Part shown: piece after piece, positions 1-64,000 of the stretch
Position numbering within the stretch: position 1 is the stretch's first letter
How the letters are laid out: each line of letters begins with the position of its first letter
DNA from: Bryopsis sp. KO-2023
Taxonomy: Eukaryota > Chlorophyta > Ulvophyceae > Bryopsidales > Bryopsidaceae
Length of the DNA stretch: 64,000 nucleotides
NCBI GenBank assembly: GCA_030272585.1
Contig: BSYQ01000004.1
Location: forward strand, 5,952,001-6,016,000
Direction of reading: 5' to 3'
Notes under the pieces: model-generated
Databases searched by the model: none
What the model was told of the DNA's origin: nothing
Seen by the model: only the letters and a program-made list of their open reading frames with translations
Made by a program: the position numbers and the translations under genes

Positions 1-7
1 AACTCAC

Positions 8-648
8 CAACCATGCACAGAGGGATGGCACCACCGCATGGCTGTAACAAAAAAAGCCCCAAACTCAGAACCAGCGTCGTACGACGACGCGTTCTCGCCG
101 CCCCGAGAACCACCCCAAACCTTTCCAACACCCACAGTTTATTCTGGCTATTTGCAGACCAGTTTTGAATCCCCTTTCTCAAACTCCGTGATTATCCAAG
201 CACCGTTTCAACAGACAACGAAACCCTGTGGACACTATCCTTGTCGCGGAGGTGGAATACGGTTCCGACGTTTCATTCTTATTTCGATGTTCTGGGGAGG
301 GGTCAAGGGCCACACCTTGCAGTTGTCCAACTTCCTCTCGATCAGGTAGGTTTCAATCCCAGCTTCCGCGAGCGTCTCCGCGCAACAAGCACCGGCAGGA
401 CCGCCACCAACGACGCATACGCGAAGGGGCCTATCCAAAGTGGCTCCATCCTTGAGCGCGAGAACTGGGATTCCACAGGAGCGGGCAGCCCTCACGACCC
501 TTCCGACGCAGGTTCTCTCGACGCTGGTGCCAGCGAAGGAGGAAGCGCGAGATCCCTGGAGGGCGCCGGTGGAGGGCGTCGACGCGACGGGGAGAGCGCA
601 GACCGTCGGGCGGCCGACGGTTGGAGATCTCGTGAAGGCGGTCTGCAT
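8..648 (-). CDS. CHLP: Geranylgeranyl diphosphate reductase, plastid precursor (5' part only)
   Basis: Reduces geranylgeranyl groups to phytyl for chlorophyll and tocopherol synthesis in the plastid. Exon 1 (316-648) starts at the first ATG of its frame; a GTG further upstream is not a start. It encodes a Ser/Thr/Ala/Arg-rich presequence of about 75 residues, then an FAD-binding Rossmann motif (VCVVGGGPAGACCAETLAEA) and IERKLDNCK. The intron 42-315 begins GTGTGG and ends TTACAG. Exon 2 (8-41) reads PCGGAIPLCMV, the next conserved block of the family, and is followed by a GTGAGT donor at 1-7, so the gene runs off the left edge. The presequence has no hydrophobic signal-peptide core, and Phe is residue 5. 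The identification rests on continuous family motifs across a phase-0 splice. Confidence 0.9.
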
Positions 649-2177
649 TTTGGTGTTTGGGTTTTTGGCAAGGCGGTGGGAGGTGGTAGAAAACGAAGGA
701 TGCGATGTGCGAGAGGGAAATGCGTTTGAAATATCCAGCCACCAATTCACGGAAGGGTCTTCGATTGGGATTGGACGAAGATCGCGGATCTGTCATAAAG
801 CAACTGACGTCGTTTTCAAAATTTCGCTTGGCTCCCCCATCGGCAGAATCTTCGACCAGAAAGACCAGAGGTCTTTCTTTCTTGCCTGTTTTTCTTTGAG
901 GAACTGTTAGAACCGTGCAATGGGGGCAGCCCCCTCTTCTTAGAGATGCACCCGGAAGACCGGCCTACCAACTGTCCAGGATTCGCAAATCGAAGATCTG
1001 AATTTTTCAACCCGTCTGAACTGAACTTCAGGGGGTTTGGTCCTGTGGAACTTCAACTGAAATGTGGGGGCGTTTTTATGTATTTATGTATTGTGAACAT
1101 TGAAAGGGGTTTTTTAATAAACAGATTGGAGTGCGAGTGGCCATTTATCTGTGGGTTTATCCTCTGGGATTAGATGGTAATAATGATGAGATTCAGCTAT
1201 CGAATTTTTTAAAGATTCGGAAATATGAGCATTGTAAAAAGATTGAATCGAATACAAATACGCAACCCAGCATGTGCTGAAATCAAGAGTAAGAAAAGCC
1301 CATATAGGAGAACGGTGTCTCCTTCACAATGCAAAAAAATCCTGATTGGTGGTTTAGTGTTGTGTTCATTTTTTGGAGGTCGAGCGCAGAAAATTAGGTG
1401 TGTTTTTTTTTTTTCCCATGAGAACCATGGGAGGGCTTATTTTTAGATAATTGAGATAATTCTGTAACATTTTCTTGTTCTTGTTCTTATTGTCAGTACT
1501 AAAAATAGTGTTTCAGCTGGAAGCCACAACTTATTGACGTTTGAGGTCCAGCGTGTGGTGTGGCGAATTTGTGTCAGTCTGGAAAGCATGGACTCCAGGG
1601 GGGTCTGATGGGAGCTCCCTGTTCGCACCAAGTCCATTTTGTAGAGGGAGTTTATTTGTAAAGAATGATGGATGAGCTGTGTGTGGGAGGAAAAAAATAT
1701 TCTCATGGTTTCTGACTACCAAGAAAAAAAAAAAAGAAGAAGATTGTTGTGGTAGTGCAATTGTTTGACAGATGGTCTTGCTTTGTAAAGTTGGGAGGAG
1801 TTGTTGGTGGGATGATTATTGTGGAGGTTATCTTTCTATTTTCTTCTGTATTTGCGGAGAAGAATATTCACCGACTATTCACCAGCCCCCACCTGAAACA
1901 CGGATCCAGGGATCCTATTGTTGAAAACTAAGGGGTGCAAAAAGCCGACAACAATAATGATGTTGAAGAGAATGGGCAAGGCAACATCCCATCTACAAAA
2001 CAAAAGTTACCACTGAAATCCACACAAAGCAAACCACATCAGTCAGTCGAATCATTGGTTTGAAGAGTCAGTTTCACAGAAAAAAGTTTTTATAAGTGCT
2101 AAGAACGAGAGTAGAAAAATTTTAATCTTCCATAACAGCGGGGTCATCATTTCTTGATCCAGCACCGTGCTTTTTAA
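649..2177. other. Intergenic, no gene recognised
   Basis: Short open frames exist on both strands, but none has recognisable protein character or consistent splice signals. The stretch 649-950 is the upstream region of CHLP. From about 1,200 the sequence is AT-rich with poly-T and poly-A runs. Confidence 0.6.
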
Positions 2178-2225
2178 AGGCACAGGGGGAATCGAACTCC
2201 CTCTTGCCCCCATAAGGCAGTGCCT
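2178..2225 (-). other. tRNA-like 3' end (possible tRNA or SINE relic)
   Basis: On the minus strand a 48-nt block is bounded by complementary ends AGGCAC and GTGCCT. It contains GAGTTCGATTC, close to the tRNA T-loop/box B consensus GGTTCGANTCC, and before it a small TGCC...GGCA stem like the variable arm of a Leu or Ser tRNA. No D-arm, box A or anticodon arm is visible upstream and no CCA follows. It looks like the 3' part of a tRNA-derived sequence rather than a complete tRNA. Confidence 0.3.
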
Positions 2226-2307
2226 GTTTTTTTTTAAATGGAAAAAACCCCTGTAACGGGAAAAAAAACCCAAAAGCCCCCCAAAATAAAAAGAAAAAAA
2301 AGTTCAT

Positions 2308-2695
2308 TTTTTTTTTTTTTGCTTTTTTTGTATTTTTTTTTTTTTTTCAAGTTTTTTTTCCCCGGCTAATATTCCCCCGAATATTTTTTGCCATTGAAAG
2401 CACAAGAAATATAATTTGCAGATAATAATAAGTTTTTTTGCTTTTTTTGTATTTTTTTTTTAATCAAGTTTTCTTTTCCCGGCTAATATTCCCCCGAATA
2501 TTTTTTGCCCCTTGATGCACAAGAAATGTATGTTTGCAGGTAATAACAAATTTTTTTGCTTTTTTTGTATTTTTTTTTTTTAATAAAGTTTTTTTTCCCC
2601 GGCTAATATTCCCCTGAATATTATTTGCCATTGAAAGCACAAGAAATGTATATTTGCAGATAATAATAAGTTTTTTTGCTTTTTTTAATTTTTTC
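2308..2695. repeat. Tandem repeat, about 119 bp x 3.3, with a hairpin in each unit
   Basis: The block beginning with a T-run and GCTTTTTTTGTA recurs at 2321, 2440, 2558 and 2678, giving periods of 119, 118 and 120 bp. Each of the three full units carries the inverted repeat AATATTC-NNNN-GAATATT just after a C-rich step (around 2369, 2487 and 2607). Both 7-base arms are unchanged in all three, while the loop varies (CCCC, CCCC, CCCT). The fourth unit is truncated before the hairpin. Confidence 0.85.
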
Positions 2696-3309
2696 CCCCT
2701 CCCCTGATCATCTTTTCTTCTTTTTTATTTCCTTCTTTTGTGGTGATCAACACCTTTTCCCCAGCTTTGAACCTTTTTGCTGATTTTGTATGAGCGGGCC
2801 CCTGGGAAAATAGCCATAAATGTTAGGAAGAGTCCATGTGATCCAAGAGTTATTTTGTAGATCGACCTGGTGAAAATCCATGTTCACAGGAGGTGGCGAT
2901 AACAAAGTGAGTTTCGCTTCAAAAAAAGGTTTATTCGAATTCAAACAAACAAACATCAAATTATTCGAATTCAAACAGAAGACTTACAGTGGAATCCTGT
3001 TGCGTTTTTCCTGATTGGTAGCTCCATTATCATCGCCTTTTTTTGTCGAGTTTGTCTGCCCACCAACACACCATACGGTTCCCACTGTCAGTTCCTGATT
3101 TTCTTTTTCTTGGAAACAATTGTGCGCGCGTTTGTGTTTTTCTGGTTCTTGAAGGACGGGAAGGGGGATAGGGACGGGTGTAACGCCAACTGCCAGTTGG
3201 CGACTGGTCGAGGCGCGGGACTCCACTCCAGTGTGGACTGCGAGGAATGATAACCACCCTTTCTCCGTTCCAATCAAGTTGAAAGACAAGCGATTTTCTG
3301 GCACGACCT

Positions 3310-4761
3310 TCAACGGCCATATAAAGCGGACTAAACACATGAATCAAACGGCAGCTCTTACCTGAAGCAGCATGTCTTGCTGTGCCCTGATGCCAAGCTC
3401 GAGCTGACCTAAGCACGTGTTGACAAATACGAGGAATTGCACAAGGTCCAGGGGAATCCCGCTGATTGGCACCTGCAACCCCCCAAAACGTGTGGACTGT
3501 GCAGGATAACAAAAGTGCTGCACAAGAAAACGGTGCTCCTCCAAAAAAGCTGAGCGGAAAAGCAACACGTACCAAGAAGTCGACTCGTTTTGGAAGGCAC
3601 CCGCACATCCAAGAGACACGATCGCCCATGTTGTTGACGGATTGGATGGCCTCCAGGACAAACTGTAACACGGCTCTCCTGTGTTCCACTTGGAACTGTG
3701 CACACACAAAAATCTTGAAAAATAAGAATCAAATCAAAGTATGATTGCAAGGCAGTAAACCTCGATAGCCATTCCTGTACCTCCTCGAAAGACATCTCCC
3801 CCTTAAACTTGAACCCGAGCAAAGCGCCAATCTGAAATTCAATCAATCACACACATAGATGAATTTCAAAGTTGAAAAGAAACAACAATACAACATTCAT
3901 TCAGCAACATCCCTCACCTCCTCGTTCTTGTCGACTGAGCATTTGCATCGCTGCAAATCAATACAAATCAAAACAAAAGACACGATACAGGTCAGACCTT
4001 GAAGCAAAACATACCGATCGTCGAATTAAAACAGTCCATATTTCAAATACCTCTTTCATGTACCAATGGACCGTTTTGATGTTTTTCTCCGCAAGTTTTA
4101 TCCTGTTGCACATGTAGTCCAGAAAGTAGAGGGGGTCGGTGTACATTCCCACGTGGTCCCCCTGCGTGCATATTTGCGATTCAACAAACCATGCTCCTCG
4201 TTTTTTTTGGGGGGGGGAGAACAACTCATACCGGCATGTTGGGCATGTTTAATTTGTCGCCCCTGACCCCCTTCAGCGCCATCAGGTCTACCAAGAGGGC
4301 TCGAGAGGCATCTTGTATGGAGTCCATTGTTTCGTCGAAAACGCGCCTGACGTCGACGTCCCCCTAAGAGCACACACATACACACCAGTTTTTGATTCCC
4401 TGGAATGTGCAGCCCACACATTGGTTTTCCTGTTTTCAGGGGTCTATCAGGAAGGCCCAGCCAAGAAGGATGTCAGCGGAGCGAACGGTGTAACAATCAG
4501 CAAGCAAAACTATTTCCAGGTCGACTTTGGAGTGTCGCATCGTTTGCTTGGAGTGAGACCATCTGCAAGCAGTTTTCGATTTGGTTGGCAGCGTACCGCT
4601 TGCTGCGCCTCCCATCGTGCGACTTTCACAGTCGCTGGTTGTCTTTCCAAGCTCTTGGAGGCCTTTTTGGAGGTCGACTTAGACTGAGTGGGCGGCAGTC
4701 CGCGAGCTTTGCGAATGCGTTCCACGTGAGTTCGAATAGAATCAGATTGCTTTTTCTTCAT
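3310..4761 (-). CDS. Unrecognised multi-exon protein
   Basis: I do not recognise the family. Exon 1 starts at ATG 4761 with a basic segment (MKKKQSDSIRTHVERIRKAR); its end is unresolved, with a phase-0 GTACGC donor near 4590 as one option. Six following exons are clear and all phase 0: 4232-4363, 4051-4161, 3918-3950 (11 codons), 3781-3831, 3573-3695 and 3362-3472. A possible last exon at 3310-3330 adds SALYGR and a stop. The product would be about 270 residues, predicted mostly helical, with Cys pairs such as RCKCS and MCGC. No signal peptide or membrane segment is evident. A longer open frame running to 2984 would need another acceptor. It is divergent from the alanine-rich gene to its right. 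Confidence 0.5.
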
Positions 4762-4917
4762 TGTAGTTTTTTGTCCCCTTGACGTTTTTGGACCCAGAGA
4801 CGTCTATTCAAAGGTTGTTTCGTGCTTATGTAGTTTGTTTGACCGTGGCATGTGACAGAAACGACTCCAGAGTCGCTTTTTCTCGTTGTGTAGGTTCCTC
4901 CCTCTGGTATAAAGGGG

Positions 4918-4923
4918 ATTCGA
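4918..4923 (+). promoter_or_regulatory. TATA-like box
   Basis: TATAAA sits in a GC-rich context about 60 bp before an ATG at 4976 and upstream of the alanine-rich frame. It is placed plausibly for a plus-strand promoter in the gap between two divergent genes, but the assignment rests on sequence and position only. Confidence 0.25.
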
Positions 4924-5130
4924 AGTTTAATCAAGTGCAAGCGGAGGTTATTTCGTGAGAGGGCGTTCCACTGAGATGTTATGTTCGTTCAGGCGCCAGG
5001 ACCTTGCACCGCAGCGTTGCAATCGCGAGGTCTTCCTCCTCGTCGGGGGTGAGTTTTAAACGAGCAACGGCCCCCGCTACAAATCTTATCGTGGAGAGTG
5101 CTCGACTTGTATGTGTTTGTGAGCGTTCAG

Positions 5131-5738
5131 GGCAATTCTGGTGCCATTGCAAAGATCTTTGCAAGGCCACGAGGTTCTAGAACCTCGTGGCGGAAGCTTT
5201 CGCGAAAGCGAGCGCTGAAGGTGTCGATGCCAATGCTATCGCCAGCGCCACCGCTCGCGAAGTCGGTGAGGCGTTTGCTGAAGCGTGGGCAAAAGCTACG
5301 TGTTCGTCTCACAAAAAAAGCCAGTCGGACTCCCGCGCGAGGGCTAGCGCAGAAGCGCAAGCGAATATCTTCGGCAAGGCCATTGCCGGGGCTGTGGCGG
5401 ATGCAGTGAATGGAAAGAATTCCGCTGGATCCGCCGTGCGTGCTGAGGACGTGGCGGCTGCGATCGTGCGCGCCACCGCAAACGTGGAGGTGAAACTGTT
5501 GACCACCCAAGGATTCGCGAAGGCCGGCGAAGCTATCGCTTTAACCGTCGACAGTGAGTGCTTTCGCTTTTTGGCTTCTCTTGAAAAGAATATGAAATCT
5601 TTTGAAATAATGGTCTTCCTCTGCTTGCATGTAGATCGTGCAGAGATGGAGGGAAAACAACTCGAATCAATCATTCAAGTGCTGAAGTTATTCGTAAACA
5701 CTTATTTTCTTCTTGTTTTTCTCGCTTTGGGTGGGTAG
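5131..5738 (+). CDS. Alanine-rich protein, unrecognised, with an apparent frame break
   Basis: A strongly Ala-rich frame runs 5181-5553 in patterns such as EAFAKASAEG and NIFGKAIAGAVADAV. It ends at a GTGAGT donor, and an exon from 5635 continues in phase (NRAEMEGKQLESIIQ) to a stop at 5738. Upstream, after a TTCAG acceptor at 5130, GNSGAIAKIFA reads in the same style but in another frame. The two frames meet inside a perfect 26-bp palindrome (5166-5191), where the main frame has a TAG at 5178-5180. Either an unusual intron, a frameshift or a sequence error lies there. The composition resembles silk-like or other helical Ala-rich proteins, but I assign no function. No in-frame ATG was found; exons at 4976-5048 may supply the start. 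Confidence 0.4.
5166..5191. repeat. Perfect 26-bp palindrome
   Basis: GCCACGAGGTTCT is followed directly by its exact reverse complement, with no spacer. It lies exactly at the frame break of the alanine-rich gene. Confidence 0.95.
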
Positions 5739-7205
5739 ATCGAATGCTTTTTTGGAATTGGTTGGAAAGAGTGGGTGCATTCTGTGGGACGATGTGGAGA
5801 GGTCTTTGAAGATCAAATTTGAACAAACTTGTGGTCGTTTGGCTGTTGTAGAATTAAATGCATGTGGCAAACATATCTTGGGAAATGTCCCGAGACCAAT
5901 GTTTCCACATGGAAATGCAGGATTCCATATCTTCTAGATGTTTCGATCCTCCAGGTCGGTCTCTCCAGTTTCTATCGGAAGCAATGCCAAATTTGAGCAT
6001 TTGTTTAAAGTGCTCAAATTCAAACAAAAACTCCAGAAATTTCGGAGGACAGAAACATATCTCCACAAGCAAGATCTGCCCTACATTTTGCAAGAGGGGT
6101 TGGAATTCACTGCAACGCTTTTTTGTTTTTGCAAAACCATCAGTCATTGGCTGTTGAAACCCTTTGAACATGTGTTCCTGCTCTATTGTGAAACGAACAT
6201 CTCACTGGAAAAAGTTGGAAAATAGTCCAGCCAATCACGTAAAAGGGTAAAAGAAACACGACCATGATCCGAAATTTCCCGTTTATTATAACCAAAGTAT
6301 AACCAAAGCTGAGCAATGGAATGTTAGGCTGTGCAATACCAATCTTCTGGAGAGCACAAAAAGTTCAACAAAAGAATACAGAAGAAGCTGTTCAAGGAAG
6401 GTTAATCACTGAGGCCAGACCTTTTGCGTTTTCCCGCTTTCCACCAAAACTGTTGCTATCTCAGTGAAAAAACAATGTGAAATATTTCAAACTCTTCATC
6501 ACAATGACTCCCCATTCCCCGAAAAAGTATAAAAAAAAAGTCCCAAACTGACCTCAGATCAGATTGAAGACACCACCCAGCAGAGCTTGAGGCTGTGTTG
6601 ACAACTATAATACGATTTGCATGCCCAAATCTGCCAGAAAGAGAAGCGTAAATTTAACCCTTAACTGGACGAAACATAAGTTCTATTCACACAAACAAGT
6701 AAATCCCTTTCTACCTGAAGATCAACATGCAGGTCCTTGATTGATTGCTGGCCTGGGTGGAATATGATCCCCTCACAGCTCCCTGGAGTCTTTCTGGTTG
6801 CTTAGACAAAAAAAGGGAAACTCAAAAAGGAAGAAGAAGGAAAAAAGGACATCTATGTGGGCTATATGCATCGGATGTTGATCGGACCAGCAGATTATCC
6901 ACACATCCTTCAGGGATATTCATTCTCCACCTGACCAGCAATATGGCACAATTTTTGTACACATCCCTGAAACACACAGCTCGTGATAAGGATGTTCAAA
7001 ACGCGCCCAGACTCCTCAAAGCTTCCTCCGACGCAATTTCCATGAGCGAATCCCGTTGGTGATTCTAGTTGGGTGTGTGGTGGGGACTCCGAGCCCGTAG
7101 TGTTTTGGACAGCGAAAACCAAGGCGACGCCGAGAGCTAAGGCTCCAGACTCACCCCAACTTTTCAAAACCAAGTTGCGTCTTCAAACAAACTGATCAAA
7201 TAACA
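5739..7205. other. Intergenic, no gene recognised
   Basis: Overlapping short open frames on both strands (for example around 5,860-6,225 and 6,910-7,170) show no family features. A 10-bp inverted repeat, AATTTGAGCA/TGCTCAAATT with an 11-nt loop, lies at 5990-6020. Confidence 0.5.
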
Positions 7206-7300
7206 GTAAATCTCAAGAGGGGTTAACGGGCGCCGTAGGCGCCCGTTTACCGCCGGAAAGCACGCCTCCCCGCGGGGTCAATACCCGTCGCAGATCTGTA

Positions 7301-7444
7301 TCATCATTCACTTCAACAGAGACACGGACGGACGTATCCACGGGGATCGAAACTCGCTAGTCTCAGCTTGGCGTGTGCGTGTGCCACGTCATCATTCACT
7401 TCAACGGAGACACGGACGGACGTTTCCACGGGGATCGAAACTCG
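7301..7444. repeat. 56-bp direct repeat, two copies
   Basis: The copies at 7301-7356 and 7389-7444 differ at two bases and are separated by 32 bp. Each contains GAGACACGGACGGACG, a motif that recurs a third time at about 7568. Confidence 0.9.
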
Positions 7445-7482
7445 AGTGTGGCGCTCAGTGGACCTCTTCGTTCGATCAGGTC

Positions 7483-7604
7483 AGCAAACGAAAGCCGCCT
7501 CACCGTCCGCCCGTGTCTCCGTCCACACTCAATCGACGAAACGAGTCGAAATGAGAAGTCGATCACGGAGACACGGACGGACGGGGAGGCGGCTTTCGTT
7601 TGCT
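7483..7604. repeat. 40-bp inverted repeat (long hairpin)
   Basis: The arms 7483-7522 and 7565-7604 are complementary at 38 of 40 positions around a 42-nt loop. The left arm begins AGCAAACGAAAGCCGCCTC. It lies inside the MITE-like element and could fold as DNA or as a transcript. Confidence 0.9.
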
Positions 7605-7791
7605 TAGTTCCCTTGGGTCCGAATCCTATTATTTTATTTTATTTTTAGGGTCGCGTTAGCCGCCGCTGCGACCGCGCGACCGGCGTGCGTGTTAGACCGC
7701 CGCGACCGAAGCGACCGCGACCGCGACCGGCGGACAAAGAGGGGGTAAACCCGCGGGGACCAGGCCCTGTTAACCCTTCCTCGTAAATCTC

Positions 7792-10700
7792 CCTTACAAT
7801 TGTTTTCAATTGGCTGGACAATGATTATCTAGGCTCCCCCCCCCAAAAAAAAGCAAGAATGTAAGCATCCAACGTCTGAATAAGGAACCTGGGGAAAATT
7901 CCTCATCGATTGTTTGAATCAATTGATGAACTGAATAATAATTGTTCTAAGCCCCCCATTGCCCTCAAGTTTTTCCTTTTCATTTTTTCATTCTTCCTTC
8001 TTAAATGTTCTCATCAAAAATCGTTTTTTTCATTCAAATCCTCAGAAAGAAACGACAGAAACGAGAAAACACAAAACTTCCAGATCAATATTTTTTTTTC
8101 CATTTCGCCCCATTTTGCTCAAACCCAATAAAAGCTGGATTTTTTTTGTTTGAAAATACCATTAAATTTAAGCTTGCCACATATGGCTGTTGAAGATATT
8201 GGACTCTATCCAAACAAGCAAACTTCACAGAACCTTACAAACAAACACCTGAAAATAAGATCCACGTCGAAACTGTTCCGTTCTACCCATTCTGTATGCA
8301 ATCATTGGTGGTGTGACGCTTTACTGGGGTGTTGCGAACTAATCGCTTTACACGAAGAGTTGTTCAAAACATGATAAACTCTTCCGTTATACACATCCCC
8401 CAGTTTCTGTCAAACATGCGAAACGCCACACGAATTCGATCAAATTGATCCATTACTCAACAGAAACAAAACGTTACCAGATGCCCATGCGAAAAGTTTT
8501 GCCAAATTCTTTTTCCCTCCAGGATGGAACAGCACTGTCTGACTGTTTCCCCAAAAAACTTTACCTTACTGAAGGTTGAAGTCGAAACTGTTTTTCTGTT
8601 CGATGGCGGGTGTGTGTGCCAGGTTTCATTCTTACGGAAGAAACTTGGAAATATTGTTTTGTCAGTCAGACATCACCAAAGCAGGGAAAGAAAAGCCTTG
8701 GACAGTTGTTTATGATCGAGTTGTCACCAAATGCGAAGCAGCAAAAACTGAATTACAATTTCAGCATTACAACCCCCCCTGAGCCAAGCAGATCCAAAAC
8801 GATGGAAATGAAAAGAAAAAAAAGAAAAGTAACAGGAAAAATCAGGGCAAACGCAATCCTGGAGGTATGGCAAAAAAATGCCAATCATTCCTATGTTACG
8901 TCATAACATATTCAGTTTCCACCCTGCAAGATTCGCAGGTCACATCGAATGGACAATAGCATGGGGTGCTCTGCAGCAAACCCTGAGATTGTCTGACTCG
9001 TTTTTTCTTTTGCTCTTTTCATACACATTTTTCAAAACAAAAGACAGAATCGACGGAAAAAACAACCAAAAAAACCCACCCAACAAAATACCCGTCAAAA
9101 TTCCCTTTGATCAAAGCATTGCATTTATCACACTGCGTGTCTTGTATTGTGTCTGTGTGTGAGCGTTTTTTTGTTTTTTTTTCTTGAAGACCCGACCCAT
9201 AAAACGCTCCATGAAAGAAAAAAGAAACCACATTTCTAATAGAATCATCGACAGTGGAAAAGGGACAACCTTCCCCCCATCCTCCTCCAAACAAAAAAAG
9301 AAGAGAAGAGAACTGAGAAAAATATCAACATCTCACACTTTTTTTTCTGCTCTCATTTTTTTCCCTCCATTTTCCTCGGGTCAACCTTTCCACTCCAATT
9401 TTCTGAATCCCCCCCCCCCCCCCCCTTTTTGCCTTAAGAAAAGAAAAAAAAAGTTGAAAAACTTCTCCAAACCGAAGACTGACATACGAGCAGCAATAAC
9501 CAGGTATGTCTTTTGTTCCACCATGTGAATATCTCTATTTTGCATAAACAAGAAAGAAAGAAAAAATATCACCATAAATAGATCCACCTAACATTGTCAC
9601 TGCCCAATACCTTTCTTAAAATACCAATTTTAGGCGCAACAATATTTTCGCCTCACTATTTTCAGTAAAATCGTGAAATTGATGTAAAACAAAAAGGAAA
9701 AAATCAATGAAAAAACACACATTCAAAACGAAAAAAAAAAAAAAAGAAGGCAAAAGAAAAAGTTCAAAAAAAGCAATCAGTGAGTTTCGTTTCTTTTGTA
9801 CTTGTCACATTCTCGCGCATATTTCTTGTATTTTGCAAAACCAAAACCCCCTGTATCGTAATGAAAAAGGAAAAGAAAAGAAAAAAAAAACTAACAAAAA
9901 AAATTAGGATCCATTTACCCTTTTGTTTTTACCCACAATCAATATTCCTTCCTTTTTCCCGTCTTTTTTTTTTTCTTTTTTTTTTCCAAATCTAAAAGAG
10001 CTCAGCACGTTTCTCGAAATTCAAGTTAAAACAAACACAACACCCCAGCATGGTACCTTCCCTCTGATCTAAATTCAATTACCCATCCAAGTATTGAAAA
10101 AACAAGCCCGCCAGATGGTTTCTCCATCAAACCAATAACGCAAAATCGAAACCATTGTATCGATTTTTTTTTTTTTCAAAAATAATAGAAAAAAGGTTTC
10201 CAACCACTCCACTTTCTCCTCAAAAACCAAAAAGAAAAACACTTCAAATCGTCAACCATCATTCAAACATTAACATCATCTTTCAGAATTTTTTTCCTTT
10301 TTTTTTCTTCTCCCCCTTGTATCTTTTTTTTTTTGGGTTCCTTTTGGCCGCAAATCAAGAAATTTCGTTTTTTTTTTCAAAGGCTCCTTTTCACTACTCC
10401 TGTTTCTTTCGATTTCAAATAAACTTTTGCAAAAGGAAAACCATGCACATGCAGTCACTCTTTCACCACCTCTCCAAGAAAGACAGCAAAAAAAAAAAGA
10501 AAAAGGGGGGAAAAAATCAAATCTACAGTAGAATAATAAACACACACATCCATCCACGTACGCATGTTTGTGTCTATTTTTAGAAAACACAAAATTCGCT
10601 TCTGCTGTGGTGTTCAAACCTTTTTGTCTCTTTTTTTTTTTTTTCAAAGTGTTTTTGCAAACACAGTCAGGCCGAAAGATAAAGAAAAAAAAAAGAAAAA

Positions 10701-11161
10701 ATCCAACATGGGTCACATTCTCACACTCTCCCCCCCACTCACTTTTTTTTTTCAAAACCAGTCCTCCCCCCTTCCCCCCCCCCAAATATTACCCATAAAT
10801 GAAACACGAAGCCTTGCCATAACTAAAAAATTCTTTTTTTTTCTTTCCCTTTTTTCTTCTTGGCTCCAGAAAACTATTTTTTTTCCCCTCTTTTTTGTCT
10901 CTTTTAAAACCCCATTTTTTCATTATTCCCATCAAAAATCTAGATTAAAATGACATGCAGAGAGTTCAGTTTGCTGTTTTTTCCTTGTTTTTTTTTTTGG
11001 CTAGACTCCTCTTCATACTCGCAAATATGTATGTATATAAAAATATATATCCCCCCATTTACAAACTGATATATATATATATATATATAGATATTGTTTT
11101 TGTTTTTTTTGCATCACCATAATCATTGCCTACGGCTTCTCTTCCCCATTTTTTTTTTTTT
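7792..11161. other. Long AT-rich low-complexity region, no gene recognised
   Basis: This stretch is dominated by poly-T, poly-A and poly-C runs, with a (TA)n microsatellite at about 11,070-11,090. Open frames here are products of low complexity. It ends at the 3' end of U-box/ankyrin gene A. Confidence 0.6.
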
Positions 11162-14100
11162 TTAACGTTGTCGTTGACGGGAGGATTTTAGTTTCAACCC
11201 CCATGATCTCTTGCCCATTTTTTTCAATAGTTGATAAAGTCGCATGTTGTGTTCGCTTGCTGCTATGTCAGCCGCTGTTCGTCCTGCTGTGAGGTCTTCT
11301 TTCTGCTTGGGAAAAAAAAACAATTCAAATGATCTAATATAAAAAACGAATAATATGTCAAAAAAGAAAATTTAATCTCTCCCTCCCCCCCCCCCCAAAG
11401 AAAAAAATGAAAATGCAAAAAAGCACAGTTAACTCTTTTCTTAATTTCAGACCTAAACGTTTTGTCAGGACACAGATACAGAAGAAAAAAATGTGAAAGA
11501 AATGTGGTCCATGGTTTTTCGGAAACAAAAAAAGACAATACATTTTTGCGTTTTTTTTTTAACCCCTTCCCCCCCCCAAAGAAAAAACAAACAAACAAAA
11601 CTTGTCATTATGTAATATTATGTAAGATTATTAACACAACAATAGGAGGTTCTACACAAATCACTCATTTTTAAGATCAGCACTCACCCCCGATTGGGTC
11701 AATTTGTATGCGTTTGTTCTGGAGTCTTTCAAAAGAAGTTCAGTGAAAGCTATGTGGTTTTGGAAAGCAGCCCGATGCAATGGCGTCAATCCATCCTTTG
11801 AAAAAAAACAGAAAAAAAAATGACCACCACTGGATGAAGCTGAAGAGCAGCAATAAATGATCGAAATTCCGCAGGTGCCGTGCAAAATAAAAAAAAGCCG
11901 AGATTTTTATTTTTCATTTTTTTTTTTTCAATTTTTATGTACTTACCTTGTGGATGGTGAGATTAGGATCAGCTCCATTCTCCAACAGCATCAACCCAAT
12001 TTCGACATTGTTCGATTCTTGAGCTAAATGCAACGGAGTCCATCCGCCCTACAAGCAAATATATAAGAAAAAAAGCATAAGAAAAACACCTCTGAATTTC
12101 AAAATCCAACCATAACGTGTGCCATTATTAAAAAAATATATATCCAGGGAGAAGTAGAACCGCAGGCACCATTTCAGTCTTTTGAGATTGAAAAAGGGGG
12201 CAAGGATGACCATGGAATGTGTTGGTGTTGCGGATTTGTCTGCATTTTATTATTATATTTTTATTTGTTTAAACCCTGAACGAGATTGGGTTGCTTACTT
12301 TCGATTGAGAATTTACATCAGCAGAGGCATCCAATAGAACACGGACTGAACCTTTCGCCATTTTTGTCACTGCGATATGCAATGGAGTGTAACCCTCCTG
12401 TTGAACGAGAAACTCGTACCGTTTCAGATGTTATTTTATTTTTTTAATTTAAAAAAAAACACCCCAGAAAAGAAACAGAAAGAGGAAAATATTTTTTGTT
12501 TTTTTTCGGTATGCATAGAAAAAAACCCTGCTTTTTTCCTCCCTGGAAAAAAAGGCATTTTAAATAAGATGACCGGAAAAAAAAATGAGACTGAACTACA
12601 TGAAACTGCAAAGAACTGCCCCCCCCCAAAAAAAACCAAAAAAAAACCCCCAAAACTGGTGACTATCTTGGACTTTGAAAAAGGCTGTTCAAGCAAATGG
12701 CAAGGGCTGCTTTTTTTCATTTCTTTCAAAAAGAATCTAACGGAGACTGCACTGAGTGCAACCCCTGTATTGCTAAGAAATATGTGCAGCTGAGTTTGTT
12801 CCTTACACTGCATTGTCGGCTGATGGCTCCGACGCTTGGTGCAAAATTCACAGCGACTTTCATTGTTGCTACGTTTCCAGAATGAGCAGCATAGTGCAGG
12901 GTGGTCCAACCGCTCTGGAAAAAAATGCAACAGAAATTCTCGACCATTTATCTATGCAAGTCTGAAAAAGAAAAAAAAGCCCAGGAAGAAAAAAATGGCG
13001 GAAAAAAAAAAGCCCTCGCTACAAGGACCAGTTTTTTTTTTAGGATACGGTTGCAAGATCATGTGATAATTTACCAAAAAAAAAGAAAAAAGAAATAACA
13101 CACAAACACATAGGAAAATAATGCAAAAACAAATAAGGAGAGTAGTTTGGCATTCGTTTTTTCGATGGCAGCGAATTTATCAACTTTCCTAGATATGTAT
13201 TTTGTGCTTATTAATTCTATTTCCAAGTTTTGGAGGAAAAAAAGATGTTTCATATATGCCCCGAGACAGTGCCCTTGATTTTATTCAAAAAAATTCTCGT
13301 GGCACTACATCCCCGAACACAGCAAAAAAAGAGAGAAAATCTTTTTGAAAAACCTGGTCATGTATACAACCATTTGTGATTATGAATTCAAATAAAGAAA
13401 AACTGTACCATCGTTGCTACATCCACGATTGTTCGCAATCCGGAGCGTTTTGCAGACTCCAGACAGTGTTGCAGAGCTTCGGTGTGTCCCTTGAAAGCAG
13501 CAGCATGCAAGGGCGTCCAATTCACCTGAGAAAAAAAAAGAATTAAATAAAAAATAAAAAAGGGAAGCAAAGCAAAAAATTAAAAGAATGGGGGAGGAAG
13601 GCCACTTCATTTGTGTTACTTCTTCAGTCTTTTTTTTTTTTTCTTTTCTTTGGGGGGGGGGAGGGGGTGGGAGCGAAAAAAAAAATGAGGTGGTTTTGTG
13701 ATTTTTCACTCATTAATAAGAAAAGTATGTTCATTTTTTTTTGCATGAAATACATCTAAAACACTGCAAAATAAATAAATAAATACATTAATGGAAATAA
13801 GAATTTAAAAAAAAAGATTACGACAAAAACACACCAAAACAGGTATCATATGAAATTTTTTTTCTTTGTGTGAATTTACACTCCAAAGTTGAAAAAAAAT
13901 AAAAATAAAAAATAAATCCAAAAATAAATAAATAAAAGAAATCGCACCTTGTTAACGATCATCAGTTTTGCCTTGCGTTGAAGCAAGTATTTCACGATAT
14001 CGCCGAAACCCCCAGAAGCAGCAAAAAACAATGGTGTCTCGAATTTCGTCTAAACATCAGAAACAATAAAAGAAAAAACCTCTTAATTTCTTTCTTTCAG

Positions 14101-17100
14101 AAACTTGAACAATTTCAAAATGCGCATTTTGAAGCATCAAAATTGTCCCGTCTTTTTCCTACATATCTTGAATTATTTTTTCGACATCCGGAAAAAAAAA
14201 TAAATAGCGGAGCGAGTCCATGTTGGTGAGAGCATCCCAAGTCTCCACACTTGATCACTTTGTATGAAAAGAAATTAGTTTAAAAAAATTGATTAGTAAC
14301 AATTCTGCCAAATTTGTTCATAATGGTGATGTCCTTTGGGGGAGTGGGAAGAAAAAACTCAAAGAAGAAAACCGGAAAAGACTTTTCAAACTGTCTCTCC
14401 AACAAGGAAATTTAAAAAGTATCTCGTTGAAGCAATGGTTCCAGCTTTTTACATACAGATTCAGTTTAAAACAAAAAAAAGTGAGAGAGAAAGAGAGGGG
14501 CTTTAACCCTTTCAACCTTAGTCTTTGCATCAATGTTTGCCCCTTTTGACAGCAGGAATTTGACCATATCGATATGGCCAGCTTCTGCAGCATAATGCAG
14601 TGGAGTTCGTCCATCCTATCAAAATAAGGCATTTAAAAAGAAACCCTTCAATATAAAATTCACATATTCAAAATTCAAGAGACATGATCGAGCAGCTTCC
14701 TTGAAAAACATCCACAGATATCTGCAAAATTCGACTCAAGATTTTCTCGGCACACAGGATGAAAAAATATATTTGGAGACACTGTTTAAGAAAAATAATA
14801 ATAATAATTATTATAAACGATATCACTCAAAATCCACGATTGTTTTTCTCTTTTGTTACAGAACCACACCAACCAATTCAATTTTGTTTCGAAATGCAGA
14901 ATATAGCGCTTCTGATAATTCATTCTTTTTAAACTTGATTATGAAAAAAACGAAAGGGGAAAACCTCGGGTGCTTACGGTTGCTTTGTGAGGTTTATCTA
15001 TCGGCCATCCATCCTCCATCATTCGTCGAATTTGTCTCAAGTCATTATTGACGACTGCGCTGCGAATTTGATCATACTCCTCCTGCTCAGATTTAAAAAA
15101 AAAAAAAAAAAAACATACTAAAAACACTATTCAAAGCAGAATTGCTGTTGCTTGTGATTATGCAACATCTAGCAAAAACATTCCCTTGAACCCTTCGATT
15201 GTGTTTTAAAGAAGCAACCAAAAAAAAACAAAAAAAAAACAACTGTTGAAAAGAATGATCAACAATTTCAAAAACACGTTGATGATTTTTTTTTCACCCC
15301 TCCTGCTTTTTGTCCTATTTATATTGCCGTCTCTCTTTTGCTTTTTTTTTCTTTAATCTAAATTAAAAGAAGATTTTCTTGATTTCTGTGGGGTGCAACA
15401 CTACCTTTTATTTTTTTCCTGATTGTTTTTTCTTTTTCTTTTTCTTTTTTTTTTTTGAGGGGGGGGGGGGGGGGGGGGGAATAGCAAATATGATTGACCC
15501 ACCTCTGTCATTCTCTGGCGAGAGTCAAAATCGACATCCCCGCTTTCCAACGATGCACTCTACACACCAAAAAAACACCACCACCATTCATCTTTAAATG
15601 GCAGCTGTACATGACAAATGTCTATGTCCATTTCACGGATTTCAAAAGCAACAACAAAAATCATCAATGGAACCCTGCCGAAAATGTACTAAAAAAAAAA
15701 AAAATCAGAACGTGTTTTTTCTTTTTTTTTACCACAGGAGGGACAGGGCCTGGAGGTCGATGTACCGGAGCTGGACTGATTTCTTGAGAAGAAGCTGCTC
15801 CAGTTTTGCCATCGATTGATTTACTTTCTTCCTCCTTCACCTCAACCTTTTCCTCTTTCTCGCTGCTTTCCTCCTGCTGCTCCCAGTTCCACAAAAAAGA
15901 AAGCTCAGAATTTTTATTTTTTTTTTGGGGGGGGGCATAAACAGATTGAAATTTTAAAAAAATGTGATTACAACGATGAAAATCATTCAAACTTGATTTA
16001 ACCTCAAAAAAAGCAAAAGAAACATTGGCTACACTTACTCTCATTTTGTTTTGTTTTTTTTTCTCTTTTTTGCCTGCATCTTTGAAAAAAGAAATTCCAC
16101 CCATTGCATACATCCAGGATGAATATAGTCTATTTTACATCCCCAGAATTGCATAAAAGTCAAAATTATTATTCCTATTTTTTTAATTTACCTGTGATGA
16201 AGATCTAACAAAAGAGTAAAACATTCCCAGACCAGCACTGACAAGCCCAGTGGCAGACGACCTCCCTCCACGCTCTTCCACCACATTACTTTCCTGAAAA
16301 ACACCACAAAAAAAACACAATACACATATATAATATCTATCTATATATGTAGAGAGAGATAGATACATATGCATACGGCCTTTTGGCCATGTGCAAAATA
16401 ATCTTAAAATAGAAAAAAATATATATATAAAATATACGGCTCACAAAAAAAAAATATAACGCGGTTGATTGAATGAATGAATGATTGAATGAACAGCGAT
16501 AGGTTCCAACAAAAAATATATATATATATATTGTTTCAAATTGTTTCGCTTACTGGCATCAGGAAGGGCTGTTGCTGCGATTTTTCCACTGCAGCTTTCA
16601 GGGATAGCACATCGAATTCGCTGAAATAATTTGCATCCGAAGTCGGTGCGTCCCAAATGTCGACAACGGAGCCCTTCTCCAAATTTGCACCGCTCTTTTT
16701 CATCCTCGGCGTCAGTTCTTTTTCCTTCAAGCAAGAGGAGCTAACTTCATCCTATACTTGGCATGGAAAGGTAAAAAGAAAAATCCAAAAAAAAGCTTGA
16801 GAAACGGTCTAAAGAGGATAAAAAAAATCAGATTGATCATTTTTTAATTTTTAATTTTTTTTTCTGTTCATTTTTGTTCAACTGTTCATTTTTTTTTTAA
16901 TTGTTCATTTTGTTTGATTGTTTTTTTTTTCATGAAGAAAAAAACTGAATCGTCACTGTTGCATTCTACTTCCTCACTCTTTTCTTGTCAAATGTAGGCT
17001 GGAGCAGTCCACCAAATAAGTGACCTCATTTCTCACTCTTTTTTTGCTAACTCTTTTTCTTCCGCTTATATTTGCTAATCCATCCTACTCACTTGGGCGG

Positions 17101-19318
17101 TCGTCCTTTGCCATTCTTGAATGAGCGATTTCAGCACTCGAACCTCCACGAACCCTCTGTTGCTCAATTCTTTTCCACTGACTGGACAACTGCTGTATCC
17201 ATATTCTTCAAACCACTTCACAATGCTTTTCTTATCGTAGGTCACCCCTGTCTCGATCAACACCACGGGCTCCTCCATGATGCCTAGACTAATCGGACAT
17301 TGAAATTCTGGAGGGGCGGCTTTCGGGGTGGTCAGCGCCAGAAACTGGCTGATATAATGCCCCTCCATGTCTTCCTTGTTCAGTCGGGCGGTGTTCATGT
17401 CTTTGTGCAGCAATAAAGGGGCTTCTCCCAGGTCAGTCTGGTGGGCATTCGGTGGAGAGCAAACAATCAATTACGATTTCCATCCAGTAAAAGGTATTTT
17501 GGAAAGCAAAAGTACCAGGGCTACAACTCCGAAACTGTCGACTTTCCTGACTTCTGATAAACTACTAATGAAAACAATAAAAATAAATAAACTGTTAAGC
17601 CCAACTCTTTGAGTCATGCATCTATCATAATATTTTCCTGCAATTTTTCAACCTAAATATATATATATATATACAACTGACTATATTGACCTGGAGTTTT
17701 ACTAAAGTTAGGGCAGAATCACCTCGTTGTGGACCGCCTTCGTTCGGCAAGTTTGCCTAATGTAAATTAAACATTCATTCATTCATAAAAATACAACCTA
17801 ATATATATAACCTCACCTCTCTGAGCCGCTGTCCAAGGACGTTTTCCAACATTTTCGACAACCTCATTCGCCCCTCATGTGGATCCAATCGCTTGTTGTA
17901 CATTTTGGTCACAATTTTCTGGGAATCCTCGTACAGTTTTTCCACATCCATGTGGATGCGAAATTTGGTCGCCGACAGCTTTCTTTCCAGCTTTTCCATG
18001 TCGTGTTTCAAACTCTCCACCAGTTTTGCATTGGAATGATTGATCATTGGACGGAGTTCTGCGTGGAGTCAGTCAAGGGGGAGGGAAAAAAGAATTTTAA
18101 AAAAAAAGTTACTCATGGAATGGTTAAATTCGTGTCGTTTGTTTGTTTCGTTTTAAAAAATGAAGCAAATTCCAAAAATTGTCTGTTTCGAAAAGCAAAG
18201 AGATATGCATTGAGACAAGATAACAAGAAATCCAATCATATTATGAGGAAAATAAAATAGACGAATAACCGCCATTTCAACGTTTAAAAAGAAATCTTCC
18301 AACAAAAAAAGTAGAACCACCCCCCCAAAAAATAAAATAAAAAATCTGGGAAAAATAATTTAAAAATCGGAAGAATGAAACAGCACCTACCTGAAATAAT
18401 TAGACTAAGTTTGGCACAAACCCCTTTTAACTCATTGCTGATGGAGTGCCCCCTCACTAAGCAATAAAACCATTTCAAATGGCATGTTCTGGCCACCAAA
18501 TCGTCTGCTTTTGCCATCCACTCAACCAACAGCTCCAATTTCTGCAGGCAAGCCCCACTCCTGGGCAAAGCATGGTTCGTTTCTATCCTTTCCAGGAGTC
18601 TGACTAAAACCTGTGTGATTAAAAAAAACAGATATTTGAACAACTCATGGCTTGACTAAAAGCATTTCAAGATCCATCGGAGAAAAATGAATTTAAAAAG
18701 AATGTGAAATACGTAAGTCAGTATTATATTTTATGCTTTTTTAAATCGAAAAAAAAAATGTGTAAAATAAATATTTATGAAATGAATGGAGAAACGCTTT
18801 TTCATTTTTTCTTTCTTTTCTTCTTTTCCTTCTCATTCAAACCGAACGCTGCAACCTTACTTTCCTTAATGTCTCAAAAAAGATATTCAAAAAAAAAAAA
18901 AATCGAAGCCCTAAATCATGTAAACTATCGTTTTCTCTGCACCCAGCCACCGCTTGCAGTCGAACAGTTCAAAATCACACTGTGCAATTTTCAATCCATT
19001 TTTCTTCCCCCCATTACTCCTCCCAGTTCCCTTTGTTGGATTATTGTACACCCTTCAGTTTTTTTGTTTTTTTTTTGCTCCATTTCTGGCAAGGTTGGTT
19101 TTGTCAAGAAGCCCCAAAACCTTGACTCAAATGCAGCATGACAAGAGGATCCGATCGTATTTCACCTGAATGAGTTTACCGAGATGATCGCAGGGCTTCG
19201 GCACCCCCTCTGTCGGTTTGGTTTTCTGCACCAGTTTTTTCCCCACCTCGATAGCTCGCGAAGTAGACTCTGTACCACCGCCCCCCCTGAAACTGTACGT
19301 ACATGGGATTACAGACAT
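11162..19318 (-). CDS. U-box/ankyrin-repeat protein A (putative E3 ubiquitin ligase)
   Basis: Exons in order: about 19166-19318 (start uncertain; ATG at 19318 is one candidate), 18391-18610, 17817-18058, 17093-17437, 16554-16751, 16192-16293, 15733-15876, 14978-15082, 14517-14615, 13948-14049, 13409-13525, 12807-12914, 12299-12397, 11947-12048, 11688-11795 and 11162-11302. The first three encode a helical region like the N-terminus of plant PUB proteins and MLKL-type adaptor bundles. Exon 17093-17437 holds the U-box (PPEFQCPISLGIMEEPVV, then TYDKKSIVKW and SCPVSGKEL), the E2-binding fold of ubiquitin ligases. Three exons of linker follow, one acidic and Glu/Ser-rich. The last nine exons each carry one ankyrin repeat or cap (DGRTPLHYAA, VNWTPLHAAA, GGWTPLHLAQ and so on), all phase 0. 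It is paralogous to the gene at 42.2-50.7 kb. Ankyrins presumably bind substrate; that role is inferred. Confidence 0.85.
15459..15479 (+). repeat. Poly-G tract (21 G)
   Basis: An uninterrupted run of G on the plus strand within an intron of U-box/ankyrin gene A, next to a long T-rich run; on the transcribed strand it reads poly-C. Confidence 0.9.
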
Positions 19319-20599
19319 GACCAACGCGCGAAACTCAAACAAACAACACACATACAGAAAAACTCGACCTTATCCCCTGTTTTGTTTTCTTCTTTTATCT
19401 TTTTGGACACCCACCCACAGGAGTTCAACAAGGAAAAAAAAGAAAACACGTCCATGGACGTCTTTTTTTGTCAAAAACCGATTCCACCTGTCGGCGTCTC
19501 TGTACGAACCGCCGACCCAAACACACACACACGCACAAAACAGTTTCTGCTCACTCATTTTCTCGTTTTCTTTTTACCTAGGGAGGTGGAAATTAAAGTT
19601 TACGAGACCCTCCATCCTCTCTAACGTTTGGGTTGGTAGGTTTCGGGCTTTCTGGATTTGGGATTTGCTCGTCGACGACGCCCGACGTCTCTTTCAGCTA
19701 CGTTTTTTTTTCTGCGCTATTTTTTTTCTTCTCTTTTTCCCCAACCCCCCCCCAAAGGAAACACCAAATGGCTGATCGCGCTTCCACTAGTTCCGCATGC
19801 AGGCGTCCCAACCCAAAAGCGTCCAGTCCCTCGTTCTATTAATGGTTGGGCGGGAAACCCACAAAAACACAACGGACGGCTTGGAATGACAAAGGGATGG
19901 AGAACCTCTCCACCTGTGCCACTGGTTGGAAGTGCGCGAATTACCATAAAATTCATACAATCGCAAATGGCGACGACGGGCGTTACTGCAGGCGTTACTG
20001 GCGTCGAATGGTGAGGTCATTCCGAGATTTTTTTGGGGGGGGGGAGAATTATCAGTTCACGTAAAATTGTTCATTTTTTACGTTTCGTCCAAAATAAAAT
20101 AATTTTTGCTTTTGTTGTTGTTTTGGGGGTGGCAGATGCTTCAGTGTTTCCAAAAGGGCGTAAGATTATTATGAGGCCAGATGGAAACAGCTGGATTGAT
20201 TTTAACCATAAGGAATGCCCATCTTTCAGAGTGAGTTCTGGGATTTCCCATCCAAAAACACCCTGCATATCTTCTATCAGTCCATCTTCACCTTTATTCA
20301 CCTAAGTCCTCTCTACTTTTTTTTTCGTCTATTTTTTACTTTCCCTCTGCTTTTTCTTTTCCGTTTATTTTTTTCCCCTCCCTGTTGTCTGCAGCCCCCT
20401 TGGGCCAAATATTCCCTGAAACCATAGGAAAATTGCCATTCGCCGCTGATTACACAGACCCATAATGTATCACTTTTCGGTCACACCCCGACCGAAAAGG
20501 TCCAACCCATTCCCCTCCATTTCAGCCACAAAGTGTACACCACCAAAGCCACCTCCCAACAACCTTTTTTCAAATCCTTGAAAAGGAAAACCAAACTTC
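19319..20599. other. Upstream region of gene A, no further gene recognised
   Basis: A 5' untranslated exon or true first exon of U-box/ankyrin gene A may lie here. Minus-strand frames at 19.7-20.0 kb have no recognisable features. The rest is poly-T and poly-G rich. Confidence 0.4.
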
Positions 20600-21733
20600 C
20601 TACTTAGCCTTGAGTTGCCCCTTCCTGGCATGCTTCTGCAAAAAAAAAAAAAACACAGAAAAAACAGGGTTAGAGAAAGTAATAGAGTATAATTCTATAT
20701 TGGGATCAATGTAAATACAGCGATATGCAAAGTTTTTCAGAAAAAGAAAATATTGAAGGGAAAAAAATATTAACCGGATGTACACTCTTAAAAAGACCAA
20801 AAAAAAAAAAACTGAGAGAAAACTTCTTTCTTTTTTAATTCTTTCTTTCTAAAGAAGACAAAAGCATGTTGATGCCACTTTGCTAGAAAATAAGCTGTTT
20901 TGAGGTTGTGGGTTTCTTTCGTTTTTTTGCTGACTTCTTTTAAAACAGAAGCCCACTTTCATAACACAGTTCGAAACACATATTCCATTCCCACAAACAA
21001 ATACATTTAACACATATTTGGCAAAGACATATTACAGCATTGCATTATAAAAAAACCCATAGTTTTCATTTTCTATTTTTCATCCTCAAACGCGCCACAA
21101 ACTTCTACTAGAGGGAAAAATTTCTGCCGAGCTGAAGTTTCCAGTGGTAAATTTAAAAAAATCAATCATGATCATTCAAAACAAAGAGGGAGGTGTGGGG
21201 CAAATTATTACCTGATTCCTCAAGAACTTAGGATCCATCTGTGAAAAAAACACAAAGAAGTTGCAGCATTCAGAGTAAATAAATCAGCTATGCAACCACA
21301 CCAATGAATTGATTGCCACAGATGTCAGTCTTTGAGTGCGATATTTCCCCCCCTTTTTATTCACAAAAAAAAAGCAACAATCTTTGCAACCACAAGAAAA
21401 GCATCTTTTTTTTTTTTAATCGGGTTCAAAAATCCAAAAAGAATTTCAGCTTTGTTCTTCCTCGCAACATATTAACAGACAAAGCCCTCAACGAACAGTA
21501 TTGGAGTGTTTCAATCATTCGACCAGATTTCCCCCCCCCCCACACACCTTTCCCTCTTTTTCTTTTTCCAGTTTCCCTGGTTCCTTGAAAGAAAAAAGAA
21601 GGAAAAAAAAGAAAAAGAAAAAACAACTCACCCCCTTTCGCGAAGGCTTGGCTTGCTTCCTTGGCTTTTTGATTCCATTCCTGTGGTCCTTGTAGCTCTG
21701 GTTATGAGCCGTGTGATTTTTCGACTTGGCCAT
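20600..21733 (-). CDS. RPL29: Ribosomal protein eL29 (60S)
   Basis: A small basic protein of the large ribosomal subunit. Three exons, all phase 0: 21632-21733 from ATG ([20 protein letters not shown], then IKKPRK), 21212-21238 (nine codons, MDPKFLRNQ) and 20600-20635 ([11 protein letters not shown] and stop). The product is 54 residues. The N-terminal MAKSKNHT block and the (V/M)DPKFLRNQ block are hallmarks of the family. The usual RFAKKHNKK stretch is shortened to KHARKG, slightly smaller than the roughly 59-residue yeast protein. The 27-nt middle exon would be missed by most gene finders. It is divergent from the transporter fusion gene at 22,541. Confidence 0.93.
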
Positions 21734-22540
21734 TTTTGCCCCACCAACACACCTATTAGTAAACCCAGACAATTCCATCATCACAACAACTCAGCCTTTC
21801 AAGAAAATAAACAGAGTGGGCTGAAAAAAGAACAAATAAATAAACTTTCGACTTTTGGAGCGTCCGGTGGTAGTTCTGAGGTTAAGTTGAATCTCCCGCG
21901 AGTGGCGCGCGCGAATGTTGCCAAAGACCCGAAGCCAGAAGCCGCCAGTACGGAAGCAGGAACTCGAAGATAATCCGGACAACATGACGACCCGAATGGC
22001 CAGTTTCGCAATCCAAAAGCGGAGATCGATAAACGAAAACGCAGGGGCTGCCACTCTCCCGCGTGTGCCTCTATTTCTTACTTATCCACGAACGAAAAGA
22101 CCAAAGAGAACGTCCCGATGAAAGTCGGAAAACCTGCGCTGGAAATTTTTCCAACAGCTAGAATACAGTATAGGCTGCGCACCGCTCTCAAACGTCGCCG
22201 CCGATTCCTCCTTCGTCGAGACTTCCGCAATGGCAATGATCGAAGCAGGTCGGTTGGGATTTTTTTGTGTTTCGATGGAGGGTACGACAGTCTGTGAGGC
22301 TTCAGGTCGGACTCGGCATTTTTTCCACCAAACGCCCATCTTTATTTAAAACGGGGTGCACCTGGACGCTGGCGACGTTGAAGGCAGGTGTTTCTGTATT
22401 CGGAAAAGAGCGTTTGTTCAGAAGGTCCTCCCGTTTGTTTTGCGCGCGGCGGGAAGCTTCGAGAGATCAATTGAAAAGGGGAAAAACGGGGAAAGAAAAA
22501 CGAGGGACGGAAGGGCACGAATAGTAATTTCGCCCAGGAG
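21734..22540. other. Divergent intergenic region between eL29 and the transporter fusion gene
   Basis: Frames on both strands near 21.8-22.4 kb give no recognisable product. The 800 bp presumably hold both promoters; I see no clear TATA box. Confidence 0.45.
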
Positions 22541-24904
22541 ATGGCGGAACAGCCTGGGGCTTCGGCCCCGAAGTTCGCTGTTTTGGTCGTGGCGTGGTAT
22601 CTTTTCACGCTGATCAGCAACATGTCTGGGAAATCTTACGTGAAAGCGACGCTGGACTCGGTTTCGCCCACGACGATTTCTATGGCCTGCGCTGCCCTGG
22701 TGTTCATGGCGTACCAAGTGCCTGCGCTGAAAGCATTGCTAGGGGGTGCCCAAGACCATTCCGAGGCGAAGTTCTCTTGGGCGTTTCACCGCTGGGCGAT
22801 AGGGCTGGGCTTCATCCAATTTTTGGCGACCGCGCTGAGCTATAGCAGTTTCGCTCTATCGTCGGTGTCGTGGACTTATTGCTTCCGTACGTTGGAGCCA
22901 TTGATTTCGGCCTCGTTGCAATACTACGTGGCCGCAGAGAAAATCACTCGGAAGGAGTTCGGCGCGCTCGTCGTGCTGGCCGCTGGAATCGTGGTGACGG
23001 TGAACAGCGGGAGCGGCTCTCAATCGTACGCCGCTTGGCTAGGGGGCCTCGCTTTGATCGCGACGGTTATATACAGCACGAGAAGCGTCATCGGAAGCAA
23101 AGTGATGAAATCTTACAAAAGGTCGGGCTCGGACGTCTTTCTATTGGCGTCCACCTACGGCTGCGGATTCAGCTTGTGGCTGCAGCTGACGATGGCCGTC
23201 GTCCAGGGAGGGTTTTCCATCGAGACGCGGTGGAACCTCGTCCAGCCTCTGCTCATCGCCGGCGTGTTTCACTGCGTGTACAACTTGATGTCGTTCCAAA
23301 TCTTGCATCTCCTGCAGCCCGTCGCTCACGGCGTCTGCAACACGATGAAGCGGGTTTTCATGGTTGTGATGTCAGCGTTGCTCTCGGGGCATTTGCTAAA
23401 CTTGGCGGAGCTGTTCGGGGTGATTGTGGCGAATCTCGGAGCTGGTGTGTATGGATACGAAGCCAAAACTCGAAGGGAGCAACGGGCGAGAATGGCCAAG
23501 ATGCAAGCGGGAAGCAATCTGAATCTCGAGGCGGTCGGGCTGCTGGGTGCTGCGGAGGAAGCCGGGAAAAGCGACGCTCCAACGTCCGCAAAATCCGTCG
23601 AACAAGGCGAATTGCACTCCAAGATGGCCACGAGACTGGTGACGTGCAGCTGCTTGTCGTCGTTGGTCGGGGTGGTGTTCTTGGCGGTCAGCATGAGGGC
23701 GCTGGATGTTCGGAAAGCTTCTCTAGAGCACGAAACCGCCCCATCAGGCACCAAAAACTTGATATCCGCAACGCAAGAGTTCGTTTTCCGCCAGACATCG
23801 CCGGACGTCTTGAAAGACGTCGACCCGGACCAACTGGTGTTCGAGCACAACGAGTTCAAAAGAATGCGATGCTTGACAGCGATCAACAGGGAGATCGACG
23901 CAAAGTTCCACGGCGTGTTTTCTGGGGCGAAAAACTCGGTGTCTTATGTGGACGTGGGCAGCCATCCTTATGGACATGGGGTGATTCTGTCTGGGGCTCT
24001 CCGAGCAGCTGGGGCTAATGGAAAGTCCATAGGGGTTTTCTGCACCCTACCTGACACAGATGATGACGAAGGGGGAGGCCCCACCTTCATGGGTTGCGAC
24101 GATTCCGACATTCACGAGCATCTGGGGGAAAATTCCTTGGTGATGTTTGGCAGCGGTGCGATTTGGGGGGATCAAAACACCAACGCCCAAGCCAACAGGC
24201 TGGAACTGCTGGAAGACGTCGACTCAGATGCTGAGGAGAGGAAAACTCACCTGGTTCAAATCCCGAACACGTTGGCTTACCAAGGGTCAGACATCTCGGA
24301 CAGGGAGCTGAGGATCCTCCAGAATTTGAGCAACTTCCGGATGTTCGTTCGAGATGAGAAAGGCCGGGACTTTGGCAAGGAGTTATTGCCTAAGAATTTG
24401 GAGGTTGAGCACTGCCCTGACATGGGCTTCCGGGTTGGACCCCTGTTGCACACCCAACAGCCGAAACAGAACGTCCTCATATTGCTGACTCGTATGGATT
24501 TGAGTGCTGCCTACAAGGATGAAATTGAGGCTAACTTGAGCTCCAGAAATATCACGTGGGGAATCGGCAGCTGGGACAAGGCAGTGAAACAAGGTCCGGG
24601 TGATTTCGACATTCATCAGTATTCCGAGCAAAACCTCCTCCGAGAGGTCGATCTTCTCAGCACAGGGTTGGTGGTGATTACGGACGATTCGAAGGCAGCC
24701 ATGCTGTGCATTCTGCTTGGGAAAGCGCATGTATTGATCGAATCCGTTCACACGAAACGTGTTGGGCTGCCGTTCGACGATTTGGAGGACATCAGCCCCG
24801 ATTGTACGTTGGATAATCTACACCAGCTTCGGGTGGATAGCTTGGCGCAAGCCCTGGATGAATCGATGGGGTTGATTGACAAGATGGCCGATAAGAGTAG
24901 ATAA
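22541..24904 (+). CDS. Fusion: triose-phosphate/PEP-translocator-type transporter plus ExoV/pyruvyltransferase-fold domain
   Basis: A single uninterrupted 787-residue frame. Residues 10-308 are a ten-helix drug/metabolite-superfamily carrier of the triose-phosphate translocator (TPT) type: VSWTYCFRTLEPLIS (109-123) and VAHGVCNTMKRVFMVV (261-276) align with family blocks, keeping the phosphate-binding Lys-Arg pair (K270-R271). The other binding Lys is Arg116 here. A charged linker (309-360) leads to an extra hydrophobic segment (about 365-387). Residues 440-787 match the ExoV/polysaccharide pyruvyltransferase fold: FGSGAIWGD (536-544), LVQIPNTLAYQGSD, MFVRDEKGRD, EVEHCPDMGFRVGPL and MLCILLGKAHVLIES. 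However, the usual Asn-Val-Gly-Asp is YGHG and the usual Arg-Leu-His is DSK (716-718). If the carrier termini face the cytosol, the eleventh helix puts this domain in the lumen. Catalysis is therefore doubtful; location is inferred. Confidence 0.85.
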   Translation: MAEQPGASAPKFAVLVVAWYLFTLISNMSGKSYVKATLDSVSPTTISMACAALVFMAYQVPALKALLGGAQDHSEAKFSWAFHRWAIGLGFIQFLATALSYSSFALSSVSWTYCFRTLEPLISASLQYYVAAEKITRKEFGALVVLAAGIVVTVNSGSGSQSYAAWLGGLALIATVIYSTRSVIGSKVMKSYKRSGSDVFLLASTYGCGFSLWLQLTMAVVQGGFSIETRWNLVQPLLIAGVFHCVYNLMSFQILHLLQPVAHGVCNTMKRVFMVVMSALLSGHLLNLAELFGVIVANLGAGVYGYEAKTRREQRARMAKMQAGSNLNLEAVGLLGAAEEAGKSDAPTSAKSVEQGELHSKMATRLVTCSCLSSLVGVVFLAVSMRALDVRKASLEHETAPSGTKNLISATQEFVFRQTSPDVLKDVDPDQLVFEHNEFKRMRCLTAINREIDAKFHGVFSGAKNSVSYVDVGSHPYGHGVILSGALRAAGANGKSIGVFCTLPDTDDDEGGGPTFMGCDDSDIHEHLGENSLVMFGSGAIWGDQNTNAQANRLELLEDVDSDAEERKTHLVQIPNTLAYQGSDISDRELRILQNLSNFRMFVRDEKGRDFGKELLPKNLEVEHCPDMGFRVGPLLHTQQPKQNVLILLTRMDLSAAYKDEIEANLSSRNITWGIGSWDKAVKQGPGDFDIHQYSEQNLLREVDLLSTGLVVITDDSKAAMLCILLGKAHVLIESVHTKRVGLPFDDLEDISPDCTLDNLHQLRVDSLAQALDESMGLIDKMADKSR

Positions 24905-26074
24905 CATCTGTGGTTCTTTGGGCTACCCCCCCCCCTCCCTTCCTTCTCTTCCTGCGCCCTGCCCTACCTTAATTTTGTCCCGATTTGTTTGAATTCCTGG
25001 ATCTTAGTCATCATCCTTGGATCACAGATGGATTTCAGGCATGCATGCATCCTTCTGAGCTCTTGATGTGCAGGAGGCAAAGAAACAAAAAACAAACGAA
25101 ACATGGGCAGTTTCTGTGGAGGGTTTCGAGACATATGTGGGGTTTTCTTTCGCTGTGTTTACTTCTGTGAGTGAATAGTCTTCCCAGCTTAACCCAGGGA
25201 AAAATAGGAACCCAGAGCATCACAGTGGGTTGGGGTGTTGGCTGGGAAGTTGTCTAAACGGGTCGTCTTTCCATATGGAGTTTGGGATGGATAGTGTTTT
25301 CTGGGGTAGTTCCGTAGCTGGGATTCGTTCCTGAAAAAGTGTTCACAAAAAGTGTTTCTCAACTTTTGCACCGATAAATACGGAAATGGTGGGCATGCCA
25401 AGAGGCAGGGCACCATCACTCCTAACGAAAAAAGAAAGAAAAAAAGAAAAAGAAAAGAAAGAATGAAGGAAGGAAGGAAGGGATAAAAGATGAATCAAAA
25501 ATAGGGTAGTTCTCGCGAACATACATTCTTTCATATTCAATTGCGTTGCATTATTGTCCCAAGAAGAAATTTTTGAAGTGGGGAGAAGGGGGGGAATTCC
25601 AAAATGACATAAGCATTTTGTTTGACGGTGACTGTGTAGATCATCGACATTCGAGGTTTAATCGAACTGTGAAATATTCTTGAAATTCCCTTTGGTGGGC
25701 TTCCTTTCAGAACTTCCCTTGGGAACCTCATGGATTTTTATTAAGTTTTTTTTTGGGGGGGGGCTGGCTGTGCTGTTTGAAGGAGAGGGGAGTTCACGTT
25801 CTGTAGTTTGAGGGTTTTTTCTTTTTCTGGGTCCAAAGGAATCACCCCCCCCCCCAAAAAAAAAGGAAAAGACACAACTGCACGAGCGCAAACGTTGAGT
25901 AAACCTCTGAGGATGTCGGATTCCTGACCTCCATTCCAATTTGCGCAAATGAGCAATCTCTCGTAGGTACGGTTCTTCATGTGGTCGCTGGGCTTTTTCC
26001 ATGCAAGTTTCGAAAAAAACGGTTGAATTTCCGTTCTGTCGGAAATTCACGCAGGAGCGCCCTGGTTGGCCGAA
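24905..26074. other. Intergenic, no gene recognised
   Basis: Between two same-strand transporter genes. It contains poly-C/poly-G runs near 24,930, 25,755 and 25,850 and a (GAAG)n stretch near 25,460. The long minus-strand frame at 25.7-26.4 kb overlaps the transporter start and has no protein-family features. Confidence 0.5.
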
Positions 26075-27241
26075 ATGGGCAACGTCGGTCATCCCCGTCA
26101 TTGGCATCAGAATTCGCAAGGGCTGCAATATCCGTCCATGATAGTGGAAAAAGTGCATCTCGCGAAAGACATGCCTCGAAGCCCAACCGCTTACACCACA
26201 ACAGACGTCGACTCTGTGGCGAGGGCGTCGGAGAGTGGAGTAGGGCTCGATGTGGAAAGCAACCCATTTCTGCCTGGTCGGGAATTTTTCTTGGACACCC
26301 GCAAGTCGAGAAGCTTTCCCGTTTCCGTGGAAGTGATTTCTGGATGCTGTTATTGCGGAACTTCGGTGGGGATGGTGCTCCTCAACAAAGCGGTGTTGTC
26401 GTCCTTTGACTTTCACGCCCCGAATTCGCTTTTGTTTTTCCAGTGCGCGATGGCGCTGGTTATGATTTGCGCGTGTCGGGCTCTGGGGTGGGTGTCGACG
26501 GACCCAATTGATTGGCGGGTCGTGAAATTGTGGTGCCCGGTGAACTTGATATTCGTGGGGATGGTGTGGACCAGTTTTTACTCGCTGAAAAACCTGGGAG
26601 TGGCGATGGTCACGCTGCTCAAAAACACGACCAATTTCCTGGTGATTACGGGGGACTTGGTTTTGTTCGGGAAGAGGTACAACGGCGGAGTTTGGGGGGC
26701 CGTTTGCCTGATCCTACTTTCCTCGATGGTGGGTGGAGCCACGGACCTGTCGTTCTCGCTGGTGGGCTATACCTGGCAGCTTCTGAACTGCTGCTTCTCG
26801 GCTGGATACTCCCTCTACCTCAAATTGGTCATGGAGAAAATTTCCACGATCACAGGGAAGCCCAAGGGAATGGAAGAATCCACCATGGTGCTGTATAACA
26901 ACGGGCTGGCCCTGCCTTGGATCCTGCTGCTGATGTTTTACTTCGGGGAGACCGAATCGGTGTGGAAGCAACCGGCGCTGTACGATTCCACCTTCCAATT
27001 GGCTGCCATCGTTTCGGGGGTGCTAGGATTCATGATCAGTTTCGCGTCCCTGTGGTTTCTGGCAAACACGGCAGCCACAAATTACTCCCTCGTGGGTTCT
27101 CTCAACAAACTGCCCACTGCGATTCTGGGGATGCTGCTGTTCAACACCCCGATGACCACCAGCAACGTTTTGAGCGTCTTGGTGGGGCTGGCGGCTGGAG
27201 TGCTATTCGTCGCAGCGAAATCTCGGAATGGCAAATCGTGA
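26075..27241 (+). CDS. GDP-mannose-type nucleotide-sugar transporter
   Basis: An intronless 388-residue multi-pass protein of the Vrg4/GONST1 type, which exchanges GDP-sugars for GMP across the Golgi membrane. The first in-frame ATG is at 26075; a TTG three codons earlier was not used. About 85 hydrophilic residues precede roughly ten membrane helices. The family motifs are present: an FxxNK-like MVLLNKAVLSSF near the first helix, LYNN (residues 273-276, FYNN in Vrg4) and GSLNK (341-345, GALNK in Vrg4), the two GDP-binding motifs. The C-terminus AAKSRNGKS is short. It lies 1.2 kb downstream of the transporter fusion gene on the same strand and is likewise unspliced. GDP-fucose or GDP-arabinose as the substrate cannot be excluded. 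Confidence 0.85.
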   Translation: MGNVGHPRHWHQNSQGLQYPSMIVEKVHLAKDMPRSPTAYTTTDVDSVARASESGVGLDVESNPFLPGREFFLDTRKSRSFPVSVEVISGCCYCGTSVGMVLLNKAVLSSFDFHAPNSLLFFQCAMALVMICACRALGWVSTDPIDWRVVKLWCPVNLIFVGMVWTSFYSLKNLGVAMVTLLKNTTNFLVITGDLVLFGKRYNGGVWGAVCLILLSSMVGGATDLSFSLVGYTWQLLNCCFSAGYSLYLKLVMEKISTITGKPKGMEESTMVLYNNGLALPWILLLMFYFGETESVWKQPALYDSTFQLAAIVSGVLGFMISFASLWFLANTAATNYSLVGSLNKLPTAILGMLLFNTPMTTSNVLSVLVGLAAGVLFVAAKSRNGKS

Positions 27242-28429
27242 TGCCAGGGGGTTTCACGGTTTGATCAAGGTTTTTAGATCAATACCTGTAGAACAAGTGC
27301 ATGGGTTTTTTTTCTTCTTTTTTTAGGGCAGGGAGAGAATTTGGGCGTTAATTCGAGTGCTGGAAGTCTGGGGGAATTGTAGAGCCCAGGAGGTGGGGGT
27401 GGGGGGTATGGTTTGTTGGATGTCTGGTGGTGATGGTGGTGCTCCGAAGGCTTTCATTTTTTTTCAAGCCAGAAATTGGAGGAGCAAAACCGAAACAATC
27501 TAGCGCAGATTTTAGAAAACCAAGAGTAGGGCTCCGTCGAATGTTTTGACACTGACGTTCATGCCAGATTTGCTTTTTTTCTCATCCCCACTCCCTCGGA
27601 AGCCATAAAGTGTCGAGTTGTGTTTATAATCTTCAATCGTTGATGGGTTTTTTTTCTTGTACTTTTCCCATTTTACTTCGATAAAACACGGACACCGGGT
27701 GGGGTTCTCTTTTCTGGAAAAGCAACTTCAATACTTGCATCGAGTAGCGTGGGTTTTTTTTTACTTTTTTTTTTTAAGACACTACCTGTCATTTCTAATT
27801 AAAGGAAGGGTCGGATTCGTAAAATGGCATCTCTCTGGCAAAGAAATAAATAAAAGAAAAACCATCATTGAAAACAGCATGCTGCAAGGGTGCTTTTTTC
27901 TTTGGGGGGGGGGGGGGGGGAATTTCCACACCATCATTGATCATTTCTGTTTGGAATCATTTTTTGGTCCCAATCAGCGCTCGCCACTACTTTCAAAGTT
28001 TAGCCCCCCTGAGTTTTTTGTTGGGCATCCAGCATTTGCTTCAGGCCAAGGGGTAAGGGATGAGCCACAAAGGGAAAAGGAATCGATATGTTGTGATCTA
28101 CAATCAGTGAATGAGGTGAAGGGTTCAGAACAAACGAAATTTCCACGGCGGGAAAAAGACACCCCCACGCTGTGCAAACTGGACCAGCTGTGATTTGATC
28201 CCAACTTACATGAGCAAGAATGAGACCTTGAGCTTCCCAAGTCAGGACGGTGCAACATTCAAAAAAGGGCGAAAAACGGTTGCGGGGCTTTCGCGCGCGA
28301 TGAGAGTGGCGGCGCTCAATGCTCGCGCGCCAATCGAGAGATTTCCTTTCTTCGAAAACGCCCCGCTTTGCTCATTTCCGTGGTGGTCTGTCGTGTCCTT
28401 AGGCCAGCACCTCATCACAGCGAACGTCA
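27242..28429. other. Intergenic, no gene recognised
   Basis: Low-complexity DNA with a long G-run near 27,905-27,920. The last 300 bp before the kinesin start become GC-rich and include TTTCGCGC at 28289-28296, which fits the E2F consensus TTTSSCGC; that reading is only suggestive. Confidence 0.4.
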
Positions 28430-31400
28430 ATGGGAAAGTCGTACGTCAAGGTTTACGTGCGGACGCGCCCCACGGCCAAGAGTTACGATGGATTCAAGTA
28501 CGCAAACTGGGCTCGTTGGGACGTCCACAGCCACATGCATCGAATCCTGACGTCTCGACGTCTTTGACGTTCGAAAACTGACCCCCCCGTAGCCTGAACT
28601 TCTCGACCCACCAACATCAAGTTTCTCTTGACTTGGTCAAATAAAATACGTCAATTTTTGGGGCCGGATTGCTCTTCGTCCATCGCCCCTGAGTGGTGCA
28701 GAAAATCAAAGCATGTTGAATGCAATGTCCCCATTTTGAGGGATCTACTGCTTAAACTGGAGATGCACTGTATCAGCCGACAATAGAACGTCTGATGCAA
28801 TCTTTGAGAGGTGGTTTTTTGTCTGTGCAGGATTCTGCCTGACAACTCATCAGTTGTGGTGGACATCCCGAAAAGCGACGAAGCAGGGATAATCAACAAC
28901 CAAGTTTCGAATGTCAGCTTTAAGGTGAAAAAGAAAAAAAAAAAAGAGATCAGCACAGGATCTATCACCAAATCTGAGACAGAAGAAACAATGGTTTAAA
29001 GCAGTGTCGGGCGGAGTGAAAGAAGACCTTACGTTGCAGAATATGTTTTTGGGTTGTTTTTGTAGTTCGATGGGATTTTGGAGAATGTCAGTCAGGAGGG
29101 GTTTTACACCACCTGCGCTCACGAAGTTGTCGACAGTGTATTGGCTGGATATAACGGCACCATCTTCTGCTATGGGCAGGTGAGTCCTTATGTTATAAAT
29201 GCTGGGTTTCATTTAATCTGCCCTATCAATCAATATTCTGTTTTTTCCCGCTGGGGAGGGGGAGGGGGGAAAGACTTTTCAGAAGAAAGTGAGGTCCAAA
29301 AAATCGATGAGCACTGGCGGTTTGACTTTTGGAAAAGGTCGTAAGAAAATTATGCCGAGCTTTCAGCTCAGTGTCTGTACGTGCGATTATGCAATGAAAA
29401 CAACAAATTCAAATGTTTCAAGTATTTAAATATAATTTTTGAAAATTTAATTTGATTGTTTCGATACAAATGGATTTAAAAAAAAGGGTTATGAAATGTA
29501 GTACCTGTGCGTACAAGTGTAACGCCGGGGTTGGTGGTCTGACAGACAGGGGCTGGGAAGACATTCACGATGTCTGGGGATTCCTCCAGCTACCCCCAGA
29601 GGGGCATCATCCCTCGAGCAATCCACCACGTTTTTCGGGAAGTGGACCTGAGGGTGGACAAGATCTACAGAGTCAAGGTTTCCTATCTGGAAATCTACAA
29701 TGAAATGCTGTTCGACTTGCTGGCGGAAAACCCAGGGGCTCCGGATAACCTCCACATTCTTGAGGAAAATAACACAACAGTTGTAGGTATTCGATCCCCT
29801 TTCAGACCTTTTCACGAAACTCAACGAATGGAGATGAAGAGGATGAGAAAATAGGAAGTGCTGATGGCCGCTGACTGCACGTACAAGATTTCTGTATAAA
29901 CTGTTTTTAGAATGAATGGTTTCCAGATTTTTTTACAAACTGGGATGAAACGTTTTTCGACTAAATCCATTTCAAGAATAGTTTTTTACACTGTTTTTTT
30001 TTTTTTTTTTCTTCTGTTCATCAGATCCCGAAATTGCTGATTAATTGTTTCTTTTATTAGGTGAGGGGTTTGACTACCCATGAAGTGAAAAGTGAAGAAG
30101 AGGCGCTGGCCCTTTTCTTCATGGGGGACCAAGGCCGGTCTGTTTCACAGCATGTCCTGAATGCCCATTCCACCAGATCCCACTGCATTTTCACAGTGCA
30201 CCTCGAAACTCGATCGAGCGAAGATGCCAATGAAAGGGCCGTGCTGTCAAAAATCAATTTCGTGGATTTGGCGGGCTCCGAAAGAACAAAGAAAACAGGA
30301 GTCACGGGTTTGTGCGTTGGGGCCGGGCCTGGATGGATTTTCTGAAATTTCACAATTTCAATTTCTACATTGCCAAACCGATTAATAAATTTACGACTTG
30401 TCGAAACAATTTAGATTTCCAAATTCACAAAACAAACTGAAATTTCTGAATTATGTTTTGGAGACTTCCAGGTCGAAAAAACGAAAACTGCCCTGTCTTT
30501 GATTTGCCAGATCAACCTGGCAATTCTTTCGACACCTCCAAGATTTTTTTTTTTTTCGAAAAAAAGAACGTTCTGTAGTTTTGTAGAATTGGTAATGGTT
30601 TTGTTATGTCGATTTCGACTCGTTTTTCCCAAAAGCCACTCGAAACCTTTTTTTTGCTTTCTTGTATGTTAACTTGAGTTGTCTTTCTCTCCAATGTTCA
30701 GGTCAAACATTGAAGGAGGCGAATTTCATTAATAAATCCCTGACGTTTTTGGAACAAACTGTCAATTCTCTCTGTCGAAAAGATGCTCACGTCCCTTTCA
30801 GACAAACGAAACTGACGGCGGTGCTTCGAGATGCTCTCGGAGGAAATTGCAAAACGGTGGGTCAAAAACACGGTCCATTTCTTTATTTTTTCATTTTAGA
30901 AGGGTCGAGTTTTTTTTTTCGCATGAGAAAAAAAAGAATTGGTTGACGATAGATGACCACACAAAACTTGTCATATTTATTTCATCTAGGTGTTTTTTGT
31001 ATTAAATTTTTGAGTAATGGCTGCTGTGCAGGTGATGATAGCAAATCTGTGGTGTGAGCATCGCCATCTGGATGAATTGATCTCAACCCTGAGGTTTGCA
31101 TCCAGAGTAAGGACCCTGGTCACAGACCCAGTGGTCAACGAAAGCACAGACCCCACGCTGCTCCTCAGAAAATACGAACGCCAAATTAACGAACTCAAGC
31201 AAGAGCTGTCCATGCGCGATGCATTGAGGTACCTTTTACGACAAGGACCCAGATCAAAGGAAAAAATCTATGAGTTCAAGGGGTGTTTTCTTCTGAAGGG
31301 TCAATTTTTGTATGTGAAAGTGATTGTTATGTTTTGCTAAAAGGTTTGCCTGATGCAAAATTGAAATTGATAATTGGTATTTTCTTATCTATAAGCAGAA

Positions 31401-32871
31401 GTTGCTTTGTCACTGTGTCTTTTTTTCTGACTCTGTTTTCCATGGAAGCAGTGGCCGTGCAAGGATAAGCTACGATGATCTCAGTGGAGGCGACCTGCGA
31501 GAATTGAACCAGTTGGTGAGGCAATTTTTGATGGGGGATGTGGATGTGGATGAATTGCCCATGGACACGATCAAGCACATCAAGGAAACGTACAGGCAGA
31601 TGCGGTCTGTGCATTTGGCGGCGCGAAGCGAATTGGAGCAAGAGCTCAATGAGCATATCCGCATGACGGACGAGAAAATTAGGGTGTGTTGGACCGTCAT
31701 CACCTGTTGCACAAAAAAGCAGCAATTGTGTTGGGTCGCTGTTTCAATTCGCACCTTTTCACTGTTTTTTGTTTCGTTGGGAAAGGGGTTTGAAACCTTT
31801 TGTGTTGGCGTTTGATTTTCCAGGAAGTGGCGAAACGGCTGTCTGAGGAGGGCGATGCTGTGGGTGACGTGTACAAGGATGCAACGACAGGGTTTTCTGT
31901 CGGCCAAGCTCCAGCCAGTGCCCGCCCAACCACGCGCGAGACGGAGAAGCAAGGAACTGGCGAAAATGCTGGTGCGGTGAACGCGGTTCCGGCGGCTAGA
32001 GCGCAAACGCCAGAAGACACAGTATCTGATAGAAAGACTGCTTACGAACATTATCGAACGAGGTATGAGGAAGGCGCAGGACGGAACGGCGCTTTGAAGG
32101 AGCGACAGAGCCAATTGAAAGATATAAAGGCGGCTATTAAGGTACAAACCATCAGTTTGTCTGTCCAGCACCACCTGGGAACCAGATTTCGTTCTCTGTA
32201 GAGCATAGCTGGACACCGAATGACGTCTTGTGCTTGGCGGCCGTTAGGACGTCGCAAAAAAGGTGAACGAGTCGAAGAAAGAAATAGATGAACTCGGCAC
32301 CCAGTTGAACTTGAGGAAGGCGGAAGCTGTTTGCGACTCGGAAATCGTGGATGATGAGGCGTACGTGCTATTGGGAAAGCTGAAAAACGCCAAGGCAGTT
32401 TACCGGAGGCACTTCGATACGCTCAAGGAGTTGCGGACGTCCATGAAACCCGCTACTCAAAACGTCGCAGAGGCGCAACGCGCGCTCCTGGATGGTTTTG
32501 ATACCTGGTTTGGAAGCAGTGGGAAGTGTGTGGTAAGCTGCAGCTGCTGCGTCTATCAGCTACTTCACTTGTGGGTTTCTGTCCATCTGTGTGCAGCAGA
32601 GCAGGAGTTGTATTGTTTGATATGAATAGTGCCAAGTGAATTAGTCCCTTTGGACACCTGGTGTGAATCCTGGAGGAGTTTAATGTCTTATTGGATGGCC
32701 ACTTTTTAGGTAATCGAGGAGGAAAAGGAGGCGCTGGACGCTGGAGAAGAATTTGAGAAACTGGAAATGGAGCGCATCATGGCGATCGACCCAGAGAGCT
32801 GTGCGTTCTATTCCGCGAGAAAAAGCACACGGGGTCTGATGAGCAGATCCAAAAAGAGAGGCATTATGTAG
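28430..32871 (+). CDS. KIF9: Kinesin-9 family motor (KIF9/KLP1-like)
   Basis: A plus-strand gene of 11 exons: 28430-28497, 28831-28924, 29066-29179, 29546-29782, 30061-30307, 30702-30856, 31032-31228, 31452-31683, 31824-32141, 32248-32532 and 32710-32871. All phases agree, giving 702 residues. The N-terminal motor has GYNGTIFCYGQ then TGAGKT (P-loop, split by an intron), HSTRSHC (switch I), DLAGSE (switch II, residues 240-245) and INKSLTFLEQ. The sequence after the motor (ISYDDLSGGDLRELNQLVRQ, then DTIKHIKETYRQMR) and the C-terminal coiled regions follow KIF9 in order, including a final SCAFYSARK block. Members drive or brace the central pair of motile cilia (Chlamydomonas KLP1), so this implies a flagellate stage. 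It ends 209 bp from the convergent pseudokinase gene. Confidence 0.93.
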
Positions 32872-33080
32872 CGGGGGGGGGGTTGTTTGATCGGGCTGAA
32901 AGCCAGTTTTGTTTGTTTGTTTTTAAAAACAAATTTGCTTGAAGTCCTGATGGTGCGAAAAAATATGTCTTTCACACTCCTTGGACATGTCCCATAAACC
33001 TACAAAACATTCGTTTTTTTTACAAAGGAATTCTCGTTTTGTACCACAACTGCCCTTTCGTTTGTATTCGGGGAGGAATA

Positions 33081-34478
33081 TCACGTTTTCCTCCAAACTT
33101 TCCCTCTACCCAAAAGGAATGGCCTGTGTCGGGTACGCACCGCTCCCTGTCTCTGTTCCTCCATCGGCACGAACGAAAATACTTCCTTGAAGGGACGACT
33201 TATGACGTTCTTCAGATCAGTTGTTAGTCTGAGCCGCCGCCAGACCTCCTCCATTGAAGGCCTGTGAATCCACCGATAACGTACATTCCTCGACTGCATT
33301 GTTTTTCGATATGAAATGTGAAACAGAAAACTGCATTTCCAACTACTTGCTCACACCTGATGGCTCTGTCCTCAGAAGTACAATGGCGGCTGAGGGCAAC
33401 ATACGCCTGTGGGCATGTTGGAGGGAATTCGAGGGCCTCCGGTTTCCGGACAGCGTACGCGGCATTTGGCTTGTCGTGAAAGGGCCCTTTTCCAGCAATC
33501 AGCTCCCACATCAGAATCCCAAAAGCGTACACATCCACAGATTTTGACAGGCACCCGCTGTGCAAATACTCCGGTGCTGAATGCGTCGGGGTCCCTGACG
33601 CCAAACTCCTGACGACTTCACATCCATCTGGAATAACCCGGCTCAGGAAAGCATTGCTCACCTGTCGGTGCGGTGCAAGGGGGTAAATTTCTGAAGGAAA
33701 GCTCGTGAACATTTCCACTATTCGGACACTGGATGGAAGTTGTGGTTGGCAGAAGATATTTCCGGAGTTGAAACCGAATTGGCTTACCTTTGCTGTAAAG
33801 CCTCTCTTTTTTTTGTCGGCGAAAAGTAAAATCTTTGACGCGTGAAGGTTCCCATGGACAAGGTTTGCCTTGTGCAGATATCTCAGACCATTCGCCACAT
33901 CCAATAGAGTCTCAGTCACCGGTTGTAGATCCACACGTGGCTCTTTTTCAAATTTGGGTGGCCAGAGCTTCTCGTCCAGGATTGTGCTTTGTAGGGTCCC
34001 TATATCGCTCATCTCCGTGACAATTGCATGCACGCAGTATTCATTCCGATGGTTTGCAAACTCGTCTCCTGGGGCGATCCCCCCATCCTTTGTCAAGGAA
34101 GGAGGTGTTCGAATTGTCCAGTCGTATGTATGCACAATGTTGGGATGGTTGAGCTTCATAGACACCTTCGAGGAAACATGAGCACACGCTCCGTTTGGAA
34201 AATCGTTCCATGTTTCAAAGTTTCAGGAATGTCTCAGAAAAGAGTGAAAGCCGGCTTGCCAGACGCTGGGATAGTTTGTTCTTAAAACCTTTCGTTTAAT
34301 GAGTAAGCTGTGGCGGTAACGAGTTCACCTTTTTCAGTTCGGCCAATCTTTCTCCAAGACTGCTCGTTTCTACTATAACAAGTTTTACAGCGGCGGCGGC
34401 GCCGTACCATTTCCCTCTATACACAGAAGCATGAGCTCCAGAGCCCAGGAACTCCCCGATTGACAAAGGACCACTCAC
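33081..34478 (-). CDS. TKL-type pseudokinase
   Basis: Exons 34329 to about 34478, 33788-34165, 33357-33661 and 33081-33261. The glycine loop (FLGSGAHASVYRG) and the VAIK-type lysine (AAAVKLVI) are present. The catalytic loop reads LVHGNLHASKILL, so the HRD aspartate is Asn and the downstream Asn is Lys. The DFG position, after splicing, reads NAF (VSNAFLSR). The APE motif (SAPEYL), the DVYAFGILMWEL helix and the C-terminal RPSMEEVW block remain. With both catalytic aspartates gone it should not phosphorylate and more likely scaffolds or regulates. Intron positions and the 305-nt third exon match the kinase at 35.1-37.9 kb. No ATG precedes the first recognised exon in frame; an upstream exon joined at the GCGCAG acceptor near 34,490 is likely missing. 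Confidence 0.8.
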
Positions 34479-35086
34479 AACGTTCGTAGCTGCGCGACTT
34501 CACGGAAGAGCGAACGTCAGTGGAAATTATTGCACCAAAATACGAACTGTGTTTTTTCCACAAGCAACGACAGGGTTTGGCTCACACGAAGTCGGCTCTT
34601 GTGTTGCTGCTCTTTCCACATTCTCTTCCCTCTTTTGGCTGTGTTGCACTGTGATGGCGCACAACAGTCGACAGCTCACACGGAGGCAAATATTGGTCGC
34701 TCAATATGTTAATGACCCGCCGCCTGAAAATATCGTGACCGAGCGACCAACGGCCCGGGTCGCCCGCTGTCCTGGATCTGTTCATTTGCTACAAACAGCT
34801 ATCAGCGTCGAAAGCCCACCCTTGCCTCTAAATCTTCTCTTAACTTCACAAGCAACGGTTATGCTTTCACGAGGGACAATAGGTGCGTTACAATTGTTCG
34901 CTACGAAGTTCAAGCGCGAAGAATTGGCATTACAGCCCTGCGGGAAGGGTGATGATCTTCGTGCTGAAACACGGAGAGTCCGAGTCTTTACAGGCACTTC
35001 ATCACACAACCTACGTTTTTGGCTTGTCTTTCAAGAAAGGTTTGTTTCAAAAAGACACGAGCTTCGTTGGCTAATTTGCTTCCAGG
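34479..35086. other. Divergent region between pseudokinase and kinase genes
   Basis: About 600 bp separating two head-to-head paralogues. It probably contains the missing first exon(s) of the pseudokinase and the promoters of both. Frames on either strand here lack recognisable features. Confidence 0.4.
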
Positions 35087-37878
35087 ATGTGGGACTCTTT
35101 TGACTGCGTGCCGTTTGTGCTGGACGAGCTTCGAGAAGTGTATGGCCTTGATGGGAACACCTACGGTGAGGGGAGAGACAAAAGCTCCGCGCGTGTCTCG
35201 TGGATGGGTTTTTTTCGGTCTCCTCCTTGTTCTGGCGACCGCGGCCACAGCGGCACTGTCACACCCTCAACTATTTCCTTACAACGTCCTTACAACGTCC
35301 TTACATCAGATGTCATATTCCACCAGAATGGTTGAATGCACATGATAGGTTGATCACACCTTCTGAAGCAGTTATCTTGCTTATTGTCTTGGCTGGGTGG
35401 TGGTGATGGTGTGCATGTCTATCCAGCAGGACCCCCACAAGATGTAAGGAACACTTCCTGTGCTGGTCCTGATGTTGCATCAGAAGACTTAGTACCAGCT
35501 TGGCCAGCCCCTCTCCACAGCGATGATCTGGCTGAGATGTTCCCCATGGTAGATTGTGAAAAAACTGGTGAGCACCCAATCCTTTCGAAGACCAAAAGCA
35601 ACCGGCACATTCACCCCAACCATCTGTTATGCACTGTTGTCTGTCTGGATTCTTCCTCCACACAAAACCAATATACCTTTGCACATCACTTGCCAGATTC
35701 TGATGTCAGTTTGGGTGGTAGCGATTGTGGTGGAAGCTACAATTAAAATCACCAATGGGCTGAAAGTGTTATGTTATGTTATGTTATGTTATGCATGCAT
35801 ATATATATAGATATAGATATATTGCTGGAGGTCTCTCAGCTCCTCCCCCAAATCCTCCTACTGCTGACTCCTTGTGGTGAATACAGGTGGACTGAGCCAC
35901 ATTCGAAAGGACACTGAAATGATGAAGAATGGGGTCTCCTTCATTTATGGATCCGCCAGTTTGACAGCAGATCTGCCCCCTCCACACGTGATGCCAAGTT
36001 GGAAAGAAACACGGACGGCTGGCAATGGGGAACAAGAAGCCACACCTTGGTGAGGTTCTTAGTTGCATCAATGGAATGTGAAAAGATAGTCTGCACAGCC
36101 ACCAATCATTGTCTTTCACAACCCATCGATGTTTTTTTATTTCATTCTCGGTCTCTATCTTCTGGAAAGTGTGCTGTGGTTTTCTCAGCTGCATGGCATC
36201 TCAGGACACTGCATCCTTGGATGCATTGCAAGTGGGTTATCTGCTGCAGTCAGGGAGCTTTGGACAAGTTCACGAAGGCACTTGGTTTGGTGCCGAGGTG
36301 GCCGTCAAAGTGATTTGGTCCCAGGATGAGTGCGACTATCAAGATTTTTTCGAATTCAATGAGGAGGTGGGGACACTTTTGAGGCAATCACAACAGGGGT
36401 CGATTGATACATCGTCTTGTGTTGATTCCACTCTCTGAATTGTCATTTTGAAGGTTCGTTTATTTGGATTTGCCCAACTCGGCAAGCGAGTGATAAGAGT
36501 TTCAGCTTGAGCTCAGTTGGCTCGTTACTTGCCTGATTTCCAGCTGAAGATTTCTACGATGATGCACCATCCGAACGTGGTTCGAACCTACGATTGGATC
36601 GCATTAGAAACCTTGGAGAGGGAAACGACAAAAAAATTAAACCCTGGAAGTGTGCTCAACCTCCAGTCGCCCATCTACAAGAAGTCTAAGAAAAGGGGGC
36701 TCAACGTGATCGTCATGGAAAAGAGTAGCATGGGAACGCTCTCTGATTTTTTCGAAGACAGCAAGGATACGTGGCTGTCTCGGTTCAAATATGGAGTCGA
36801 CACTGATGTGGCCATGGAGACATTGAAGGATATAGCACGTGGATTGATGTACATGCATTGTCAGCGCGTGGTTCATGCCGATGTGAAGCCATGCAACATC
36901 CTGCTTTTCCCCAGTTGTAACCAGCGTGGATTCGCTGCAAAGGTAAAAGAGAACATGGGATCATATTGTTATTGATAATCAAATTTGTCACCCTCATTAA
37001 TATTCAAATTGTTTTTTAGCTTTTCGTAGAAGCGAAAAAAAACACTGGCATGGATTTCGCCAAATGGTAGCTGTGAATACATGTCGTCACCTAGACAAAA
37101 ACAATTAAAGGTTTCCATCTCATCATAGCCATCTTTTCATTCTCAACAAAAACAGCAACTTTCACCTGCCTGTACCAGATAAAAAAAAATTCTCAAAAGA
37201 CATTCAGCCCTTGAATGTTCGATGAATTCTTGTCCACACAGCTGAGCGATTTCGGGCTGAGTCGCATCCTACCGGAGTGCTCTGATGCAGTCGAGACATC
37301 TTTGACTGGAAACCTCTTGCACTCCGCCCCCGAGTACATGCGTGATGGGGTCCTCTCGACCGCTGCCGATGTGTACGGATTTGGGGTGTTGATGTGGGAG
37401 GTTTTCACCGGGAAAAGCCCGTATCATGACCATTCCAATGTGATGTTTGCGGTTTGGAACAAAGAGCCGCTCGAATTTCCAGCGAACTGTCCAGCGGAAT
37501 ACAGATTGCTGAGCGAAAGATGTACCAGCATGGATGCATCAGACAGGTCAGTCATTCACTCCATCAAAAAGCAATGGAACTGCACAAAGGAGGGCATACT
37601 TGGTTATAACGCTTCGAATCCCATCAAAGCATGGAAAATAAATACTTGACTAAACAGCGACAGGATTAAAAATAACTGCAATGGATCTCTAAAAAAGTGA
37701 CTTTGTTTACCGCTTGAAAATCACACGTGCATCGATCAAAGGAGAAAAAAGTTTGTGAACAAAAATTCTGCCCATTTTTTTCTTCTCTATTTTTGGATTT
37801 TTCTCTGAGGTGAGGTCTTTGTCCAGACCGACGATGGCCATGGTCCTGGATTGCTTAAATGACATGGATGTTTCTTGA
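35087..37878 (+). CDS. TKL-type protein kinase, apparently active
   Basis: Seven exons with consistent phases: 35087-35165, 35430-35567, 35887-36049, 36189-36366, 36544-36942, 37242-37546 and 37827-37878, giving 437 residues from ATG 35087. The first 130 residues are an unrecognised extension (MWDSFDCVPFVLDELREVYG). The kinase domain follows: glycine loop LLQSGSFGQVHEG (first Gly replaced by Ser), VAVK (Lys167), HADVKPCN (His297, Asp299, Asn304; Arg of HRD is Ala), DFG (322-324), SAPEYM, DVYGFGVLMWEV and the final RPTMAMVLDCL. All catalytic residues are present. Placement in TKL/Raf-like kinases rests on these motifs. A (TTATG)n microsatellite sits in the second intron. Exon 2 has tandem acceptors CAGCAG. 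An internal ATG at 36193 could give a shorter form. Confidence 0.87.
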
Positions 37879-40800
37879 CCCCTGCTCACTCAAGGGAGGC
37901 TGCACTGAATGAAAGAATCCCTGTCAATGGCAATCACTAGAAAACGATTACTGAAGGACACATTGTCCTTACCATTGAAACGAGCTTACCAAACGAAGAT
38001 GCGGAAATGGCAGAACAAAACTGCCGCCGCACGCGTTTCGTCCCCCCATTGATATCAATTATTGATTATTATTATTATTGACATTGTTATTTTTTCTTGC
38101 CCTGGATAACGGGGTGGAGAACGTCAGCGTGCGTCTTCCCCCATCATGGATTTGAAAAAACACATGGGTGGGGTTTATCATGGATTTTCTGATGGATGCA
38201 TTCGTATTCTTTTTTTATTCTTTATCGCTGCCACTCTTTACACAGCCATGCATGCTTTTGGCATTCTGTTATCGGTCCATTGATCGATTCTTTTCTTTCC
38301 ATGATAGATAGCTTCAAACGAAATGAAAAAAAGAAAAAGAACTATCCTCGATGGAGGATGTTTTAAATCCCTCTTGAAAAGGGACAAAAAATAAGGAAAG
38401 GATTACTCTTACTCTTTTTAATAAGAGTGGGGAAATTTTGAATCTTTCTTGATATGTTTTTATGCTAATGGGGGGGTTGAACGGAATGTGGAAAGGATTG
38501 GACAAAATAGCTTTAAGCTAAGGACTTTCGGAAGGGGAGGAATGAAAAAAAAGAAAGAAATGACAAAACGGAAGGGAAATGGGGCGCTTAGGATGATTAG
38601 TTTTGTACTCGTTGATTGATTGAAACAGTCAATGAAAGATTTTCCCCGTGTTCTTTTATTTGGGACATTGGATGCTTACATTTTTTGATTTTTACTTGTT
38701 GGTTGGTGGGGAAAGAGGGGGGGGGGGGGGGGGTTGCTAGATAACAGCATCCAAACATGAACAAGAGCGTGAGGGAGAATCGGGGTGTGCAGGATTTTTT
38801 TACCAGTTCGGTTAGGGAAGCCCCAGCTTGATTTGGAAAAGCTGGGAAAATATATATATATTTTTCTTCTCTTTTTATTCATGCTTGTATTGTTCTGAAA
38901 AGGAATTTGTAAAGCGAACTGAGAAAATGAAGATGTCCCATTAATGGTATCATATTCGTCTAAATTTTGTCACATGGATGTAACATTTTAGTTTTTTTAG
39001 TTTTTGTTTTATGCCCCAGAGTCCCTTGACTTAATAATATTGCAAATCAACACGATATCGGCATTTGCTAAGAAATATAGGTCATAGTGTGCCATCGAAA
39101 ACGAAATCGTAATTCGATTGATGAGTGATCCCTACCCATTTCACTAGTGAAAGAAGCGACCTCACTTTAGCAAAAAAACTGCCCTCCAAACTCCCCTCTG
39201 AAAAATGCTCAACGGCAGCAAATAACAGGCGATTGTTATTATAATTTATATTCTATTATTTATTTTTTTTCAGGCCCCACACTATCATAATCATAAGCAG
39301 ACAAGGACAATAGAAAGGAAATACCTATTAATCATGTACACAAAAAAAAGCAAAACTCCACAAAAATAGAATTCACACACACACACATGCATCGGCACCC
39401 TTTTGTTACATCGGTTCTTTTTTCTTCGTTTCACAATTGCCCCCCTCCCATGTACAAAAAAACAGGAAGACATTCATCCAAAACCCACCCCAGCTTTCAG
39501 CGTCAAGCGTTCGGGTCAACCTCCCCCCCCCCCCCAGAAAAAAGAAACCATTTTTTTTCTTTACTTTTTTTTGTTTTTAAATATACGTAGACTGTATCAT
39601 CCAGGCGACAAGCTATGGGTCAAGAAAAAGAATTAAAAAAAACAATTTTTTTTTTGTTCGAAACAGTTATTCACCCATTCGTTGTGGCCAAATTCTATCA
39701 ACCACCTTGGAGTTTCCCCCCCCCCCCCTCTTTCCAGCCCCCTCTCTTTTCCCTTGAAAGCAAATCTGCAAATGTATTTCACTTTTTTTTTTCTTGCAAG
39801 CAACTTTTCTTGCTATTTTTTTTTTCCATTCAATTCTTTTCCAACACACTCTAGAAACATTCAAAGCGAGAGGGGGGCTGGAGAAAAAGAAATTTAAACA
39901 GTCCAGTCAATCCAAGTCAAAATAAACAAACCAAAAAAAAAAAAAACCCTCAAGAGTTCCACGAAGGGGTTCACTATTACAGTTTTTAGGAATGGGGACC
40001 TATTTCTGATGTTTCGTTTAAGAAATTGAAAAAAAAACACAAAAGAAAAGAAAATCAACCACATGCAGGATAATGTCCCCGTCAAAACCATTGGAAGTCA
40101 AGAGTCAAAACAACTATAAAAAAAAGGTCCCTGTTACAGCTCTTGTTTTTTTGTTTTTTTTGCTCTTCATTATTGTAGGTTTTTTTCTTCTTCTAATTTT
40201 CCTTCCAAATTTTTATATAAAAGCCCTTCCAATCTTTTTCTTTTTTTTTAGAGGAGAGGGCAGAACTGATGACCTTTTCCTTGTTTTTTCTTTTTCTTCT
40301 GTTTTTGTTTTTCCTGGGAAGCACAATCCTGCTTTCAAAGATTTTTTTTTTTTTTTTAAACGACTCAGCAAAAAACCGCAAAATTTATAACTCTTTCGTC
40401 TTTTGTTTTTTGAAAGAAAAAAATTATCTTTATATTTATAATTCTTTTTTTTTCCCTCCCTCTCCTCCCACAATGCTCCCCCCCCCCCTTTTCCAATATA
40501 CGGAGACACACATATTTCTTATTTCATTTTCTTTCTTTTGCAATAGGAATATTTCAAGGAAAAAAGTGCAAAAAGTGTGAACAGGAAAAAAAGAGCCTAC
40601 CCTAAAAAAAAGTGCTCTTGATTTTCTTTTGATGAACTTTTCATTTCCCTTTATCATCACTCTTCCCTTTTTTTTTTCGAACACATATATATATATATTT
40701 AAAACCTCCACTCAATCTTTTGCATTCTGTTAATTTTGTTTCCCAAAGCGCTTTGTGAAGTTTTTTTTTGTGTTTTCCCTTGGAAAATAATGAAAAAAAA

Positions 40801-42209
40801 AACTCTTTTTCACAAGAAAAACATTTCACTCTAATTTGGCATCATCTGCCTCCCCCCCCACCCAATACAAGAAAACAAAAACTGTTTCTCAAAGTCAATC
40901 ATTATAACATTAACTTATATATGAATAATTATCTTCTGTTCCCCGTCTTTTTTTCTTTTCATAATTTGAAGATAATGCGTCGATCCTTCAAAACGACCAG
41001 AAGAAAAAAAAGTAAAAAGTAAAAAGAAACACACATCCCTCTACCAACATTGTGTGTAAGAAAAAAAAAAGACGAACCCTCAAATTCTTTCCAAACCAAA
41101 AAAACAAAAGGAAAATCTAGGGAAAGTTGTCACTTATTGCCCCCCCCCCCCCCGCACCTCTATTTGAAAATTGATCAACCCCTTAAATAAATCCACTGAT
41201 TTCTCGACACAATTTTCCAACGCAATATGCAACCCAACACAAAACCGTCTAATAAAAGAAAGAAAAAACCCACCACCCCTGTCCTTCGTTTTTTATATCT
41301 TTTCAGAAAAAAAAATACACAAGTCCAACAAACACCCCACAAAAAAACGTACTCACAAGAATTCTAACAATACCTTCCTTTCCTTAACCTCTTTTTTCCT
41401 TTTCCCCCTTTTCTTTTTTTTTCCGAAACCTTTTTGGATTTCACTGTGCAGCGATAACATCCCTCAATATATATATATATATAGTGTGACAAATGTATGT
41501 ATGTCAGACACCCCATCCAACGCTAGTCTGTCCCCTTGGCATATCGCCTTGATTTTCTGAATGAGCTTTTTTCCCTTTCTTATTCCCAGAACTAAAATGA
41601 TTGAAAAAGAACCCCCCCTGCCCCTCCTGTCAAAAATCCCTCCACTGACAAAAAAAAAAAAAAAAGATCCTACCAAAAATAATACAGTCACCAGCAGTAT
41701 TCACGCATTCAGTTTTCCCTTTCCCTTCAACCCTTTTTTTTTTTTCAAAATCTTTTTTTTTTTTTTTTTTCAAAACAGGGTATACTTTTTTTTTTCTTCT
41801 TTTCAAAGTATGCTCTTGAACCTCCCCTCCCTAAAACAAGAATTCAACTCCATTTCAGGCAAGCAAGTACATATATATATTTTTCCTTTTTTTTTGCCCC
41901 CTCGACCCCTCGAAGGATGAAATGTATTTTCAACTCCTGTGAAAAATTCTTGGGTAATACGGACATCAACTTCGACATCAAGATAATGCGATTTTTGTAA
42001 TGTTATTGACATCCAACACATCAAGATGACATAATTACGACATGAAGATGACATAATCATGACATCAACATGGCATCGGAAGGACCCCATCAGCTTTTTC
42101 TTTGATAAATAAATACACCGATCTTGGATGGTGCTGAAATTGGGTGCTCTTGCCTTTTCCACACATGCGTTGGAGGAAAAAAAAAACAGAGACGTCCAAT
42201 TTTATCACC
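37879..42209. other. Long AT-rich low-complexity region, no gene recognised
   Basis: Poly-T, poly-A, poly-C and poly-G runs dominate, with an 18-G run near 38,720 and (TA)n stretches. No exon-like segment with family features was found on either strand. It separates the kinase gene from the 3' end of U-box/ankyrin gene B. Confidence 0.6.
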
Positions 42210-45200
42210 TCATTTTCGGAAGGACAACATGCGTTTGAATGCATGCTTGAACAAGAGGGAATACAGCTCATCGTGGCGATGATCGCATGCTATCTGAATC
42301 GCTTTTCTGCCACGAGATCCGGGGGGCTGCAAAAAAAAACACCCACATGTGCATTCAACCACTGCTTTTTCGACCTCTCACTCTTTTTTCATGGCGAATT
42401 GTTTTTTCAAACCTTGCATCACTTATATAAATAAATGAACAGAAATAAATATATATATATATATATAAATTAATTAAATAATTAAATAAAAAAACTACAT
42501 GCAAAGGAGCATTGTATAAAAGTGGGTGAGGTGCAGGAGCAGGGTTTTCATCCCTAAAGGGAATTTCAACCCAGGCAAAAAAAACAACAGAAAGACAGAA
42601 AAAAAATTTAAAAAAAATGAATTATTGTGATGGAAAAAACAAATCCTCTGATGATGACTCACTGTTGTCCTTTTCTTGACGTCAGCATGACCCTCTTCAA
42701 CTAGCATACGAGCAAATTCCAGATGATTCAAGTGTGCTGCCCTGTGAAGTGCAGTCACTCCTCCCTGAAATCGAAAAAATCCAAACAAATGTCAAAACCA
42801 AGCGCATCCCCAACATTGCACTTGAAAAAAAACAGAAACAGAAACACTGAAAACTGCACACACACACATACGCCCCCATGCCCAGGATGGGGTTCCATGA
42901 AAAAGAATGCACTTTCTAGGTGGTTAAAGAAACAACCTCGTATGAAAATGCTTGAACAAAAAGGCATATGCATCGAAACCAATCGACAGCCCAATGTGTT
43001 GAGGGAAAAAAAAAAAGAATGACCTACCTTCCCAGTCAGATCTGGATTTGCTCCTCTTCTCAATAGAATTCTTCCAACCTGAATATCGTTTTTGTCTTGA
43101 GCAACATGCAAAGCACTCCAACCATCCTGCAGAGAAATCAAAATAAACACACAGGTCATCGACACAGCATTATGAGTTTGTGTTTTTCCCATCCACTCTT
43201 CGTTCTTTTTATTTCTTTGGGTTTTTTGGTTGCTAATGAAAAAACAAAAAGCAATTAAATTTTCATGAGCCAGACAGGGTTTTTTTTGCTCCTCACAGAA
43301 GTAAAGAATTAGAAAAGATAAGCGGATGCATGGAAAACATGGAGGAGGGGATAGGTAGGTTTTTTATGCAGACAGCACTGATAATATAAAAAAAATATGA
43401 ATATAAATATAAATTTGAAACACAGTTGCAATCGGTTGATCTCAGCGAAATCCTTAGCAAAAACCTTTGATTGAATGTTGATGTTGACACCAGCATCCAG
43501 GAGAGCTTCGACAATCAGCAAATGGCCATTGTCGACAGCTACATGCAACGCTGTGAATCCCACCTAAGCAGGAAAATCAAAAAAATATATATTTATATGC
43601 ATATATATATATATATATATATTTATTTTTTTCAGGTCAACAGAAAAAATCCCTCCCACTAATCTGTTCTCGCTCTGGAATTCAAAAAAAAACAAAAAAC
43701 ACTGAAGCAAAAAAACACACCAAAAAATGCAAAGAGATTTTCTTCAACATCCGAAAAAAAAACTGTAGAGAATTCTTCTCGTCAGTTTTAATGGGTCGCA
43801 GACTTTATCACTTGCTTAAGAATGATGATCCCCGTAATGTAAAATTCACATCGAACATACACATTTTTTTTTCAGTTTGTGTTATATATATATATTCATA
43901 TAAATAAAAAAAAAATATATGTTTCTTTTGCTTATTTGTTTCTCAAAGAAGCAAAAATGGAAGCCTCACTCACATTGCATGTCTTATCTTTGAGACAAGG
44001 GGAATCGACCAAAAGTAGCACTGTTTCGTGATGGCCAGATCTCGTTGCATGATGTAAAGGAGACCACCCTGCCTGAAAAAAAACAACAAAAACAATGAAA
44101 GGAAGCAAGTGCCGGTAAAAAGCTTGGCAGCGATTTTCAATCAAGAGTTGCTGGAACGTGAAAAAAAAAAAAAAAGAAAAAAACCCTATGTTGTCCCACA
44201 TTCATCTAATTTTTTCCCTCCTTTCTGGAAGCTTAGGAAGATAATACACCTGGAATTTTTAGTTTTTTTCATTTTATCCTTATTTGTTTTTTCTTTTTTT
44301 TTTTTTTGGGGGGGGGAGGTCAGCCTGGATTCACCCTCACCCGAGTAGTCATTGCCATGTACATCCTCAGGCCGATGTTACTTGCATGTTCCAGCAAGAT
44401 TCGAACGATTTCGGAATGTCCTCTGTCTGCAGCCACATGAAGGGGTGTCCATCCAGCCTGAACCAGCAACAGAGACTTGATCAGCAAGAAAAGAAAAAAA
44501 GAAGAAAAAAAAAACATCAAAAAAGGGGCAAGAAACAATATGATGACACAATTTCGCAACAGAAAGGAAAACCCCTGCGCTTTCGCCACAGAAAAAAAAA
44601 AAATCATCATAAACGGGAAGGAAAGGACAGAAGAGTCAAAGTTGAATATGAATCCCATAGAAATAAGATCTGTTGAAAACAGGTACCTTGTTTGTTATCA
44701 TGATATTGGCTCCTTGAAGCAAGAAGATTCTGACCACATCAAAATGCCCAGCTCCAGCAGCCATGTAGAGCGGCGTCGAACAGTCGGCCTTCAGATTTCA
44801 CAAACCACCATTGTCCCGATCAGATGATAATTTCCATAGGGTCCCCCCCCAAAAAAACCCAACCCTTTCAGCACACTCAGAGCGCAGAGTCTGCGTTCAG
44901 CATTTTTTACTCTACAAAATGGATTATCCAATAAAGAAACTGTGTTTCGTCTTTGTCATGGTATCCCTGATGTTCAGAAAAAAAGGAAAAAAACAGTGGA
45001 AATACGCATCTGAGCACCCCACCTTGGTTTGACAGTTGATATCGACTCCATCTAAAAGCAAGAAACGGACGACGGCACTCTGCCCATTTGTTGCGCTCAA
45101 ATGCAAGCAGTTCCTTCCACTCTGATCACAATGGCCAGAAAAAAAAAAGAAAAAAAACCCTCAGGGCCACATGTATTCAAACAATCAGCAATACTTGATG

Positions 45201-48165
45201 GGCACTTATTTATACTTTCCTCCCTCTCCCAACCCCCCCCCCCCAAAAAAAAAAAAGAAAGGAAAAACCCAAGAAAAAATTAAGAACGGGGATAATATTA
45301 TCATCTTGTGTTTTGTGGAGTTGACAAAACTCAGTATTAGGATTTTGAATCAGCAAAAAGTTCCTTGATCAAACAGGGACAGAAAAAAATATATATTTAA
45401 AAAAAGATAAAAAGAGACACTTTATGGCTGAAAACAAAACACTGCAAAAAAATATCAAAGAAAAAGGAAAACAGAAACAGAAACACAGCCAACCAAAAAA
45501 AAAATGTTAAATATACACACAGCTTGGGGAGTGGGAGGGTTTTTTCTTTCCTTTTTATTATTATTAAGGAGGGGGGGGGGATGAGTTTTCTTTGCTAATA
45601 TGATATCTTCTCTTATTTATTTCTTTATTTCTTTACGGCACATGGTTCATGTAACCCACCTCATCTGGATAGTCCAACCTCCAGCCTTCTTCTGCCAACT
45701 TTTTGAGCTCGGACAAATGCCCATCTCGAGCGGCATGTTGCATGTCCTCCACCACAGTCTTTTAAAATAAACAGCAAACCCTCATTTTTATTTTTATCTT
45801 TTTAATTTTGATTTCATCCACACAGCAAAATCTTACGTTCTTTTTGTTTTCGTTTTTTGATGCAGTGCGTTCTAAATAAATCGTATGATAAGATCTGAAT
45901 TATGACAAAAACGATTTTGACAAGCAAGACTCTGAACACTGTAGGTTTCATGACGACAAAAAACTCTTGATATATTTTCAGTTCATTTTTCTTTGGTGTG
46001 TTTTGATTCAAATGTGCTAATAAATAAAATAATAAATAATAAACTAACACAAATTTTTTTTCCCCTGCTGTGGAAATGTCGCTACCTGAGGAGGGGTTTT
46101 TAGCGAGCGAGGCCGGTTTCCCTCAGAAAGACTGAATCCGATGTGCATTGGCATATCATCGATCTGGATGCAACAAAATATTTTTTACAACACAGTTAGG
46201 CCCCTAAAAATAACAGCAGCTGGGGAAGCACCCCCCCAAAAAAAAAACACATCAAATTTTCACCACAAAATTATTGAAAAGGACACAGTGCAGAGGCGAA
46301 ACGATATCAAGTATTATGCGAGGCCTGCACTTTCTTTTCAAGGATTTCAGCGTTGATGTAAAGCAGCTTTAAAAAGCAAGGTAAGAACCAAAAAACTTGA
46401 CCCAAAACAAAAAGAAACATCTTGAGAAAAGAAACAGAAGGATATGCATGAATAGATGCTTGCTCACCACATCCCTTCCAGGATAGTCATGCTGAGTCAT
46501 AGGCAGCGGATGACGTCCATTGAGAGTTGTCTGCACAGAACGTGAAAAATTCGTGAAAATCAAAAAAGAAAACAGCAGGCGAGGCCCATGTTTTTTAAAA
46601 ATCTACTCACAAACAGAAGGAAGCGAAAAAACAGTCGTCCAAAAGTCTGCGATCGACCGTGAATTCTGTTCTACACTCTAAAAATGCTCCACATTTTCAA
46701 AAAAAGCATCATATTTTTATATTATCATATATTTTTTATCATTAAATTAATAATATTAAAAAAATTGAAAATATGGTCAATTCGGGCAGCTGCTGTTTGA
46801 TTTCCTACCGATGCAGGTGGTGCAAGAAAACTCTTTGGAGTCCAGGCCTCTGTGCTGGATAGCTCAGACGTCTGACAACAAGATCACTCGATGGTGTTAT
46901 AATAATAATGATAGTAAAAATAATATCATACATAGTATGTATTTTTAGCATTTAAAATATATATTTTCAAATGATAATAGTAGAAACAGAACCAGTCTTT
47001 GGTTCATTCTGTGATAGTTGAGAAAAACTAAACGTTCCATGCAGGCTTGGCTTTTCTTTTTTCTTCTTTTTTTTTTGCGCTTCTACGTGATATCAGTAAA
47101 CGAAAATCTGAAAAACAGCAATGAAAAGAGATGACAGCCGCACAGCCCGAAAAACTTATCCAGAAATCGAATAAACACCCTGAACACTTTTCCCCAGCTC
47201 CCCTCTTCCCCCCCCCCCCAAAAAAAAAGCAAGAATAATAAAAATATTATGCTTTTTTTGAAAATGCCTAATATGTGTGTTTCAAAGAAAAACAACAGAT
47301 ATTCTCAGTAAAAAAAGCGAAAATTTGGTTAGGGGCAGATTGCCCTATTATTCTTATTATAAGAGAAATTTATTATCTTTCATTTTTCTTTTTTAAATTG
47401 TTGTTGCAGTCAAGGAGTACCACTTGGAAGTCCGAATTTTCCTCATCGTGTTTCACCAGCTGCAGCACAGGTCGTTCTGAAGGCCCTGGAGCTGTGAAAT
47501 CTACAGCTGCAAAAAAAAAAAATCATTTTTTTTTTCTTTCACAAAATGAACCTTCAACAGCTGCACCAATGGGAACAAAAAAAAAATAAAAAATGAAGAC
47601 AGCACCCCCCAAATGTTTTGCTGAAACACATCCATAATCCATGAGTTTTTTTGTTTTTTTCTCCGTTCCGAATTTTTTTTACAACGGGTTTTCGCTATAA
47701 ACATCACCACGTTATGCATATATATATTTATACTCACCACCTTGGCTGAAAGCCCGGTCATACTCGGACAAACCACATGAATCTGCCCTTGGAATCCTGA
47801 TGCCCGGGAGATCCGATGCATTGGTCAATGGGAAGCAGGGAACAGAGCTATTTCTGTCGAACTCGCTCCAGACGCTGTCGGTATTAGTAGGAGTCCTGCT
47901 GTCTCCAGCCTGGAAAACCAAACAAAAAATCACAAAAAAGAACCTTAAACAAGCCATGCTATCAATCTAATCAACGACCAAGAATGGAAGATAGTGGAGC
48001 GTTCTAAACGTAATCCAGTCTCGTGAAGAAAGACAGCCCACTTTCATTTCATCATCTTCTTTCAGTTTTTTTCTTGTTTCTCCCCCCCCCCCTGATCGTT
48101 GGGCTGGTTCCAGTGCAGGGCTATGGGTTTCATAAAGATTTCGAGAATCAAGAAATATGTATGTA

Positions 48166-48198
<33 letters not shown>

Positions 48199-50746
48199 CT
48201 GTTCTTTTTTTTTTTTTTTTTCACCTTTTTTACCTTTTTGTAGTCGTGAGTCCTCAGCCAATCGTCGATCAAGCTCTTGGCCACCTTGTTCTCCACGTAT
48301 TTTGGATCCACGAGTTGTTTTCGGCTTACAGGACAAGTGTCGTTTCCATAGGTGTACAGCCAAGTGTCGAGACTCGATCTGTCGTAAGTAACGGCGGTTT
48401 CCACCAGCACGACGGGGTCTCGCATGATTTCCAAAGCGATCGGACAGAAAAACTCGGGAGGAGGAAGGTCTGGTCCACCCACAGCTTGCAGCATTTGCTT
48501 GAAGTAATGCTCTTCGACCTTAAGGAGTATCAACGAAAAAAAAAATGCAACTGGTTGCGAAAAGAAAAAAAAAATTGATTGGTACGAGAGGTATATTTTT
48601 TTTTCCGCTTAAACTCAAAGATCGGAAGATATTGTTCTCTTGTATTTTTTCTCTTTTTTTTTGGCAAGTTGTGGTCCTTTATGAGTAGTAGGTTGGGAAA
48701 ACTTTAAAAAAGAATAAAAGTAGTGGTTTCCACATTCAGATCCATACACCACCAAATCAGGTTTTAAACGTTCAGTAAAAAAAAATTCTTCCTACTTTTC
48801 ATTTCTTTTTCCAAGGGGGAAGGTTGTTCTCCAACATTGAACCCTCCGATAAACAAATTTCAAATTTTAAACAAATTTTCACGGATAGGTCTTTGAAAAA
48901 CAGCTTGAGAAATTACCGCATCTTTTCTTGTCCTCGCCATGGTCATGTCCCGAAACAATTGTTTTGAAACCGTTTTCCACTCAGACTGCATCATCCAAAA
49001 AGGGCTGTTTTCAAAATAAGGAAAAAAACCCACAAAAACGAGACAAACGGGGAGAAAACGAAGGCAACCATGCAAGAAGTGAAAAAAAACATATTCAGCA
49101 CACAAGGGGAAAAGCACCTTGTTTGCATCAAAAGGCATATAAAAATTGACGTGATGAAAAAAGCTCAAGTGACAGAGCAACAGAGTGTGTACTTTTTTAC
49201 ACTGTAGGCATAATACATACGCCATCATAAAAACAATGAATAACTGAGAAAAAAACTAATCTTGATATATGTATCTACGTACTGGCCCCCCCCCCCAAAA
49301 AAAAAGTCTACCTGACCCGGCCCCCCTCTCCAAAAAAAAAAAAATTAAATAGAAACAGTAAAAATACATTATCTGTTTACTTTTTATTATACAGTAAATT
49401 TAACTATTGGTATTCTGTTTCATTTCACTTCATTCGTTTTACTTGTTTTTTTTTGTTGTTTTTTTATTGGGGGGGGGGGGGGGGGGGGGGGAGGGAGGGG
49501 GGTCTATCCAACCAGGAGAATCACAAGGTGCAATTTGTGCAGTTTTTTTCCCAAGAAAAAAAATTCCTCCAAAACAGATTACCATATGTGTTTTGTTCAG
49601 ATCGGACTCAATTTCTCTTCCATTGGATTTTAACTGTCCTTAAAGCAACCCCCCCCCCCCCAATTTCAAAAATATATATAAATATAAATAAAAAATGAAA
49701 TGAAACGAAAAAAAAATCCTTTCAGTTGGACCCCAACTGCACCTTCAGTTCCTCGCTGCCAACACATTTCTGAAGCATCCCTCTCAACAGATCGGCACCA
49801 TCTTCAGGATTCAGCTTTTCGTTATACACTTTCGAGGCAACCTTCCGGGTCTCCGTGAAAAGGTCCAACTGCTGTCCATCCACAGGAAATCTCGCTTTCT
49901 GAAAGCCCCTTTCCAGGTTTCGAAGTTCGTTTCTGAGTTCACCAATGGCTTCCCCTTGGCATGCAGTCAAGAGAGATTGCAGACCTACGAATGGAAAAAA
50001 AAAAAATTCGAGCAGTTGGGGGAATACTCAACCATGCTTCTGTTTTTTTCATGCTTCGGAGAATTGGCCATGTGGAGGTTAATTCGATTGAGCAACAGTT
50101 TCGATCAAAGGCTTGAAAAGCAGAAAGGGGCGCCGAGAAATCCCCCAAACTGGTTGGAATCCAACCAAACATCGACAGGATAGAGTTTGGTGAATTGTAG
50201 GGTTGGAATGCTTACAGGCAGCTCTCAGATCAGTCCCCACCAACCAACTCCTCCAATGGAAAAGGCATGCAAATATCTGTGACTGATCTGGAACTCTATA
50301 TTACTGTTCCTCACGCAATCTGGGCGCAGTAATCTCTGTGGTCGATATCGGAACGCTCTCCGGAATCTCCCGACACGGAAAAAAAGAGTTCTACACCAAA
50401 ACCCTCGCCTCCCCGCACCGTTCAGAGCAACTCCGAGTCCCAAGCAGACGTCCTTCAGCTCCGAACTGACTTGATATCCACTGATAACTCTGTAGATCCA
50501 CGACGAAGAGCAGGTTTTCTCGGCCAAGTCCAGAGCGCCTTCTAGCTGCGACTCCAGGGACTCGACCATCCCTCGCCCTCGTTCATTGTCTTCGAGCACG
50601 TCCGCCGCTTCCAGCTTCACCAGAACGGCTACCAACGCTTGCGTCAGACGGAGGAGGTGTTCGTAACCAGGGGTAACGGCGACCGCCTCCGCGCATCTCA
50701 GCACAACGGAGTTCCCTAACGCGATGGCCGCACTGACCCCTGGCAT
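42210..50746 (-). CDS. U-box/ankyrin-repeat protein B (putative E3 ubiquitin ligase)
   Basis: Eighteen exons, phases consistent, 772 residues: 50419-50746, 49743-49984, 48917-48985, 48234-48518, 47738-47909, 47421-47506, 46809-46871, 46468-46530, 46086-46163, 45660-45758, 45023-45121, 44687-44788, 44341-44457, 43974-44072, 43465-43563, 43028-43126, 42663-42764 and 42210-42326. Residues 1-190 form a helical N-terminal region; exon 2 is 242 nt, exactly as in paralogue A. The U-box (about 232-300) reads PPPEFFCPIALEIMRDPVV, then TYDRSSLDTWL and TCPVSRKQL. A Ser/Pro-rich linker spans about 309-462. From residue 463, nine exons carry one ankyrin unit each (AGWTPLHVAA, DGWSALHVAQ, GGVTALHRAA and so on). 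The start ATG is the first in frame. Introns hold poly-T, (AT)n and poly-G tracts. E3 activity is inferred from the U-box. Confidence 0.9.
49469..49491 (+). repeat. Poly-G tract (23 G)
   Basis: An uninterrupted G-run followed by AGGGAGGGG, inside the second intron of U-box/ankyrin gene B. The G-runs with short spacers could form a quadruplex. Confidence 0.9.
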
Positions 50747-53020
50747 CCTGCCTGGAATTATCCACACGGAAGCACGCGAACGAATTACTCAGTGAACCTG
50801 CCCGCTGTGTCCAGTGATGAGGAGGCCACGTGTGCGCTGAAGATTCATTCAACTCGCACGTCGAACGCGCGCCAAAATCTGCTGCGGGACGATGGTATGA
50901 ACTGTGAACCCCCCCTCACAGGTTGTCCTGGCCAAATCCACTCCAGAATTTGGGGGGGGCCCAAGACGTTCTATTTTCGGCCTCTTCCACAACGAAATGT
51001 CACCAACCTTCCGGTATGAAGAGGTGGGCAGATCGCGCTTTCGGGAGTGCGGGTGGCAGCCCTCGAATCCCGTTACGCGACGACTGTCGAATACCTAGAT
51101 TCCGACACCAGAGCGCTCTACGTTGAATATTCGCAACCTTTCCCTGGCGGGCTCGCTGCGATCATAGATGTTGACAGTTCCTGGTGAACAAGGGAAAGCA
51201 CAAGAATTACGATCTGAGTTGGTAATCGGCGTTTCAGTACGGCCTGCTTCGTTGAACCAATCTTCCACCAACGCTCTCGGAGTATGCATGGCCCCAAAAA
51301 GAAGCAACCAAGGGTAAGAAAAACAATCACACAGCGAAAAGAGGCCACAACCCCCTGCACCCTGGAAAACCACAAGGAACAGCAGCACAAAACAAGAAAC
51401 CACAGTGCGGCCGGGTTCGCACTGTTTCCATGCATCGCGTGTTCAGCAAATTCACGCTGAGAGGAGCCAAGTGGCAAGTGGAGCCGTCCGTGTTTCGGTT
51501 GTGTTGCACCTTGACACAGTTTCTTATCTGACTGCCACGATCCCTGCGCTACCTTGTCGAAGGAAATCTTCAATCAATGAGCAGGCGGAATGCGACGAAA
51601 TGTTATAAAAACACGCAGTGCAAAGTTATCCAAGTGCATAGCTTGACAGTGCATTTGGCACAAAGGCCTAGGCTCCGGATCTTCGTTCAACTTTAACATG
51701 CACGCATAAGAGGCAGCGGCCGATCCGATGACTGCCGGAAGCCCCGAAAGCCATCAGGACCGAAATTTTGCGAGAAAGGACACCCCCAAAGAAAGAAAGA
51801 AGAACTCAGAAAATTGTTTGTCGACGGGAAAAATTCGTTTGAATGCTTTTGCAAGTGGATTACAATTGATCAGTGAGGGCGCGATTGCGGAAGCCAAGGT
51901 CCGTTGCGGCGTTGCAGCGCTGCGACATTTCGCAATATCAATTGGTGTGCGTATTTTTTTCTGGCTCAAAGCTGCCATGGGATTCCGCTCCTCGGTTTCA
52001 AACAAGCAGGAAGAAAGATGGCGGCAGTAAAGACCCCCACTCCATCTATAAAACCCTTTCAACAGCATTCCTGAAGTAGCTTGGTACTTTGCAAAACTTT
52101 CCCCAAGATATTCAGACATTACACGATCCTGGGAAAAGCTTGCCCCCTAAAAAATGGCCTGTAGTGAAGAACGAGTTGTGCTGCATGACGGCTTCGTTGA
52201 AAAAGATAGCTTGATGAGGGTGTGGACGGTGTAATGGTGCCAGATGAGGTGAGAAATGACAGAGCTAGGTACGAGGTATGTGATTGGAGTGTCCCGTAAC
52301 GGTCGCTGGGAGTGCAGAGAGAGTCGAGGGGGAAGAGAGTTTGTTTTTCTTGTGATGTTCGAGTGTAGGAAGTCCTTGCTTTCAATTTACTCAAAACCAA
52401 CGTTCGCAACAGTAGGTATTACGCATTCGCGCAGGCGTTGCTCAATGCGTGATATTGTATGAAGTAATGAACTCACAACCTCAAGCCAAGCTTGCGTTAT
52501 GGGTAGCCGCGTCACAGCTTGGTGCGTGACTGCTGTATCTAACCCATTGTGGAACTAGCACTACAAACTACAACACATGTGTACACCGCACCACGACTTC
52601 CACTACTTTTCAGCTTTGCGTCTGGAGGGACGTGTTGCCAGTTCCCCCCTTCCCCCCCAAGGTTTCCATAGGCATGGTGGGGGTGAATGGATGAAAAAGG
52701 ATACAAAAACAACGACAACTGATGCAAAAGGATGCTGGCGCTCTATGTCCCCGCCTTGCTTCTGGGTCAGAGTTGTTTCCCACTACCAAATCAAACTGTG
52801 TTCACTCTCTTTTGCTGGACATGGGGAGGAAAGTAACCCCCCCTCCGCAATCGTCGTACGCTCTGTCATGTTGCGGCAGTACCTTATCACGAGCCTTGTG
52901 CCAACCCCTCAAACAACACAAATTCAGAAACACAGCTTCTAACCGAACCTCCCCTTGCCTTTCTGAAGTTTGCCACACAGCTCCATACATATCCAGGAGC
53001 TGGGATCGACCACGAGAACG
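50747..53020. other. Intergenic region with no gene recognised
   Basis: Richer in GC than the other gaps, with several open frames of 60-150 codons on both strands (for example minus 51,118-51,573 and plus 51,728-52,030). None shows family motifs. TATA-like sequences occur at about 51,605 (TTATAAAA) and 52,047 (CTATAAAA). A small unrecognised gene cannot be excluded. Confidence 0.4.
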
Positions 53021-55279
53021 ATGTCGACTAAAGGCCGCAGCTGCGGATGTAAGGGGCAAGGCTCCCGGAAGTCTCGGGAGCGGTTTTACAACTCCGAAGA
53101 TTTCATGGTCAACTGCTTCAAGGTTGGTTTGCCGTCAAGGCATAATCCACTGCAACTTCACCATAGACAACACCATGCTGTCTTCCCACAGTCTCTATTG
53201 CGTTCGTGGGCCTCCCCGTTTCGGTGAGCAAGTAAAGCCAATAAGATGAGTGTATGTTCTACGAGTAACGTATCTCAAACTTGGATCTATAGGTCTTGCC
53301 ATGCTTTAAAAAATATCGACACGACTGGTGGGTGTGTCCTTACGCACACGAGGGTGAAACAGCGAAGCGCAGAGATCCGAAGAAATTCAAGTACGTCGGC
53401 GTCGCTTGCCCAGACGCAAAGCAGGTATGTCCAAGCGCCCTCCCAACACGTCGTTGCGTGAACTGTCCGAGTGTATTCCTGCTCCCATTTTTTGCCTGAG
53501 CGCGTTCACGGCAGTGTTCATATTTGACAAAAAAACGTCCCAACCGATCTCCTTGAATTTCAATGCGCATTTGATCTCGCGACGTGCATGCAAACACACG
53601 TATCGCGCGCCTTGATGATGTGTGCCACGTTGGAACAATAGGGAAAGGCGTGCCCACGAGGAGATGAATGCCCCTGCACCCACAACGTTTTCGAGTATTG
53701 GCTGCACCCAACGAGGTATGAGGGCATCACAAAACTTACTCAGGAGTCATAATTTCTCCATTTTCAGCAAACTAGCCAATAATCCAGCATTGCGCATTGC
53801 TCATTTCATTCAAACTGTCACCTGCAGGTTCAGAACAGCTTTCTGTGGACGAGGAATTCATTGCACCAGGCCATTTTGCTTCTTCGCTCATTCCCTGAGT
53901 GAAATGCGGAAACCTTCTCTGGAGGACTTGCTTCCAGTGATTGAAGGAGACAGCTTATTCAATGAGGAAATGTTGAAGGCTGCTCTCGAGGACCACAAGA
54001 GAGATGTGGCTCGCCTTGGCGGCAAGGTAGTTGACGCTCACTTCTCATGCGACCCCTTTCAATCAACAAGATTCAACTGGGGGGTGGGAACTCCAGGAAT
54101 TGCTCTCTGATTCTTGGCTGGTGTCGTCGCGTGCAGGATACCTGTTTGGAGCTCTTGGACATGTCTTTCCTGCAAGCCCCATGCACTGGTGCACCAACTG
54201 CCGAGGATGGCTCCACTTACAACATCAGCCCCAGGGATGGCTCACCTGGAGGGATGTCTCCTTACAACAGCCCAACAGCATCCCCCAGAGATCTCAGCCC
54301 AGGATCACTGCCTATGAACCATGTACCCAACATGCAGTCCCCACGAGGAGTAGTCAGTTTCATGAATGCAATTCTGCGAGGAGTGGACCCCAATGACATG
54401 AGTTCGCAGAAGCTCCAGTATGGGATTCATAGTGAACCAGCACAGATGGTCTCTCCTCGAGATCTCAGTCCCGTAGGAACTCATGGAATTGGGGATGGTT
54501 TGCCAGGAATGATGAGGTCCCCCCGAGGATTCAGTCCAGTGGTTAGCAGAGGTTCTACGGGTGGAATACCATCTCCAAGAGGACTTTCTCCGACCGCTAT
54601 GCAGGGCTTTGACCAGGAAGCACTTGTTGGGGCTCTGCAAGCTCTGCGGGACTATGGTCATACCAGCCCACAGATGCAACCGATGTATGGAGGGGGGCAT
54701 GACGTTTCTGGGATGCATACCAGCCCCAGGATGGGCTTATCTCCATCTCCTCGAGGCCGGGCTGCTGGATATGATCTGTCGAGTAGAGACAATAGTCCTC
54801 AACCATCTCCACCCCCACAAGCTGGTAGGATTCTGCAACACTCCGCCAGTGCAAGGGAGCGCAGCTCTCACGGAGGGCTGTACGGCGGGTATCAGTCGGC
54901 AGGAGTGAGTGAACGGGCAAGGTCAAACAGCCCCGGAATTCGAGGAATGGATGAGCATTCGATTGCTGCTGTGAGGGAAGTCTTGGCGGCTTTGGAAAAC
55001 TCTGGCATGAACGGAGGGGCTCTCCCGCACCAGCCTAATCAGTTTCACGCAGATCACTTGGGAATGGACTCCATCCTGGGAGGTATGTCCAGCGAACGCA
55101 GGTCTCCACCTTTGAGAGAAATGGCTGCTGATGTGAGCATGCCTCTGGTGGATCCGGAGAATGGAGGGGGAATTCCTGAATCTGTGCAGGCTGTGCTTCG
55201 AAGTTTGGCTCAGGAAGAGCTGACAACTGGAGGGGATGATATTAATCGACCCTTCTCTTCTTTGTCCCAATTGTGGTAG
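53021..55279 (+). CDS. Arginine-rich tandem CCCH zinc-finger protein (plant RR-TZF type)
   Basis: Five exons, phases consistent: 53021-53122, 53293-53424, 53642-53715, 53828-54026 and 54137-55279, giving 549 residues. The conserved upstream RR block is present ([20 protein letters not shown], then [14 protein letters not shown]). Two fingers follow, the first spaced C-X8-C-X5-C-X3-H and the second C-X5-C-X4-C-X3-H, with 16 residues between them ([16 protein letters not shown]). This spacing defines the plant RR-TZF proteins, which bind AU-rich mRNA and shuttle between nucleus and cytoplasmic granules. A short acidic helical segment ([20 protein letters not shown]) is followed by a 380-residue low-complexity tail with repeated SPR motifs ([21 protein letters not shown]) and many Gly, Met, Ser and Pro. 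The SP sites are potential targets of proline-directed kinases. Confidence 0.9.
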
Positions 55280-57997
55280 AAATAGCATTCAGTGAGCTAG
55301 ATGGGGTTCCAAAGGAAAAAAAAAAGGAGGAAAAAAAAGAGGAAGAAAAAGAAGGAAGGAACGGAAAGTCTTTTTATCAGGGTGGGGTTTTATCCTTACA
55401 TAGTTTTTTTTTTATTTGTATATAAGTTCGTTTTTCATAAGTTCTTTTCTTTCTTTTTTCTTTTTTGGCAGACAAGTTTGGGGAGACAAATAAAGATTTG
55501 GCCAGGCATTTAATTTGTCCTAATAATAAATTTCATTTGGAAAAGAATGAAACTTAGGGAAAAGGAAGGGGAACAGGTGGAAAAAAAAAGCCTCTTTGCA
55601 TTGTAGTGGCAGCGATTTATCCATAATAGAGGAGATCAATTAGGACAAAATAAGTTGCCTGCGCGTGTGTGTGTTTTTTGAGAAAAGAAAGAAAGGGACA
55701 TTTGTCGGTCGTTGACCGGAGTTTGCTCCAACACTCCATGGTGCAATTTTCTTGAGCCCAAAGTTTTATTCAAAGAGGCAAAGTCAGTCTGAGGGGTCGT
55801 TGAGGAAGTAGGAGGAAGTAGGAAGCATCCGGAGCATGATAAAGGGGAAAAAAAATCCATCAGCTTCCGAATAATTTCTTGGCAAACATGATTATTTGCT
55901 GTTTCACCCTTTCTTTATTAATCATGAGCGTAATTTGCCCTTCTTACTACTATTTTTTTGTTTTTCGTTTTTTTTTGGAGCGGGGCAGGGGGGAGTTACA
56001 TGGCTTCCATGCTTCCGAGAGAGAAGAACGGGTTTGGGAGAAAAAAAAAGGCAAAAAAAAAACGCAGAGGGAAAAAAAACGCTGAGAATATGCACACACA
56101 TCCTTGACAAAGTTTCTTGGTGTGAATTTCAATTTCGGAAATCGTCTTCCAAGTAGGAAAGACAAGTATTGCATCTAGGTACAATCACCTGGATGGAGAA
56201 AAAGGGTTACTAATTTTTGGGGGTTTCTTTTTTTTATACCGATGAATTGTAAGGATCTCTAAGGACCGGGAGGTATATATATATATCCTTGATCACTTGG
56301 CAATTTGAATTTTCATTTACCATTTTCCATATGATATTGTGGGGGCTCAATCAATCAATCGACACATAAGGAAAACGTTGTGGAGAACGGATGCTTTGGT
56401 CATCTCTTTTTTTTATTCCATTTTTTTATTTATTTTCAAATTTATAAAGGTGAGAAAGAGAGAGAGAGAGAAGCCATGTTTGTCAAGAAAATCGGGATCA
56501 GGAAAAAAAAAATCAAATAGTATTAGCTAGTTCGAAAGGGTGGCTAGCGGGAAAAATCAAAAAGTTGGCAAGCATTTTTCTTGAGAGAATAAAGCTCTTA
56601 CGTGATTGGTGAGGATTTCTTAGAGAGGAGAAGGATAGATGTATCCTATAGCACATATTTTAGTAAAACAGGGTTTTCATAATCATTTTCAAGGGAGGAA
56701 GGCATGCACACCAGAAAACAAAAGCACCAAGGATGGGAAAAGGGAAAAAAAAATCAATCCAAGAATCATATTCTGAAGAGAAATCGCCTTGGAAATAAGT
56801 CTTTTTGTCAATGGACGACTGGCTTATGGATTATGAGGGCAGATTTCGGTGTGATTTGTGTGTGCATGGTAGTTTCGTCCCGTTATAAAAATAGACAATC
56901 AATCAATCAATAAAACAAGTTAAAAAAAAATCATATTTAAAAAAGCAAGGGAGGAGGAGAGAGAGAGAGAAAGAAAAGACAGAAAAAAACTTGGTAATAA
57001 CTAGGATGTTTGGGGGGGGGGCGGGTTGAGTTCAAATGCAGTTTTTGACAAGGAGGTTAAATTGTTACTTACTTTATGCAGTTACGTTACTTTTACATTG
57101 GGAAGTTAGGGTGGTTGTACGCAGAGACAAAGTCAAAAAAATGCAGAACAGAAGGAGAAACATTGTTTTTTCAGCACATTTATCTGTAACATTTCTTTTT
57201 TGGACAGAAAAATCACATACATGCAAACGGGTTACTCTTTTTAATGAAACAAGAAAAAAAGGAAAGAACCAGAAAAAAAAAAGTTAGGAGAATTGTGAGG
57301 CACAGTGATGTGTTTAATTTTTTTTTTCGTTTTATGAGTATGTGAAAATCGAGTCGAGAAGCAAAAAGGGATGTTGGTGGAAGTGGGTGGATTTTTTTTT
57401 TTTGGGAAGGGGCTGAGAGTATGAACCACGCTTATAAACATCGAATTTTGGAGGGGGTGACTTTATATGGCGGAGTGGATGTTGGGTATCTGTTATGACT
57501 CTTTCTTTCTTGGGAAGTTGAATCCGTTGATTTGCACTTGATTGTGGTGCTACAGCAGGTTATCACCAATAAGAGGGTGTCCATGGTGCTTTGTAACAAT
57601 ATCCTGGGTTTCACTGGGTGCACTGACTCAGCGAGCCCAATGTTTTAAACGACTTGGCATTTACAGAGGGGAGATCCATCGTTTTTTGCGGGGTGTTCAC
57701 ACTTTGTGTTTTTCTGAGCACCCTGGCCCTCCTGGAAAATATGATGGTTTTAGGATTTCTCAGCCAAGGCCCCTCAACCAAACTGAATCCCCTCCTTCCA
57801 CATTGTTTCCTTTCCTTTTGCATCATCACTTCTTGGGGAAAATCGGCCACGTGCTCCTGGGCATGTACAGCTCCTGGTGGTGTTTGCAGACTCTACACTT
57901 TTGTCTTGACTCTTGTGTGTAAGGCAATTTGAGCTTGCAAGTTGAAATTTTATCAATTGATGACTTTGCAATGAATGCTTTCTCACCTTCAGGCCGG
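55280..57997. other. Intergenic, no gene recognised
   Basis: AT-rich with poly-A, (AG)n near 56,455-56,470 and 56,955-56,975, and G-runs near 57,011. Short frames at 57.6-57.9 kb lack features. TTTCTCACCTTCAG just before the LTR element at 57,979-57,992 resembles a splice acceptor. Confidence 0.5.
57994..57997. repeat. Target-site duplication CCGG (left copy)
   Basis: CCGG directly precedes the left LTR and is repeated directly after the right LTR at 63459-63462, as expected of a 4-bp duplication made by integrase. Confidence 0.7.
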
Positions 57998-58187
57998 TGT
58001 TGGGCTAAGGATTCTGAAAGGCTAGGGGGTACAGTCAGTTTAAGTGAATGTGGTGGGTTGAATCATGTTTGTAGCTGGTGGTCATGGTCTAGTCATGGGG
58101 AATCGGGAAGGATAAGGTGGCGTCTGTGAGAGGGAAAACTGACTCTTGTAAAAGTTTGGAAGCAACTTTGTGTGCGAGAGTCTTACA
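57998..58187 (+). repeat. Left LTR (190 bp)
   Basis: Begins TGTTGGGCTAAGG and ends GTCTTACA. I found no difference from the copy at 63269-63458. It would contain the promoter of the element, but no obvious TATA box is visible. Confidence 0.95.
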
Positions 58188-61100
58188 TGGTTTCGGAGCC
58201 AAGTCGCCACTGGGCGACCGCTCTATTTGTGCTCTGCACACTTTTATCTTTCGAACCAGCGAAAGCAATTTGGCCGTTCGGATCTGGGACAAAGCCGGCG
58301 GCCGCTGAGACAAAAGAACTTTTGGAGGCATATCGGGAACTCGCGAGGATGAACTTACAACACCGACAGAACGAAAGGGTCTGGGAAAAGGAAAGGTTGA
58401 CTTGGGAACGCGAGAGGAAGCGACTTCAGAATGCGCTCAGGGCAGCCCAAAGTGGGAACGAAGATCTACCGACTACGGAGGTCGACGAAAGCGCAGAAAC
58501 GAAAACGGAGCCTGAAAAAGTTGCGACAGCAACTTCCAGCGACCTAGTGGAGACACTAGATGAAGTTGGGATGGTGGATCTGGAGGTTGATGGTGACGGC
58601 GGACACGAAAAGGGAAAAGAGGAACACTCAAAAGGCTTTGACGAAACTCCGTCGGCGTCGGGACAGACCCAAGAGGTGTCCAGCGTCGGCGGCGGTGACT
58701 TCGGCGGAGGAATGGCCACGGGGACTTTACTCGCTTTTGTAACCGGAGTGGCGTGGACGTGTTGGAGTCGTTGGTCAGGGCGTCGCCATGGGATTGGGAA
58801 TAGGAGACGAGGCACGGGGGTTCGAACCCAGCTGCCGTCGTTTGCAAAATATGCTTCGACTTTGAAGTCATGGAACAGTCGGATTCAAGAGCGGGTGATG
58901 CGGGACCTCGAAACAACGGTAGAGGATATTCCCGCTCGAATTCGATTGCTGTGGTCCATGTTTGATCAGGGGACTGAATTTGGAGGTATAATGTTGGATT
59001 CGATCAAAACAAAAATCGATCAATATACGGGTTCGAAACCGCTACCTCCCGATGGCGAATCGGAGATCGCCGGGCTATTGATCCACCTCGACGAGTTATG
59101 GGACGATATCAGAGCGCTCCTCGATGACTTTGTGCTCGATGACTTTGAGCCCCATATCCTAGAGAGGCTCAAAAGCTTAAAGAAGGGCGGAGGAGAGAAC
59201 TGGATCGAGTTCCTCTCCAGATTCTATTTAACTTATCGCCAAAAGAGTGAGGGGGTTGAGGAAGCTGCAGCGGTAAAGATCTTCCACGGGCGATTACCGA
59301 GCCACCTCGTCGAGAAGATCCTCGAGGGAGTCAATGATCCCAGCGAAGTTACTTTTGACACTCTGCGAGTCTTTTTTAAGAAGCGAGGTCAGATTGAGTC
59401 ATATCAAGGAATGCTTACGCAACCAGCGCTGCCTCCAGCGACGACATCGAAGGACAACAGCCGTCGTCAGATGCCTTCGCGAAAGCCGCCACCACAATGC
59501 AGTTACTGCGGAAAAAGTGGTCACGGAAGGGAGGAATGTTACAAACGGCGCGCTAATGAGGCGAAAAAGAGTGGATCCAGAGGAGATTATCGACAGGCGC
59601 AAACACATGCGATTACTGCGGACAGGGAGGATTCATTTGGGATCCCAGTGACATCCGACTTCGAAAATATGTCGCTGATGGCTCCCACTGCTCAGGAACC
59701 GTATTCGCTGCAGTGCGCTGCGATCATCGATACTGGTATCGGCAAAAAGCAGCTCTTTGCCTCAGTTCAAATTCAAGACAAAACAGAACATGTTTTAATC
59801 GATCCCGGAAGTGAGATCAATCTCGTTCCAGTTTCCTACTGCAAACGTTGGGGTTTGACGGTCACAGAGATGGTGGCGCCCGTTGCAGTCATGGGGTTTA
59901 ACTCGACTAAAGAGAGTTTGGTGGGATCGGTAAATCTGACGGTTACGCTGGGATCGATTTCGAAAAACATCACTTTCTATTTGGCTGCTGCAAATAGGCG
60001 ACTTATTTTGGGTTTGCCGGCTTTGAATGCTTTTGACGTGAGTGTCGATTGTGGTATTGGACAGCTCCGCCTTCCGGGAGGGAAACACGTACACTGCCAT
60101 GCAGTGGAGGCGACGTCGCCAGATCGCACGAACGTCAAGTTTAGCAAAAAGGAGGGAACGGTGAGCAGGATGCGCGCCCGACATGGACGTTGGGAAGTCC
60201 CACTGGGACGGCCACTCGTTTTAGGGCCTGGGGAAACTAAATCGGTCATTCTGCCTTTTACTGCCGAAGGGTCAGGGATCATGGGTGTAATTCCCATTTG
60301 TCAGATCCCCAAGATTTTTGCAGCACCCAGTCTGGGATCGAAGGGACAACTAAAAATCCAGTTTTTTAATTCTGGATCCGAGAGTAAATTATTGTCCCAA
60401 AAAATGACACCAGTGGGCATTCTGGTGGACCCAAACTGTCGAATCGACTGGGCTGTTGATGGTTTTGCTGCAGGTCCGGCTACCTTGGTTGAAAAGATCA
60501 GCACATCAGATGCAATAAGGGGCAAATCAGTGGATCCATTGCACCCTGGGCTAGGGGGATCCACAGAATCGGTTTCCCGAGCGGAGTTTTCAGAGGGAAG
60601 CGAGAGTTTCAAATTACGTTTGGGTTTAAAAAAAAGGGGAGAAAAAAAACGATTGGAAACGATTTCAGAGGGGTTTTGTTGGCCCAAATCAGAGGAGGTT
60701 AATGCAGGCAAGGAGTTGGAGGACAAATCTGGATGTAAAAAACACATTCATTCGGTAGTGGAACAGCCAACAGTAGAGTCTCCCACAGCCCCCAAACTGA
60801 CACGACCTTCAGCAAAAATGGCGTACTGGCTGGGTCTTTTCCCGACTTTATTTTCGATCGCGGAAAGTTTCGGACAAACCGATTACTTAAAGTCGATACA
60901 GGTCTGTCACAGAGAGATAGCGTGGAAGGTTGACGTGGATAAGATACCGCTAATGAACTCGGGAAAGGTGTACAACGTTGGGGATGTGACGGAATCGGAG
61001 ATGCGACGATTTGTGGACGACTTGACGACTTCTGGAGTCGTCGAGCCGATGCATCCTTCGGAAAAGGGTTTTTTTAGCCCGGTAATGTTCTTAAGGAAAC

Positions 61101-61384
61101 CGGATGGGGTGCGGGTTCGCAAAGTCGTGGACTTCCGCCTGCTAAACGCGTATTCGGAGGTATGGCGCACCCCGTTTCGAGGAGTAATACCGACGCTGCG
61201 ACGGATTCCAGGGAACTGGGATCGATTCACGATACTCGATCTAACTCACGGTTTTTATCACGTGCCAGTCTGTGAACGTTTACAGCCACTCTTCGGGTTT
61301 GAAGTCCTTGGCAGAAGATATAAGTATCGAACCTTACCGCAAGGATGGTCCAGTTCAGCGGCGATGTTCCATTCGCAAATTTAA
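58187..61384 (+). CDS. Gag, protease and N-terminal part of reverse transcriptase
   Basis: An ATG formed by the last LTR base and the start of the primer-binding site opens a 1,065-codon frame. Residues 9-27 form a hydrophobic, signal-peptide-like segment (ATALFVLCTLLSF), followed by a coiled coil, an acidic stretch and a second hydrophobic segment (about 176-194). A Gag-type helical region comes next, then a zinc knuckle CSYCGKSGHGREEC (C-X2-C-X4-H-X4-C). The retropepsin has VLIDPGSEINLV (DPG instead of DTG/DSG) and LILGLPAL. Reverse transcriptase begins with VVEPMHPSEKGFFSPVMFLR and has the first catalytic aspartate in FTILDLTHGF and LPQGWSSSAAMF. It ends at TAA before the YVDD motif, so the product alone cannot be active. 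Confidence 0.9.
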   Translation: MVSEPSRHWATALFVLCTLLSFEPAKAIWPFGSGTKPAAAETKELLEAYRELARMNLQHRQNERVWEKERLTWERERKRLQNALRAAQSGNEDLPTTEVDESAETKTEPEKVATATSSDLVETLDEVGMVDLEVDGDGGHEKGKEEHSKGFDETPSASGQTQEVSSVGGGDFGGGMATGTLLAFVTGVAWTCWSRWSGRRHGIGNRRRGTGVRTQLPSFAKYASTLKSWNSRIQERVMRDLETTVEDIPARIRLLWSMFDQGTEFGGIMLDSIKTKIDQYTGSKPLPPDGESEIAGLLIHLDELWDDIRALLDDFVLDDFEPHILERLKSLKKGGGENWIEFLSRFYLTYRQKSEGVEEAAAVKIFHGRLPSHLVEKILEGVNDPSEVTFDTLRVFFKKRGQIESYQGMLTQPALPPATTSKDNSRRQMPSRKPPPQCSYCGKSGHGREECYKRRANEAKKSGSRGDYRQAQTHAITADREDSFGIPVTSDFENMSLMAPTAQEPYSLQCAAIIDTGIGKKQLFASVQIQDKTEHVLIDPGSEINLVPVSYCKRWGLTVTEMVAPVAVMGFNSTKESLVGSVNLTVTLGSISKNITFYLAAANRRLILGLPALNAFDVSVDCGIGQLRLPGGKHVHCHAVEATSPDRTNVKFSKKEGTVSRMRARHGRWEVPLGRPLVLGPGETKSVILPFTAEGSGIMGVIPICQIPKIFAAPSLGSKGQLKIQFFNSGSESKLLSQKMTPVGILVDPNCRIDWAVDGFAAGPATLVEKISTSDAIRGKSVDPLHPGLGGSTESVSRAEFSEGSESFKLRLGLKKRGEKKRLETISEGFCWPKSEEVNAGKELEDKSGCKKHIHSVVEQPTVESPTAPKLTRPSAKMAYWLGLFPTLFSIAESFGQTDYLKSIQVCHREIAWKVDVDKIPLMNSGKVYNVGDVTESEMRRFVDDLTTSGVVEPMHPSEKGFFSPVMFLRKPDGVRVRKVVDFRLLNAYSEVWRTPFRGVIPTLRRIPGNWDRFTILDLTHGFYHVPVCERLQPLFGFEVLGRRYKYRTLPQGWSSSAAMFHSQI
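58188..58200 (+). other. Primer-binding site, initiator tRNA-Met type
   Basis: TGGTTTCGGAGCC starts right after the LTR and differs at two bases from TGGTATCAGAGCC, the site complementary to the 3' end of initiator tRNA-Met that many plant LTR elements use. Confidence 0.75.
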
Positions 61385-63232
61385 TCCAGTCTCGCCGACA
61401 CCCCAGGGATTCCGTACGTCGACGACATTATAGTCGGCGGAAATGGCCAGAAAGAGCATGACGACAACTTACAGGCGGTGTTAGCGAGACTGGAGTCGAT
61501 GGGGATGCATCTGAACGCCGACAAAATTCAACTGTCACAAGAAAGAGTGACATTTCTGGGGTATGATGTGTCGAAAGGACGAATCGGACTGGGATCGTAT
61601 ATCGAAAAACAAAAGGGACAGTTACCCGAGGGAGTCACTATGCGGGAAATCCGAAAGATTTTGGGGATATTTAATATCTGTCGGATTACATGTCCCGGGC
61701 TGGCTGAGCTTGTACGACCTCTACAGGAAATCATGAATCAGAAGATTCCTACTGAGTTGGGAAAACTTCAACAACTGGTGAAGGACATTTGGGGAGAGGT
61801 TATCAAAAGGCAAGTTGACATTTGGTTGGAATCAGAAGAAGAGGAGTTGGAATTGATGATCGACTGGAGCGAAACTGGTTATGGGTATGGTTTATTTTCT
61901 GGACCATACAAAAAAGGACATTTGATAGGATTAAATTCCATCTCCAGAAGTGGACAGATGACCAGCAGTTTTTTGGGTGAATTGCAGGGTTTATCCTGGG
62001 CACTCAAAAGCATCAAGGAATTGGCTGCTGGAAGAAAGGTAACTGTCTGGACAGACAGTGAAAGTATTTTCAAAAGATTGAACGGAGGGGTGAAACAGGG
62101 GGAAATTACTGACGTTCGAGTCAGCCGAATTTTGGGATGGATCTGGGAAAACTATCCCTCGAGTAGGCTGACTGTGAAGTTCATCCCAGGACAGTATAAT
62201 GATCTGGCCGATGTCCTGTCAAGGTGGCAGAAACCGATTACAGCGAAAGTCGGATCTACACAACTGGGTGAAAGGAGGAGTGCGATTGTTGACCTTCATC
62301 GTGAAGGACACTGGGGATCCAAGAAGTTGTTGGCGATCGCGAGGGAGCGGGGTCTCGATTTCGGTTTGGAGGAACTGCAGGACGAGGTAATGCGCTGCAG
62401 GGTCTGTAATCGTTTTGGACCCCCTAAATCAAAGAGCAGGATCGGAAGTTTCGAAATACCTGGAACGGTAGGAGAACATTTGAGCGTCGATTTTCTGGGA
62501 CCACTCAGGGGAGTTGGCGACAAGAAGAAATATATCTTTTGTGTTGTCGATCGACTGAGTCGATTAGGTGGAGCATGGGTTGTCGACAAGGCGAATACAG
62601 AGAGTGTTCTTCAGGGATTAGATGCATGGATTAAACGCCAAGGCATCGTGCCGAAGAGGATTCTGAGTGACGGAGCGACATACTTTATGTCGCAAGGGAT
62701 GTATGAGTGGGGAAAGAAAAAGGGTGTCGAGATTCAGCATATTCCTGCTCACAGCCATCGCAGCAATGGGTTGGTGGAGCGCTATAACCAATCGATCATC
62801 AGTCGATTGCGTCGCCTTTGGAATGAGCGAGGAGGAGAGTGGGAGCGGCATGTGACCACTGCAGTGGAATGGATCAATTCGGCGCCACACACAGCATTGG
62901 GGCGAACACCACTGGAAGTCTGGAACGGAGACGAGTCGGTTTTGAACGACGTCAGAGAACGGCTGACCAAGATTGATGAAAAAATAAACAAGAACCGAAA
63001 AGAATGGGCCCACCGATTTTATCGAGGTCAGTACGTTTACGTTTGGGACGCTGTGCGTGATGGCAGGTTGGATAAAAAATTAGAAAATCAATGGAAGGGG
63101 CCATATACACTGACAGAGCAGATTTCCACACATCTGTGGAGGGTGTCAGCTGTGAATGGTCCAAAAGGAAAGCAAAGGGGAAGGAAGGCACGAATGGTCA
63201 TACACACTGACCATTTGAAGCCGTACTACTGA
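61385..63232 (+). CDS. C-terminal reverse transcriptase, RNase H and integrase
   Basis: Continues in the same frame directly after the TAA and ends at the TGA before the right LTR (615 codons). YVDD (two catalytic aspartates) comes within the first 15 codons, then FLGYDVSKGRI. RNase H has IDWSETGYGYGLF, the glutamate in GELQGLSWAL, WTDSESIF and DLADVLSR, so all four acidic residues are present. Integrase has the zinc-binding HREGH and CRVC pair, then the D,D-35-E triad in LSVDFLGPL, LSDGATYF and NGLVERYNQ, and a C-terminal WKGPYTL module. The downstream ATG at 61478 lies past YVDD, so separate translation would give no intact reverse transcriptase. Confidence 0.9.
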   Translation, partial: SSLADTPGIPYVDDIIVGGNGQKEHDDNLQAVLARLESMGMHLNADKIQLSQERVTFLGYDVSKGRIGLGSYIEKQKGQLPEGVTMREIRKILGIFNICRITCPGLAELVRPLQEIMNQKIPTELGKLQQLVKDIWGEVIKRQVDIWLESEEEELELMIDWSETGYGYGLFSGPYKKGHLIGLNSISRSGQMTSSFLGELQGLSWALKSIKELAAGRKVTVWTDSESIFKRLNGGVKQGEITDVRVSRILGWIWENYPSSRLTVKFIPGQYNDLADVLSRWQKPITAKVGSTQLGERRSAIVDLHREGHWGSKKLLAIARERGLDFGLEELQDEVMRCRVCNRFGPPKSKSRIGSFEIPGTVGEHLSVDFLGPLRGVGDKKKYIFCVVDRLSRLGGAWVVDKANTESVLQGLDAWIKRQGIVPKRILSDGATYFMSQGMYEWGKKKGVEIQHIPAHSHRSNGLVERYNQSIISRLRRLWNERGGEWERHVTTAVEWINSAPHTALGRTPLEVWNGDESVLNDVRERLTKIDEKINKNRKEWAHRFYRGQYVYVWDAVRDGRLDKKLENQWKGPYTLTEQISTHLWRVSAVNGPKGKQRGRKARMVIHTDHLKPYY

Positions 63233-63242
63233 AAGAGTTCAG

Positions 63243-63268
63243 TAAGAGGAGAAATTCGCAGAGAAGCG
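63243..63268 (+). other. Probable polypurine tract
   Basis: The 26 bases before the right LTR are mostly purines (AAGAGGAGAAA and GCAGAGAAG), in the position of a plus-strand primer. The tract is interrupted by a few pyrimidines. Confidence 0.4.
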
Positions 63269-63458
63269 TGTTGGGCTAAGGATTCTGAAAGGCTAGGGGG
63301 TACAGTCAGTTTAAGTGAATGTGGTGGGTTGAATCATGTTTGTAGCTGGTGGTCATGGTCTAGTCATGGGGAATCGGGAAGGATAAGGTGGCGTCTGTGA
63401 GAGGGAAAACTGACTCTTGTAAAAGTTTGGAAGCAACTTTGTGTGCGAGAGTCTTACA
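63269..63458 (+). repeat. Right LTR (190 bp)
   Basis: Same length and, by eye, same sequence as the left LTR; followed by the CCGG target duplication. Confidence 0.95.
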
Positions 63459-64000
63459 CCGGTCTGGTGTCGTGCCATGTGAAGCTGTAAGATCCAAACC
63501 AACAAGACAGCAAGAAGACTCCACAAAAGATAATGGGTGGTGGGGGGGCAACAGGAAACCTGTTGAGTGTGATCTTTACTGTGTTGGGCACCAACTCTAG
63601 CAAGCCAAGCGTAAAAGTAAGAAGCAAAGCCTTTTTCTTTGTTATCATTCATTTTTTCTTGCTTTAAAGAGGGATAATTGCATTGAATAGTTACTCGTTT
63701 GAGCTCCATTTATCCCAATATCCTGAAGGAAGAGTGCCAGTTCAGGTGATTGCGAATTTCCTCAGCAACACAGAAAACTGTTGAAAAATTCCTTTTCGTT
63801 AGAGTTTTGAGTGGAGTCACCCTTTCCAATGAGAGATGCTCATGGGACTGTTCCGTTTTGTTCTCTTTCATTTTCACTTCCTCGTGAATTATAGCTGCAA
63901 CTTTCTTTTTCTCCCAGTAATATGCTCTTGAAACACTGTGGATTTTACAATACATAATGCTCTTTCAAAAGTTTGATTTCTTTGAGGCCATATTTCTCAA
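63459..64000. other. Right flank, no gene recognised
   Basis: Starts with the second CCGG. A minus-strand frame of 81 codons (63,710-63,955) continues toward the window edge region but matches nothing I know. GAAGCTGTAAGATCC near 63,481-63,495 resembles a splice donor. Confidence 0.35.

Follow-up and report, generated by a model that had tools for sequence, protein, structure and literature searches.

A TPT-type carrier joined in one chain to a pyruvyltransferase-fold domain with replaced active-site residues in Bryopsis sp. KO-2023

The fusion gene, its surroundings and its relatives

Within the window, i.e., the whole analysed stretch of 64,000 nucleotides, which lies on contig C4 of the genome, one gene encodes a carrier and an enzyme-like domain in a single chain, and a further carrier gene lies close to it:

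22541..24904, + strand: gene of the fused protein, a single 787-codon open frame plus stop (open reading frame, shuffles, protein record)
26066..27241, + strand: GDP-mannose-transporter-like gene, context (match to fungal GDP-mannose transporters, E 2.3e-34)

The protein encoded by the fusion gene (P0001) has an identical 787-residue entry in the public protein collection. The original prediction described one unbroken frame of 787 codons at 22541-24904 (+), and this holds, as the longest open frame in 2000 mononucleotide shuffles of the same bases reached 249 codons. The predicted joining of the two domains is also real, since it recurs in two homologues, P0002 (805 aa) and P0004 (804 aa); homologues carrying both halves were thus found, orthologues of this kind having been named as possible support. 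That two genes were mistaken for one, through a frame open by chance or through the joining of two transcripts, is very improbable. A third relative, P0003 (441 aa, 74% identity, from a contig of 1837 bases), would suit such a reading in that its known sequence begins in the linker and thus does not display the fusion. Yet, the length of the frame exceeds the shuffle maximum more than threefold, and P0002 and P0004 show the same join, with the linker and an eleventh hydrophobic segment alignable.

P0002, P0003 and P0004 were the three relatives besides the query among the matches listed; the protein search scored the best 7994 candidates by shared words, so further fusions may exist. A search from the C-terminal part of P0004 returned P0004 and P0002 only. 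We suppose that the three proteins come from other Bryopsidales, because the spread of identities of the ordinary pyruvyltransferases P0007, P0008 and P0009 to their Bryopsis counterpart P0005 (83, 56, and 55%, respectively) is similar to that seen for the fusion relatives. P0001 shares 66/63% identity with P0002/P0004 in the carrier and 43/42% in the C-terminal domain, which makes the carrier the more constrained half. The difference is in keeping with a C-terminal domain released from catalysis but is no proof of it, and better conservation could be a general property of carriers. In a tree of 17 rows the four fused-type domains form a group of their own (100/100, stem 2.07) that leaves out the remaining 13 rows; its long branches and midpoint root mean that it does not date the fusion. 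Searches of viral contigs found no viral relatives among 12 pattern matches to the fusion alignment, 10 to P0005 and 55 to the alignment of ordinary proteins, and 410 pattern matches in genome contigs included no prokaryotic relatives of the fusion.

As for the surroundings, the second DMT-type carrier gene (26066-27241) begins about 1.2 kb downstream of the fusion gene on the same strand. An open frame at 33224-34222 (-) has a protein kinase match (PF07714, E 1.1e-22). Two adjacent frames at 58184-61381 and 61499-63229 (+) match aspartic protease, reverse transcriptase, RNase H and integrase, several of these matches being under the Pfam cut-offs, and look like an LTR-type retrotransposon. 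Rfam gave no match within the window.

The carrier half belongs to the TPT family

The N-terminal half of P0001 comprises the following features:

22574..23452, + strand: carrier domain (TPT, PF03151), residues 12-304 (Pfam E 1.7e-22; GsTPT 5y78)
22886..22888, + strand: R116, counterpart of GsTPT K204 (TM4) (alignment; K204 role PMC9010763)
23348..23353, + strand: K270-R271, counterpart of the GsTPT pair K362-R363 (TM9), which binds phosphate (alignment; PMC9010763)

Residues 12-304 score 80.6 bits on PF03151 (gathering cut-off 30; E 1.7e-22) and match the solved structure of GsTPT, the Galdieria triose-phosphate/phosphate translocator (5y78, E 5.2e-8), with 22.5% identity in the alignment; the assignment to TPT-type carriers made in the prediction is, therefore, confirmed. 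The three basic residues reported to hold phosphate in the GsTPT structure, K204, K362 and R363 (PMC9010763), correspond to R116, K270 and R271, i.e., the Lys-Arg pair is retained, as had been claimed, and K204 is conservatively replaced by Arg. GsTPT numbers are chain positions plus an offset of 89, picked to bring the known residues into place. Among further GsTPT positions that have a role, Y339 aligns with Y247, H185 with T97 and T188 with S100. All these residues of P0001 are shared by P0002 and P0004. GsTPT, a plastid protein, is thus like the fusion carrier in its family, its Lys-Arg pair, the Tyr at Y339 and the basic residue at K204, and unlike it in the residues at H185 and T188 and in overall identity; moreover, its solved chain of 329 residues is too short for a C-terminal enzyme-like domain.

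Two observations speak against a phosphoenolpyruvate (PEP)-type carrier. P0001 reaches 79.6 bits on the NCBIfam Tpt model of plastid phosphate/PEP translocators (TIGR00817), far under the cut-off of 317.9, and is thus related to these translocators, not a member; and with T97 and S100 in place of H185 and T188 the substrate is not readable from sequence. It is quite unlikely, though conceivable, that the carrier moves another small phosphate compound (or Pi out of the lumen), the lumenal domain then being a tether, a sensor or a retention signal. Such a role would suit T97 and S100, the better conservation of the carrier, and the exchange of phosphate compounds that is established for TPTs; it sits poorly with an attached domain that comes from a PEP-using enzyme family, of which ordinary members exist in the same genome.

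The helix counts fit the ten-helix carrier fold. In the full-chain AlphaFold model, which the prediction had proposed, pLDDT is <50 across most of the carrier half; with the carrier modelled alone the mean pLDDT was 38.4, so neither model is confident over this half. A search of the genome for TPT loci gave 19 matches, read as 11 loci. The Lys-Arg pair is absent from the gene next door and from four single-exon paralogues (L002, L005, L007, L008) and present in two multi-exon genes (L021 and L022), while three loci (L018-L020) gave no match to the motif patterns, which cannot exclude the pair.

Linker, eleventh segment and sidedness

Two features connect the carrier with the C-terminal domain:

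23453..23635, + strand: hydrophilic linker, residues 305-365, alignable in P0002 and P0004 (alignment, composition)
23636..23692, + strand: eleventh hydrophobic segment, residues 366-384 (hydrophobicity; counterpart in 4/4 sequences)

The linker is basic immediately past the last carrier helix. The predicted eleventh helix is matched by a hydrophobicity maximum at residues 366-384 (KD 2.18), with a counterpart in all four sequences, including P0003. TPT-family carriers have ten helices and both ends in the cytosol, so with an eleventh crossing the C-terminal domain would be lumenal, as in the type II protein Pvg1p. The flanking charges are not decisive (9 Lys/Arg vs 8 Asp/Glu at 305-361 and 5 vs 4 at 386-420). 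Cysteines C444, C501, C519 and C755 are conserved in 4/4 fused-type and 12/12 ordinary sequences, and C755 aligns with a Cys of Pvg1p that is C373 by count; in Pvg1p the reported disulfide is C68-C373 (PMC4872226). Together with the sequon N670-I-T of P0001, these cysteines are consistent with a lumenal placement.

The C-terminal domain keeps the pyruvyltransferase fold and lacks most active-site residues

The C-terminal half is described by the following features:

23831..24886, + strand: pyruvyltransferase-fold domain, residues 431-782 (fold and family comparison)
23963..23980, + strand: H475-P-Y-G-H-G480 replacing the H101-x-N103-x-G-D106 motif (alignment)
24350..24352, + strand: R604, equivalent of Pvg1 R217, retained (alignment)
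24683..24694, + strand: D715-D716-S717-K718 replacing [DN]-R337-L-H339 (alignment)

A different fold for this half, the outcome that would have spoken against the prediction, is rejected, as the domain of P0001 proved to have the Pvg1 fold. The anticipated PF04230 hit, in turn, did not appear: P0001 was unmatched in the genome-wide search (E up to 1), and P0004 (24.7 bits) and P0002 (18.4 bits) fall under the gathering score of 25.3.

We compared four fused-type domains (P0003 contributing its C-terminal domain only) with 12 ordinary PF04230 proteins, five bacterial ones and the printed part of Pvg1p, which could be aligned for the later positions only (R217, R337, H339, K361) and agrees there with the ordinary sequences. 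The Pvg1 positions D106, R217, R337 and H339 are uniform in 17/17 ordinary sequences and read H, R, D and K in 4/4 fused-type domains; D106, R337 and H339 are thus replaced throughout, and R217 is kept as R604. An ungapped alignment of HPYGHG with HxNLGD places G480 at D106, and the Asp is lost under both alignments. Two further positions have drifted. The column of P0005 R375, which we guess to correspond to CsaB R207, is Arg in 17/17 ordinary sequences and R, E, H and K in the fused-type domains, and that of K361 is Lys in 17/17 vs R, S, R and T, with a Lys one column earlier in all four. The 12 ordinary sequences have 45 invariant columns; 18 of these are preserved in the fused domains, 19 are lost and 8 are mixed.

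Mutants reported for Pvg1p and CsaB bear on these changes. The D106A variant of Pvg1p is nearly inactive; R217 and R337 were placed on PEP by modelling, their R217A and R337A variants not being expressible (PMC4872226). In CsaB, changes at the R217 position (R148K/Q) and two at the H339 position (H308A/R) are dead, whereas H308K and H308S remain partly active, the former binding PEP more tightly and turning over more slowly (PMC10435577). The prediction is thus partly supported: both domain assignments and the fusion stand, and use of the imported donor by the fused domain itself is made less likely by the replacement of D106, R337 and H339 in 4/4 sequences and by the drift of two more 17/17-invariant positions.

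We consider it unlikely that the fused domain has stayed a transferase by means of a remodelled site (R604, K718, H475, H479, D716), using a different position on the acceptor, a different acceptor sugar or a non-PEP donor, so that import and use would be coupled in one chain as predicted. Such an enzyme would account for the retention of R604 in 4/4 domains, for H479, D716 and K718 being unchanged across domains 42-43% identical, and for a Bryopsis frame that is open across the whole domain; CsaB, too, accepts a His to Lys change at the equivalent of H339 in part. The invariance of H479, D716 and K718, which could mark a new active site, and the same CsaB substitution weigh against a pseudoenzyme, as does the fact that among the replaced positions D106A is the only change reported as assayed in Pvg1p (PMC4872226). 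Conversely, a rebuilt site would have to do without D106, needed in Pvg1p, without R337, where the charge is reversed, with R, E, H and K at the further Arg, and with the Lys at K361 lost or shifted by one residue. An alternative ketal would also have no known product in Bryopsis, given that five-membered 3,4-ketals are reported from Codiaceae only (PMC7550628). We found no particular constraint on the replaced positions taken together: lost columns were not re-fixed more often than others (7/19 vs 92/297, p 0.61), a result that neither supports nor counts against an active site newly formed from them all.

Ordinary pyruvyltransferases of the same genome

The PF04230 search of the genome detected two genes, both ordinary and about 37 kb apart on contig C1:

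C1:9288622 and C1:9251934: ordinary PF04230 pyruvyltransferases, L009 and L010 (PF04230 match)

Their products are P0005 (BSKO_01979; 520 aa, 62.4 bits on PF04230) and P0006 (595 aa from TTG, 71.5 bits), recorded as P0010 (BSKO_01990) with 586 aa. They belong to the same domain family as the fused domain, with which they share 27-28% identity, and each has an N-terminal hydrophobic stretch (by eye), yet they stand alone without a carrier and the D, R, R, H and K active-site positions are intact. P0005 is not a CsaB, as it reaches 26.5 bits on the NCBIfam model against a cut-off of 213.1. No glycan gene cluster was noticed around either locus when the open reading frames of 50 kb were inspected by eye.

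The beta-galactan of Bryopsis plumosa is reported to be 3-linked and to bear 4,6-pyruvate ketals, a type of ketal detected in all members of the Bryopsidales examined for it (PMC7550628); this makes the two ordinary genes good candidates for galactan pyruvylation. Their products would also be better candidates for the pyruvylation chemistry than the fused domain.

Discussion

Both domains of the fusion belong to known families. Among the matches listed from the literature, covered by their titles and the starts of their abstracts, we recognised no carrier-pyruvyltransferase fusion, and among such titles and abstract starts no genes of galactan pyruvylation in green seaweeds were named. Among the closest known systems is that of Schizosaccharomyces pombe, in which Pvg1p (5ax7) is a separate protein with D106, R337, H339 and K361, the first three being missing from the fusion and the last missing or shifted. 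Pet1p and Pet2p, Golgi PEP carriers of this yeast, are proposed to supply PEP for pyruvylation by Pvg1p (PMC4872226); they are proteins separate from Pvg1p and resemble the fusion carrier in proposed role.

We tentatively favor, at somewhat below an even chance, a PEP-type carrier whose lumenal pseudo-pyruvyltransferase docks with or feeds active enzymes. The fusion protein would reside in the endomembrane, probably the Golgi, where the ten-helix TPT half would move a small phosphorylated acid, most likely PEP, from the cytosol to the lumen, the Lys-Arg pair binding the phosphate of the substrate. The eleventh helix would take the chain through the membrane, and the C-terminal domain beyond it may be a pseudo-pyruvyltransferase in which the fold and a single PEP-binding arginine are retained, the other catalytic residues being gone. 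It could dock with (perhaps dimerise with) or feed P0005 and P0006, the ordinary pyruvyltransferases that the genome also encodes and that would add pyruvate to the wall galactan. More doubtful still, a siphonous green algal lineage may have fused the carrier of a donor with an inactive version of the enzyme that uses this donor; in the resulting membrane metabolon, a pseudoenzyme would pass imported PEP on to the active enzymes that pyruvylate the wall galactan.

Donor delivery to lumenal transferases and carrier-transferase complexes are usually studied with separate proteins; in a fusion that occurs naturally, the covalent link itself identifies the partners. Together, the two ordinary enzymes and the fusion carrier provide specific candidate genes for the pyruvylation of galactan in a green seaweed, where the fused domain, without most of the known working residues, may be a donor-delivering partner and not the enzyme itself.
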